This document shows positions 1 to 64,000 of a stretch of DNA of 64,000 nt, one piece after another. The notes beneath the pieces are model-generated. The model was given only the letters and a program-made list of their open reading frames with translations. It made no database searches and had not been told where the DNA came from. Every line of letters begins with the position of its first letter. The stretch's first letter is position 1. Origin of the DNA: Amylostereum areolatum (taxonomy: Eukaryota > Basidiomycota > Agaricomycetes > Russulales > Stereaceae); assembly GCA_012932865.1 (NCBI GenBank), contig SAXG01000127.1, forward strand, positions 1-64,000, given 5' to 3'. Both the position numbers and the translations under genes were made by a program.

Positions 1-1035
1 CGTAGAGCTAAAAGTTGTTAAGGAACTCGGCAAGTTCTCCTCATAAGTTTGACGATAAGAGGAACCGTATATATTTTAATTAGCCATAATTAGAAAATTT
101 ATTACGGTATAATAAAATCGGAAGCCCCGACTGTTTACTAAAAACACAATTCAGAGCAATGATTAAGATCATAGTATTCTGAATGAAATTTGCCCAATGC
201 CATTAATATAAGAGAGGTGATAGGAAACTGTTACTAATCGAAAGTCTGGTTAATAGCGGTCTTAACTATGAGGATCCAAAGGTAGCAAAATAAATTGGCC
301 ATTAAATGTGGTCTGGTATCAATAATGTAACGATGGCTTCACTGTCTCTACAACTTGCTCAGTGAAATTGAATTACCCGTGCAGATGCGGGTTACCTCCA
401 GGGGGACGGGAAGACCCTATGCAGCTTTACTGTAGTTAGTTATCATGTTAATCAAAATTCCTTAGTTAATAGTGATTAGGGATGTCGATAGACTTAAAGT
501 GGAATACCTTCAAATTAAGGTTTGATTAATGTTTACCTTATAATATTTTAATAAATTAAAGGGAGAGTTGACTAATTGGCAGTTTGACTGGGGCGGTCGT
601 CTTAATAAAGTAGCAAAGTACATCCAAATATTTTAATTAATACAACCCATCAGGGAATAATATTTGTTTAAGTCCATTTTTCGGCAAGAATAAATATACA
701 GACATAAACATAGATAATTTAAATTATTTAAGCTTTATTCTTAGGAGTGAAACTTTTAATTTTTTATTTAAAAAAATAATATAAATAAACTAATTTATAT
801 AAGGTAGAGCTAGAAATTGAATGGAGATCAATTTACCAGTGAATGGTTACGGAGAGCGCAATGGCGGAAAGCATGCCTAACTGAAAGACTTAGAAGTCGC
901 ACAGATACGTAAGTAGGGCATAGTGACCCCTCGCTATAATATGGAATAGACGGGGATCAATCGATAAAAGTTACGCTAGGGATAACAGGCCTGATAGCCG
1001 GCGAGAGTACACATTGTCCCGGCTGTTTGGCACCT
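1..1035 (+). rRNA. rnl: Mitochondrial large-subunit rRNA, domain IV/V part (exon, 5' end outside window)
   Basis: The stretch contains near-universal LSU core sequences: the element around 280-300 (aggatccaaaggtagcaaa), the gacgggaagaccctatg block near 401-420, and the gctagggataacagg block near 974. Together these are domain V and the peptidyl-transferase region. The gene enters from the left edge, so domains I-III are missing. The exon stops right after ggcacct at 1035, where an intron interrupts the peptidyl-transferase ring. Base composition is AT-rich with insertions, as in fungal mitochondria. The identification is secure; only the exon border depends on my comparison with the E. coli 23S core. 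Confidence 0.96.
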
Positions 1036-2226
1036 TGAAAATAAAAAATCAAAACATAAATCACCAATTATAAATAAACAAAATTTGTTTTGGTTTAATA
1101 CTAATTATAACAAATTAAAAAATATAATAATAGCGCATGCTAAATATTATATTAACAGCTTAAAACTTCGACTTATTTTTTAAAATAAGAAAAAAACTTC
1201 ATTGAGAAGTTATTACAATAAACATGAATAAAGCACTTAAAGAAATGTTAATAGGAACTCTTATGGGTGATGCACATATAGGAAGAACTGGTTTAAATAA
1301 AGCTTTTATTACTTTTGAACAATCAATAAAAAAAAGGGAATATATAAATCATTTATTTAATCAGACTGTAGAAGGTGGTATCCCAGTAATTAATAATTCA
1401 ATTAAAAATTATACTAGAACTGATTCTAGATATAATTCTACAAATGGATCTTTATATTTTAGAACTGAATATTTAGAAGATTTAAAACCTTTAGCCGATC
1501 TATTTTAGATGAAGAAGGTAAAAAAAAATACCTTCTAATATTTCTGAACTTTTGACGCACCGAGGCTTAGCATATTGAATAATGGATGATGGTCAACGAG
1601 TAGACAGAGGAGGTGTAACTTTATGCACTGATAGTTTTAATTCGGATGAAGTACAAATCCTTAGAGATTGTTTAAGTAAAAATTTTAATATGGACACTAC
1701 TATTCACAATAAAATAATTTCAAGCGGTCCAATAGAAAGAATTTATATAAATAAAAACACACTAGATAATAATAAAGCTGAATTAGTGCCACACTTCCAT
1801 GAATCAATGCTTAATAAAATAAATGTTGAAGTGGGATTTAAGCAAGATACCTCCGATATAGAAAGTGACATCACCGAAATGGATAATCCTTTAGGTTTAT
1901 TTGAAGAATAATTTGTGTAATTTATACGCATATATTTTTGACATCGGGGAATTTAATAGAAATATTAACTTAGAAGTTGGCTATATGCTGGAATCCCCTT
2001 AGAGCTTTAAATACTATATAAAAAAGTAAAAATTTTAAAGATTGGGCAATCAGCAGGGAAGTTAATTATTTTGTTTTAAGTTATAGCTAACTAAAAATAT
2101 TTAACCCCTCAACGACTACACGCCAACATCCAGAGCTATATAAGTTGTTCTCTTTATACTGGATGAAGATATAGTCTAAACTTAACTGAAAAGTTAAGAA
2201 TATTAGTTTTTAACTAATATATATTG
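1036..2226 (+). mobile_element. Intron in rnl (probable group I, site near E. coli L2500)
   Basis: The LSU core reads ggcacct, is interrupted, then resumes with cgatgtcgactcatcc at 2227. Removing 1036-2226 restores the universally conserved sequence exactly. The last exon base is U and the last intron base is G, as in group I introns, and the intron carries a LAGLIDADG reading frame, the usual partner of group I introns. I did not fold the catalytic core (P3-P8), so the group I call is by these features only. The insertion lies in the peptidyl-transferase loop, a known hot spot for fungal mitochondrial introns. Confidence 0.85.
1224..1911 (+). pseudogene. LAGLIDADG homing endonuclease ORF in the rnl intron, broken by frameshifts
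   Basis: Three segments in three frames read as one protein of the LAGLIDADG_2 type (the PF03161-like family). The first runs 1224-1505 and carries motif 1, LIGTLMGDA, near residues 9-17. The second starts at 1505 with LDEEGKKK. The third runs to the stop at 1911 and carries motif 2, AYWIMDDG, where W is a UGA codon at about 1576. The breaks fall at a four-T run (1503-1506) and a nine-A run (1520-1528); each needs one base to restore the frame. In an active enzyme the two motifs supply the catalytic acidic residues, and both are present. Either the enzyme has decayed, as is usual for resident homing genes, or the assembly has homopolymer errors; similar lesions occur in rps3 here. Confidence 0.8.
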
Positions 2227-2705
2227 CGATGTCGACTCATCCTATCCTCCGGGGGAAGAAGCTTGGAAGGGTTCGGCTGTTCGCCGATTAAAAGGGTACG
2301 CGAGTTGGGTTTAATACGACGTGAGTCAGTATGGTCCCTATCTTCTGGAGGCATAAATAGTAAAAAGGGGCAGACCTTCTAGTACGAAAGGATCAATAGG
2401 CTGTGTTTCTCTAGTGTACCAATTGTTGAAAAATAAAAATTCTTTTTTTAAGAGTAGGCATAGTTGGGTAGCCACAAACATAATAGATAAGCGCTGAATG
2501 TATATAAAGCAAGAAACTAACCCCTAGATACTATCATCAGATTTCTCTCCATTTTTTTAATGGTTAAATGTAATAAAACTTTCTTCCGGAAGGTTATTAT
2601 TAAAAAAGAGATAATATTCTGATTTTATAAGAAATAGAACATTTCTAGATAGGATGCGAATGAAATTACTGTAAGGTATTAAGTTTAGCATTACTAATTA
2701 TTAAA
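2227..2705 (+). rRNA. rnl: Mitochondrial large-subunit rRNA, 3' exon
   Basis: It resumes with cgatgtcgactcatcc, then gggttcggctgttcgcc, then tacgcgagttgggttt, and holds the sarcin-ricin loop at 2379-2396 (cttctagtacgaaaggatc). These are unmistakable LSU 3' sequences. The 3' end is an estimate: conserved text fades after about 2,700, following the aagcgctgaatg element near 2489. No further intron is visible in this exon. Confidence 0.93.
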
Positions 2706-2801
2706 TAGACTTGATGTTTAGAATTGTCCAATTAATATTAAATAATATAGATTCTTTAAAAAGCAAAGATTTACCTGTATTATTTTTTTATTATAACCTC
2801 A

Positions 2802-2856
2802 ATATGTAATATGTAATATATAATATATAATATATAATATATAATATGTAATATGT
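2802..2856. repeat. AT microsatellite (TATAATATG-like units)
   Basis: Repeated taatatgtaatatataatata units run without interruption just after rnl. It is simple low-complexity sequence with no coding content. Confidence 0.8.
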
Positions 2857-2997
2857 TTTAAGGTATATGTTAGAGGGAAGAAGTACCTCAAAGTATAAGC
2901 ACCAAAAAGGTAGATTTTTGTAGGTAGATTATTTTTTATTTTCATCTTTTTTTCTGCCTTGTTGTTTTTTTTGTCTATGGCTTTTTGCTAGTAACTA

Positions 2998-3070
2998 ATG
3001 GTAGAAGACAAATTGGTCCGTCGTTCCTTTTGGGTAGGAAAGATAGCGTGTTCGAATCGCGTCGACCATA
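2998..3070 (+). tRNA. trnP: tRNA-Pro (UGG)
   Basis: A 73-nt cloverleaf can be drawn by hand. The acceptor is atggtag against cgaccat with one A-G mismatch. The D arm is gac...gtc with a ttgg in its loop. The anticodon stem ttcct/aggaa is perfect with loop tttgggt (anticodon TGG). The T arm gcgtg/cgcgt encloses ttcgaat. The anticodon loop is the usual one for tRNA-Pro. The unusual A at position 8 and the acceptor mismatch leave some doubt about the 5' end by a base or two. Confidence 0.72.
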
Positions 3071-3422
3071 TTAATTATAAATTAAATTTAATAAAAAATA
3101 AAAATTAATAAAAATAAAAATTATTTTCCCCATAAATTTAAACCTAACTATAGGAATAGCAACCTAAAGGAGTAACGGTTATTAAATATTACTATACTTA
3201 AAAGTGAGCCTCCGTTAATCTGCCCATAGTAACTAAAAGTAATAAAATTATATTTTTTTTTATAATTTTATATAATCCGTATAATAAATAGCTATATATA
3301 AATGGTTAAATAATAACTGTCTGCTTAACTGCGGGCTGAGGGGTCAATAAAGAAATAAATATACAAAAATATAAGATATAAATTAATAAGGGTACAGGCG
3401 AGTGTTAATGCGGGTCTGTTAA
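3071..3422. other. AT-rich intergenic stretch
   Basis: I see no gene here. A few GC-richer words (gagcctccgttaatctgccc near 3208, ctgcgggctgaggggtc near 3329) interrupt AT-rich filler, as in degraded mitochondrial spacers. Confidence 0.6.
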
Positions 3423-4575
3423 TACGAAAAGGAGAAGAGGGGGGGGGGGAGGGGGGGGGGGGGGGGGAGGGGGTGGGTTTTCGTGCAGAGGTTGCCAGTG
3501 TCCGGCGTGAACCTCAACAGCCGAAAGGCATAAATAAAAGTAGCTTGTGTAGAAGACAATTTTGGGAAAACTACTCATCAGGAGGGGTGGAAAAGGAGGA
3601 GGGGGAGAGGGAAGAAAGAATGGAACAGGAAAAGCCAAGCACCATTCACTAAAAAGGGGGGGGGGGGGAAGGTGTAGGGTGAGAAGGAGCGAGGAAAAAA
3701 GGATGATGACGTAAAAAAAAGGTACAAGACGACATGGCTAAAGGTGGGGAAACACTCTCTGGGGCAGGGCGGGGGAAGAAGTCCGTAGATTCAAGGATGA
3801 CCAGCCATACGTGGGCGGACCGAAAGATTTTCTCGGGGTGTTCAGGGAGTAGGGGTTTATAGGTGGGGGGCCTCGTGTGAGGTGCAATGGTGGCCGGGGA
3901 CGGGTGGGGAGGAGGAAGGAAAGAAGGGAGGGAAAGACGAAACGCAGAGGGGTGAGAAGGAAACTAAGTAGGGGATTGATATGGGCACGGTGGGGGCCGC
4001 GGAAACGTAGAAGAGCGAGAAGAGGGAAAGGTTGCAGAGGGGGCTCAGGGCAAGGGGGGGGGAGGAGTGCAAGGCCGAGCGGGCGAGATTTAAAGCCGTG
4101 AAAAACTGAAAGAGAGAAAGGCGAGAACAAAGTAACTGTAAGGGGGGGGGGAGTGGGGAGGGAGGGCGTGAGTGGAGGCAGCCGCGGAGGGAGCCGAAGC
4201 CGAAAGGGAGAGGGGACAGAAGGAGAATAAAACAGAGTATAGGAGACAAAGGACACAAACAGCTAGGGGAGAGGAAAAGGTTCAAGAAGGGAGTGGCCCG
4301 GGGGACGGGGGGACCAAAAAAAAAGAGCTGAGCGGAGAAGGGGGGGGAGAGATGGGTAGGCAAGAAGGGGGGAAGGGAAGCGGGATAGGGGGGGGAAGAA
4401 GATTGGAACAGAAGTAAAGGACAGGAAAAGAAAAGGGGGTAGAGGTATGAAACTTCTTAAAAAGAGAAAGAGGTGAAATGCAGAAGCGGAGAGACACGCA
4501 GCTGGAGGGCATGCTGAAGATCAGTGGGAGGATACAAGGCATAAAAAAACGGTGGGACCCGGGCGAAGCCAAAAG
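3423..4575. other. Purine-only, G-rich island inside the AT-rich mitogenome
   Basis: For about 1.15 kb the + strand is almost entirely A and G (a sample line, 3901-3960, is about 90% purine), with G runs of 11 and 17 near 3439-3467 and further runs of 8-10 G near 3657, 4142 and 4340. The opposite strand offers long Pro/Leu/Ser-rich frames, but these are simply what a polypyrimidine strand translates to, so I call no gene. Composition changes abruptly at both ends. It could be a real polypurine tract, able to form triplex or G-quadruplex structures, or an artefact of sequencing or assembly. Confidence 0.8.
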
Positions 4576-5279
4576 GGTAGCCTAGTCGCATATAGCAAGA
4601 CCTTCGCAGTAAGAGTGGGTTTAAGGAAACTGATTAGGTCATAGGGGTGCTTCAGCGTGAAGAGCCGGCAAGCAGACCTCCCCTCATTCTGGTAGGAGGT
4701 CAGGATTAAAAATATTCTTATTGATTGTTTTAGTTGTTGTTCCTAAATAAACAAACAGATTTAATTTAAACTTTATTACGTTAGCTAATGGTTTATACAA
4801 ATAAATAATATAATTGAAAAATATTTAGGTTTATTATATTTTGTTACAATATATTGCTTTCTTGTATTTTTTTAGGTTTTAAATAAAAAGATAATTTATT
4901 TATTATATTTTACAACCTAATTATACTAGATTTTAATTATTTATTGCTAAATTTCTAAATCATAAAATCTTAAAATTATAAAGACTATAAAAAGTATTTT
5001 ATAAATAAATTTAATCACACTTAATTATTTTCTTATTAAATTAAAAGAGTATTATAAATTTTATTGTAACAATTAAATTAAAAATACCTCCATGCAGCTA
5101 ATTCATAAATAATAAAAACTTATTTATTTTTTATTTACCCTTCAAATAAATTATTAATTTATATTTTATAATTAATTAAATATTAGCTTTAATTATAACT
5201 TTTTATTTTAAAATATTAAAATAATTGTAAATAAAAATAATTTAGAAATCATTAGCAGAATTTGTAACTATATTTTAAA
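4576..5279. other. Spacer with GC hairpin, then the upstream module of orf207
   Basis: 4576-4715 is moderately GC-rich and ends in a hairpin-forming cluster (gacctcc...ggaggtc, 4675-4701). From about 5020 onward the sequence matches the region upstream of cox3 and is listed separately. No gene of its own is seen. Confidence 0.6.
4675..4701. repeat. GC-cluster hairpin (copy 1)
   Basis: The palindromic arms gacctcc and ggaggtc enclose cctcattctggta. A related sequence in opposite orientation lies near 15,307-15,331 (cctcctaccagaatgaaggtagg), and another near 6281-6306 (ccctcctacaagaatgaggga). Dispersed GC-rich hairpins of this kind are known in fungal mtDNA as GC clusters or double-hairpin elements. 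Confidence 0.6.
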
Positions 5280-5327
5280 GTGACATCTCTAAAAATTAAC
5301 AGAAATCAATATCAGTCTTTCCCTAAA
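5020..5327 (+). repeat. cox3 5' module, copy 1 (in front of orf207)
   Basis: From acctccatgcagctaatt (about 5088) through the first 15 codons this is nearly the same as 6778-7010 in front of cox3. The 46 bases from the GTG start to tctttccct are identical. The weaker upstream match extends to about 5020. After codon 15 the two copies part completely. Confidence 0.9.
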
Positions 5328-5900
5328 TGTATAGGGGATAATGCAACATTAAATAATTCATTTCATAATAGTACTTTGCTTCAAGTACCATTTAAATCTA
5401 AAAACCCTTCAACTTATAAACCTTACAATTTATTAAATAAAACTTTTAATAATGCTAAGCTAGCTAACTTAAACAAAAAAGCTACAAATACTAAATCTAA
5501 ATTTATGTGAACTTTAATTGTTTTAAAAAAATTACTTAAATGGCTACTAATTTTTATTGTTTTATATTTGTTAATTCTTTATACTTATAAAATTTTATAT
5601 AAAATAAATTTTGTATTATGGGTTAAATTTATAGCAGTATTTGGTGTTTCTTTAATAATTATATTTAATCTTATTAGTATTTTAATCTTAATAAAATTTG
5701 CATTAATACCAGATAACCAAATTGAAATACCACAATATTTACCTAAAATAATCACAAATTATTTGTTAGAATTAAAAATCATTAGTAAGTTTGAAACACT
5801 AATTCTATTTATACGTATGTATATTCTTACTGTATTATTTTTATTTGTTTTATTAATATTATTTTTATTGTTTGTAACATTATTATCAATAAATATATAA
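5280..5900 (+). CDS. orf207: hybrid ORF, Cox3 N-terminus fused to unknown membrane protein
   Basis: Read with UGA as Trp (codon at 5508-5510) the frame is open from a GTG at 5280 to TAA at 5898, 206 residues. The first 15 residues ([15 protein letters not shown]) equal those of Cox3 downstream. The rest is unrelated: a Lys/Asn-rich stretch to about residue 76, then hydrophobic segments around residues 83-100, 113-143 and 175-206. The segment near residues 149-175 (QYLPK...K-I-I-SKFE) resembles the end of orf219. The start is chosen because it copies the cox3 start. I recognise no function; it may be expressed from the copied cox3 signals. A plasmid-derived or mobile-element ORF is the main alternative explanation. 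Confidence 0.72.
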
Positions 5901-6963
5901 ATTTAGTAATAAAATTGTATATAATAAATATTTAGTACTTTTTCCCCAATTGTTATTATAATAGTTATTCGGCTGCTTTTAACACTCTCAAATAAGGCAG
6001 ATTTAAATATGATTAAAAATTTATATAAATAAGTCAAATTTAAGTTATAATATTTTATGATCATTTTAAAGGGAATTAAAAAGAAAGTAGCTGTTAAATA
6101 TTTACCTAAGTATAAAATAATATTTTATTAAATTTAAAACACTAAATTGGTAACTAATATAAAAATTTTATCTAAATAACAGAGTTAAAGGTTGGGTTTC
6201 TATAATTAACAAAATAGATAAAGTTAAACAACTTTTATTTTAAAGAGCTTGTGCTGCTACAGTAATTATTTTATTTTTGCCCTCCTACAAGAATGAGGGA
6301 AGGTAGATTTATATTTTTAAAAAGTGTTAAATTTAGATATTTTGTTAGCTTGATTAAAAAAAAGTATTAATTAAAAACTAATAAAATTTATAAATTAGTT
6401 ATTGTAAAGTTAATTTTGTTCAAATAAATAAAAAAGGGGATATTGTATAAATTTATTAAGCTATAAATTGGAAATAATAAATGTTTTATTTGGTTAAATA
6501 ATTTTAACTCTAACTAACTAAACTATATTTTCATAGGATTAATTAAAAAATATTTTATAATTTTACAACCTATAATTTGTTTAAATTTTATTTAACGTTA
6601 GATTTTTATTAAATGTTAATTATAATATTTTATTTCTTATTACTTTATATAAAGGAGGATTTAAAAATTTGTAATGCATTTGCGCCTTATATTAAATAAT
6701 TTTATTAAATTCAAAATTGTTTTATTAAAAGAGTAATATAATTTAATTTTATTTTTATTACAAAATAATTTTACATTTTACCTCCATGCAGCTAATTTAT
6801 AAATAATAAAAACTTATTTATTCTTTATTTACCCTTCAAATAAATTATTAATTTATATTTTATAATTCTAATAAATTATAACTTTTTATTTTAAAATATT
6901 AAAATAATTGTAAATAAAAATAATTTAGAAATCATTAGCAGAATTTGTAACTAATTTATAAAA
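5901..6963. other. Intergenic region ending in cox3 5' module
   Basis: AT-rich spacer with a GC cluster near 6281-6306. The last ~190 bases are the second copy of the cox3 upstream module. No gene is seen. Confidence 0.6.
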
Positions 6964-7010
6964 GTGACATCTCTAAAAATTAACAGAAATCAATATCAGT
7001 CTTTCCCTTA
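6778..7010 (+). repeat. cox3 5' module, copy 2 (native cox3 start)
   Basis: This is the partner of the copy ending at 5327. The two differ by small indels and substitutions upstream (for example the spacing around 6868-6880) but are identical over the first 46 coding bases. The divergence upstream shows the duplication is not a recent assembly echo. Confidence 0.9.
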
Positions 7011-7782
7011 TCATTTAGTGGATCCTTCACCTTGGCCTATACTAGTTAGTTTCTCATTATTAAGTTTAATGTTAGGAGCTGTTATGTATATGCAAGGTTT
7101 TCCTTATGGAAATTATTTATTAAGTTTAGGTTTTACTTTAACTTTATTTTCTATGTCTCTATGATTTAGAGATGTAACAACAGAAGGTACCTATTTAGGT
7201 AACCATACAACTCAAGTTCAAAAAGGATTAACTTTAGGTATCGTTTTATTTATAATAAGTGAAGTATTCGCTTTTTTAAGTGTATTCTGAGCTTTCTTCC
7301 ATTCTAGTTTATCTCCAGCAGTTGAAATAGGTGGAAGTTGACCACCTTTAGGTATAACACCTTTAGATCCTTTTGCTATTCCATTATTAAATACAATTTT
7401 ATTATTATCTAGTGGTGCTTTTGTTACTTATGGTCATCATGCTTTAATCCAAGGAGATAGAAAAGGAGCCATATTAGGAACATTATTAACTATAATTTTT
7501 GCTGTAATATTTACAGCTTTACAATATTATGAATATTCAGAATCTAGTTTTACAATAAGTGATTCTGTATATGGAACAGTATTTTATGCTAGTACCGGAT
7601 TACATGGATTACATGTTATAATAGGAACAATATTTATTTTAGTAGGTTTCATTAGAATAGTTAATTATCATTTAACAGATACTCATCATCAAGGACATGA
7701 AGCTGCTATATTATATTGGCATTTTGTAGATGTTGTTTGATTATTTTTATTCATTGCAGTATATTATTGAGGTGGAAATTAG
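6964..7782 (+). CDS. cox3: Cytochrome c oxidase subunit 3
   Basis: The 272-residue protein has the usual length and text of fungal Cox3: [11 protein letters not shown] near the N-terminus, then [16 protein letters not shown], and the C-terminal block with [16 protein letters not shown]. It is a core subunit of complex IV in the inner mitochondrial membrane, with seven predicted helices. Several Trp codons are UGA (for example 7162, 7288), proving code 4. The start is GTG at 6964; no ATG precedes it in frame nearby, and the same GTG is conserved in the duplicated copy. Stop is TAG at 7780. The gene is intact. Confidence 0.97.
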
Positions 7783-8087
7783 AAATAATTAATATGTATA
7801 TAAATATGTATATGTTTATATTATATAATTTTATATTTAAACCTATAAGCCTAATTAGAAATATTTTAATAATAATATTATTAGATCTTTTTAATAAAGT
7901 TTGATATCTCTTAAATAGATACACTATTTATTTATATATATTAACATCTATAAAAAATAAAACACAAGTCGGCAATAAATTAATAATATATTTAATTATA
8001 TTCATAAATATATATGAACCAAAGATCAGATTTATCTTATCATTTATATATTTTTTTATTTTTATTTTTATAAATTTTATTATTATA
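7783..8087. other. AT-rich spacer
   Basis: Low-complexity AT sequence. Short open stretches (for example from 8013) are too short and too simple to call. Confidence 0.5.
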
Positions 8088-8374
8088 ATGTGTGATTATG
8101 TTAATATTTTTCCTTTAGTGGATAACTTTTTAAATTATTTTTTTATTTAAGTTGTCCTTTAGATGAACAAATACTATTTTCTGATTTTAAAGAAGATCTC
8201 CCTTTAAATATTAGTCAACCTTATGATTGAAAAAAAAATAAATTCTTTTTAAGTAATGATTATCTTAGAGGTGAAGAAACTTGAAATTCTAATAATTCTA
8301 ATTTACCTATGGATCCTAATACTAATAATGACAATTCCTTAGGTATAATATCCTCCTCCCAAATAACAGAAGAA

Positions 8375-8413
<39 letters not shown>

Positions 8414-8800
8414 TCTAATAATACTAATAATTCTAATAGTTCTAATTTAAGTCAAAGCAATAAAGAAGAAAATAATAATAATAATAAAGATCTAAAAGAT
8501 TCTTATTTTAAAAGAGAACAATAGTATTTAGGTTGATCTTTATTTTCTGATCCTGGAGGAAGAGTATTTATGCCACCTTATTTAGATTCTAATTTAAATT
8601 CCTGTTTTTTTACAGATAATGGTGATTTATTTATTCCAGGTCAAGCTTATGGGTTTTTTGGAGAACATCTTGTTTTTGAAGATTCCGATGGTAATATTAT
8701 TCCTAATTCTAAAATTAAAATTAATAATAGACCAGAAAGATTCACCGGAACAGTTTATGGCCCTCCTTATAGTCCTTTTTCTAAACCACCCTCAGAATAA
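8088..8800 (+). pseudogene. Asn-rich ORF of unknown function, broken by a frameshift and an in-frame TAG
   Basis: An ATG at 8088 begins MCDYVNIFPLVDNFLNYFF, then the frame fails in a seven-T run (8138-8144); one more T would join it to the open frame that follows (YLSCPLDEQ). That frame continues, with UGA as Trp, through a poly-Asn stretch coded by AAT repeats (about 8374-8413 and 8469-8486) to a TAG at 8522-8524. It then stays open in the same frame to TAA at 8798 (SDPGGRVFMPPYLD... ending SKPPSE). The segment after the TAG has ordinary, non-repetitive composition, so it looks like real coding sequence. I do not recognise the protein. Confidence 0.5.
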
Positions 8801-9540
8801 AAAAAAATCTCTTCTTTACAGTTAATACAAGAGAATCTTTAGATTAAAAAACAAATTTTATTATTAACTTAAAAAAGTATAATAGTATTTTAAAAATATT
8901 AATTATATTCTATTTAGGTAAAATCTCTTTAATTTGAAGTCTTGTATTATTTATTAAAATAAATTTTAATTATTATATTATTTTTTTCTTATTTTAGAAG
9001 ACTAAAACTTTATAAAAATAAAGCTGTAAAATTATTATTTTTTTATTATAATATTTTATTATTATCTTAACTTGAAAAAAAAGGACCAAATTAATAAATA
9101 TATTAAATATATTAACTATATTAAATTTATTAATTTTTTATTATTTATAAAATAATTTTACTATAGCTAGCTTTTCTTTTTTAAGATTACTTATATTAAT
9201 TTATAAAAGTCTTTATTTTATAAAATGCTAGTAATTTTCCCCCTTCTCCTTACATATTTTAATATTAAAACTTTTAATAAAAGGAATGGAACTGTGTAAG
9301 TATAAAAAAATTTATAAATAATAAACTACCTTCTCTCTTAGCCCTCGTCCTAGCTATTATTGTTTAACAACACTAAATTTATAGACAATACCCTGAATCA
9401 AAGTAACTATTTAGTCTTAAGGCTTTATGTTTCCTCAGATTAAGAAATGTCAAATAACAAATTTAAACCTAAACCTTAAAAGGTGGAGAGAGGTAACAAT
9501 TAATACAGGTATCCAAAAGGATTTACATTTATATGAAATT
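8801..9540. other. Spacer upstream of nad4L
   Basis: AT-rich sequence without a recognisable gene. An in-frame extension of nad4L back to 9427 is open but carries no nad4L-like residues, so I treat it as leader. Confidence 0.6.
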
Positions 9541-9807
9541 ATGAATCTATCTTTATTTTTATTTTTAATAGGAATATTAGGGTTTATTTTAAACCGAAAA
9601 AATATAATATTAATGATTATAGCAATAGAAATTATGTTACTTGCTGTAACTTTACTAGTATTAATATCTAGTTTCAGTTTTGATGATGGTATAGGACAAA
9701 TATTTAGTATATTTATTATATCATTAGCAGGAGCCGAATCAGTAATAGGTTTAAGTATACTTGTAGCTTTTTATCGATTAAGAGGAAATATTTCTTTAAC
9801 AACATAA
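9541..9807 (+). CDS. nad4L: NADH dehydrogenase subunit 4L
   Basis: The 88-residue product has three hydrophobic helices and the expected text (LNRKNIILMIIAIEIMLLAV, then AGAESVIGLSILVAFYR). The Glu in IAIEIML is the conserved membrane Glu of the proton-pumping arm of complex I. The start at 9541 gives the family's standard length; the ATG at 9427 would add a 38-residue leader. nad5 follows after 14 bases, the usual nad4L-nad5 pairing in fungi, so the two are probably co-transcribed. Confidence 0.95.
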   Translation: MNLSLFLFLIGILGFILNRKNIILMIIAIEIMLLAVTLLVLISSFSFDDGIGQIFSIFIISLAGAESVIGLSILVAFYRLRGNISLTT

Positions 9808-9821
9808 CTTTTTATTAATCA

Positions 9822-11822
9822 ATGTATTTATCTATTTTAATTTTACCTTTTTTAGGTTCTTTTGTATCAGGTTTTATGGGTAGAAAAATAGGAGTAAGTG
9901 GTGCTCATTTTATAACATGTACTTGCTTAATATTATCTTCTATATTAGCCTCTATTGCTTTCTTTGAAGTAGGTATGACCGGATCTCCAGTATATCTCTT
10001 TTTAGGTAATTGGATTGATTCTGAATATTTATCTATTTCTTGAGAATTTTTATTTGATCAATTAACTGTGTCAATGTTTATACCAGTTCTTTATATATCT
10101 TCTTTAATACATATTTTTTCTACTAATTATATGGCTGAAGATCCTCATAATCAAAGATTTTTCTCTTATTTATCTTTATTCACTTTTTTTATGTTAGTTT
10201 TAGTATCTGGAGCTAATTATTTTGTAATGTTTGTAGGTTGAGAAGGTATCGGAGTTGTTTCTTACTTACTAATTAATTTTTGATTTACAAGAATTCAAGC
10301 TAATAAAGCCGCAATACTAGCCTTAACTATGAATAGAGTAGGTGATATGGGATTAAGTATCGGATTTTTTGCTTTAGTAGCCTTATTTGGATCATTAGAT
10401 TATTCTGTTGTATTTAGTACTGTACCATTTATGAATGAAACAGCTATAACTATAATAGGTTTATTACTATTATCTGGTGCTATGGCTAAATCTGCTCAAA
10501 TTCCTTTACATTCTTGATTACCAGGGAGTATGGAAGGACCAACACCAGTATCTGCTTTAATTCACGCTGCCACACTAGTAACAGCCGGATTATATTTATT
10601 AGTACGATCATCACCCTTATTAGAATATAGTTCCACAGCTTTATTAGTAATAACTTTAGTAGGAGCTACCACAGCTTTTTTTGCCGCAACTTGTGGTTTA
10701 GTACAAAATGATTTAAAAAGAATTATAGCGTTCTCCACAATATCTCAATTAGGATATATGGTAATGGCTGTTGGATTAAGTCAATATAATGTTGCTTTAA
10801 TGCATGTAATTAATCATGCCTTTTTTAAAGCTTTATTATTTTTAGGAGCTGGAGCTGTAATACATAGTTTTGCAGATCAACAAGATGTAAGAAAATTAGG
10901 AGGATTAATAAAATTTTTACCTTTCACTTACACAGCAATGTTAGTAGGATCTTTATCTTTATTAGCAACACCTTGATTAACTGGATTCTATAGTAAAGAT
11001 TTAATAATAGAATTAGCTTATGGTAATTATAGTTTTAGTGGTACTTATGCATTTATATTAGGAAGTATAACAGCAGGTTTAACAGCCTTTTATTCTTTCC
11101 GATTAATATCATTAGTATTTTTAACTGTACCTAATGGACCAGTGAAATCTTATTTAAATTCTCATGAAGCAAGTAATTCAGTGATTATACCCTTATTTAT
11201 ATTAGCTTTATTTAGTATCTTTTTTGGATTTGTATTTTCTGATTTATTTGTAGGTATGGGTTCTGATTTTTTTGGTAATTCTTTATTTATTAAACCTAAT
11301 AATATTTCTTTAATAGAAGCTGAATTTAGTTTACCTATTATTATTAAATTATTACCTGCTTTATTCTCATTATTAGGAGCTAGTTTAGCTATCTTCTTCT
11401 ATCATAAAAATCCTTTATTTTTAATAGAATTAACTGAAAACTCTATAGGAAGAAAATTATATACTTTTTTAAATGGTAAATATTTATTTGATATAGTTTA
11501 TAATAATTTTATTATTTCTAAAGGTTTACAAGTAGGATATATTATATCTAAATTATTTGATAGAGGTATAATTGAAATGGTAGGACCTTATGGTTTATCT
11601 AATACATTCTCTAATACAGCTACAAATATTAGTAAATTAGATACTGGTATTATTACAACATATTCACTTTATATTACTTTATCTTTACTTTCTTTATTAT
11701 TTTTAGTATTTGCTCCTATTTTATTAGATACTACTGTATTACTATCATTTGGAGGAGAAATTAGATTATTTATTATATACCTAGCAGCTTTAATTTTAGT
11801 TTTAGCTCCTATCAATAAATAA
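9822..11822 (+). CDS. nad5: NADH dehydrogenase subunit 5
   Basis: Read with UGA as Trp, the frame is open for 667 codons (666 residues), the family's usual length. Diagnostic text includes [20 protein letters not shown] near 10237-10290, [14 protein letters not shown] near 10490, and [20 protein letters not shown] near 10540-10600, the conserved core of the antiporter-like subunit of complex I. Trp codons at about 10041, 10239, 10281, 10515 and 10974 are UGA. No frameshift or intron is visible. It belongs to the inner-membrane proton-pumping arm. Confidence 0.97.
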
Positions 11823-12640
11823 TTTAATAATTATATATTAAAAATGAAGTGTTAAATTGTGTTCTTAGCGGTACTTATTTAATTACTATTAATCAACCTA
11901 TCCTAGCTTTAATTTATACATTATATAATTTTATATTTTACCAATTATCCCCTATCACTCTTTGTAAGTACAAAGGAGAATTTTAATTTTAATTAAATAT
12001 TAAATATATTCTTCTCCTTTTTCCTTATAATTGTTTAAACATTTATTTTCAAATTTAATTTCATATCTTATATTTATTTTTTATTATCAATTAATTTGAT
12101 AAATAAAATACCCACATTATCTCAATTTAAAAAATTAAAACAAAATTAATAAATAATTTCTTTTTGTTTTTAATTAATTGTACACCTTGCTGCTGTTTAA
12201 GTTATAAGTATATATCAATAAACCTATTTCCAACCCTTTAGCTTAATGTGTAGCAGAGATAGAAATACTATTACAAGTTAATGCACTTATATTATTTAAT
12301 TATAATTATTTTGCATTAGCACAAACATAAATAGATTTTATATTTATTTATTAAATATTTATAATACAGATTTCCTTTATTTAAAAATATTCACTTTATA
12401 AAAAAAATATGCCACAATTAATACCTTTTTACTTTGTAAACCAATTTTCTTTTGCCTTCCTAACTTACTTGCTTTAATTTATATTTTTATCAAAATATAT
12501 TCTACCTTCTTATAACTTCCGACAATTATTACAAATTTATATTACTAAATTAAGTAATAAATAATAATGTTATGATTGCTATCGGCACAAAATTAAATTA
12601 TTAAATTTATTAATTTAAGGACCCTTTCTCATTTATTTTA
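11823..12640. other. Intergenic spacer after nad5
   Basis: AT-rich, with an inverted pair aaggagaa...ttctcctt (about 11,970-12,022) that could act as a processing hairpin. No gene is seen. Confidence 0.5.
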
Positions 12641-12720
12641 TTTTACTCGGAGGTATTATAATTAAATATATGTACAAGGAAAGGAGATTTCTCTTTTTTA
12701 GATGAAAATTATTATAAGTA

Positions 12721-12740
12721 TTTTGCCCGGAGGTATTATT
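12721..12740 (+). repeat. Dispersed 20-bp GC element (TTTTGCCCGGAGGTATTATT)
   Basis: The same 20 bases, or close variants, occur here, at 16,783-16,802 and 16,913-16,932. A shorter form (ctcggaggtattat) lies at 12,646-12,659. All are on the + strand in spacers around orf219, cox2 and orf112. Confidence 0.75.
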
Positions 12741-12791
12741 TAAACTTTTTTTGTTCTTTTTATTAGTAAATTAGATTAATTCTTTTTTTAA

Positions 12792-13020
12792 GGCTAGATC
12801 TAATGTACAATATTTACCTCTATTTATAAATTTAGAGTTTTCAAACATTAATCAAATAATTTTATTAAATGATTATGAGTCTTATATTAAAATTTATCTT
12901 AAAATAATATTTTTTTGTTTTAATTTTGTTAGTTATACAAGATATATTTTTATTGTATTTAATTTTAAACAGCTTAATAGCCATTTTTTATTTAATTTTT
13001 TATCCCCAATTTTAATTTAA
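12792..13020 (+). pseudogene. Decayed copy of the orf219 3' part
   Basis: The sequence aaggctagatctaatgtacaatatttacct, then gagttttcaaacattaatcaaataattt, parallels 13,851-13,920 of orf219. In the shared frame it reads SNINQIILLNDYESYIK against SNIKEIIKLEDYPFYIK in orf219. It has no start or upstream part, so it is a remnant of a third copy of this ORF family. Confidence 0.65.
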
Positions 13021-13070
13021 AGACAAAACTGCTCATCCTTTAAACACGTACTATAAATACAATATAATTT

Positions 13071-13385
13071 TTTAAAAGGAATACTATTTAAAAATATAAT
13101 TAAAAAAAAATTAAATTATAGTTTTAATTAGTTACAGATTTTAATATTTTATATTTTTTAAATTATATGAAATAATTTACTTAAGACGAATCTTATGGAT
13201 ACCAATTTTCTTTTGTAGCATAGCTACTATCAATGTGCAAAATTTAATATAATCTCATTGAGGAAGAAAAAGGTACTAAATTTTATATATCTCTCTTTTT
13301 AAAAAAGGTGAATACATAGATTTAATATTAAAAACTTAAGAGAGAAAATTTTTAATTACAAATGTTACAACAAATTTTAATTTTT
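13071..13385 (+). repeat. cox2 5' module, copy 1 (in front of orf219)
   Basis: From aaaaggaatactatttaaaaatataattaaa onward it matches 14,217-14,533 in front of cox2, including tttacttaag(a/g)cgaatctta and the 26 bases before the ATG (agagagaaaatttttaattacaa). The match continues for about eight codons. The copies differ by substitutions and indels in the middle. Confidence 0.88.
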
Positions 13386-14021
13386 AATACTAAAGCTTTA
13401 CATCAGAGTGGAGATAATTGAGTTCATAATTATTATAAACTTTACAAAAATACTAACAATTTTGAATCAATAACTCAAGCTCGGTTATTTAGAATTAAAG
13501 AAATTAGATCTTTCTCTCTAATTTTAGCACCCTTAATACTTTGTAATTTTTTAGTTATCGCAAATAACATAGAACTATTAAATATAAATTCTAATTCTGG
13601 ATCCTTTACAGTAAATAATTCATTATTACTATTAATAACTAAAAATTTTAAAAAATTTAAATTTATTATTTTAATTTGTTTTAGTTTAATGGTTCTATTC
13701 ACAGTTTATTTTTCAAATAATATTATTTTGTTTTATTACTTCTCATTTTGTTTTAATATTAATTTTTATAAATATTTATTAATTTTTTATAATATATATG
13801 TTCTTTTTTATTATATAATAAGATTGTTTATTTTTATAATTTTAATTTTAGAAGCTAAATATAAAGTACAATACTTACCTAAATTTATGAATAATTGATT
13901 TTCAAACATTAAGGAAATAATTAAATTAGAGGATTATCCATTTTATATTAAATTTTTTCTTATAATAATACCTTTATTCTTTTTTAGTTTGTGTTATTTT
14001 ACATATATATTTATATTATAA
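13362..14021 (+). CDS. orf219: hybrid ORF, Cox2 N-terminus fused to unknown membrane protein
   Basis: With UGA as Trp (at 13,419 and 13,896) the frame is open from ATG 13,362 to TAA 14,019: 219 residues. The first residues (MLQQILIFNT) copy Cox2 ([10 protein letters not shown]); then the sequences diverge fully. The body has hydrophobic stretches around residues 54-64, 100-160 and 195-219. The C-terminal part, QYLPKFMNNWFSNIKEIIKLE followed by a helix, resembles the end of orf207. No function is recognised. Its control region is a copy of that of cox2, so expression is plausible. It has no frameshift, unlike several other ORFs here. Confidence 0.7.
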
Positions 14022-14508
14022 AATAATACCTACGAGCACAAAGAAGCTTAATATTGTGATATTATCTTAAATCCTTTTTAAATTATTTTTAATTTATCCT
14101 AAAGGTTAAAAAAAATAAATAAAAATAATAAAACAAAATATGTTATTAAAGTTTAAATTTTTAATTTTAAAATATAAATTTAGTATATTTAATATTATAC
14201 CTAAAAATTATAAGTAGTTAAAAGGAATACTATTTAAAAATATAATTAAAACAAAAAACAAATAAACAAATTTTAATTTTAGTTTTAATTAGTTACAGAT
14301 TTTAATATTTTAGATTTAATTATTTAAAATATATGAAATAATTTACTTAAGGCGAATCTTAGGGATACCTAATTTCTTAAAATAGCACTTTGCTATTAAA
14401 AAAATATATAAAAGAAAAAGGGTACTAAATCTGCTAAATATTCCTTTTTAAAAGTGAATACACAGATTTAATAGTTAAAAAACTAAGAGAGAAAATTTTT
14501 AATTACAA
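14022..14508. other. Spacer holding the native cox2 upstream module
   Basis: The first ~190 bases are AT-rich filler. From 14,217 on it is the second copy of the cox2 5' module. Confidence 0.6.
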
Positions 14509-14533
14509 ATGTTACAACAAATTTCAATTTTTA
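14217..14533 (+). repeat. cox2 5' module, copy 2 (native)
   Basis: Partner of 13,071-13,385. It ends in the true cox2 start; after roughly codon 10 the two copies no longer match. Confidence 0.88.
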
Positions 14534-15264
14534 ATACTATTTTTAACGATGCTCCACAACCATGGCAAATCGGATTTCAAGACAGTGCTGCACCCGGATT
14601 TGCAGGTATTGTAGAATTACATAACACACTTTTCTTCTATTTAATTATAGTTTGTGTAGGTGTATTTTGAGTTTTAGGTTCAATAATGTTCTACTATAAT
14701 TCTAAAAAATCACCTATTATTCATAAATATTTAAATCACGGTACATTAATAGAATTAATTTGAACAATTACACCTGCTTTTATTTTAATTGCTATTGCAT
14801 TCCCTAGTTTTAGATTACTTTATTTATTAGATGAAGTTATTTCTCCTACTATTACTATAAAAGTAGTTGGTCATCAATGATATTGGTCATATGAATATTC
14901 AGATTATGTAACTGAAAGTGGAGAATCTATAGAATTTGATTCTTATATGATCCCTGATTCTGATTTAGAATTAGGTCAATTTAGATTATTAGATGTAGAT
15001 AATAAAGTAATTATCCCAGTTGATTGTCATATTAGACTTATTATTACTGGTGCAGATGTTATTCATTCTTTTGCTGTTCCTTCTTTAGGATTAAAAGTTG
15101 ATGCTGTACCTGGTAGATTAAATCAATCTTCTATTTTAGCTGAAAGAACTGGTACTTTTTATGGTCAATGTTCAGAAATATGTGGAGTATGACATGGATT
15201 TATGCCAATAGTAGTTGAAGCTGTATCAGTTCAAGATTATTTAGCTTGAGTAGATGCTGCCTAA
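14509..15264 (+). CDS. cox2: Cytochrome c oxidase subunit 2
   Basis: The 251-residue product has the two N-terminal helices, the [12 protein letters not shown] motif near residue 123, and the binuclear copper-A site: His in [13 protein letters not shown] and the Cys/Cys/His/Met set in [16 protein letters not shown]. It receives electrons from cytochrome c in complex IV. Trp codons include UGA (for example in VWHGF). ATG at 14,509 and TAA at 15,262 give the usual fungal length. The gene is intact and directly follows the duplicated module and orf219. Confidence 0.97.
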
Positions 15265-15939
15265 TACAAATTTAATAGTTTTACTACATTTATTTTTATA
15301 GCTACCCTCCTACCAGAATGAAGGTAGGTATTCTTTTCTTTTTGCCCGTAAGTTTTATTTTATTTATACCCTAAAGTCTTATTGTTATTAACTCCTTGTT
15401 GCTTATTAAAGGTTTTAGTACAAAGGCCTAAGTAAAATTTATGAATATAAAACGGATTAAAGAGTAGAAATAGTAAAGTGTTTCTTACTTTAGTTTATTT
15501 AAAGTCAGCAAATACCGAACCCCTTTATTTAATTACTATATTTTTTATTTTTTATTTGATATAATTAATATTAAATATTTAATTTTTTTTATATAATTTT
15601 TTATTCCCCTACGCCTTAAACCTGAGACTGGCCTTTAAAATATTATAACAATTAAAATATTAATTAAAATTAAAAGGAGAAGATATTATTTATATCTTGT
15701 TCAGTTTTATATAATAACTATATAAAATTGTTTAATATAAGGTTTATACTTTAGCAGATTCAAGAATTATTTTTAATTTAAGAATCCTAATTTTAAAACT
15801 ATTTTTGTACCTTCCTTAACTCCATTTTATATGGTGGTATAATGTGCGGGATAAAGTTTTTATTAGTACTTGTCACATTTTTGGCTTAGCCATTGACCCT
15901 TGGGCTTACACACAAATTATAAAAAAATATTAACAAACT
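15265..15939. other. Spacer with GC cluster and the rps3-like upstream module
   Basis: A GC hairpin lies near 15,307-15,331. From about 15,665 the sequence matches the region in front of rps3. No gene is seen. Confidence 0.6.
15665..15930 (+). repeat. rps3 5' module, copy 1 (in front of orf112)
   Basis: Shared words with 17,005-17,245 include atatcttgttcagttttatat, tctaatataaggttta, agcagattaagaat, aatcctaattttaaaacta, and agtttttattagtacttgtcacatttttggct. The match stops close to the start codon, so unlike cox2 and cox3 little or no coding sequence is copied. Confidence 0.85.
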
Positions 15940-16278
15940 ATGCTTAAATTATTAAAACAAAATATCATCAAGTTAAAACCAGATGAAACTACTAGCTATA
16001 AAGGTCTAACACATGGTTTTAACCTTCCTATGCTACCTCCTAAACTTAACACTTTTTATAATTCTATTATTATTAGAATATTAAGAGTTATAGGTGGAAT
16101 TTGTGTGTTATTATTCTTAACTAAAGGATATGATATATTTCCATTCGACATAAAATTTATTATACTTATTATCGCTCTGATTCAATTAATTCAAATGATT
16201 ATAATAAGTATCATTAAAACAATATACGGAATTTATATTTTAATTTATAAACCTGAATTATTTAAAGTTAGAAAGTAA
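15940..16278 (+). CDS. orf112: unknown mitochondrial membrane ORF, probably truncated
   Basis: An open frame of 112 residues begins MLKLLKQNIIKLKPDETTSY, has LTHGFNLPMLPPKL near residues 28-41, then hydrophobic segments around residues 47-65 and 70-98. I recall similar ORFs in agaricomycete mitogenomes but cannot name a function. Beyond the stop, other frames continue with plausible protein text (FNRFASHLATIIYLM from 16,281; TVGTATFWVWGLTLDAV from about 16,340, using UGA as Trp), so the ancestral protein was longer and has been cut by frameshifts or sequence errors. Its upstream region copies that of rps3. Confidence 0.65.
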   Translation: MLKLLKQNIIKLKPDETTSYKGLTHGFNLPMLPPKLNTFYNSIIIRILRVIGGICVLLFLTKGYDIFPFDIKFIILIIALIQLIQMIIISIIKTIYGIYILIYKPELFKVRK

Positions 16279-16400
16279 CATTTAATAGGTTTGCGAGCCA
16301 CCTAGCAACTATTATTTATTTAATGTAGGGTGCGTTGTTACAGTTGGAACAGCTACTTTTTGAGTTTGAGGCCTAACTCTAGATGCCGTTTTATATGTCA
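16279..16400 (+). pseudogene. Frameshifted continuation of orf112
   Basis: Two further pieces in frames 0 and 2 extend orf112 by about 40 codons. The joins fall at gaaagtaac (16,271-16,279) and at atgtaggg (16,323-16,330). The text is hydrophobic and Gly/Thr-rich with two UGA Trp codons, and ends in a TAG near 16,418. Confidence 0.5.
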
Positions 16401-17250
16401 CCCCTCTTTACTTTTAGGAAGGGTAAATATAAATAGATAAAAGGTTTTTGTTCCTATGATGAACGAAGGTTTTAATTTATATATAATCAAACTGGTTTTT
16501 TACCTCCTAAAATAAATACTGAGACTTTTAGAACTAAATAATAACCTGATTCCTTTTTTAAACAGTGAACAACAGCTTAAAATAAACTAAGCCCTTAAGA
16601 AAAAACAAACTTTTGGAAATAAGTTTCTACTAAAGAAACTAAATAATTTTCTAATAAAATATAAAGTTTATCCCCTTTCCCATATTATTTTAAAGATTAA
16701 TTTGGCAAAAAAATATTTTATCTGTTATTTGTTCATATTTTTTTATAGATCTAATGATTTAATTTTTATAAATTTATTGGATTTTTGCCCGGAGGTATTA
16801 TTAATCTTTCTTCTTATCTCTGAATATTTAATATAAAGGAGGAAAAAATATTTACGTTAAGTAAAGCATATACCTATGGTTTAAATTAACCTTAATTCTT
16901 AATCCATTTTATTTTTGCCCGGAGGTATTATTTTGTATTAATAAATATAAATTTCTATATCTTTATTCTTATTAGCTTTAAGGATAGTTCCTAATATTTA
17001 AAATATAACAAAATTAAAAGATAAGAGATATTTATTATATCTTGTTCAGTTTTATATATTAATTATATATAATTGTCTAATATAAGGTTTACACCTTAGC
17101 AGATTTAAGAATTATATTAATTATATAATTTAAAAATCCTAATTTTAAAACTAGTCTATACAGACAAAAGTTTTTATTAGTACTTGTCACATTTTTGGCT
17201 CAGCCAATGACCTTCGGGCTTAAAAATAAAACACACAAATAAAAAAAAAT
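16401..17250. other. Spacer with two 20-bp GC elements and the native rps3 upstream module
   Basis: Contains the TTTTGCCCGGAGGTATTATT element at 16,783-16,802 and 16,913-16,932, and the second copy of the rps3 upstream module at about 17,005-17,245. No gene is seen. Confidence 0.65.
17005..17245 (+). repeat. rps3 5' module, copy 2 (native)
   Basis: Partner of 15,665-15,930; see the shared words there. It ends just before the rps3 ATG. Confidence 0.85.
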
Positions 17251-18580
17251 ATGAATAATTTAAACAACACCCCACAATTAACAGTAAGTCCCTTAATAGG
17301 TACTTCCTTACAAAATAAAAATATTTCTTCACAATTAACAGATTTTTCTTTAGAATCAATAATAGAATTACAAAAAGAAATAGGTAATAAAAAAGAAATA
17401 TCAAATAAACAATTTAAAAAAAGAATAAATGCTTTTTTAGATAATAATAATAATATAACTTTTTGATAATTTAATACAACAAGAATCCGTAGGTTTACAA
17501 AATTCTAATAATTTAATGAGAAAAGTTTTTAAAGGTATAGTAATAGAAAATATAAATAAAAAAATCTTATCTCCCAAATTACAAGCTTTAACACAAATCA
17601 CTAACTCATCACAGTCAACAGAAATAAATAAATTAATACAAAAATCAGCAGTAACAAACCTAAATGATAAAAACATTGAAGAAACATTTAACACCAAAGA
17701 AATAATAATGAGTAAAAGCAAATTAATTAAATCAATAACACTATTTAATTCTACGTTTGCTTCAAATAATACTATAATGTATAATTTTAATAAACAAAAT
17801 AATAAAAATATTTCTGGTAGTGTTAATAATATTTATTCTATTTTAGAAGCATCATTTTTAACAATGTCTAGTTTAATTAGTAAACCTATTTTATTAGTTC
17901 AGCCTAATGCTATTAAAATTCATTTATTTTTTTATTGAAAACCATTAAAAAAAAGTTTTAATAAATCTAAAATTAACTCTAAATTTTTAATTTTAAATAA
18001 AAATAAATTACAAAATTTAATTGGAATATTAAGTAAATTCTTTAATAAACCTGTTGAATTAGATATAACTAGATTATATTATCCACATTTTGATAGTAAT
18101 ATTTTAGCTAATTTTATAGGTTTAATTAGTAATATTTTTAAATTAAGATTCATTAATGCGAGATTATTTTTAAAAGCTAAAATTAAAAATCCTAATAAAA
18201 GAAGTAAACAAATTAGAAATAGATTAATTCCTTCTTTCCTTTCGGGTATTAATATTAAATCAAGGAAGAATTATGGCTAAAAGAACTAAAAATAGAATTA
18301 AATCTAAAACAATTCAAAGAGGAAGTTTAGCTAGAACTAAAACAAATTTAATTACAACATCTAGATTTACTAATAAAAANNNNNNNNNNNNNNNNNNNNN
18401 NNNNNNNNNNNNNNNNNNNNNNNNNNNNNNNNNNNNNNNNNNNNNNNNNNNNNNNNNNNNNNNNNNNNNNNNNNNNNNNNNNNNNNNNNNNNNNNNNNNN
18501 NNNNNNNNNNNNNNNNNNNNNNNNNNNNNNCTGGTACATTTAGTATAACTGTAAAAACTGGACATCTAATATTAGATTAA
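17251..18580 (+). CDS. rps3: Mitochondrial ribosomal protein S3, with frameshifts and an assembly gap
   Basis: The protein shows fungal mitochondrial RPS3 hallmarks: PVELDITRLYYPHFDSN near 18,052, IPSFLSGINIK near 18,230, RGSLARTKTN near 18,320, and after the gap GTFSITVKTGHLILD ending in TAA at 18,578. It is a small-subunit ribosomal protein. Two one-base insertions break the frame: in the T5 run 17,460-17,464 (four T would join ITF to DNLIQQESVG) and near 18,257-18,263 (removing a base joins GINIK to QGRIMAKRTK). The N run (18,380-18,530) falls between TSRFTNK and GTFSITV, sites normally only a few residues apart. I consider the gene probably intact in the organism. Confidence 0.88.
18380..18530. 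other. Assembly gap (151 N) inside rps3
   Basis: All bases are N. The flanking rps3 fragments are expected to be almost adjacent, so the gap length is an estimate or placeholder. Confidence 0.98.
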
Positions 18581-21385
18581 TTAATTTTATTTATTTTTTT
18601 AACAGCTTATCCTTTTGACTATTAAAAAGCTTATAAATAGATACAAATATAGATACAATATTATAGCAATAATTGATACGCACCTCTATGCTATCCCATC
18701 CCGCAAAATGCACGCCCCTCAATCCTTTCCCTTCCACATCCTTCGCGAAGGCCCACAGAAAGTCGGAAGGATGCGCCCCACATGTTGTATGACAGGCGTC
18801 ATTCTCGTTACGGCCTCTTCGCGAGTTATACCCTCCACGATATTGAAGGTGGTCGTGTCCCGTGATAGGGGCTTGGAATGCACCGAGCGGCGAGAGGGAA
18901 TAACGCCATCACGCGTTCGTCCGGGGTTTCCTCCGCGAGCGCGAGGAGTTGGGAGTGCAGCGCTGTGCGTTGAGGAGACGATTGGAACGCATCATGCGCC
19001 CGATTGAGACCCCCAGACTTTGCGGGGGTCGATCAGCGTAGGGACATACGATCATGGAAAGGGGCGGGACGTACGCAAGTACCAGTAAAAACGATGCGGC
19101 TTTTCGACTGCCTGGCCCCAGTATTGGCCCGTCAGGCCTTCCCCGCTGGCATGCAAGCATCAGTATAATCGCCGATTATCCCACAATCTCGGCTTGTACG
19201 CACGCGGATTTCCTTTGCCATGTCCCGCAGAGCGGTGAACAGCGTTGGGTCGGCGAGACACCGCTCGTTACCCTTGAAGAAGAGAAGGTGGACGATATGG
19301 GAGTCCGTCATGGGGGTTGCGGTTTGTGTGAGCGCGGTGTGGTGGATATCATAAAGCCTGCCCGCGCAGGGACGTGATATATATACGAAGGTCGAGGGTG
19401 CCGGCTGATTGACTCAGGAGATCCAGGACCAAAGTAGAGAGCATTTGGTTGCGGCCGGCGACGATTTATAAGCGAATGGGGCTTCGTGATTGGCTTATAG
19501 CGGTCTCCAACGCCCACCGCGGCCTCCAGCAAATACTCTCTGCTACTAGATAAACAGATAGATAGATAGCTAGGGCCCTAATTCTCTTGATGGAAGGTCG
19601 AGCGTGCCGTCGGATATGAGGGCTGTCTGTGGTCATGGGAAGCTAGGAGCGTCGATATTCCTTGATGCGGAAGCGGGGACATGTCTGCCGGTACCTCCTA
19701 CTAGTACCGATAGGGAAGCCTGAAGCCCTTGAGCTATTAAGCGCGGATGTGGCCGAGGACGTCGAGACGAAGTCACTATAAGGACATGTCCGACCTGTTT
19801 CCCACCGTTTGATGTGGTGAATTTCGAATTGAGGTGAATTTTGGGGTGATTTCGACAGGTGGTGATTTGGGGGCTGTTTTTCAGACAAGCGTGACAACCG
19901 CTTTACATGGTTATTCCATCAGCGGTTCCTTGGTCACGAACTCGTAACAATCGTCACGAACCAGTGATGGTCAGTCACGTATCCGTGATGTCGCCAGCTC
20001 ACGCGCATGGTTTCGGACTTCAGCTTCTTCCTCAACGACCATGGCGACTCGGCGACGGGTTCAGTCGTCGTGCACTCTCCCTCTCCACCCTCCCCTTCCA
20101 TGTTCTCGTAAGGACACATAAAGTGTACACTAAGTCTGGGCAACTCTTTGCAAAGGTACGGTCTTCGTATTAATCTATTTTTTTCCTTCTATCCTCCTCT
20201 GGCTCGTCCCGCGCATGCTTTGTAGCATGAAGCGGCTCGTTCACGGTTCACTCCAACATCACAACCCAGGCCATATGGCCTCTTACGCATTATGCATCGG
20301 TGACAGCGGCTCTTCACCGCCGTTGCCGGTGCTCTTGCACTGTCTCATTTCTCTTCGGTGATGGTGACAGTCTCTTCGGCTGCTGACTTTTGTTACATAG
20401 AGCATGGCCGGGGACTGTCATTGATGGACACAAAACGGGGGATTGCTAGGGTATCATGGGGGTGAGTATTTCCGCCTTCTCTCCCTTGCCACGGAGCGAT
20501 ATTAACTGTTTGGACAGGCCACGCCCCACGCGCGCATCGCTTCGATGCTGCTGCTTACACTCCAGCCATTCCAACCATTCGCATTTGGGCCCGGGGCGTG
20601 CGGGTGGACGTCATGAAGAGGAGACGTGGTTACGCGAGAGGGTCTCGTTGGGTACCGCCAGCGGTGTGCATAGATTTGTATATAGTGTATATTGTAGTGT
20701 GATTATTAGCTCATAATGCCATGTGTCTGTTTATGAACACGTAAAGTGCTGGATCCTGCCAAGGGTTTTGAGGATGAAAGCTGCTGTATATCACCATGGG
20801 TGTTGCTTTTCACTGTTTTTCATGCTGATATTCACGCGTCGGCGTTACGAGAAAGTGAGAATTCGTGACAAAAAAGCGGTGAAATGGTACTTTTTTCCGG
20901 TGATTTTCACATCACGAAAATCACCCCGTGCAGGACTGAAATTCATTCCATGGTACTGAAAACGAGTACTTCGAGCGGTGGAATTCACCGCCCAAAGAGG
21001 TGTAAAGAGTGGTGAAAATCAGCTCACGGTACCCTCCTAGTGAGTGTGCATAGACTCTGGTAATGCTTACTATGGCAAGTCAGTCCGCGAAAGGGGAGCA
21101 CTCATGATACCTCACCTTCCAAAGAGTGGCTATGAGGACAAGGCGGAAGAGTGTTGGAACTTGGATGCCCGACTCGGTCGAAGCATGGAAGGTGATCATT
21201 ATTGTAGTTGTAGCCGTGGTGCAGCTCTTGTGCAGCGGTAGCATCAAGCATGTGCTCAACTGCGCTAGCATGAATTCGCGCGGGCCAGCGATAAGCAGGC
21301 TATGTACGTAAGTATGTAGGTCCTGCTTCCAGGAGGCAGAGCATGAAAGTCTAAAATCTATGGGGTGATGTGAGGTACAGGAAAT
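18581..21385. other. Mitochondrial tail, then gene-free nuclear DNA
   Basis: AT-rich mitochondrial-like sequence continues to about 18,675 and then gives way to GC-rich nuclear sequence without any N. From there to 21,385 I find no supported gene: open frames lack family motifs and splice logic. Clusters of tcacga/gtga words (19,805-20,000 and 20,850-21,030) and a short GATA repeat (19,557-19,572) suggest repeat or transposon debris. Confidence 0.6.
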
Positions 21386-23295
21386 TTAGAACAAGTAATG
21401 GAGGGCGTAGACGGTCAGACCGGTCATGGAGATGAACATGATGATGTACTGAGGGATGAGGAACGCGGACAAGTGTTCTGCTGCGCCGGTTGGGGAGTAC
21501 ACCTGAGTGAGGAAGACCTGCGTCGTTGCCGTCGGAAGGCCCGCAAAGATCCTGAACGGACAGTCAATCACCAGCGAATTCAGCAAGGAAAGGAGAAACG
21601 GACGTACATGCACACGAACTGCAGCACCTTGTCCTCCGCGTCGATCAGCCCGCCGTGCACCAACCCTTGCACGATGAGGACGCCGAGGACTGGAGTGACG
21701 ATCATCTTTCCAATCGCGAGGGCCGCGATCGCACCGCGAGGCATGCGCGCCCAGTTCTCCCACCCGCCCACATTCAACCTCGCCAGCGCGCTGCCCAGAC
21801 ATATCAACCCGAGCGGAACGGAGGCAGAGCCGGCGAAGGTGGCCGTGTCGAGTATGAACGCGAGGGGCGGTTGGCCATCGGGCGCGGTAGGGTGGAAGCT
21901 GGGCTGGAACTGCGCGTCCGGAGGCACGAAGAGGGCCTTGAGGGGGTTGACGAGCGCGATGGGAAGCGCAAAGACGACCGTGAGCGGGGCGGGCTTGATG
22001 AGCTCCCCCATGAACTCCTTCGTGTTGCGGATGTAGCGCGCGCGTCGAGTGAGGGACTGGTGCAGGGAAGGAGGAGGGTCCGTGAAGCGAACCGAGTGCG
22101 GCTTCGGTGGTTCGTCATAGTGTTCGCTGCCGTGCACGACCGTCGGGGTTGGGGAGGTCACACAGGAGGTGTAGTTGCGCTCTGAAGCGGGGCCGGGGGT
22201 GCCGGGGCCGTCCGTAGGGGTGTAGATCGTGCAATGGTCGTCCGCCTTGAGCTCGGGGTAGCACGCTTCGGGCGCAGGCTTTTCGGACCCAGCCTCGATG
22301 TCGTTTGCTTGAGATTTTTCGGAGAGCGTGGGGTGGAAACGTTGGCGGAAGGTGAGGAGATGGAAGACCCTCTGCCGCCGACGCTTGACGACCTCACGGA
22401 GGTGGTCGTTCTCCACCTCGGGCCCGTCGAAGTCTTTGGCGACAAGACGATGACCGCCCATAGGGAAAAGCGTGATCTGGAACTCGGTAAGCGTCGGAAA
22501 GTGATACAGAAAGATGTACTGACGAAGAATACGAGGATGAGCGCTGAGATGTAAGCGACGGCCAGATTTTGGTCTTGGACTCCGGCGAAGGGTGCGTTGG
22601 CGGTCACGCCGAGCGCGATGGCCGTGGCTGTAAGTTACTTGTCAGCATCAGCACCTATTTCATTGAGAGGTATGGCCGGGGGCGGGGGTTGAAGGCGACA
22701 CGACGAAGAACGTACGGATATCGCCATAGTTTCCCCATCCTCCTGCCACGAGGATACCAAAGCGGAAGCGGTGTGGGACCCAGAAGAACTTTTTGATCAC
22801 CCACGACATGATCATTCCGATGAACCCATATACAAATCCGACGAGGAACAGCGGACCTACAAGCACAAATCCGTCAATGATCAGCGCGCGGCGGTTCGAC
22901 GCCACATATCAGCGCGCAGTAACGTGGCGGCGTACCAAGGGCAGTGACGTTTTCTGAATTGAACGCTGGGACGATGCGCGAGAAGAGCAGACAGGGCATG
23001 ACGATGTTCTGCGAAGAAACGACATGGTCAACTATCCATCGAACCAGCGCGATGGTTTGGATGCCGGCGGGCGGTGACGGGATAAAGACGCACCAGTACG
23101 ATCTGCCCCGCGCCCTGCGAGGCCTCCACAGGGAACAGGTCCGCCTTGGTCAACGCGAACCCAGCTCCTACAATTCCGAACCTAGTTCCAAGCGAAGCGT
23201 GAGCTCACCCAGCAACCACCGCTGGTACGTGCCCGCACTCACGTTCGAATGAGCGGGCGGATGGCGATCCATATGAGGGCCCCGGCGGAGAGCAT
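21386..23295 (-). CDS. PIN-like auxin efflux carrier family transporter (AEC, Ecm3-like)
   Basis: Seven exons read in frame: 23295-23243, 23181-23094, 23008-22936, 22856-22716, 22627-22533, 22476-21608 and 21551-21386 (494 residues). Introns are 56-87 nt with GT-AG ends. Text includes ALTKADLFPVEASQGAGQIV, FFWVPHRFRFGILVAGGWGN followed by YGDIPTAIALGVTANAPFAG, LAVAYISALILITLFPMGG, then a hydrophilic loop (about residues 160-265), and the C-terminal transport half with VPLGLICLGSALARL. The shape, two helical bundles around a cytosolic loop, is that of fungal AEC membrane proteins of the ER or vacuole/plasma membrane. The substrate is unknown; fungal members are not shown to move auxin in general. 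Start ATG at 23,295 begins the first hydrophobic segment (MLSAGALIWI). Confidence 0.9.
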
Positions 23296-25206
23296 GGCGG
23301 CCGTGTCGTTACGTTCGGATGAAAGCTAGAAATACAACGACGCGCATCCAAAGGTGCAGCGACGTGGAGGAGGAGGGGTGGGAGGTTGGGAAGGTTTGTG
23401 GAGGGACCCCCATCGGTTTTATTCGCACACGGAATGGACCTGGCGCGGACGACCGGGTCGACCGGCATGTCTCCCGTGACCATGGGTCAATAGAGATCTT
23501 GTCTCACATGCGTCGAAGACTCGAAGTTCGAGACCTTTCGTCGGCGTCGGTCCCTTCGGTTGCTACGCACGATACAGAGATGCGCCTATATATGTAGTAC
23601 TGGTGAAGAGAAAGCTCTCGTGCGCAGGTATATCTACTCTAAAACTCACGTCAAGACGCGCGTCTGCTGCACATCTACACATGAGATAGATACACCACCA
23701 GGCGATCCCTCAGCTTCATTCCGATATCACGCCCCTGAGTTTGAAGTTGGTGTGCCGATGGATGGAATCCAAAAATGTCAAGCGGATATCACGCTCAACG
23801 AATTCCCTTGGGCCCGAAGCTGAGGTTCTTTGGATTCAATCCAATAATCTTACTAAGCTCATCAAGAATCGCTCGGCGGGTTGCTGGCTTAAATCGTGCT
23901 TATCGCGATCTTATCCTGATGTAGAAGGAAGAAAATCATGATATTTTCATTTGATAACTACAGAGTATATGGGGGCTGCTACGGGATATATGGAGAGGGA
24001 TGACAGGTGAGAGAGGGTTACCTGGGATGCCAACAAAGCAGGTGGACCAGACGGAGACCGAGATAAGACCAGGGAACCCAGTGAGCCAGGGGACAGAGAG
24101 CCAGGACCAGAGAGGAGCGCGAGCGGGACCAAGATCGCGAGCGAGGACCAAGACCGCAAGCAAAAATCGAGAGACCGAGAGTAAAGTTCAAGACCACGAG
24201 CAAAGTTCAAGACCAGGAGTAAAGTTCAAGGCCGCGAGCGAAGGTGAGGACGACTGCCAGCGACAACAAGAGGGGCGCCGGAGCATGTGCAAATCCTGAA
24301 TGCTGTCGTGAGGGCAGGTGGGCGGTAAGTGAATAGAACACGCACCATGGTCCAGACTCTGGATGATGCCCACATGAGAGTGTCGAAGGGAGAGTCCATA
24401 CCCAACCCTTCGTACATCCACGGAAACCCTGACGCGCCGTCCAAATCTCGGTACGTCGGAGTCGCCCATTACAGATGAGGGGTTATGGCCAGGTGAAGGA
24501 CGGGGAGAAGAGAAGGACGTGGTGAGAGGAAACAAGGAGTCGAGGATGACTTGGCGCGACGACGAAAATGAATACTGCTTACATAACCCGCGCTCGTCGC
24601 CGTCCATCGAGGACTCTGTGGGGATTGAAACTGAGAGGACAACCTGTACTCACGCTGACTTGGGCGCGAAGCCGACTTTCTCGCAACGGATAATCGGAAT
24701 GGCGCCGAGATTGAGGGGGTTGGATTGAAGCTGACACGATGCTAGCGTGAACCCTTGGTCACGCCATCAGACTCATCCGAATGGCCCCGCATAGAGTCAT
24801 GCTGAGGCAACTGCTGGTGGTGTACCAGTACTTAGAAGCCTGTTCACGGAAATACGGACTTCCGATGTCCGCGAGTGACGGGGGGCTTTCTGGGCTTCGT
24901 CCACGAGGCGACCCTTCTTGTTATTCATCTTCCCGTTTCCGTCGGGGCATGCTTCGTATGGCGGCGATGAAGTCCACAAAACTGTCAACATTGATACCGA
25001 AAAAAACATGGGAAAGCGAAGATCTCGTATTCTGCTCGGCGTCGGGCCGTTCGGCAATGTGCGAGCCAATCATGATCCGCCCCCCAAAGGGCTGGGTCGA
25101 TGAATGTCGACGAGGACATTCATTTCCCGTTCTACAGCACATATAAGACGTACGTCCCCCATCAGCCATGCAGCCCACTTACGCAAAAAAATCCGTAGGC
25201 GTGGGT
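23296..25206. other. Gene-free interval with a short tandem repeat
   Basis: No supported gene. A degenerate 19-base unit (like gttcaagaccacgagcaaa) repeats at about 24,186-24,245, with looser agaccgcgagc-type units from 24,050. Open frames on both strands overlap without family text. Confidence 0.5.
24186..24245. repeat. Degenerate 19-bp tandem repeat, about three units
   Basis: Units of the form gttcaagaccacgagcaaa / gttcaagaccaggagtaaa / gttcaaggccgcgagcgaa run in a row, preceded by looser copies. Confidence 0.65.
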
Positions 25207-27837
25207 TCATTCCAGGCTATACCGCGTGCCATCAAAGATTCCCTCCTCTATCGCCTTGATTTCTGCGCACGAAAAGGTAAGTAAACAAGACACCTGGCGA
25301 GCACATTGTAACGTAGACACGACATGGACGCCCAATCAAGAGAAAGGAAACGGAGAGGACACTCACGCAGGGCCAGGTGTTTCGAATGGAACCGTCCGAG
25401 CGCAAGGTTGCCTGCATCGTCATCAGCCACGTTCCCGCGTTACACGCCATTTTACAGGTCGAGGAACAAGACACACCCATCATGCAGTACAGCCGTGGAA
25501 CGCCCATGTCGCGCCACGCGCCGTGAATCTCGCCTTCCGCGTCGAGGCCCCAGATGGGCTTGAGCTTGTCCCCGACGGTATCGCCCAGGACCGCGCGGTA
25601 GGCGTCGCGGGAGTCACCGTACCTACCCCGCATGCGCCCTCCATAAGCAAGCATCTCCAGGTGAAAAATACAGATATGCGGGGCACGCACCCGGTGGCAA
25701 AGACGACGGCGTCGGCGTCCAGCGTGCTTCCGTTCTGGAACTCGAGGCCCGTCGGGGTGAAGCGTGCGATCGGGCTGTCGTTCTTGAGCTTGATCTTGCC
25801 GTCGATGAGGAGCTGGCTCCCGCCGACGTCTGGTGCGCGGTGGTTAGAGGACGGCGGAAGGAGAGGACGACGCGCAACGCACCGAGATAGTATCCCCCGG
25901 CTTTCCCCCACGCGAGGAGCAAGAACCCGGAGCCGTCGATGCCGTAGTTGAGGCGGAAGCCAATGCGACGGAGGCCGTCTAGAGTCTCCCTTGAGCGGCG
26001 CGCGCGCGTTGTATCAGCAACGTTAGTAGCGAGACAAGGCAAATATTTACTTGTCCGTGGTGGCGGCGATATCCTTGACGATGCGCTGATGCACGAGCTT
26101 GAGGAAGTAATGGGGGAAGGAGGCGTTGATGCGGTCGGCGACGTCGGCGGGGGGCCCGCCTTCGTGGTACAGGCCTAGGCAGGTGCGGTCAGACTGGGCT
26201 GAGATGAGGAACCGAGCGGAGACGCGCCCCCGATGAGTCTGTCGCCAAACCCCCTCCGGGCCGACACGACATAGGTCGAGCCGCGCTGGAACATCGTTAC
26301 GTCTGGAAGAACAGGTGCGTTACGTTTTGCAAGAGGGAGAGCGAGAGGGGGGAAGACTCGCCGGCGTTGTGCTCGTACAGATCTTTCGCTATATCGTGAC
26401 CTGCCCACCAACGCTTAGACGTGTTCTCGCCGCGCGGCGATTCGGAATATACGCACCAGACGTGCACGCCCCGACGACGACGACTTTCTTTCCGACGTAG
26501 TCCCTTCCCGTCGTGAACGCCCCGGAATGCACGATCTTTCCCTTGTACTCGTCCTAGAATCGCGTGTTTCTGAATCAGCTATGCGATTCGACTCGGTCGT
26601 ATCACTCACTATCCCCGGATATTTTGGGATGTTCAGGGACCCGCCCCCCATCCCGACGGCGAACACCAAGTGGTTCACAACGAACGTCCGCTTGACACGC
26701 TTGCGGTCTCCGGGCTCTGTTCCCTGGGGCGGCGGGACCTCGCGCTCGAGCGTGACCGTCCATTTGAGCGTCTCGGGGTCCTGGCGAGCGTCGGTGACCG
26801 TGGTCGAAGTCCAGATGTCGAGCTCGAGATCGTGCGCGTAGTGCTCGAGCCAGTCCGCCATCTGTCGGGGTCGTTTAGCGGGGGATGGCCTTTGAGCGGA
26901 CTCGAACCTGGTTTACCTTTTGAGCGGGGGTGTAAACGGGCCATGTCGGTGGGAACCTTTCCAGAGAAGAAAAGGAGGAAGGAGGTGAGCTTCGTGGAGA
27001 TACGACGTGGTGAATCACGTACGGCAGGTACGGCATGTGATCGTACCCTGTCCAGCGCGTGAGGAAGCACGAAATGGCGAGAGGAAAGGGCGACGTACAG
27101 ACGGGATCGTGCAGACAGAGCGCCTCGTACCGCTTCCTCCACATCTGTCCCACCCGCGCCTCCTTATCCACCACCAACGTCTTGATCCCGAGATACTTCA
27201 ACCGCGCGGCGATGTCGAGCCCGCACTGTCCGCCTCCGACGACGAGCACCTTCGGCTGCTGGTCTTCCCCCTCGCACTCGATCTCCCGCCGACGCTGCTC
27301 CTCCCATTTGCCGTGGCTGGGCGCCTGGGCGCGCAGGGGGCCGAGACGCTCGGGGTGTCCGTGCAGGCCTTCGAGGGTGGTGAACACGGCGTGCGCCTTC
27401 CACGCGCCTTCGCTCGTCGGGACCAGTCTGACGATGCCGGACGCGGGTCCCACGGCCGTGTCGAAGGTGAACAGCGCCTGGATCCACGCGATGTCCGGGT
27501 ACGGCCGCTGCAGAGCGGGGATCTGCGTTGGATCGACGGTGACGCGCGTGATCTTGGCGGGTGGGAGACGGTCGCGCAGGAAGGTCGCGAGGCGGGCGGC
27601 GCCGTAGAAGGTGCGGAAATCCCAGGTGAGCGAGAGCATGTCGCGCCAGAAGGCGTCGGGGAGGAAGAGGGAGAGGAGGGCGGGGACGTCGGCCGCCGCG
27701 GCGTGCGTGGCGAAGGCGACGAGCCAGTCGCGCGCGATTTGGGGGGCGTCGATCTCGACATCGGGGGCGAGGGAGACCTTGAGGCGGTCGAGGGTGGGAA
27801 GGGAGGCTTGGTGGATATCGATTTCGGCAGTGTCCAT
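25207..27837 (-). CDS. FMO1: YUCCA-like flavin monooxygenase with N-terminal NTF2-like region
   Basis: The first exon (27837 to about 26,990 region) codes an NTF2-like segment (residues ~35-165, with WRDMLSLTWDFRTF) followed by the FAD dinucleotide motif VVGGGQCGLDIAAR near 205-218. Later exons give WYDHMPYLPFPPTWPVYTPA, ADWLEHYAHDLELDIWTSTT, the NADPH motif KKVVVVGACTSGHD, TMFQRGSTYVVS, DGSGFLLLAWGKAGGYYLDV, and the FATG motif (VVFATG). The gene ends EGIFDGTRYSLE. Joins keep frame across short introns; one, after the codon for NA before DVTMFQR, starts GC instead of GT (GC-AG). Family members oxidise small nucleophiles with NADPH and O2; the indole-pyruvate-type substrate of plant YUCCA proteins is not proven here. 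Exon borders in the middle are approximate. Confidence 0.88.
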
Positions 27838-28982
27838 GGTGTGTGGTCGTCGGTGGGGGTTAGGTCGACTGAAGGAAGGAAGACAGGGTCGTCGGGCTTT
27901 ATCTGTCCAGCTTTTACGAGAGAAGAAGTCTGAAGACGCCCGATGATCGAGTGATACGTCGAATGGCTCAGCTGGTCACTTACAAGCGCCGATGCCTGTT
28001 CTTCAGAGGACAAGGTGGGAATCCTGGAAGCGATATGCATGCATAGGGGCGACCTTCAGCCGAGCACGACGTCGCGTGTCCCGCGCGGTCACATGGGATA
28101 CCCCAGGTGTGCGGGGTCACGGTGTTCCCTAAGATTAACGTCGGAGATGAGACACGGGAAACAAGCAACAAGGAGGGCGTTGTATAAATACTCGTGCGCG
28201 ACCGAGACGAAGAAAGTCGCGGAGGGAAGCACAGTCCGAGGTCCAATTTCACGAATCGTAGGCTAGTTTCGTTCCCAGACGTGAGGGAGGCGGTGTGCAG
28301 GGGGGGTATTTGCAGAGGAGAATATATGTGATGACGCGGATGCATTTGCATGCGTTTCCGAGGGATATTGTTGACGGCAGTGGTATCACGGGTGTTCCGG
28401 TGGTCAGACCAGATAGTGGATGATTGCAAGACTTATGATGGCTTCAAGTGTGAACCCGGTTTTTGAGCGACAGAGATCGTAACGATCTGTGAGGTAGCTA
28501 TCACGAGGATGCTTCGGCCGGCGAATGAGAATATAAGCTGACGGAAGGTCCTTTGGCGACGAACCTTACGGTTTATTATTGCGACTCCTTATAGTGGACA
28601 AGAGTGGACACAAGCCTTCCGTTGCTTCTGGGAAGCGACGTGAGCCTATTGTTAGACGACTACATGGTTATGGTTATAAGATTGAACTTTTACGAATATT
28701 TCGCGCCGCTTGAGAACGGGCTATCGCTGCTGTCAGGATCGAGCTGTCTGAGAGTCGAGGCCGCTGACGCGCTGATGGGTGGGACTTGGAAGAAAGACGA
28801 GGGAACCCTAGGTCTCTAACCCTAGCTCGACTTCCCGTTTAAGGCATGGTCCTTCCATATCGGGTAATTCTTTCTCATTGTTCGTCGCGAACTCTTCCGA
28901 TCGCCAACTCTCATCTTGCTCTCATCACAGCCTTCTCTCCAGTGGCCAGCCTCCTCCTCTTCCCGAACGAACCATACACTCC
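27838..28982. other. Divergent intergenic region
   Basis: The space separates FMO1 (-) from the acetyltransferase gene (+), so it should hold both promoters. I see no further gene. Confidence 0.6.
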
Positions 28983-29867
28983 ATGAGGATAAATCAAAAT
29001 ACCGCCCTCGTCTCGAAGGCTCTTGTACTTGTGCCCTACCGGTCCGTCCTAGGCCTGTAAAACCGCGCGCCCCTGAGTAACGCGAAGCTGCAGACGAGAA
29101 CATGTCCAGGTACGGTTTCCTGCTCTTTCGATGTAGCTTTGTTCTTATTTTATAAAGTAGACCTACCACGGATGGATGCAGGACCCAGAGATACGAGATC
29201 TGACCGCGAGCGAGGAACTATCGCTCGAGGAAGAATATGAGATGCAGCGCAAGTGGGCGGAGGATGAAGACAGTGCGTGTGCTTCTTGCCATATCCTCTC
29301 ACTCTCTTCTGTGCCATGCCTAACTTCAAATCCTTCTAGAACTAACTTTTATCGTCCTGGCGAGAACCGCCGACGACACGGATGTACCACTGTCGAATGC
29401 GGACATCCGTGCTCTCCCCATGGTCGGCGACGTCAACCTTTTTTTCAAAGGCTCGCCGTCGGATGAAGACTTTGAAGTAGAGGTCGAAGTTATGATCGCA
29501 GGTGTGTGTGGAATGTTGTTGTACGCTGGACGGTCCTAACGTCACACCCCCAGAAAAGGCGTTCCGCCGGCGCAATCTCGCTCACACGGCCGTATCATTG
29601 CTTCTCTCCTATGCAACAACGCCTCCGCCTGACCTTCAGCACGCTCCAAGCTCAAAGACGGGGGCGGGGCCGGTGCCTATATCTTTCCTACCCATCCCAC
29701 CCTCCGTGCTCGTTGCCCGCATCTCGCAGACCAACACGCCTAGCATCAAGCTGTTCGAGAAGCTGGGGTTTCAGGTTGTGAAGGTGGTGGAAGTGTTCGG
29801 GGAGGTTGAGATGCGGTATCGCGGTGATGGTGTATGGGAAAAGGGGGAGGCGATATGGTTTGATTGA
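28983..29867 (+). CDS. NAT9-like GNAT N-acetyltransferase
   Basis: Five exons (28983-29041, 29094-29109, 29161-29272, 29340-29501, 29554-29867) join into 220 residues. The text follows the N-acetyltransferase 9 pattern: [60 protein letters not shown], then [16 protein letters not shown], a [18 protein letters not shown] acetyl-CoA-binding region in place of the family's RGKG-type loop, and C-terminal [21 protein letters not shown]. The second exon is only 16 nt and is needed to restore the conserved RREHVQ text. The family acetylates protein N-termini or related substrates; the target in fungi is uncertain. The acetyl-CoA loop FRRRN is slightly unusual, so activity is inferred, not shown. Confidence 0.88.
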
Positions 29868-30286
29868 CAATGCTCTTGGGCTCTACTGCTCGTAAGACAT
29901 GTTCATTGTTTCACGGTCTCTCTTGAACCCTACCCATATGTCAGCGTATTATCAGACTGTCCTTTTTTGCTTCGCCTGCCTTCACGCTATAGTTGACGCG
30001 TTTGACGTAGAGGATGACGGGGTCATCAGGTATCAGGACTGCTGGTTACAGTACTGAGATAAGGCAGTCTAGAAGCAAGTCTATCGGCGATTAGAAGCCG
30101 GGCTAATCAGTAATCTAATCAACTAGATCCGGATACCTTACCGCTCCTAACAGACTAACACCGCTTCACTGCAACCATCTCTCCCTTAGTTCCTGACCAC
30201 CATCTCTCCCTGCTCCTATCCCACCCTATTCCCCCAGTCTTTCCTTCTCTCTCTCGAATTTATATGGTTTCTGGACCACACTCAAC
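29868..30286. other. Intergenic region upstream of the GTPase gene
   Basis: Contains a pyrimidine-rich block (30,165-30,255), typical of a fungal core promoter. No gene is seen. Confidence 0.6.
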
Positions 30287-31585
30287 ATGCGCACAATCAA
30301 ACTTGTTGTGATAGGAAACTCTGGTGTGGGCAAGACGAGTCTGCGGGGACAGGTACGCAACGATACCCTCTTCCGCCGTCGGTTGTTGATCAACATGGGC
30401 AGTATGTCTCAGGCCGTTTCTCGACGGGCTACAGAGCGACCATAGGCGCGGACTTTATCACGAAGACAGTGCCCCATCACGGCGACGCGGACGACACTGT
30501 GACGCTGCAAATATGGGTGCGTTCGATACCCGTCGGACGGGAGCGGTGCGTGCTGATAACTTGCCCCGTAGGACACCGCAGGACAAGAACGATTCTCATC
30601 GCTCTCCTCCGCTTTCTTTCGCGGCGCAGACGCGGTTTTGCTGATGTTCGACGTCAACCGACCGGACACCTTGCACGCATTGGAGCGATGGTGGGCCGAG
30701 TTCTGCGAACGCGCCCCGGTTGCGGACGAGGACATGGAAGACTACTGCTGCGTCGTCGTGGGCAACAAGATCGACGCCGCGCCGGAATCTGGCCCCGCGG
30801 TGTCCGAGACCGACGCCCTTGACTTTATCGACGAGCTCGTTCCGCCTTCTTCCCCTGCGTCGAGTCCTGTGCAACCCTATAGCCAACCCGCCACCCTCAA
30901 CCCTTCCACAACATCCCTCCCCGAAATCGCGTCCGCGGACCCCGACTCCCCATCACCACCCCTACCCGATATCGCCGTCCCGCCCCCGACCGAATCCATC
31001 GACATGGAGCACCACCACAAACGGCGGTCCAAGTCGCGCAGTTCGCAGTTCGTGTTCACCAACGGGACCGTCACGACCATGCACACCGCGCTCGAGTCCT
31101 TCTACACCCCCGCCTCGTCTTTCTTCGAAGTCTACGAGTCCGCGCGATCGTCCCCCATGCTCGGCTTCCGCTCCGCCTCGCCCTCCCCGCACTCACACAG
31201 GTCGCATCGCTCCCCGCGGCGCACGCTCTCGGTCTCGACGTTCTCCACCTCGTCCGCACAGACCATCACGCCGTCGCTGTTCACCAGGAACGCCGGGGCG
31301 CACCCACCGACCGAGGAAGAGGAAGAGGAGGACGAGCCCCCGCCGCCCGCGCCAGACCGACGCCCGAAGCTGTTCTTCGCGTCGGCGAGGACGGGTGTGG
31401 GCGTGGAGGACGTGTTTGCGTATGTGGCGAGGCGGGTGGTGACGCGGTGGGAATGGGAGGAGGCGATGGAGGCACGGACGTTGCATGTGGTGGAGGCGAG
31501 CGAGAGCACGATCCACCTCGATGAGCATGGGCGCGGGCGGACGAGGACGCGGTGGGATAGGGTGGGCGGGGCGTGTTGTGCGTAG
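30287..31585 (+). CDS. Rab-type small GTPase with a long low-complexity insert
   Basis: Three exons (30287-30352, 30403-30516, 30572-31585) give 397 residues. All G motifs are present: G1 GNSGVGKTS (residues 9-17), the switch I Thr in TIGADF, G3 DTAGQE, G4 VGNKID, and a late G5-like SART (in FFASARTG). The normal Rab core is about 200 residues; here about 150 residues rich in Ser, Pro and Glu sit between G4 and G5. The C-terminus ends in CCA, close to Rab double-cysteine prenylation tails. It resembles Rab7-group proteins of vacuolar traffic (IGADFITK), but the insert makes assignment to a subfamily uncertain. Confidence 0.88.
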
Positions 31586-32863
31586 AACGTGGTCGTCGTC
31601 GGTCACGTTGGCGTGTTTATTTCTCCTCATTTATGTATGTTTATGCGCGGGGCACGTTCTTGGGGTGGTTGTGGCTGCTACTACTTAGTACGTGATGTAA
31701 ATATTTGCTGGACGCATGCAGGTGCGGAGCAACAGCCTTGGAAGCAGACACGGGTTCGGTCCACTGTATACGATAATCACTACGACTAAAAGATGTAGGC
31801 ATTGTTTGTCTTCGAGTTAGACCAGCCAGGAACAAGCCAAGGATGCATATACAAATAGGCACTTTCACGAGCACCGGCGGCCTGACTGGGGTTTCTTACG
31901 ATTATCGAGTGCGGGGCCCCGCATTTCTCATATGACCTTCTGTCTTCACGCATGCCTGCGAAGCGAACTTGGAGATGGCTCTGCGCAAATCTCACCATGC
32001 TTCATTTGGAACCCTCCACGCAGGCGCACGTCGGTCGTTCAGCGCATCTGATCGACGTGGGAGGGTCAGCTGGGGGTTGGGGTGCCACCGAAACCCTCTC
32101 TATACCCCGCACCTGATCGAGCAGCCCGTCCCCGCGGTCTCATCGATCTCATTCTTCACAACTAGTCGCGGTCAGCCGACCCCAGCCAAGTCTCGGATGC
32201 TCTTCACTTGAGGTACATCGCTTTGTTTTTTTACGACGGGGGGGAAATATCCGTGCCCACTGCGCGGCTGACCGGCGCACAATGCGTACGATGTCTGACA
32301 CGTTCGGGCCCGAATGTTGCGAGGCATTGTCGAGAGAACAACGTAATTACATAGGGCGATGTTGGTGCGAAGGGTACGGGCTCTGTCGCGCAATGGGAAC
32401 CAGCGCTCCAGTGCAAAAAAAACCACCATTGAGTCCAGTTCCTATGCGGCTATGCACTCCTAAGTTACCTTCTTCGCACATATCCGCGTCGACTCGCTGC
32501 GTGGTGTCAAATTGGAACGGGCTCAGTGAGACTGGGCTCGTCAGGCGAACGGCACCGCAGGGGCTTCGAGCTGTCTGGTGACCAGATCTCCGATACCGTC
32601 GTCGCGACGTCGCTGGGCCAGGGTAAGACCCCGTGGGGCGCTCTCTATCCCCCCGCCATATCCACTTTTATTTCCTGGGGTCCCCATCATTTGTAGGAAC
32701 AAGCAGGACTAGGAACCGCGTACAAACTCCAGGCAAATTAGCGAAGACCTATAAAGAGGCGTCGTCAGACAATGTTGTTTCGCCGTCCGGACCCCCCACT
32801 CCCTTTCTGTGACTCCCCTCCCCTTCTGCGCTCCCCTTCCCTTGACTTTTGTACTCTCGAGCC
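31586..32863. other. Gene-free interval
   Basis: No supported gene on either strand. A CT-rich block just before 32,864 (about 32,795-32,850) is a likely aquaporin promoter or 5' leader. Confidence 0.55.
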
Positions 32864-34435
32864 ATGGCTAGCATCGCGTATACGAAGGACCCCGCGGTCC
32901 ATCTGGCCGACATCCGCCCCCGCCCGCGGTTCATGAAGCAGTGGGAGAGGCTCCGCCATCGTCAGGCATCCTGGGTTATCGAGTGTCTGGCCGAGGCGGT
33001 GGGTTGAAGTTTTCTTTGCCCGTCCGAGGCAAACGCGTTCTGACGGCGTTTCATCGATAGTTCGGTGTTTTCATCTACTGCTTCGCCGGTGAGTTCGCGT
33101 TCCTGTTTTCCGTCCAAGAGAATGTGGCGCCAATCGGTATGATGGTGTACAGGCATGGGTGCACAGGCTGCCTTTATCGTCGGAAACCTGTCCGAACAAA
33201 CCACGATTGGATGTGAGTAGCTATTCTTGTGGCGGAATAGACGTGGAACTGATGCATACGACGACGTTCCGCAGCGCTCCTCACGGTCGGGATCGCCTAC
33301 GGGCTCGGTATCGTCTTCGCGCTCGCACTCTCGCTGGGGACGTCTGGCGGACACCTCAACCCCGCCATCACCGTCATCAAAGTTGTCTTTGAAGGCTTCC
33401 CCGCCTTGAAAGGTGTCAGGTAGGTTCCCATTGCGTTCGTACCCTGCGCACGGCTGACGTAGTCCCACGGCCTGCCAGATACGTCGTGGCCCAGATCCTC
33501 GGCGCGTACGTCGCGGGCCTGCTTGTGTACGCGCAGTGGCACAACATTATTAAGGTGAGCGTCCGTGGCGTGGCCTGTGGCGTTTCCATGGTATTGACAT
33601 TGGTATGCAGCCTCTCGAGGCGGCCTTGCCAGCGGCAACGCTCGAAGCGATCCAGTTCACCCCGAACGGTATCGCCGGCATCCTTGGTCTTTACGTTGCC
33701 CCGGGAGCAAACCTTGGCTTCGCACTCCTCAACGAGTTCGTCTGCGTGAGTCGAATAGTTCGCTTGGGCCTCGGACCCGGGACGCGCGCTGACGGCCTGA
33801 ACAGGACTTGGTCCTCGGCCTTGTCATCTTCATGAGCATCGACCCGACAAACCTGTTCGTCCCGCCTGCCATGGCGCCCTGGACGATCGGCATGGGATAG
33901 TACGTCTCCGTCCCGCCTCTTCTCCGCCGCATTCCCCGATGCTGAACGACCGGACTCCCTCTAGCGCCGTCGTCATTTGGAGCTTCTCGCCCGCTGCCTG
34001 TACGTGTGTTCGATCCGATGTTTTGAGGACGGAGCTGACGGCGAGGATGCAGTGGCCGCGAACCCCGCGCGCGATATCGGCGGACGGCTCGCGGCGCTGA
34101 CGATCTGGGGCCTCGACGCCGGAGGCGGAAAGTACGCGGCGATCGCGGCGCTGACGGCGTTCCCCGCGACCCTGGTCGCGTTCCTCCTCTACGAGTTCGT
34201 GTTCACGGACTCCAGCCGAGGTGCGTTTTCCCTCTCGCGCAGCGCGTGGTGCGCGTTCGTGTGCTGACGGAAGCGTCCAGTCGTGTCGTCTGGGGCGCTG
34301 GAACACCTGCGCGCGCACCAGCTGCACATGGAGCACAAGGACGGCGGCAGCATCGCCAACGACGACTCTATCAAACACTCACCGCAGTCGGTCCTGCTCG
34401 ACGAGCCGCGCCTGAGCAAGGGCGGGGACTCATAA
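32864..34435 (+). CDS. Aquaporin / aquaglyceroporin (MIP family)
   Basis: About nine short exons code a six-helix channel. The first NPA box is in SGGHLNPAITVIKVVFEG (about 33,350-33,390) and the second in VAANPARDIGGRLAAL (about 34,050-34,100). Between and around them lie typical helices (LTVGIAYGLGIVFALALSLG; YVVAQILGAYVAGLLVY). The extended loop after NPARD (LTIWGLDAGGGKYAAIAAL) and the Asp after NPAR favour the aquaglyceroporin branch, which passes glycerol as well as water. The C-terminus is hydrophilic (HMEHKDGGSIANDDS). ATG at 32,864 begins MASIAYTKD; stop TAA at 34,433. Exon borders were read from GT-AG sites and conserved text. Confidence 0.9.
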
Positions 34436-34576
34436 TGGATAGAAGTATCAGATTTACGAGGGTTTATGTTTGCAGGTGGGGCCATAGGTTGACCTCGCTT
34501 GCGGCACGTCACCACGGGCCCTGAGCCAAGCGACGGTTGAGTTTCCCGAGTATGGATTAGATATGAAAAGAACACA

Positions 34577-37500
34577 ATGCCATCGTCAGCGTTGGACGGG
34601 GAGAAAAAACAGAGAGCAGGGAAGGAGCGCCGAGAGGCCACTGAGCAAGAGCGAATGAAACGGAAAGATGGGGCGGCGCGGCGCGACGTCGGGAGGCGGG
34701 GATCCAATTTTGCAACTTCGACCGCGACCACGACGTCGTCGACGACATTCCCCTCCCTTTCCTCACCGTCCCCCTCGTCCTCCACGATGTCGGCCAAGCC
34801 CCGCCACTCTGCCTCGGCCTCGACGCCCCAGAACCCATCCAAGCTGCCCAAGTTCCTGCAGTCGAAGCAGACCCGCGACAGGTCGCGATCCGTGATAGAT
34901 CCGACCATGGGCAGCTCCTCGACGTCCACGAGCCCGAGCGCGTACTCTGACTCCCAGATCGCGTCCTCCTCGACGTCCACGCCGTCCCCCAGGCGCTCGC
35001 TCATGCGCAAGGGCAGCAAGCTCTTCGCCAAGGACAAGGACAAGGACGTCCGCCCGTCATCGCCCGCTCCCTCGCCCGCCGCCGCGGACGCCGACATCTC
35101 GGATGATTTTATCATCGCGGACGAGAGCATAGACGAGGCTCCTGTGATCATCGAGCCGCTCTCGAGGCCGCTCTCGCCGCCGTTATCGCCAAGACAGAGG
35201 ACGCGCTCGGAGCGTCCACTGAGCACGACGTCGGACAGCCATCCCTCTCTGTCTTATTACCAGACCTCTCACTCTTCTTCTCGTCTCAGCGACTTGCCCA
35301 CAAGACTCTCCGGCTGGTTTTCCCACACTTTTAACTCGTCCAACAACGACCTCACCCTGCCCGCCCTCCTCTCCAACGCCTCCCACATCCCCAACGTCTC
35401 CTCCCCCAAGGGCAAGGCCAACGCTCTCCTCACCGCCGCAAAGCACGGAAAAGGCCACCTCGACAAGGCCATGCGCTACCTCCTCGACTCCGACGCAACC
35501 CCCGACAGGTGCGCCGACCCCATCTGGCTGATGGGCGTCCAACATCCTGGATACGAACCTCCACCTCCCGAACCCGTCACGCCTCCCCGCCGCGGCTCCA
35601 TCGAATCTTCAAGACGCTCCCCCTCCCTCCGCTCTTCCACCTCCTCCACCGTCGTCAGCGGCGAGCACCTCTCCCTCTCCCAGTCCCAGCCCGCTTCCTC
35701 AAAACATCTCTCCGCCTCTTGGCCTCCCGATTTTTACTCCGATTTCACCTCCCGCGTCTGGCTCACCTACCGCTCCCAATTCCAGCCCATCCGTGATTCC
35801 ACCCTCTCCGCCCTCGAAGCCGAACAACACGTCGTCCCCACCGCAGGCCCGACCAGCCCCCAACCGAAACGATGGAATTGGCCAGGCACCGGAGAACGAG
35901 GGTGGACGAGCGACGCCGGCTGGGGCTGCATGCTCCGAACCGGACAGTCCTTGCTCGCGACCGCGCTTTTCCACCTTCACCTGGGTCGAGGTGCGCTTCT
36001 CCCCCTGACCCGCCTTATCGCGCGCTCACTCACACGTTCGCAGATTGGCGTCGGCCACCGCAGCCTGTTTTCACTGCCGATTATGCCCTCTACGTCCAGA
36101 TGCTCACTTGGTTCTTTGACTCCCCGTCCCCTCTGTGCCCGTTCAGTGTTCATCGCATGGCACTTGCCGGCAAGGACCTCGGTAAGGACGTCGGCCAGTG
36201 GTTCGGACCGAGCACCGCTGCCGGTGCGCTCAAGTACGTCGCTCCTTTCTTCTTCCTGCGCTTCTTGAGCTGATGACCATGTGCAGGACTCTCACCCACG
36301 CGTTCCCCGACGCCGGCCTTGGCGTATCCGTGGCCGTGGATGGCCAAATCTTCCAGACGGACGTGTACGCAGCTTCGCATCCGCCACAACACCCGCTCAA
36401 ACGCAAATACACTTCCTGGGGCGGCCGCGCCGTCCTTGTTCTTATCGGTGTTCGCCTCGGCCTCGACGGTGTCAACCCCATCTATTATGATACGATCAAG
36501 GTCAGTGGCGCACTTCCTCACTTTAAAAAAACATTTGCTCATTGTCTCGCAGGCGCTGTATACGTTCCCTCAATCGATAGGTATTGCAGGTGGACGACCG
36601 TCGTCGTCCTACTACTTCGTTGGCTCCCAGGCCGACAACCTCTTCTACTTGGACCCTCACCACACGCGTCCCGCCGTGCCTCTGCGCCCGCCTCCTTCCG
36701 CCGAGCGCGATCGGTCGGAACGCCAGACCACCCCGGAGCGCCCCACTGCCCACCACCGTTCCCCCACCTCACCCGCGTCTAGCCGCACCGCCTCCTCCAC
36801 GTTCTCCTACCACGCACCCACGTCTCCTTCCCCGCTTGCCCACCAACTGTCCACGTCCTCCTCGTCCTCCGGTGCCCACGTCAGATGGCGGTCCACCAGC
36901 CCGCGCTCTCCGGGATCCGATTTCTCGAGCGACGTGCGGATAGAGACGGATTTGGATCCGCTGCAGGAGCATTTTGTGACGGCGTACAGCCCGATGGAAC
37001 TCAGGACCTTCCACTGCGACCGCGTCAGGAAGCTGCCGCTGTCCGGGCTGGATCCGAGCATGCTCATCGCTTTCTTGTGCAAAGACGAGAACGATTGGAA
37101 AGACCTCCGACGACGAATAGCAGAAGTAAGCCCTCCCTGCCCTATGCTCTATTCCACCGCTTTTGACACCCTTCCTCGCAGCTCTCACGGAACCACAAGA
37201 CTATCTTCTCCATCCTCGACGAACCACCGTCCTGGCCGTCCGACTCGGACGACAACATGGGCCTCGAGTCCATGTCCGAGCCCGACATCGACATGCCCGA
37301 AGACGACGAGGACGGCGACTTCTTCGACGCGTCCGAGGGCCGCCCGCGCTCGCCGTCGACCTCTCCGGACGTGGACGGGAGCAGCAGCAGCGGGCGCGGG
37401 GAGGCCAAGAGTGTGCCGTCGGAAGTGGACACGGAGGAGGACCCGATCGGCCCCCTGACGCCGGGCCCCGCCTCGCGTTCGACGTTCGAGAGCGACCGCA

Positions 37501-37931
37501 GCGCGCTCGTCGGGCAGGACAAGGCTCGGGACGTGCCCGTGCGCGAGAGCAGCATGGACGCCGACGACGAGGACTGGGTGGACCCGTCCGTGCCCACCCC
37601 GCGCGAGACCTCGGCGCCTCCGATGGCCAAGTCGGCCTCGAACCAGTCGAGCGCGTCCGAGGACGGCGGCAAGAAGAAGCGGAAGAAGCGCGAGAAGAGC
37701 GCGAAGGAGGCGGGCGGCGTGCCCGTGGTCAAGGCGCCGTCGCCGCCGCCGCCCCAGCAGCAGCAGCAGCAGCAGCATTTCCCGTTCCCGACTAGTACGG
37801 CGGATGGCGCGGGCCCGGAGGATAAGAGGCGCGTGCCGCAGATGAGCAACACGCGGGCGAGGGACGGCGGGAGGACGCAGAGCGGGGGGGTGAAGGGGAT
37901 TTTGACGAACGAGGATGGGGACGATTTTTGA
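34577..37931 (+). CDS. ATG4: Atg4 cysteine protease (autophagy)
   Basis: Five exons (34577-35990, 36044-36233, 36287-36500, 36553-37125, 37182-37931) join into 1046 residues. The protease core starts near residue 380 ([17 protein letters not shown]). The catalytic Cys451 is in [14 protein letters not shown]; Asp640 and His642 are in [10 protein letters not shown]. These process Atg8 and release it from lipid during autophagosome formation in the cytosol. A Ser-rich N-terminal tail of about 370 residues and an acidic, Ser-rich C-terminal tail with a KKKRKKREK basic patch and a Gln run make the protein twice the length of yeast Atg4, as is common in basidiomycetes. The start could also be the in-frame ATG at 34,787 (MSAKPRH), which would drop 70 residues. 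Confidence 0.92.
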
Positions 37932-39335
37932 AGGGGTGGCGGGGCCGCTGGACGTGGTCGCGGGAGCGGGGGCGGGGGGGAGGAGAGACGGAGACGCGGT
38001 GGTGCGCGTTTGAGATGGTCGTGGAGGGCTAGGCCTCAGCCGTTGTGGGTGGTAGCGGACGGGAGCGCGTTGGGGTGGGTTTTAATGGATAGGTGGATTT
38101 TCGGCTGTTTTATGCCCATGTCGGTGCGTTGGTCGTTGCTGCTACTGGTTGGTCGTGCACTCGGGCTCATCCGTGCGCCAAGGTCATATCGAGTTTCTCT
38201 CTGGCGTCTCCTTTGTGTGTATTTCATCAAGCCGTCTCCCGGTCCTCATCGACACTCCCTGATTATGTACAATACCCTTCTATCTCCATTCTCTCTTTCC
38301 TTTCTTCCTCTCTCTGCCTTCTACCCTCAAGCTGCCTCCCCCATGGCCCATCCACACCTTATTGCGACCGTTTGCTTACTACTCCCCTCATCCTTCCCAA
38401 CCGCCCCATTCTCCGCCTCTACACGCTTCCTTCACCTGGCACTTTCTCGCCTCCTTTCCCTCATTCGATGTTCGCTCTCCTTCGATCTCCCCTCTCTCCG
38501 CAAGGCCGCTGACGTGTGACCGCCGTTTGTACTCGACATTTGTATTGCTGGGCATGCGCATATGGACTAGAGAATACATATACCCTTCGTCTCGCCTCGT
38601 CGGCCGCTTGCTCTTTTTCTTCTTATCTGTCGCTCGTCCGGAGATACTTCCTACATGACGGTCGGCTGGATAGAAGGTGGGTCACGGGTTGGGCGGGTGG
38701 TACGGACGGGTATGGTCATTGGAGCGGGCGCATTGGAGGAGGGAACAGCCGAATGGTGTCACTTGGTACGTAGGCTCTTTTTGCTGTTCGTTGTGCCGGT
38801 TGCGTTCATGGGTTGATTGGTTGAAATTTGTGACAGGTCGGAAGAGAAGGTGCGCGGAAGGGTCAAGACCGTGGAGAGTCAAACCATCGTGGTCTCTGGA
38901 CATATGCATACGATTCGGAGGCGCGTTCTGACCAGCAAGACGAGGCTGGGCTCGATCCGTATTGCTGCATAGCCTTGGGGATTTACGCTTTCACGTCACC
39001 ATTCTTGTGTAGCGCTGACGTCGTAAGACACTCAGCTGGTCGTCTTCGCCAATAAACGACGCTTCACCTGACGCGCTAGATCGCTGTGCGGGTTTCAAAT
39101 CGCGCTCTGGGTGCTCTCATGTGCTCTGTTGCGGCCCAATGTTGACACTATCGACATCTGACCTTTTGCAGGCCACCTGACTCCGTCGTCCTACGCCCCA
39201 GGTCAGCTGGAAAGCCATTTCCCCAATACATTCGTCAATAAAACGGTCGAGGGTCGTCGTCTTTACCGGTATCTCCTCTCCCTCCTCCTTACAACGTTCT
39301 TCACATAGTCTGATCATCGAATCTTCATAGACTCC
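37932..39335. other. Intergenic region
   Basis: Pyrimidine-rich on the + strand near 38,260-38,510, with open frames that are only low-complexity. No supported gene. Confidence 0.55.
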
Positions 39336-41850
39336 ATGTCCTTCCCGCCAAACTTGACCCTCCCCACCCTTGACGCCCTCAAGGCCACCGTCCCAGACGA
39401 CCTCGACGCGCTCCAAGTCGCCAAGGCGTGGTTCGCGGCGTTCGCGGCCAAAACAGAGGCAAAGGACGCAGAGGGGCTCGTCGGCCTCTTCGCCGAAGAC
39501 GGGTACTGGCGCGACATCCTCTCCATGACGTGGGACTACCGCACCTTCCACGGCACCCCGCGCATCGGCCAGTTCCTCCGCGACCGTCTGCCGATCATGG
39601 CACCCTCGCGGTTGGCGCTCGACGACGCACGGGTCGCGCTCCAGCGGCCGTATCCGGACCTCGCGTGGGTCCAAGGCTTGTTCACGTTCGAGACCGCGCT
39701 CGGGAAGGGCACGGGCGTGTTCAGGCTCGTGCCCGTGCGCGAGCGCGCGTGGAAGGCGCATACGGTGTTCACCGTGCTCGAGGCGCTCAAGGACGCCGAG
39801 GAGCTGACGGGCCCGCGTCGTGACCCGCTTCCGAACCACGGGCTGTGGCACGAGAAACGCCGGCGGGAGGTCGAGTGCGAGGACGAGGAGCCCAAGGCGA
39901 TCGTCATCGGCGGAGGGCAGAGCGGGCTCGAGATCGCGGCGAGGCTGAAGTATCTGGGGGTGAAGGCGTTGATCGTGGAGAAGCAGCCGAGGATCGGGAA
40001 TCAGTGGAGGACGCGGTACGAGGCGCTTTGTCTGCATGACCCGGTCTGTGAGTATACTTCCACTCTGCTTTTTGGTTGGTGGACTGGGAGCTGACGGGTG
40101 GATGATCAGGGTACGATCATCTGCCATATATCCCGTGAGTATGCCGTCGAGTTGGAGCTTGGTTTGGGCCTGACTCGCGTCCTTGGTAGCTTCCCGTCCA
40201 CCTGGCCCGTCTTTACACCTGCTCCTAAGGTCCGTCGCCTTCTTCGCCTGTACTGATCTTGGTCTCACGCCTCCTCGTGACAGCTTGCCGACTGGCTCGA
40301 GAACTACGCCCATGTCCTCGAGCTCAACATCTGGACATCTGCGACGGCGACCAAGGTGACACAAGACCCTCGAACAAAGATATGGTCCGTGATCGTCAAA
40401 CGCGAGAAGGCGGACGGGACGGTGGCGGAGAGGACGTTCAAAGTCAAACATGTTATCTTTGCCGTCGGATGGGGCGGAGGAACACCAAATGTTCCGTCTT
40501 ATCCTGGCGCAGTATGTTTTTACTATGGTTTCTTTACGGAACCACGACGGCTGATGGATAGTATATCAGGATACGTTCACGGGCCAGATCTTGCACTCGT
40601 CTCAGCACAAGAGTGCTCGGGACCATATCGGGAAGAAAGTCGTTGTCGTCGGCGCGTGCACTTCTGGTAGGTTCATCAGGCAAACGTTGGATGATGTTGC
40701 TCACTTAAAGCTAATGCATCCTATATCCTTTGGGCCACGATCTATGCGCGGATTACCACAAGCATGGCGTAGGTATGGTCCATTCCTTTATTCTCGAAGC
40801 GTGTTGTTCCTTACGAACGCTCGCACCCTCAGACGTCACTATGTACCAGCGTAGCCCAACTTACATCATGTCAGCAAAGCATGGCCTACGAATACTGCTT
40901 GGGGGTAAGCATCTTCTATCTAGCCATCTCCTTTTGTTGATGGTGTGAATCTTCGCAGACTTGTACTCGGAAACCGGTCCTCCCACAGAGATAGCCGATA
41001 TACTCAATGCGTCTTTCCCCAACCATCTCATGTACCTCCTGCACAAGCGAATGACGGAGGACATCGCCGAAGCCGACAAGTCAGTTGCTCTCCTTTGTCT
41101 GGGCACAAGGCCGCCTTCTGACCACGAGTTTGATACCAAGGGAAACGCTCGATGGGCTCAAGAAGGTGGGGTTCAAGCTCGGGTGGGGCATCGATGGGTC
41201 TGGGTTTTTGATGCTCGCCTGGACGAAAGGCGGGGGCTATTACCTGGGTCCGCGCAGCTTCACCTTCTGCTCGGTGCCAGTACTCACGTTCACGTGTGTA
41301 GACGTCGGCACTTCTAGGCTCATCTCAGACGGCAAGATCAAGCTCAAGAACGACAGCCCGATCAGGGGGTTCACCAAGACCGGCCTTGAGTTCGAGAACG
41401 GATCGACGGTCGACGCTGACGTCGTTATCTTCGCCACGGGGTGCGGCTTCCCCTTTATCTTTGCCTTGACGTGCCGAGGTCCTGATTCCACGGGGGCAGA
41501 TATACCAATGTGCGCGAGCCGATCCATAAGATCTGTGAACCCGACATCGCGGATAGGGTCAAGACGATTTGGGGTCTCGACGAGGAGGGCGAGATTAATG
41601 GCGCGTGGAGAGATACGGGCGTGGATGGGTTGTACGTCATGATGGGTGCGTTCGCTTTTCTCCCCTTTGTCCTGTACTGTCGTTGACGCGGTGCTGCTGC
41701 AGGAAACCTCGCGGCCTGTCGCTTCAACTCCAAAATACTTGCGTTGCGTGCGTATCTTGTTCCATGTGCAGCGCTTGTCTTACTCATCTTTTGCGTGCAG
41801 AAATCAGAGCGATGGAAGATGGCGTATTCGGGGAACGTTACAGCAAATGA
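39336..41850 (+). CDS. FMO2: YUCCA-like flavin monooxygenase
   Basis: First exons: 39336-40047, 40110-40134, 40190-40229, 40284-40511, then from 40,570. The protein has the NTF2-like region (WRDILSMTWDYRTF), the FAD motif GGGQSGLEIAARLKYLGV, WYDHLPYIPFPSTWPVFTPA, ADWLENYAHVLELNIWTS, VFAVGWGGG-type text, the NADPH motif KKVVVVGACTS, VTMYQRSPTYIMSAKHG, DGSGFLMLAWTKGGGYYLDV, FATGYTNVREPIHK, IWGLDEEGEINGAWRD and the tail EIRAMEDGVFGERYSK. Stop TGA at 41,848. One intron (after GACTSG, from 40,666) has no AG at the place the frame and paralogs require; the bases there are tttgg before GCCACGAT. This may be a sequence error, an unusual splice site or damage. The rest is intact. Substrate unknown. 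Confidence 0.86.
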
Positions 41851-42523
41851 TCGAGGACGGGTATCGTGTCGAGGAGAAGAACGTCCTAGAGGCTCCCTCA
41901 CTAGAGGTTCCTAGAGATTATGTATTATAGACGTCCACGTCAAGATCCGTGCGGACGAGCGTGGGCGAATAGGATTTACGAGCATTGAAACAGGTCGCAG
42001 CGTGCAGGCCACAGTCGTCGGAATACAGAGACGACAGGGCGGGTGAGGTGTATGGCAATCAGTGGCGTTGGGCCGCGTGTGATGCGGGCGTATGGGTCTC
42101 AATTGACGAGATGCTTTTCAGATTTGACGTGCCATGGACGAGGCGCACGAGGTAACCGCGAGGGAAACGGCCCTTGTGGCGAACGCAGGCTCGTGTCCGT
42201 CGACAATGTCATCTACGGTCCTCATTCAATACTCAATACCTGAGGCGTCCTGAACCAAAACATGGTGTGGCGAGGCGGTCGTGCTTTGCCACCTCGCAAG
42301 CGTTGCGTTGAGCGTGGCCAATGGCGCGGTTACAGCTGGGACGGCCATAATACAGGCGATTTACAGTGGCAAGGGCGTCGCGGTCAACGTCGGTGGCAAA
42401 GAGATTCCAGTATAAGATTGAGCGTGCAGCGTCGAATACAGGCATCGAGCTCGCAGTTCCACAACTTCAGCCATACCTTCGACGCACTCCCAACAAATAC
42501 CTCCACCAACTCTCCTTCTCGAC
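41851..42523. other. Intergenic region
   Basis: No supported gene between FMO2 and the small-protein gene. Confidence 0.5.
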
Positions 42524-42996
42524 ATGTCTTACCTCGTCCTCAACTCGTCGAACTGCCCGTCCACCATCGATGCACCGTGGGCATACACGTTCGCGGTATG
42601 TCCCTTCTCCAGGTCATCTGACCGCGTCCTGGTTGAAAGCGCTGGTAGACTGACGTCGTCCTGACCATAATTTACATAGAAGGGGGAAGAAGTCTGGGTC
42701 AAAAGTGGCGCGACGTGGACATGGGGAACGGTCGTCAGCGCTCATAGTGGCTTTAAGATGATAAACGTACGGAGTCCATCCAATGTCGTTAACTCCGCTG
42801 CGGCTCACTCATTCATATTGATTCGTAGGGCACCCTCCACACCGCCTTCGAAGTCGAGTTTGCTACTCCTGACACCCCACTGGCCAAACCGCAACGCGCC
42901 GAGTTCTCACCTGCGGATGGGACAATTAAGCCACACAACAATCACACGTTAGCGCTCCTTGCCAAGGCGGGCATAAAAACCAGCAAGAAGCAATAG
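42524..42996 (+). CDS. Small spliced protein of 108 residues, unknown function
   Basis: Three exons (42524-42595, 42680-42766, 42829-42996), each a whole number of codons, flanked by clean GT-AG introns (gtatgt...acatag; gtacgg...ttcgtag), make MSYLVLNSSNCPSTIDAPWA... ending AGIKTSKKQ. The central text EEVWVKSGATWTWGTVVSAH and FEVEFATPDTP suggests a small beta-rich fold that I recognise loosely from other agaricomycete hypothetical proteins, without a function. No signal peptide or helix is evident. Phase-0 introns with good consensus sites are the main support; a longer 5' exon cannot be excluded. Confidence 0.68.
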
Positions 42997-43909
42997 GCTG
43001 GAACGTGTGGGGATATTGCGACTTATTATGCTGCACTGCGCGCGAGGATCGACGTGATCGGGCTCAGTGCAGTCAAAATGGAGTATTGCTGTATAACGCG
43101 TGGCGCCTTCAAACTGCTTTCCGATTTGTCTTCTTTTCTGGTTTCATGTCTCCGCGTTGTATACTATGCTTTAATGGGTTAATCGAGGCCTTCGGAAGGA
43201 CGTTGGACTGATGTGCGACAACATGTGGCGAACCGTGCGAGCGCTCCCCAGACCCCCTTCAGGAGAATGAAAGGGCGGGGGTAGCTGAAGGTTCGGGATC
43301 AAATTCCTGCGATCGTTTCGAAGCCCGTTACCGTGCCCCTTCCCGCCCGGCCTCGAACCGACTCATCAACTGACCTGCGCCCACCAACATCATCGGCAAC
43401 ATCCTGACGATTACGGGGGCCCCAGAAGCCGAAGCAAGTAAAATGACGGTGCTAGAAGTGTCCCAGTAGATGCGCAATGATCTCGACAGTCGCGAAACTC
43501 GACCTTGCCTAAAGTCAAATCGCCGTGCGCGGGAGCCCGACACATCCGCCGCTTCACGTGGGTTTGAAAAAGCTCGAGCCCTCTGCCGGGGCGTCAACTC
43601 GTCGACAGGCGTCGTGAAGGTAAACGTAAAACCCGCAAAACGTCGCTTGCCAGAGGGGAGCTGGTGTTTATATAGGGGCTGTTAAGCGACGGCATTGCTG
43701 ACCCGACCCGCCCTCCCCGAGGCCCTTCTCTCACTTTCGTCTTCTCGTCCCCCTCTCATCGATACACGCGGCGTTCCTCCCTCTGACCAAGACGATAAGC
43801 CGCTGCCAAAATTGCCTGTATAATTGCCGGGCGAAGGACCTGATTTCTCGTCGTTTCCCTCGATCCTAATTCTCCGACGTCACCTTCCCTCTACACTGTC
43901 TCAGCTGGC
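42997..43909. other. Intergenic region
   Basis: No supported gene. A CT-rich stretch at 43,705-43,900 is the probable promoter and leader of the next gene. Confidence 0.55.
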
Positions 43910-44740
43910 ATGTCCACATCAAACGCAATACTCGAGTTTGTCTTCTTCAGCGCCTCGGAACAATGCCTGGAGGATCTCGCGCCGTTCAAGGCGCTCCTGA
44001 ATGCCACGAAAGAACGAAGGTGAGCGCCATCATCTCGCATGATCGCATCGATTTGACATTGTGGTCCCGCTGGTTCCCCGCATAGGCCGAACGGGCTGGT
44101 TGAGCAGTATTGGGGATTGACAGAGGAGAAACCACAGAAGGTGTGTTGGGTCCTCCGTACGTGCTTTCCCACTTTCCTCTCTCCGCTTCCGCAGTACCGA
44201 CGTTTGATCCATGAAACGACAGACTGGTTAACGCAAGAGCAACGCGATGCTTCCCCTACCAGCGCAACATACTCTGCCCAGATAAAGGCACTCGCGGAGG
44301 ATGGAGAGGTCGACACAACATGCATGTCCTTCAACCGCACACCCATCCCATGCCTGCAATCGCCTGTCACCGAATTCACGCTGATCAAGCTTCTCGAGGG
44401 TGTCGAATTGGAAGAGGCCAAGGTGCAGTTCAAAACGGTCATGGATATGCTGCACAGTCCGGAGAGGCGGCCGTGGGGCATGCGAGAGAACGCGTGGGGG
44501 TTCGCGAGTACGCCGAAGGGTCTCCGGGCGATCTACATGGGGGGCTGGGAGACCGTTGAGGTGTGTTCACGCATCCTGTTTGTTCCCGGTTTATCTGACG
44601 TCCTCCTTTCTTGACAGGCTCATCTAAATGTGGGCAGGGGAGATGCGGACGAGGACTTCTTGAACAAAGTCAGCGAGGTGATGATCGCTTTACACGAGGA
44701 GACCAACATATACCACGCGCCCCTCGTGCGGCATTCTTAG
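43910..44740 (+). CDS. ABM-like protein 1 (dimeric alpha/beta-barrel type, unknown role)
   Basis: ATG at 43,910 begins MSTSNAILEFVFFSASEQCL. Exons separated by short introns give EQYWGLTEEKPQK, then YRRLIHETTDWLTQEQRDAS, a SPVTEFTLIKL strand, NAWGFASTPKGLRAIYMGGW, and after a last intron AHLNVGRGDADEDFLNKVSE to TAG at 44,738. The same series of blocks occurs in three neighbours, so this is one family. The paired half-domain pattern suits the ABM/stress-response dimeric barrel superfamily, which binds or oxidises small organic molecules. No active-site residue can be pinned down. The intron at 44,139-44,192 could instead be shorter or be retained, since its length is a multiple of three. Confidence 0.72.
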
Positions 44741-45387
44741 TATCATAGGTGACGAACCCGTGCTCATAGTCTTGGTATTTTCATTTTATTCGTAATTCTG
44801 TGCTCTGCAACTGTATTTTTTGAGCCTGCAGTCCTTGCAAGAGTCCCTTTTGGTCGTGAATCCTCCGCCATTGGGAGGTGCTCTCAAGTATAGAAGAGGA
44901 TCGGTATAAACGTTAACACCGTCGGCCCTTGGATATTTTCGACCGAGTTTGAAGTCACCTACGGCTCCCGCCACCTCACGCCAACTACTCGGAGTGGGTC
45001 TGTTTCTCTGACCATTGTCTGACCACCGGCCAACCGTTGACAATGGATAGTACATAAGCCTATCGAACTTCCGCGCCCTCCTTTGCCTAGCAGCCCAACC
45101 CGGTCCCTCCTCGGAGCGCTTCTCCATCCTCGCGGTGCCTGTACACCCCCCGCAACGCCCGGATCATCGCCGAAGTACTATTCCCACACTCTGTTAGCCG
45201 GCGATGCGCCTATCCCCCTCTGGACTCACTTCTACCTACTTCTTGTGAGCGATATAATGATTCCTCACACAACATTCAATAGCGGCGCTCGGACATACTA
45301 TCTACCAAGGGTATCACGGCGTTTCCCCTTTATTATTCCCTCCCACCGGTGCTGTTTGGTCCCTTCGACCTGCTCCTCTCCCCGCTA
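44741..45387. other. Intergenic region
   Basis: No supported gene between the first two ABM-like paralogs. Confidence 0.5.
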
Positions 45388-46333
45388 ATGGCTACACAAA
45401 CATCGTCGACGAACATCGTGTTGGAGGCCCATTTCTTCAAAGGCAATGACAGTTGTCGCGCCGATCCTATGGTATTCAGAGCGGTCCGTGACCGCGCCGA
45501 GACGTTGTACCGGTAAGTTCTATGCTGTCTTTCGACGAATGGGGTGTCTGGATGGGGTGTTCAACCTGGTCTGGTCTATTTGGATGGATAGGCCGATGGG
45601 GATGATGGAGCAGTACTGGGGAGAGACGGTGCAGAAACCTTTTCGGCTTGCCTGGATACTGGGTGCGCCTTTCTCTCCTACGTCGCCGTGTGAAAGTTGC
45701 GCGCTGACCGGCGCTTTCCCGTGTCCACCGCCTATTCTCAACGTCAACGTCATTGAACGTTCATTCACGTACAACGGAGAACAGTATGGCCCTCTCAAGA
45801 CCACTATACAGCCGCGCACGCATCCTCTGCCTTTGTCTCCCTATCCCAATCACTGCAATCCGTCGCGGATGAACCGCCGGACTCGATTTTCTTCCCCTCC
45901 GAAGTGCCTTTGTCCGACGTCGAAGGCGTGCTACGGGCGCCAGCAACAGAATTCTCCCATATTCATCTGAAGGAGCACATACCCCTAGAAGAAGGGAGGG
46001 GTATGTTTGTGGAGACTCTAGGTGTCGTGCGGCCGCAGGGAATGATCACGAACGCATGGGGGTTCGTGCCAGGGTCGGGCGAGGGAGAAGGCGCTTGCGT
46101 GCGAGCGCTTTACTTGGCCGGTTGGACCTCAGTCGAAGTGCGTGTTTCCGTTTGGTTCCGAGGGGGAGAGAAAATGTGCTTACTTGCGAGACGGGTGTGC
46201 ATCTGAGTAGGCACATTCAGCGTTCGGAGAGAAGGAGGAGGACAAGGCGTTCGAGGCGGCGCTTACCGAGAGAATCAATAACGACTTCTCTTTCGTGGAG
46301 ATCGTGCATTGCAATATGCAGCAGCATTTGTAG
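45388..46333 (+). CDS. ABM-like protein 2
   Basis: ATG at 45,388 begins MATQTSSTNIVLEAHFFKGN. The exon breaks at 45,512 (tac cg, intron, g). Next come GMMEQYWGETVQKPFRLAWIL, then VWPSQDHYTAASASSA-like text after an intron ending at acag (45,783), APATEFSHIHLKEHIPLEEG, NAWGFVPGSGEGEGACVRAL, and a final exon AHSAFGEKEEDKAFEAALTE to TAG at 46,331. It is closer to ABM-like 3 than to 1 or 4, which suggests local duplication. All joins keep frame. Function as for the family: unknown small-molecule role. Confidence 0.75.
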
Positions 46334-46597
46334 GCGATGTCTGCGTATCCTTCAAGTGGGTGGTAATTGCCCGTAGGCTTTGGTCGTAGTACAGTAAACA
46401 TTGGACGGTATGTGCAGATAGATAGATTATTTGTGCGCAGTGTCGCCGACCCTTCTGTCATACGCACAATTCAACTTTAGATTAGTATCAGGATTCAGGG
46501 ACCGACCCCTCTCCCGTCTTAAAATGTATTTCCGCCCCGCATCCCGCCAGATCCCGCCGCGGTCGAACGTTGGGACCGAGGTAGTCTCGTTCCCGCC

Positions 46598-46731
46598 GTT
46601 AGATAGCGAGTTGTGCAGGGGTTTTTCAGCGGGGGAGGAGGGAAATATGGGATGATGAAATCATGATGATGGGATGACACAATCACACTTGACTCACCCT
46701 CGAAAAACCCCTGCACAACTCGCTACCTAAC
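46598..46731. mobile_element. Short hairpin element with 30-bp inverted arms
   Basis: Arm 46598-46627 (gttagatagcgagttgtgca...) and arm 46702-46731 are reverse complements at 29 of 30 positions, 74 bases apart. The shape fits a miniature inverted-repeat element. No target duplication is clear. Confidence 0.65.
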
Positions 46732-47729
46732 GTCTGGGGCACTTTGTCAAGGCACCGCACCTCTGTGACAGAAGGTCACAGTCAGGTGATTTTTACTCAT
46801 ACGAAATGTATCATCGAGCCATTGAAGTTCTTCAGGTTTGTTTAGCCGGTCGTAGTACAATTGAATATTGATCCTTTCTACTGTCAACTCACTCCGAGTC
46901 TATGATCATCCCACTTGTGCTCAATGAAGTACACGGATTTAAGCTGTGTACTATAGGTTTTGTCCCAGGCAAGCCCATAAAGTTGGGTAACTAGTGACTG
47001 GCACTGCTTGTGCGTCGGTTCGCGCCTGTTCGCGCGCCGCCGTGGGTAATGATGAACACGGTCAGACGGGACCACAGCCAATGAAATTCAGCATACACAA
47101 TAGAAACAACCAAGACGGTCATCGACTGATCGACAGCAACAAGCACAGATTAAACGAGAACCGAATGGAAAGAAACAAGATACATAGCCTGGTCGTTACA
47201 AGCCGGCCAGCTCAGTGGGTTTCTGTATGCAGACAGAAAACTGGAAGATGAGATATCAGGGACTCAATATCCGAATTGACACCCTCTGATGACCCTCCTC
47301 GCCACCCCCTCGAACTGCACCTTCCTTCTCCCTGTGCTCCTCATCCACATCCACATCCTCAGCTTGTCCCCACCCTGCACCTCCTCCGAATTCACGCGCA
47401 TTTCTTGTGTTCCCTTCCACCACGCGCTTGACCTGGTCTCACAGCCGGTGTTGCCATGCAACCGAGTGCTCGTCTTGGAGAATGAGGTTGCACAGCTGCC
47501 ACAGAGAGGAGAGGTAGGGTGTGGTCGGGTCCGTGTGGTGCATGCACGAACGCGGATCAATGAGGGCGGACTGGGTTTTCTAGCAGTAATATTTAGGTAT
47601 CTTACACTCTCAAGATGACGGCATTTGAACGCGTACGAGCGCGTTTCCTCACGTGGAGCGCTTAGTCAGATCAGTTCCTGTGACGGCAGTCACAGAGGTG
47701 CATTTCATTGACGAACTGCCCCAGACGTT
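46729..47729. repeat. Inverted repeat pair about 50 bp long, ~900 bp apart
   Basis: aacgtctggggcactttgtc...acctctgtgac at 46,729-46,780 is the reverse complement, with some mismatches, of 47,678-47,729 (ctgtgacggcagtcacagag...ccccagacgtt). It may bound a non-coding DNA element that partly overlaps the 46,598 hairpin. Confidence 0.6.
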
Positions 47730-47769
47730 CTACGAGTCCTCGCGTCGCCGGTTTGAGTAGAACGTCTGG
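47721..47769. repeat. Perfect 13-bp hairpin
   Basis: ccagacgttctac (47721-47733) and gtagaacgtctgg (47757-47769) are exact reverse complements around a 23-base loop. It shares the cgtctgg word with the larger inverted repeat. Confidence 0.7.
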
Positions 47770-47831
47770 AACCGAGACTAGGACCGAGGCACTTATAGTG
47801 GCCGTTGCGTTCGCAAGACCCTAGTTTTACC

Positions 47832-48523
47832 AGGACCCCCGAAAATCAGGGGTGAGGCCTGATCAGATTTCTCAAAATTTGAGGCTTGACTATAGGATGA
47901 TTTTGGAAATTTGGCCAGATTTCGTCGGATAAAATCTGTTTTTTTGCCAAATTTTGGAGTTTTCGTCGGATGTGTGATCAGGCCTCCAAAATGTCAAATT
48001 TTCTTCAGAGACTGTGTATAAGGCTTCAGAAATGCGAAAGGCCTCTTACATTCAGTATATCAGACCCTCAGATGCTCAGATATCGTACAGTATAGTGTCC
48101 AAATGGTTGCGAAGCCGTGACTCGGTGAAGCTCGGCATGGGTTCCGGCGCCGGGCCGCATTCGGCGGCCGCGGCGGCGCAGCCGCCAAATGCAACACCCC
48201 ACGAGGGCTGAATTACGGGCTCATAGTCGGTGCTTTGGTAGACAAACTGTACTTTGATACCCAATCCGTGCTCAAACTAGCTGCAAGCAATCACCAATCA
48301 GGTCATGAGTAGACAGAAAACCTAGGCTCAAAAGCCTACTTTTGGTAGCATCATCGGACAAAAATCAGGCCTCACCCCATCAGCCCCTGGGAAAATTGGA
48401 CAAAAATCAGGCCTTCAATGGCTCCAGCCATTTTCATCGGATAAAAATCAGAAATTTTGGTCCAAAATCCCAAAATTTTCATAGGATGGTGATCAGGCAT
48501 CACCCCCAATTTTCGGGGGTCCT
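47832..48523. mobile_element. Non-autonomous TIR element (hAT-like MITE) with 8-bp target duplication
   Basis: Ends are near-perfect inverted repeats: AGGACCCCCGAAAATCAGGG on the left against the reverse complement of the right end AGGACCCCCGAAAATTGGGG, with similarity continuing through tgaggcctgatc for about 33 bp. The 8-base sequence gttttacc stands directly outside both ends (47824-47831 and 48524-48531). An 8-bp duplication is the habit of hAT transposons. No transposase frame is present; the interior holds repeated cggacaaaaatcagg-type words. Confidence 0.82.
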
Positions 48524-48582
48524 GTTTTACCTTGTCATTAATCATTAATCATTTCCCACCCTCCACACCTGCCCTCACCTCG

Positions 48583-49466
48583 ATGTCGTCTCCCCCGCCG
48601 GCGGTGCTCGAGGTGCACATCTTCAAAGGCAACGACCGGTGTCGCGCCGATCCCACTGCATTCAAAGCGGCGCGCGCCCGCGCCGAGGAGGCATATCGGT
48701 GAGTTTTGCACGTTGTTTGCATGGTCGTCAGTGGTCACGCAGTGAAAATGGCTAAAGAGCCGTACGGGGCTATCGATGTGAACGGGTGCAGGTCGAAGGG
48801 ACTGAAGAAACAGTACTGGGGAGAGACGCTGGAGCGACCCTTTCGCTTCGTCTGGTTATTGGGTGCGCCTTCTCGCCTTATTTAAGGTCCCAGCAATCTC
48901 GTCACCTCTCCTGCCCCCATCGTCACACAATGGTTTTTAAATGCCCCTTGCGGACAGTATGGTTCTCGGCAGATGCACAAGCAGCATCCTCCCCCCCTTC
49001 GCGTGTCGTCGAAGTCGAAGCCCTTGCCGAAGGCGGCCCGATTCATTCGTCGCGTTGTATGATCTGCTGCCGGAAATGGTGCTGCATGCACCTGTCACGG
49101 AGCTGTCGGAAGTTTTGATGCGGGATGGTGTGTCGCTCGCGGACGCGAAGCAAACGTTCGCGAACGTGTTCAGCTATGGCGGGTCGAAGGACATGATAGG
49201 GAACGCGTGGGGGTTTGTGCCGATGGACAAGGATGTGGCGGAGGTGATCAAGGCGTTTTATGTGGCGGGGTGGCCGTCGGTCGCGGTGCGTGTCTTTGCT
49301 TCTGCCTCCACGGTCTGAACGGGGACTGAACGTCGACGCGCAGACGCACTTGACGTACGGAGAGCGCGTCGAGGATCGGGAGGACGCTGAGGCACTCGCC
49401 GACGCGATCATGAGTGATGTTACCCATATGGACATGATGCACAGCAAATTGCGGCTTCATTCATAG
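48583..49466 (+). pseudogene. ABM-like protein 3, one-base frameshift
   Basis: ATG at 48,583 begins MSSPPPAVLEVHIFKGNDRC. Exon 2 gives KKQYWGETLERPFRFVWLL, and exon 3 starts VWFSADAQAASSPP, parallel to ABM-like 2. Near 49,037-49,043 (ggcccgattc) the frame fails; one extra base would join EALAEGGP to DSFVALYDLLPEMVLHAPVT. It then continues with NAWGFVPMDKDVAEVIKAFY and a last exon to TAG at 49,464. Everything else, including splice sites, is in order, so the lesion is either recent or a sequence error. Confidence 0.7.
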
Positions 49467-49883
49467 GGCTTGGGAAAGGATAGAGTTTCGAAGGGCTGGC
49501 AGGGCCGCAGGGAAGGTGGGATTGTGTATCATTGATTATACTGGACGGATATCTCGATTTTCTGGCGAGAGGGCCATCGGAAACGATGAAGGCCCATTGT
49601 ATCTTTGTGTGCATGTAGTATCCACTTTATGTACAATTGTACAAGATTTTGTTGACGTGTCCCACAGGGGCCATTCACAGAATGCATTGCGACATCCGAA
49701 GGTAGACTTCTAACAGACAGATACTCATTGTCAAATATACATGCCATTGTATACGGAGTTGTACCCTCCAAGTTTCAGTAGAAATAAGCCCATGAGTGCG
49801 AGCGCATGGTGCACCCTCCAAACTCGAGAAAGTACACGAAATCCCCAGAAGACCCAAAGAAGACCCTTAGTAGTAGTAAAAAC
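49467..49883. other. Convergent intergenic region
   Basis: Lies between the 3' ends of ABM-like 3 (+) and lyase A (-). No gene is seen. Confidence 0.6.
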
Positions 49884-51735
49884 TCACCTAAAGGCGAGAG
49901 ACCAGAGCATCGCGCCGACCGCCGCAGCGATGACCCAGACACTTCCTCGATGCACCCGAACCCCCGCCCCATTCGTGCTCGCGCTCGTCGTCGTCCCTGC
50001 ACCTGCACCCCCCTCCGTAGTACCTCCCCCCTTCTTCCCATTCGCTGCCGCCCACCCCTCGTCGCTCATCGGTTGTGCAAACAGAAAATACGGTTCCTCG
50101 GGGTAGTCCGGATTCTGCCCCTTCAAGAACGACGCGTACTTGTTCTGTGGATCGCCATATACGGCCGCGACGGCCGCGACATAGGGATGTATTTCCGAGA
50201 GCGGCTCGCCGTTCGCGGGTTGCGCGATGACGAAGTCGAGGGCCGTGCGGATTGTTGCACCAGAGGCAGAGGTAAGGTCCCAGGTTGGAAAGCCAGAATA
50301 GGCGGCAATTTGGGCGTTTGTCTGGGTTAGATTGTGGGAGGAGTTAGTAAAAGGGTGAGAAGAGAAACAGGGAGGGACGCACGATGATGGCTGCGATGTT
50401 GAAGCCGCGGTAATGATACGGACGTGTGCGTTCGGCTTCGAGGGGCTGATCGTACCGTCGTCAGTGCGTAGGGAGAGAAAAACTCAGGAGCACCGAGTAC
50501 ACAGATAGATAATAACGCACCTGCTCGCCTGAAGCCTCAATTTGCTTCTGGTACTGGTTCTCGAAATAATGCCGCGTGACGTTCTTCGCACCGTTCGTGT
50601 CGTACACGATCAGCTTGAGTGCTGCGAGTTGGTTGTAGTAGAACGTCCCGTGGTTACTGCACACGGCTCCATATTTAGAGAATAAAGAGGGTCAAGAGGA
50701 GGGGAGGGGAGGGTACTTTGCGGCGAGGGCTTCTCCGAGCGCGATGGGGCTCGTCTCGAGCCAGTGAATGTACTTCCGGCTCCAGGAGACGATCGCTGCA
50801 TCGAGGACACTCGTCCAAGCTTTGCTCTGTCCTTGGCGAAGGACGAGGATTCCTGTCGCGATCTTCGCCATGCACCTCAAATCCCTGTACGACATCCCCC
50901 GCTGTCAACGATCCCTTCAAACCAATGAGAAGCACAAAAAGGCTCACAGGACACCCGTCTGTGTCCCGTGGTCATTCCCGGGCCCGCGGATGATTTGCGC
51001 GTAGTCGAGGTTGGGATTCATGTTTGTTGCGGGATCGACGAACCATGTGCGGAGGAAGGACGCGGCGTTGGAGGCGTATGCATCCGATCCGTTGAGAGCC
51101 CAAGCGAGGGCGTTGTAGAAGACCGCGTCGGCGAGCGCGGTGAAGGCGCCGGTGTTGTTGACGAGGTGCACATCCGGGCTGGGATCTCCATCTTTGCGGA
51201 CATATTTACAGGTCGTGTATACTGAGTTTGGGGCGAGGCGATACAGGCGATTCAGAATTGGGAGAGACGACGGTGGGAAGACGCACTTTGTTTCGAGGTG
51301 AGCTCGGTCTTGTTTCCAGTGTCACTGCAATTAGCCCACCAACTAAGGAGAATTATTAGATGAAGTGGGGTGCCAAACTGGAGGAGTTGAAATGGGAACG
51401 CACTAGGGTGCCCAGCTGAGATAATCGTGCGGGTCTCCCGACGGTGCATTGAAAGGTTTCGAAGTGATAACCGCTGTGTTTGGGAAGCACGCGTCAGCCT
51501 CTTCCCCGAACAGCACGAAAATAAATCACGACGCACACCATGGACCTTGGGCAGTGAGCTCGTCTGCCCATTGCACGATGGAACGCTGGGCAGCGATGGT
51601 CGTATTGGGGAAATTTCCTCCGAGGATGTAGGAAGGATCGATGAACTCGTTGAAATAGTCTTCAAAGGACAGGACGCCCGCGCATAGCCCAACGAGCAGA
51701 AAAAGTAACGAGTGAAAAGTGTGACAAAACGCCAT
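49884..51735 (-). CDS. Secreted alginate-lyase-family protein A
   Basis: The start at 51,735 begins with a signal-peptide-like segment (HSLLFLLVGLCAGVLSFEDY). Spliced text then runs FIDPSYILGGNFPNTTIAAQ, SVITSKPFNAPSGDPHDYLS followed by WAPYWWANCSD, DVHLVNNTGAFTALADAVF-type text, ALNGSDAYASNAASFLRTWF, NMNPNLDYAQIIRGPG, a GILVLRQGQS block, and NHGTFYYNQLAALKLIVYD. The YLSWAPYWW and NHGTFYYNQ motifs mark the PF05426-type alginate lyase domain, where Asn-His and Tyr are expected catalytic residues. The C-terminus after SDEGWAAAN is Gly/Thr-rich and ends in a hydrophobic helix, as in GPI-anchored wall proteins. Substrate in a mushroom is unlikely to be alginate itself; other uronic-acid glycans are possible. 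Stop TGA at 49,884-49,886. About seven introns; borders approximate. Confidence 0.83.
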
Positions 51736-52432
51736 AAGAACGCCCTTGCGAGACGGGGAGAAGGAAGAGAGACAGGACGGCAAGGAAGCCTAGGACGCGC
51801 GAGATCCGGGGTAGGGCCTTGTACTACTTCTCTTATATGAAGTTTATTGAGGCCGAGGGGCCTCAGGCTGTCCGCATGGAAAGTGTGGTTCCATATCATA
51901 CAATGCATCATATCAATAGTCGTGGGCGTCCTAGGAAAGCAAAACCCGTGGGTACTGTGGGTTGAGGATGAAGCTGACGCTCGAATTCTTGTAGTCACGG
52001 TCGGTGAGATGTCGCGTGCTTTTCGTACCGCTGCTTCCAGGTAAAGGGACCGATCTCGTCGGAAAGCGACGCAGTGACGAACGTGAGCCACGGATAAATT
52101 GCTTCGTCTTCATGGACAAGAGAGCCAGAAAAACGGAAAGCACTTCCGAGTCTGTTAGCCTGAGAAATAGCGACGAAGGTCCCATGTAAGTCCAACATCG
52201 ATACCAGTTACGCAGATGATGCCAAGGTGGTTGACGGTAATTGAATATTGAGGGCGAACTGATACCGGTGCTTTTCCCTATAGTATCAGCAGCAGCCCTT
52301 GTAAACCGACGGTCCGTGGCTGTCGACAGCCAACCGGATTACTTACACGGTACATAGAAGGGGAGACAACAATGAATTAATTAACGAGAAGGTCCGCGAG
52401 ATCCCCAGAAAACCCTTGATAGTGATAGAAGC
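51736..52432. other. Intergenic region between tandem lyase genes
   Basis: Holds the promoter of lyase A. Short matches to the upstream region of lyase B (for example near 51,850-52,030 against 54,390-54,540) show the duplication included the promoter. Confidence 0.6.
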
Positions 52433-54307
52433 TCACCTCGAGACGAGAGACGAGAGCACCGCGCCTACCACCGCAGCGATGACCCAACCATCCCCTCGAT
52501 GTTTCCCACTCCCCGCCCCACCCGTGCTCGAGCTCGAGCTCGTCGTCGTCGTCCCTGCACCAGTATCCCCCGCCGCATTACTTCCCCCCTTCGCAACCTC
52601 CCCGTTCGCCGCCGCCCACCCCTCGTCGCTCAGCGGTTGCGCGAACAGAAAATACGGTTCCTCAGGGTAGTCCGGATTTTGTCCTTTCAAGAACGACGCG
52701 TACTTGTTCTGTGGATCGCCATATATGGCGGCGACGGCGGCGACATACGGGTGGATCTCTGACAGAGGCTCGCCGTTCGCAGGCTGCGCGATGGCGAAGT
52801 CGAGCGCGGTGTGGATTGTTGCACCGGAGACGGCGGCGAGATTCCATGCTGGAAGGCCTGAGTAGGTGGCAATTTGGGCGTTTGTCTGCCAGGTCAGAGC
52901 GTTGGGCGGGGTGAGTGGAAGTGGGATAACGGGACAAGGGGGGAAGGGGCGTACGATGATGGCTGCGAGGTTGTAGCCGCGGTAGTGATAAGGGTGCGTG
53001 CGTTCGGCTTCGAGGGGCTGATCGTACCAACGTTAGTGCGTAGGGGGAGAAAGCGGGGATACAAGGGGTAGAAGGATATATAGATACGCACCTGCTCGCC
53101 TGAAACCTCGATCTGCTTCTGGTACTGGTTCTCGAAGAAATGCTGCGTGACGTTCTTTGCGCCGTCCTTGTCGTACACGACCAGCTTGAGCGCGGCGAGC
53201 TGGTTGTAGTAGAACGTTCCGTGGTTACTGAACACCGTCCCGTATTCAGCGCGGAAAGAAGGGGGAGAGGGGAGAGATGGTACTTTGCGGAGAAGGCCTC
53301 GCCGAGTGCGATGGGGCTTGTCTCGAGCCAGTTGATGTACTCCTGGCTCCAGGAGACGATTGATGCGTCGAGGTCACTCGTCCAATCCTTACTCCGTCCC
53401 TGGCGGAGGACGAGGATTCCTGTTGCGATCTTCGCCATGCATTTTAAGTCCCTGTACGACATCCCGGTCGTCAAAAACGCCTTCAAACTGGCGATATGTG
53501 TTTAGAAAGACCCACAAGACGCCCGTATGCGCCCCGTACTTGCTCCCGGGTCCGCGGATGACCTGAGCGTAGTCGAGGTTGGGATTCATCTTCGTTGCGG
53601 GGTCGACGAACCATGTGCGGAGGAAGGACGCGGCGTTGGAGCCGTACGCGTCCGAGCCGTTGAGAGCCCAAGCGAGGGCGTTATAGAAGACCGCGTCAGA
53701 GAGCGCGGTGAAGGCGCCGGTGTTGTTGACTAAGTGGACGTCCGGGCTGAACTGCCCGTCTTTGCGGACATATTTACATGTCGTGTAAACTGAGTTTAGG
53801 GCGAGACGCGTGATTGAGGATTGGAAGAGATGAGGGGACGGGGGTCAAGACGCACTTTGTTGCGGGGTAAGCTCGGTCTTGTTTCCAGTGTCACTGCAAT
53901 CGGCCCACCAGCTAGAGAGCGTTATCAGATGAGGCGAGGCACAGGACTAAAGACAAAATGAGAACGCACTAGGGTGCCCAACTGAGATAATCGTGCGGGT
54001 CTCCCGACGGCGCGTTGAAAGGTTTAGAAGTGATAACCGCTGTGTTTAGGAAGCACGCGTCAGCCTCGCCATCCACACGAGCAGCACAAACATCACGATC
54101 GATAGAACCTGACGTACACCAAGGTCCTTGCGCGGCGAGCTCGTCTGCCCATTGCACGACGGAACGCTGGACAGCAATGGTCGTGTTGGGGAAATTCCCT
54201 CTGAGAATGTAGGAAGGGTCGATGAACTCGTTGACGTAGTTTTCAAAAGACATGACGCCCGTGCATAGCCCGACGAGCAGGAAAAGTGACCGTTGAAAAG
54301 GTGCCAT
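52433..54307 (-). CDS. Secreted alginate-lyase-family protein B (tandem paralog)
   Basis: The layout and intron positions repeat lyase A: signal-like start MAPFQRSLFLLVGLCTGVMS at 54,307, FIDPSYILRGNFPNTTIAVQ, SGDPHDYLSWAP, NPNLDYAQVIRGPGSKYGAH, MAKIATGILVLRQGRSKDW, NHGTFYYNQLAALKLVVYDK, QNPDYPEEPYFLFAQPLSDE, a Gly/Ser/Thr tail and a hydrophobic C-terminus (WVIAAVVGAVLSSLVSR). Stop TGA at 52,433-52,435. An upstream in-frame ATG at 54,370 exists; I prefer 54,307 because it matches the start of A and opens the signal peptide. Both copies appear intact, which suggests recent duplication with retained function. Confidence 0.83.
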
Positions 54308-55136
54308 AAAAACGCCCGCGCGAGATATGGAGACGAGGAGGGGGGCAGGACGGACGAAGAGGCCGCGCAAGATGGGTAGGGTCCCGTATATGAGGTCGAG
54401 GAACCTCTTCGCATGGAAAGCCGCACCGAGGCCACAGGGCGTGCGTCCGTATCATACAATTCATCGAGTTATGGGCGTTCCGGAAAGCGAAAATTTTTGG
54501 GACGGTGAATTGAAGATAAAGCTGACGGGCTTGAATCTCCGTACCACGTAGCCGCCGTGTCGAGAAAGTCATCCTTTTCGCCGTGTCTTCCACCGGAAGG
54601 TCAAGGCACCAGTTTCATCGTAGTGACTTGACACGGCGGGGAGGGGGACGGCGGCGGGCGCCACTGATATTATCGATGTCAGTCACTTACGCAGATGATG
54701 CCAAGGTAATTGAGGATAAAACTGCCGACGCTTTTCTCTCTCTCGCAGCAGCAGCTTCTGTAAGAATTGATAAACGTGAACAGGACGTGGCCCCATGGAT
54801 CTTGCGTGGCAGTGGTTTGCACTTAAGTTGTGTGAAGTGGTTGGCGGCGCTGGCATCCAACCGCACTGCTTACATAATATTATGTAATGAGATTACAGAG
54901 TCTTACTTACATAAACCAGTGACTGTATGCCATCGTACTTAAGTACGCCCTTAGAGTCTTTGTCTCACCCGTGGTCCCGTACGGTTTCCTCGAGCCCCGA
55001 AAAATGTCGGAAGAGACTAAGTACTTGCGGATAGCTCGCCGTGGTGAGGAATCCGATTCATCTGTTGTCATTTATTTGTGTCATTTTCTAGCACGTCGGA
55101 GTCTCTCGATCTCCCTCCGTTTACTCTCCCGCCATC
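54308..55136. other. Divergent intergenic region
   Basis: Between lyase B (-) and ABM-like 4 (+); no gene is seen. Confidence 0.55.
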
Positions 55137-55960
55137 ATGTCCTCCGACCAACCGTTCTGCCAGGTCGTACTCTTCAAAGCCACCGAAGCGACCACTGCCG
55201 ATCCTTCGCGCTTCAAGGCCCTGCGTGAGGAAATACACGAACTAGCGTATGTCCATTCTCGCCCCGCCATCCGAGAGCGCGCAGCTGATATCGACTGCAC
55301 ACTTCATTCCAGGGCGGATGACCTCGAGGATGGTGGGTATTGGGGTCACGCCGTCGAGCGTCCGAATCAATTTTACTGGATCCTGTGTGAGTGGCCGCGC
55401 GTTTACTGTTTCCTCACCCCGCGTCCAACCTCGTGTGCCCGTCTCTCCCCCGTCGCAGTCTGGAAGTCCCACGAACGCCACGAGCGCATCCGATCATCGA
55501 AGGAGATGCTCGCGCTGGCCGCGAAGTTTGACACGCTGATCGAGGAGCGCACCGCGCTCGTTTACGTCAACTTCAAACGGCCTGTGCGCCCGATCCTGGA
55601 GTCGCCCGTGACGGAGGTCGTGCACGTCGACGTGCGCGAGGACGTGGACTACACCAAGGTCGACCGTGAGACGCGGGTGGTCGTGGATATGCAGCTCGCG
55701 CGTGGGCTCAAGGGCTATCGAGGCAGTACGTGGGGATACACGCCGGAGAACGGCGGGGAGGGGATATACATCGGGGGGTGGGACAGCATCGAGGTGCGTT
55801 GGCCGTCTTCCTTGTCATACCGTTGAAGGTTGCGATGCTGACGCGGGCGTAGGACCACTTGGAGCTCGGGATCGATGACGACGAGCTCGTCGCACGCTTG
55901 GAGGAAACCATGGCGCTGGCCGATACGGTGCGCATGGTTCACGTCAGGTTCCAGCGCTAG
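55137..55960 (+). CDS. ABM-like protein 4
   Basis: ATG at 55,137 begins MSSDQPFCQVVLFKATEATT. After a short intron come RADDLEDGGYWGHAVERPNQ and FYWIL, then an intron (gtgagtgg...gtcgcag) to FWKSHERHERIRSSKEMLAL, SPVTEVVHVDVREDVDYTKV, TWGYTPENGGEGIYIGGWDS, and a last exon DHLELGIDDDELVARLEETM to TAG at 55,958. The WKSHERHERIRSS text is a clear sign of the dimeric alpha/beta-barrel (ABM) fold and supports the call for the other three. It is the most conventional member and is separated from the others by the lyase pair. Confidence 0.82.
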
Positions 55961-56509
55961 CGCGCGTTGCCTCGCGTTCGCCGGCAGCGGGGTCCTGCGC
56001 GGTCGGTGCCTATGTCTTCGTCACCATAGATTGCGCGTGCATGTATAGCTTTCGCACGCCGCACATTCCCGCGCATGCGGCTATCGCCTTCCCTCGCAAC
56101 GTCGACGTCGACATCGACAGCAGAGCCAATACAGCGACTTTTGACCTACTTCTCGACGTCGCTACTCGCCCATAATGTATGCGCCGAATACTACCACACC
56201 TGCCTTCGAGGCACGCAGCTTTCCGAAAGCCAGAAATACCGCATATCCAGGTCCTGCCTGCCTTTCGCGCCATCTACGATTCTCATCAAGTGCCACCATT
56301 CTCAGACCTGCCCTAAGTCAATCGCCCCCAAACTAACGAAAGCTACCTGCATTTTTCAGCTCGCCACATCCGTGTCCCGCGTCCCGCCCTGTGTGCGTTT
56401 CGACCTAAGGACACGCCATTAGTCCCGGCAGCTGATACCGTGGTTCCTCCAACACGTACCCATAAGAGCAAGTCAGGACCCCCAAGTCTTAGTACTACAA
56501 CTCCCAACC
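55961..56509. other. Intergenic region
   Basis: No supported gene; presumably the FMO3 promoter. Confidence 0.55.
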
Positions 56510-59216
56510 ATGTCGTCGTCTGCCATTCCACCCGACCTCGTCCTCCCCACTCTCGACGTCCTCGACGTCCCCTCACCCACCGCCGACGTCGACGCACACG
56601 CCATCGCAAACGCCTGGTTCGCCGCCTTCTCTTCCGCCCTTCTCCCCGCGCCCGCCACCCACGACCCAGACGCGCTTCTGGACCTCTTCCTGCCCGCGCC
56701 CGACCCGTTCTGGCGCGACGTCCTCGCGCTCACGGGCAGCCTGCGCACCTTCCGCGGGCGCGCGGCCATCGGGTCGCTCGTCCTCCAGACGGCGGCCCCT
56801 GGGTCTGACGCGGACGGGTCGAGCGTGGGCTTAACCAGCCTCCGCCTCGACCCACACTTGATACTGCTCGTCCGCCCGTACCCCGACCTGGTCTTCGTCC
56901 AGGCCGCGTTCGCGTTCGCGACGCGCGCGGGGCGCGGGACGGGCGTGTTTCGACTCGTGCCTGTGCCCGGCGGGGCGTGGAAAGCGTACACGGTGTTCAC
57001 GGCGCTCGAGGGGCTGCACGGGGTGCCGGAGAGCATCGAGCGTGGGTTGCCAGCGAGCGAGCCTGACGTGAAGGCGGAGGTCGCGATCGTCGGAGGCGGA
57101 CACTGTGGACTGGGTTTGGCGGCGCGGCTGAAGGCGCTCGGGGTGAACGCCGTTGTCCTCGAGAAACATGCGCGCGTGGGGGACGGGTGGCGGGGGCGGT
57201 ACGAGGTGCTGAGATTGCAGGACCCGGCCTGTGGGTGTTTTCTTTCTAAATCTCTTCTTTTCTTGTGGAGGCGCTGACGGCGCGGTCGGGATAGGTTACG
57301 ACCACCTCCCGTATATCCCGTGCGTTTGATTCCGCCTTGTTGATTACGGGGTGGATCGTAACCGTCGACAGATTCACCCCCTCCTGGCCCGTCCACGCCA
57401 CCGGCGCACAGGCACGTGACGTCCTTCTCCTCTCCCACCTCCTTCAACCGGGCGCTCACTCCGTCGTCCAGCTGGCGGATTGGCTCGAACGCTACGCGTC
57501 CGATCTGGCTCTCAATGTGCAGACCTCGACGACGGTGACGCGCGCGGCGCAAGACGCGCGGACTAAACGGTGGACGTTGACCCTTCGGCGGGATGCTGGT
57601 AGTACTGATAGCACGGGTGGCCCCACGACGGCGACGTTGGAGGTGAGGGATGTGGTGTTTGCGGTGGGCGGGGGCGGGGGCACGCCGTTTGTCCCGGACG
57701 TACGTGGGAAGGTGAGGTCGTGCTCTCGATGCGGTGGGAGCCGGTTGAAGATGCTCATGTCGGACGGCGTGCTGGACAGGAGGCGTTCCAAGGCGCGCTG
57801 CTGCACTCGACCGAGTTCACGTCGGCGCGGGAGTACACAGGGAAGCGCGTCGTCGTCGTCGGCGCGGGCACGTCCGCGCACGACGTCGCGGCGGATTGCG
57901 TCGCGTGCGGAGTCGGTGGGTCTCGCCTTTTCGTCAAGACCGTTCTGAAGCTGAGGCGTTCGACGCGATGGCCAGACGTGACGATGTGCCAGCGCAGCCC
58001 GACGTACGTCATGTCGGCCAAGAATGGGTTTGAAATCCTCCTGGGCGGTGAGAGTTTGGCGGCATCTCTTCATTGAACTCCTTTTCTCCTCCCACACGCG
58101 CCCGTTTCATCGTATGCTCGTACTGACGGATTTTTTTTTTCACGCGACAACAGACCTGTACGCCGCCAACGGGCCTCCGACCGAGCTCGCCGACCTTCTG
58201 AACGTCTCCCTGCCCACCCCCGTCCTGCACCTGCTCGCGCAGCGCAAAACGGCCGCGATCGCGGCCGCGGACCGGTGCGCTTCCTTCTCCCCTCACGTCC
58301 ACTTCCCTTCCGTCCCCTAGTATGCATGGCCTCCGCCCCATCGCCTCGTCTTCCTTCCAGTGTTCAATTCGGTGCTTCGCGGCTGACTGTATGCGCACCG
58401 ACGCGGGCAGGGAGATACTCGAGGCCCTGCGCGCGCGCGGGTTCCTCCTCGACGCGGGGATGGGCGGCTCGGGCGTGTTCCTGCAGACGCTCGTGCGCGG
58501 CGGGGGGTACTACATCGGTGCGTCGCCCTCCTCCATTCCCCTTCAATCCCTCCGCACCAAACCCCCCTGACATGCGCGCGGGCGGAGACAGACGTCGGCG
58601 CGGCGACGCTGATCGCGGAGGGCAAGATCAAGCTGCGGCGCGGCGCGGCGCAGGAGCTCGTCCCGCGCGGGGTGCTGCTGGACCGCGGAGAGGGCGAGGC
58701 GGACGTGGTGCCGGCGGACGTGGTCGTGTTTGCGACGGGGTGCGTGCACGCCTCCTCCCCTCTCTATTTCTAAAGAGCTTGAACCGACTCGGACGCGGAA
58801 GGTACACCACGGCGCGCGCGCCCCTCGCGCAGATCTGTGGGCCGGACGTCGCGGACGCGGTCGGGCCCGTCTGGGGTCTCGATGCGGAGGGCGAGGTGCG
58901 GGGCGTGTGGCGCGATGTGGGCGTGGCGGGGCTGTATGTGATGATGGGTGCGTGGTCTCTGCCGTCCTCCCCTCCCTTCGAGAAGCCTCTTACTACTATC
59001 CCCGTGTCCTCCTCGCATGCGTGCTCGCTAGGCAACCTCGCGCTGAGCAGGATCTACTCCAAGTACCTCGCGCTCCGTGCGTCGGTTTCTCCCTCCTCCT
59101 GTGCGACCGCCGCTGACCCGCTACGTTCGATTCGAACAGAGATCAAGGCGCGCGCGATGGGCGTGCTGCCCCGCGAGCGGGTGAAGGCCGAGGAGCGGGG
59201 TCTAGGGAAGGCGTGA
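56510..59216 (+). CDS. FMO3: YUCCA-like flavin monooxygenase
   Basis: Exon 1 codes MSSSAIPPDLVLPTLDVLDV, the NTF2-like region (FWRDVLALTGSLRTFRG), and the FAD motif VGGGHCGLGLAARLKALGV. Further text: CYDHLPYIPFTPSWPVHATG, ADWLERYASDLALNVQTSTT, VFAVGGGGGTPFVPDVRGK, EYTGKRVVVVGAGTSAHDVA, VTMCQRSPTYVMSAKNGFE, DLYAANGPPTELADLLNVS, GGSGVFLQTLVRGGGYYI, a diverged GKIKLRRGAAQELVPRGVLL block, FATG, and the tail EIKARAMGVLPRERVKAEER to TGA at 59,214. The intron after ATGAQ begins GC (gcacgtg), another GC-AG case. It differs from FMO1/2 in key places (C for W before YDH; HATG for TPA), so it is the most diverged paralog and may use another substrate. Confidence 0.85.
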
Positions 59217-60657
59217 TCGGGGAGTAGCGTGGCGGGCCACCTCAGTGTACTTGTTTCTGCTGTCTCAGTATCTGGCATGTAATATGACTGGAATACGATC
59301 AGCCCGTCCCGATCGCGTCACCGTCGACCGACGAGACCGCTGGCACATGACCGCGTATGTTGCACTTGCGTATGACCAAGGGATCGAAGAGGGGAAGGGA
59401 TCGACGGACGGGCTTCGTGGACGAGCGCGCGTTTGTTCGACTTCGCGCGCCCTGCGTCCGTGGGGCTGTACGGCGCGGGCGTTTGCGTGGTTCCGCGGGT
59501 CCGGGAGGCATTCGGTATGCATGCCAGTGTACATGTGCGCTTGCCAAGGTTTATGATAACTTAGCTGGAGCGTTGGCGCTTAGACGTCCACGCTGAGTTA
59601 AGTAGTACGCGAAGGGGTTAAGGCCTCGAGTCCTTCTCCCACCGTACGTCGATCCGGACATAAGTCAAAGTGCCTGTGTAGCTTGTCATTGTGCGATACA
59701 AGTGGACGCACCCGAGCCCTTTCTCCATGGTTTCCTGGCGGTGTTTCAGTTATGAATTGAGCAGTGGGTACCGTACAGCGTGCATGCGCCGACGTCTCCA
59801 CCGATCGGGGCGGAGGACCTAGAAGCTTGGGGTCGGAGCGCTGGAGAGACAGTGTGACCCCGTCGTTGGGTCAGGCTTCAGATTTTAAGACATTGAACCA
59901 CCCCTTGTGTCCGCACCAATGTGGGTGCCAGTCCGAGATACGGAGTGTTTTGAGGTCAGGGTCGGTTTGTCATGGCGATAATTATAAGCCAACATCGAGG
60001 ACGGATCCACGGAGAGTACACAATAGCGTATGGGGGCTGCCCGTGTTCTTGTTCGATGAGAGTGCGTATGGTCCGACGTCACTTACGCCTTGCCACGTTG
60101 TTCGTGACGGTACAAATGGAGTTGCACAGCCATCAAAAACAGCCACTTACTTACATACAGTACATACATACCATGCACTTTGTCACTTTGGCTTCGAGAA
60201 GCCAGCACAGCCAGGGCAAAATGAGCAGTCCCTTACCGCGGTGGGACGGCACGGAACGTCCTATCACCAGAGCATCCCCAAGTTTGCAACGGGCGCTCAC
60301 CGCAGACCGCCCACGGTCGCCCAAAGTCTTCGCCAGATTCTGCCTGTGCACGCACGAGGAAAGCTTCGCGTGGTATCCGAGACGGTCCTGGGTGTCTGGG
60401 ACTGGGACTGGGGGGGACTAGCGACGGGTCATGAGGAAGGGCGAAGTTCAAGCGGGGGGGGAACGTGACCGAGATTGATGCACTGACGCGCGCCAACGCG
60501 TCGGACCCGACGGTTAGGCTGGGAAACGCGGGGTAATGTATCCCCACCGAATAAAATATACAATATAAACCGCCGACCGCCTCTTTTTTCCCCCAGCGCC
60601 CGCCACGTCCTCCCTCTCCAGACTCCTCGTCGTCTTCACCGCGCACACACCAGAACG
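59217..60657. other. Gene-free interval
   Basis: A 234-codon open frame (59,764-60,468) lacks family text, and nothing else supports it. No gene is called. Confidence 0.55.
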
Positions 60658-61846
60658 ATGTCCGACCTTGAGAAGGGAACCGTCAACGCCAACCCGATGC
60701 CCCGCCCGTCCTCCGTGCCGCGGCGACGGCTGGGGAACCCAGGTCCGCTGTGAGTTGAACCGCCCATGCCGCATCCTCTGCCGTCGCTCACGTCTTTCAC
60801 CCGCCTCGGCATCCCCTCTTCCCCACATCTGTCCCCGCTCTTTCGCCTCCGTACCCCGCACCCCCGCCGGCGATCTACAAACCCAAATACCCAAATACCC
60901 CACGTCGACGCACCCTGGGTCTCACTCGCCCGATCGCCGGCGTCGCGCGCGCAGTGGCTTGTTCGGCTTCGCGTCCACCACCCTCGTCCTCTCCCTCTAC
61001 AACGTCAACGCCCGCCACATCACCACCCCCAACGTCGTCGTCGGCCTCGCCCTCTTCTACGGCGGCCTCGCTCAGTTCCTCGCTGGCATGTGGGAGTTCG
61101 CCGTCGGCAACACCTTTGGCGCGACCGGTCCGTCTCCTTTCCTTGCATCTCTCGTCCTCCGTCCTCTCCGCGGTGGGACGGTGGTCCGTGCCCTGCAGCC
61201 CTGACAGCGGCACCATTCCATAAGTATCGGCCGCTCCGTCATTCGTCGACACCGACCGCCGGCCCAGATCCCGCCGGCCCGCCCCCCCGCATTTCCCCCG
61301 CGTTTCGCTGATTCGCATATACCCTTTTAGCGTTCACGTCCTACGGCGCGTTCTGGCTCTCCTTCGCCACCCTCTTCGTCCCCGGCTCCGGCATCGCCGC
61401 CGCCTACGCCAACAACGACCAGGAGGACGACGCGCTCGCGATCTACCTCACCGTCTGGATGGTCGTCACCATCCTCTTCCTGTCCGTGCCCCCCTCCTTC
61501 CTGCGCGCCCTCGCCGCCGCTGACCAGTGCCAACCAACACAGGATCGCGTCCCTCCGGAAGAACGTCGGGTTCATCGCCCTCTTCTCCTTCCTCACCATC
61601 ACCTTCATGCTCCTCGCCATCGGTGCGTTTCACTCCCCTCGCGCGCGCGCGCATACCGCCACTGACACTGACCCCCCCGCCCGCCCAGGCGACTACACCC
61701 GCAACCTCAAGTTCGCCAAGGCCGGCGGCGGGTTCGGCATCCTCACCGCGCTCATCGCGTACTACTGCGGCATGTGCGAGCTCCTCTCGCCCGAGGACCT
61801 CTTCGTCCTCCCCCTCGGCCGCTTCGCGCCCAAGCGCACCGACTGA
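60658..61846 (+). CDS. GPR1/FUN34/YaaH (Ato) acetate transporter
   Basis: Exons 60658-60749, 60955-61127, 61331-61481, 61543-61622 and 61689-61846 join into 217 residues. The signature NPGPLGLFGFASTTLVLS lies near residue 27 (family form NPAPLGL). Six helices follow, with NVVVGLALFYGGLAQFLAGM, WEFAVGNTFGATAFTSYGAF, and IALFSFLTITFMLLAIGDYT. It moves acetate, succinate or ammonium-linked substrates across the plasma membrane. Two introns of about 205 nt are long for this region. Pro-Gly in place of Pro-Ala in the motif is a small change. Stop TGA at 61,844. Confidence 0.93.
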
Positions 61847-62994
61847 TCTTGGTTTCTTGGCCTTGCCCGTCCGTGCCGCGCGCGCGCACGACGAGCGGAT
61901 GCTGCACCGCGGCATACCACCCCCTCCCCCTCCGCGCGCTTCTCGCTCCTACGACGCGTTGTACGATAGGCTGTTCCGATGCGAGGGGAGACGAAGTACA
62001 TTATAGCCTTGTTTATATGCGATTTGTGCTTTGCGCTCTTTTTCCTCGGGGGACGTGTGGACACGAGTCCGACGGCTGAGTGAGACCTCATGCTGGCCAA
62101 AGCGCGGCGTCGAATCATACTGTGTGTCACTCCGGATTGGATTCGGATACGATCGAAGCGGGGGGCAGTTGCAACAGTCGTGCCGTTCTTACAGTAACAT
62201 AGTACAGTAGTGTTCAGAGCGGTCGAACCACCCCCGGAGGAGAGCTGGAAAGCACAGATCAGCCATGCCGCCCACTTGCAGTGAGACAGGCAGTCGATCG
62301 CGGCCCACGGCATCGAGCAACGCCACCTCCGCCCGTGCTTTATTTACCAAGCAGACATAAGGTAGCCCGCAGGCGAAACCTGGGCCATCACGTGCAGGCA
62401 CGTGCTCGCGACGGCCTGTGACTCCGAGAGGACAAGTGAAGGATAACCCTTGATTAGACGGCATGGGAAATGTAGGGGATTAATAAGCATGTATGTAAAA
62501 CCTAGTAAACAGCGTTGACTCCTTCGCTACACTACGGGCAATGCTAGAGTTCCCTTCCGACACTCCCTGAACGTGTTCGCACCTGTTTCAGGTCAGAAAC
62601 ACCCACTGAAGCCACTCGAAAGTGCTTCGACGGTGCGAATGAGGTCCCAGGACCGCGCGGACATGAACGCGGCCCCGGGACCCGCGCGTGCGAGAACAAC
62701 TAATGGACTAAAATCCCTAAACTTGCCCGCTGAGTCTTGCCCAATGTGTAGTGTATACTTATGATAGGAAGTCTGTATAGTACTTTTACTTTCAATCTCA
62801 TGTCTGTCATTGCTTCATTGTTGTGTACATACTATACCGTGCGGCGCCGATTCTCGCAGGACTTATAGATACAAACAGAAACCATAGGCGTGACGGCTAG
62901 AGGTTCACGTGCCTGCACGTGATGGCCCAGGTTTTGCTTGCGGGCTACCTTACATACCGCATGCAATGCAAAGGTGAAAGCAGACCGCCGCTCG
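61847..62994. other. Intergenic region with an inverted-repeat element
   Basis: Contains two inverted arms about 510 bp apart, listed separately; no gene is supported. Confidence 0.6.
62359..62952. mobile_element. TIR element (MITE-like), ~45-bp inverted ends
   Basis: Left end aaggtagcccgcaggcgaaa...gtgcaggcac (62,359-62,402) is the reverse complement, with about three mismatches, of the right end at about 62,909-62,952 (gtgcctgcacgtgatggccc...gggctacctt). The word acat stands outside both ends, a possible 4-bp target duplication. The interior has no transposase. Confidence 0.68.
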
Positions 62995-64000
62995 CTACCT
63001 CTTCCGCTTCGGCCCCGCCTTCCTGCAGTTGTCGGAGCAGTACCACTTTCTCGACTTGGGCACCTCGGTGAGGCCCACGCACGACAGGTGGAACTGCCGA
63101 CCTCGGACGTGAGCCGGGGGGGGCACGGTCACAAGCGACACGACGATACGCACCCACTGCTTCTTGCACCGCGGATTGTCGCACCCGAGCATCTGGCACG
63201 GGGCCAAACGTGAGCGCCATGGCGGAGGGAACGCGCGGGGGGAACACTCACCACCGCGTTGTCCGGGTTGTCGTCCCGTCCACAGTGGCAGTACGGGGAG
63301 GGGGAGTCCTTCAGCGCGGCGGCGAGCGGCTTGAGCTTGAGCTTGAGCCCGGAGCTCGAGCGCACGGGCGCCTCCGTCGGGGGCGGGGGCGGTTGCTTCT
63401 CCGGCTGCTTGCGGTGGCCGCGCCCGCGCTTGGGCGGGGGAGGGGCGGAGACGACGGCGGGGGCGGGGGGCGGGAGATCGTCGGGCGTGGGCGGGCGGAG
63501 ACGGTACGGGTTCTCGAGCTCGGGCACGGGGCTGTGGACGACGCGGTGGACGCGCTGCCAGCGGGGCGCGGTGGGGTCCTGGAGGAGCGCGGGGTGGGTG
63601 CCGTGGCGGAGGCCGAGCGCGAGCGCGGTTTCCTGGTCGGCGATCGCGCGGTCGAGGAGCGCGATGTGGCGCTCGAGCGTGAGCTGGGCCGCGGCGGCGA
63701 TGCTCGCCTTTTCCTCGGTCGTGCGCACGCTCTCGTCGAGGAGCCAGGAGATGCGCGGGAGGAGCGCGCGCGGCGGGTGGGCGAGGTCGATGGGCGCGCG
63801 CGCGGAGGGGGGCCCTGGGCCGGCCGACGGCTGCGCCATGGTCTGCCGCATGCGTATGTACTTGTGGAGGGTCGCGAGCATTTCGTCCGAGTGATCTTGT
63901 GGGATGTCAGATCCGGTGCATATGATAGCTGTTCCGTCGCACGCACCGTTCGCCTGCACGTCGAGCTCGCGGATGAGCGCGTACGAGCGGTGGAGGTACA
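62995..64000 (-). CDS. ING-type PHD-finger chromatin protein, 5' part outside the window
   Basis: On the - strand the sequence enters with LYLHRSYALIRELDVQAN, like the N-terminal ING helix region. After an intron it continues DHSDEMLATLHKYIRMRQTM, a coiled region with LTLERHIALLDRAIADQETA, a Pro/Lys-rich linker (KRGRGHRKQPEKQ), and a C-terminal PHD finger: YCHCGRDDNPDNAVV, MLGCDNPRCKKQW, FHLSCVGLTEVPKSRKWYCS, DNCRKAGPKRKR. The Cys4-His-Cys3 spacing is complete and the Cys-His order and Trp fit H3K4me3 readers. ING proteins guide histone acetyltransferase or deacetylase complexes in the nucleus. Stop TAG at 62,995-62,997. The true start lies beyond 64,000. Confidence 0.9.

Follow-up and report, generated by a model that had tools for sequence, protein, structure and literature searches.

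Duplicated 5' ends of mitochondrial core genes lead into small hydrophobic open reading frames in Amylostereum areolatum

Why should a mitochondrial core gene be accompanied by a second copy of its own 5' end, and why should that copy lead into a different open reading frame (ORF)? This question is raised by 64,000 nucleotides of Amylostereum areolatum mitochondrial DNA (contig SAXG01000127.1, positions 1 to 64,000 of the forward strand; hereafter the window). A sequence-only reading had claimed that cox3, cox2 and rps3 each have a duplicate of their 5' region, all on one strand, and had proposed aligning the three pairs of modules and defining their borders. This was done, and both pairs and borders were obtained (Table 1). 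Slightly wider regions were compared by local alignment with 200 shuffles per pair, and the duplication was confirmed at all three genes, with 88-90% identity over ungapped aligned columns and scores 46-48 SD beyond the shuffles. The wider alignments contained 488 identical columns out of 555 ungapped for cox3 (score 444, shuffle maximum 79.5), 317 of 352 for cox2 (369 against 66) and 235 of 262 for rps3 (242 against 53.5); blastn gave 87%, 78% and 71% between the respective module copies. The modules measure about 285 bp (cox3), about 330 bp (cox2) and 267-291 bp (rps3), and all lie on the plus strand. The order is the same each time: the first copy is continued by a hydrophobic ORF, the second by the core gene. 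Similarity outside the modules was within the null range at the three loci, and a common sequence upstream of the modules was rejected for the same reason.

Table 1. Duplicated 5' modules, associated ORFs and core genes (window positions)
Feature	Position	Strand	Basis
cox3 5' module copy a: leader, GTG start, first 15 codons; into orf207	5040..5324	+	alignment
orf207, 206 aa: 15 cox3 codons joined to hydrophobic protein, 3 hydrophobic segments	5280..5900	+	ORF, hydropathy
cox3 5' module copy b, ahead of cox3	6724..7008	+	alignment
cox3, 272 aa	6964..7782	+	Pfam PF00510, 386 bits
Decayed copy of orf219 3' end, ahead of cox2 module a	12777..12957	+	77% to 13837-14020
cox2 5' module copy a: leader, ATG, 10 codons; into orf219	13063..13392	+	alignment
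orf219, 219 aa: 10 cox2 codons joined to hydrophobic protein, 4 hydrophobic segments	13362..14021	+	ORF, hydropathy
cox2 5' module copy b, ahead of cox2	14209..14539	+	alignment
cox2, 251 aa	14509..15264	+	Pfam PF00116, PF02790
rps3 5' module copy a: leader only; rps3 start position reads ATT	15646..15936	+	alignment
orf112, 112 aa, own ATG	15940..16278	+	ORF
rps3 5' module copy b, ahead of rps3	16992..17258	+	alignment
rps3, end approximate	17251..18548	+	VAR1 profile match

Hybrid proteins had been proposed for cox3 and cox2, and hybrid starts were confirmed at both, where the start codon and the codons following it were copied (at cox2 with one change between the copies). At rps3 copy a stops around the start codon, with ATT in place of ATG, and the ATG of orf112 lies 11 nt past the lost start position, out of phase with rps3. 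The rps3 copy is without a working start codon and therefore no hybrid protein arises there. The rps3 frame itself is broken in the window, which carries a run of N at 18380-18530, and in contig C178; it is intact (396 aa) in C151 and C85. The view of the ORFs as unrelated had to be given up for orf207 and orf219, whose C-terminal regions are related though diverged (z 6.9, 0/300 shuffles; BLASTP E 3e-4 over 49 residues). The absence of a recognisable endonuclease was upheld, as no endonuclease domain was found by Pfam at E<=1 in any of the three ORFs. At this threshold orf207 and orf219 matched no family at all, and orf112 gave two unrelated sub-cutoff matches only. Word-limited database searches found no relatives of orf219, nor any at E<=1 with the alignment of orf207 and orf219 as query; orf112 has two relatives, unnamed and uncharacterised, at 50-51% identity. 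Hydropathy, used alone, placed two segments in orf112, besides those tabulated for the other ORFs. The AlphaFold model of orf207 (mean pLDDT 59) was too poor for a fold search.

The suggestion that a repeated process had been at work was strengthened by nad2, which supplies additional cases. The nad2 start is present three times in the same mtDNA. Copy A consists of 16 nt and about 70 codons and runs into another ORF immediately before nad2, an arrangement that is the same in all three contigs read (C85, C80 and C140). In copy C nad2 is truncated and also keeps a short 3' end, its stop being followed after 3 nt by orf319. The nad2 copies have 9, 10 and 10 private differences, and a 6-base gap is common to A and C. 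These differences, compared among the three copies without a DNA outgroup, gave no order; 7zm7, which aligned best among the fungal-type Nad2 chains of the PDB, was too distant to help. When eight ORF or copy starts were compared with 12 core-gene starts (96 comparisons), six pairs stood out (z 9.3-47.9), the next z being 3.6. One of these apparent matches, between nad3 and the start of orf319, was rejected as homology: its z of 9.3 came mostly from the nad2 end (0/500 shuffles), and the score of the nad3 start alone against the orf319 start was reached by 23/500 shuffles. In each tandem arrangement (cox3, cox2, rps3 and nad2 copy A) the only 5' end borne by the ORF, among the 12 genes tested, is that of the gene immediately downstream; the copy adjoins its source gene in four of five cases.

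The ORFs form two families. One comprises orf207 and orf219; the other comprises orf319, orf126 and the copy-A ORF, which are mutually related (z 7.1-10.2, two frames of the copy-A ORF being joined for this test). Neither orf207 nor orf219 was significantly similar to the second family (z at most 1.7). The nad2-linked ORFs plausibly have a plasmid-linked origin: fragments of a plasmid-type DNA polymerase occur about 0.8 kb away from orf126, and the mtDNA contains ORFs of the DNA_pol_B_2 type, with a long polymerase ORF elsewhere. For orf207, orf219 and orf112 such an origin is unproven, and no plasmid polymerase ORFs were found adjoining them. Viral contigs scanned with cox2, the plasmid polymerase and orf112 as queries gave no matches. 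The cox2 locus looks iterated, since a decayed ORF end precedes module a with orf219, and these in turn precede module b with cox2. At the protein level the decayed end is similar to orf219 (z 9.4) and not detectably to orf207 (z 0.3). A third cox2 module ahead of the decayed end was rejected, similarity there being within the null range.

The duplicated modules, the fused frames, the local order, the two ORF families and the extra nad2 cases could be accounted for by repeated local insertion or tandem duplication that leaves ORFs at or just inside core-gene 5' ends together with a second 5' copy, a reading to which we give an even chance. Small membrane-protein genes would repeatedly arrive at or just inside the 5' ends of core genes, and a second copy of the 5' end would either remain behind or arrive with them, so that module a is followed by the ORF, and this by module b and the gene. 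The core gene would be kept working by module b, and module a would provide the ORF with the core-gene leader and, for cox3, cox2 and nad2, also with a start codon and N-terminal codons. We infer insertion or tandem duplication as the mechanism, as we do the plasmid-linked origin discussed above. Several results count against this reading: RNA folding and the constraint tests on the nad2 and orf219 copies (below) gave it no support, clustering of conserved blocks is clear at cox3 alone, similarity beyond the modules stays in the null range, the decayed ORF end does not detectably resemble orf207, and orf207 and orf219 showed neither significant similarity to the polymerase-linked family nor relatives in word-limited searches.

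It is possible, though on the unlikely side, that the loci are neutral relics. In an mtDNA that recombines and has been invaded by plasmids, gene starts would have undergone ordinary local tandem duplication and become joined by chance to pre-existing ORFs, and the copies would now be decaying with the borrowed signals idle. The nad2 copies would fit this, as a protein-constraint test revealed no constraint as Nad2 (dN/dS 2.00, 0.63 and 0.73). The differences between orf219 and its decayed copy are likewise spread evenly over codon positions (11/12/10) without codon-position bias, the decayed end stands before cox2 module a just as orf219 stands before module b, and truncated gene copies appear in the available parts of reports on fungal mtDNA (PMC5626475; PMC6506933). 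Chance joining followed by decay accounts less well for orf207 and orf219, which are longer than any open frame in simulated non-coding mtDNA (maximum 126 codons in 200 x 12 kb); orf112, with 112 codons, falls below this maximum. It also sits poorly with the GTG start and 15 codons of cox3, which are identical in both copies despite differing flanks, and with an association repeated at four genes.

A relationship to homing elements was suggested by known systems. Mobile ORFs that duplicate the 3' end of a gene are described for Allomyces atp6 and for Glomus atp6, atp9, cox2 and nad3 (PMC3630166). As here, the ORF lies at a core gene between two diverged copies of one gene end, hybrid genes are formed and several genes are affected in one mtDNA, as far as the accessible portion of that report goes. 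In contrast, those elements duplicate the 3' end and encode a LAGLIDADG or GIY-YIG endonuclease (PMC3630166), whereas at cox3, cox2, rps3 and nad2 copy A it is the 5' end, and no endonuclease domain was found in orf207, orf219 or orf112. The pattern is best read as the 5'-end mirror image of such mobile ORFs. In Tremella, elements of the mobile group I/II intron type have brought duplicated coding sequence of the host gene into five genes of one species, and truncated nad2 and nad3 copies are also reported (PMC7315562). The Tremella copy resembles the following exon and is read here as the gene part that comes after the insertion; its authors label it N-terminal, and at that label it would be a nearer precedent, although the part of the description available mentions no leader copy (PMC7315562). 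Unlike in Tremella, no intron was found at the cox3, cox2 and rps3 loci, where a permissive Rfam scan of 4900-17400 gave 0 matches at E<=1; with this setting the LSU gene's group I intron, missed by a fast scan, was recovered. We consider it improbable that the loci are relics of an element that carried the host 5' end and an endonuclease gene which later disappeared or was replaced, or that was moved by an endonuclease encoded elsewhere. The logic shared with the Allomyces, Glomus and Tremella elements (PMC3630166; PMC7315562) speaks for such an origin, as does the presence, in the LSU intron region of the same mtDNA (C178), of an ORF for a LAGLIDADG endonuclease; the lack of endonuclease domains in the three ORFs speaks against it, and so does the fact that the Glomus and Allomyces elements, as presented in the part seen, copy the gene part downstream of the insertion and not the upstream part.

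The cox3 pair is found in three contigs (window, C151 and C178), with module a alone in a stretch of C140, and the cox2 and rps3 pairs each in four (window, C151, C178 and C85). Among the contig copies orf207 is intact in 3/4, orf219 in 2/4 and orf112 in 4/4, and the broken frames look like assembly indels because cox2 itself is intact in only two of four copies (the noisy C93 copy left out). The assembly does hold noisy mtDNA, namely a purine-rich stretch at window positions 3426-4675 and C93, which proved to be a noisy inverted copy (71%) of the orf219-cox2 region and not a diverged relative of it. Despite these artefacts nearby, we rejected a noisy read copy or mis-join as the source of the second modules as highly improbable, since noisy stretches show shifted base composition and the cox2 and orf219 frames are all lost in C93, whereas the module pairs recur at 96-100% identity in three to four contigs (which may share reads and are not fully independent) next to intact frames.

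Similar ORFs have been described from other Agaricomycetes as plasmid-associated non-conserved ORFs (ncORFs), which contain transmembrane segments and occur in mtDNA with plasmid DNA-polymerase genes; in Heterobasidion a partial nad2 lies in the same region as two ncORFs (PMC4201751). Copied core-gene 5' modules are absent from the portion of that description at hand (PMC4201751). Like ncORFs, orf207, orf219 and orf112 have transmembrane segments predicted by hydropathy only. DNA_pol_B_2 ORFs are present in the same mtDNA, with none found adjoining the three ORFs. By definition ncORFs measure at least 420 bp and have no characterised relatives; orf207 and orf219 are long enough, and for them word-limited searches found no relatives; orf112 is shorter and has its two relatives.

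In plants, the chimeric ORFs of cytoplasmic male sterility (CMS) join part of a respiratory gene to an ORF of obscure origin and often encode membrane-bound products; they involve long-range recombination, and they are expressed, with a phenotype and nuclear restorers. Like these, orf207 and orf219 begin with the 5' part of a respiratory gene, its start included, fused to an uncharacterised ORF, which orf112 does not. Unlike in plant CMS, the copy adjoins its source here, with the single exception noted above.

The ORFs may borrow the on-switch of the downstream core gene, as in the proposed capture of promoter, leader and translation signals, and we infer that they would be expressed through the copied signals. 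Eight module pieces (two of cox3, one of rps3 and the last 150 nt of the cox2 module, each in both copies) were folded, and all were within the shuffle range (best z -1.39, 18/200 shuffles as good); a common RNA fold of the leaders was hence rejected. Clustering of conserved blocks, judged by the three longest runs, was clear only for cox3 (p 0.0015), weak for cox2 (0.03) and absent for rps3 (0.16). In the sections of a report on yeast that we could use, translation of COX2 and COX3 is controlled via the 5' UTRs (PMC3978653), which speaks for such capture. The site of action of the COX3 activators, 480-330 nt ahead of the start (PMC3978653), speaks against it, being farther upstream than the 240 nt leader of the cox3 module reaches.

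Repeated insertion or duplication at gene starts would allow a wider, speculative and rather unlikely reading, in which selfish genes for membrane proteins form a class that spreads through fungal mtDNA. They would settle where core genes begin and take over the leader and initiation signals found there; translational activators specific to the host gene would then produce the selfish protein at the inner membrane, with the host gene spared by its second 5' end. If true, these ORFs would be a fungal, local and repeated counterpart of plant CMS genes and a 5' mirror image of the mobile-ORF strategy. Even if the ORFs are unexpressed, the loci account for one source of the truncated gene copies that can mislead mtDNA annotation. 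If they are expressed, nature has in effect performed the experiment of placing a mitochondrial leader before a foreign ORF, and the parts kept by both diverged copies point to what a leader requires. Expression would also show how selfish mitochondrial genes gain expression signals, and that duplicating a gene end can be effective at the 5' side too.

Comparison of the window with itself revealed three direct repeats, in each of which the region before an ORF (module a) is paired with the region before the next gene downstream (module b). The ORFs orf207, orf219 and orf112 precede cox3, cox2 and rps3, respectively. Alignment scores of the module pairs lay 46-48 SD over shuffles (n=200), and both copies of each pair were found in three or four contigs. 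This bears out the duplicate 5' regions proposed by the sequence-only reading for these genes, as well as its hybrid starts of 10-15 codons for cox3 and cox2: the cox3 repeat ends 15 codons past the GTG start and the cox2 repeat 10 codons past the ATG. Aligning the module borders, as that reading had advised, delimited all three pairs; the rps3 repeat stops at the start codon, where the ORF-side copy has ATT, and orf112 uses its own ATG. Since only the cox3 and cox2 repeats include the start and following codons, two of the three loci (cox3-orf207 and cox2-orf219) are hybrids and rps3-orf112 has the leader only. Conserved blocks were clearly clustered between module copies for cox3 only, similarity outside the modules was within the null range, and RNA folding of the leaders was within the shuffle range.

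Module pairs (copy a / copy b) and a decayed ORF end in the window
Feature	Position	Character	Source
cox3 module pair	5040-5324 / 6724-7008	direct repeat	self-comparison
cox2 module pair	13063-13392 / 14209-14539	direct repeat	self-comparison
rps3 module pair	15646-15936 / 16992-17258	direct repeat	self-comparison
decayed orf219-like ORF end	12777-12957	matches orf219 (z 9.4), not orf207 (z 0.3)	

The pattern is broader than these three loci, as nad2 adds cases. Its start occurs three times in the mtDNA read from contigs C85, C80, C140 and C178. Copy A, which adjoins nad2 on the upstream side and is identical in C85, C80 and C140, consists of a 16 nt leader and about 70 nad2 codons leading in-frame into another sequence; its single change of frame could reflect decay or an error in the assembly. 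Copy C (contig C178) has kept the 5' part and the 3' end, about 400 codons between them being missing, and its stop lies 3 nt upstream of orf319. The nad2 copies showed no constraint as protein. When 8 ORF or copy starts were compared with 12 core-gene starts (96 comparisons; nad1, cob and atp8 left out), six stood out, namely cox3-orf207, cox2-orf219, rps3-orf112, nad2-copy A, nad2-copy C and nad3-orf319; the largest z in the core-versus-core control was 4.5. The nad3-orf319 match was discounted, as it comes mainly from the nad2 end preceding orf319. Neither orf126 nor the ORF after cox3 matched any of the 12 core-gene starts tested.

The ORFs had been regarded as all unrelated, which did not hold: orf207 and orf219 have about 145 residues in common towards the C-terminus (score 133, reached by 0 of 300 shuffles), and BLASTP aligned 49 residues (33%, E 3e-4). 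The orf219 repeat gave no codon-position signal. A second family comprises orf319, orf126 and the copy-A ORF (z 7.1-10.2), with no significant match between the two families (z at most 1.7), and orf112 has two unnamed relatives. All three window ORFs are hydrophobic and, consistent with their earlier description as not recognisable endonucleases, none has a Pfam domain above cut-off. The structure model predicted for orf207 is of poor quality (mean pLDDT 59), with predicted helices past residue 48. The ORF after cox3 (about 7790-8800) has an asparagine-rich repeat, and is 243 aa long in contig C178 and interrupted in the window. Another hydrophobic open frame (333 codons; about 5019-6020 of stretch L040, contig C151, after cox1) overlaps the 3' end of cox1 in a different frame and does not clearly resemble the other ORFs (z at most 1.8).

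At each of the four tandem loci the gene start carried by the ORF is that of the gene immediately downstream, which argues from gene order for a local origin and not for long-range shuffling. Such a local event could have been an insertion at the gene start that supplied a second 5' end or, alternatively, a tandem duplication of the gene start. At cox2 a decayed ORF end comes first, followed by module a, orf219, module b and cox2 itself; this arrangement suggests that the event took place twice. Several of the results above count against the overall picture of local events that gave the ORFs a gene's expression signals: the unconstrained nad2 copies, the lack of codon-position signal in the orf219 repeat, the unremarkable leader folding, the block clustering limited to cox3 and the null-range similarity outside the modules. 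A 15-base element, CCCGGAGGTATTATT, occurs exactly at 12726, 16788 and 16918 (three intergenic sites versus 0 expected).

About 0.8 kb from orf126 lie pieces of an organellar DNA polymerase of type B, and a long ORF of this polymerase is found elsewhere in the mtDNA on the opposite strand. Such polymerase sequences of plasmid type, a DNA polymerase B ORF and fragments apart from it, were seen in stretches L032 (7424-10000) and L039 (3200-4439). No introns were found at the module loci with a setting that did detect the LSU intron as control. This LSU rRNA group I intron (1098-2226; core 1928-2198, 77 bits), missed by a fast Rfam scan, holds a LAGLIDADG endonuclease ORF of 229 aa in contig C178.

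The window is the beginning of contig C31 in an assembly of 57.1 Mb and 182 contigs. Positions 1 to about 18,650 are mtDNA (LSU rRNA, cox3, nad4L, nad5, cox2, rps3), and beyond them the GC content is 51-71%. Gene content, the genetic code (TGA read as Trp) and an rps3 of the VAR1 type point to a fungal host. Because copies of the same mtDNA recur in many other contigs (mostly 96-100%), often near contig ends, the junction in the window probably reflects a chimeric end of the contig. MtDNA at contig ends or joined to other DNA was seen at about 18650 and in contigs C151, C178, C85 and C140. The rps3 frame (17251-18548) is broken in the window and intact (396 aa) in C151 and C85. Positions 3426-4675 are purine-rich (G 43%, T 12%) and look like read noise; in C140 the counterpart is AT-rich mtDNA about 1.0 kb long (T 40%, G 13%). 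Stretch L026 (contig C93, 10 kb) combines 1.7 kb of near-exact mtDNA with a C-enriched nad5-cox2 copy in inverted orientation (71% identity) that lacks the frames; it was rejected as a relative and is probably a noisy chimeric read.

Mobile ORFs with endonucleases are described in PMC3630166 as duplicating gene 3' ends, whereas here 5' ends are duplicated and the ORFs appear to encode membrane proteins. Other accounts describe Tremella elements with a copied segment that is similar to the next exon and is termed 'N-terminal duplication' by the authors, together with truncated nad2/nad3 copies (PMC7315562); membrane ncORFs linked to plasmids and partial nad2 in Heterobasidion (PMC4201751); partial nad2 and truncated atp9 copies (PMC5626475, PMC6506933); and a duplicated cox2 C-terminus (PMC4019555). 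Among the papers listed by open-access library searches, largely excluding subscription papers and mostly judged from the listing, none was seen to report fungal mtDNA with gene leaders duplicated in front of ORFs; we therefore class these loci as a counterpart, at the 5' end, to insertions that duplicate gene ends, here with ORFs for putative membrane proteins. Expression of the ORFs via the copied signals would be plausible because 5' UTRs control the translation of yeast COX2 and COX3 (PMC3978653), but the sites of action of the yeast COX3 activators lie upstream of the region covered by the cox3 module.
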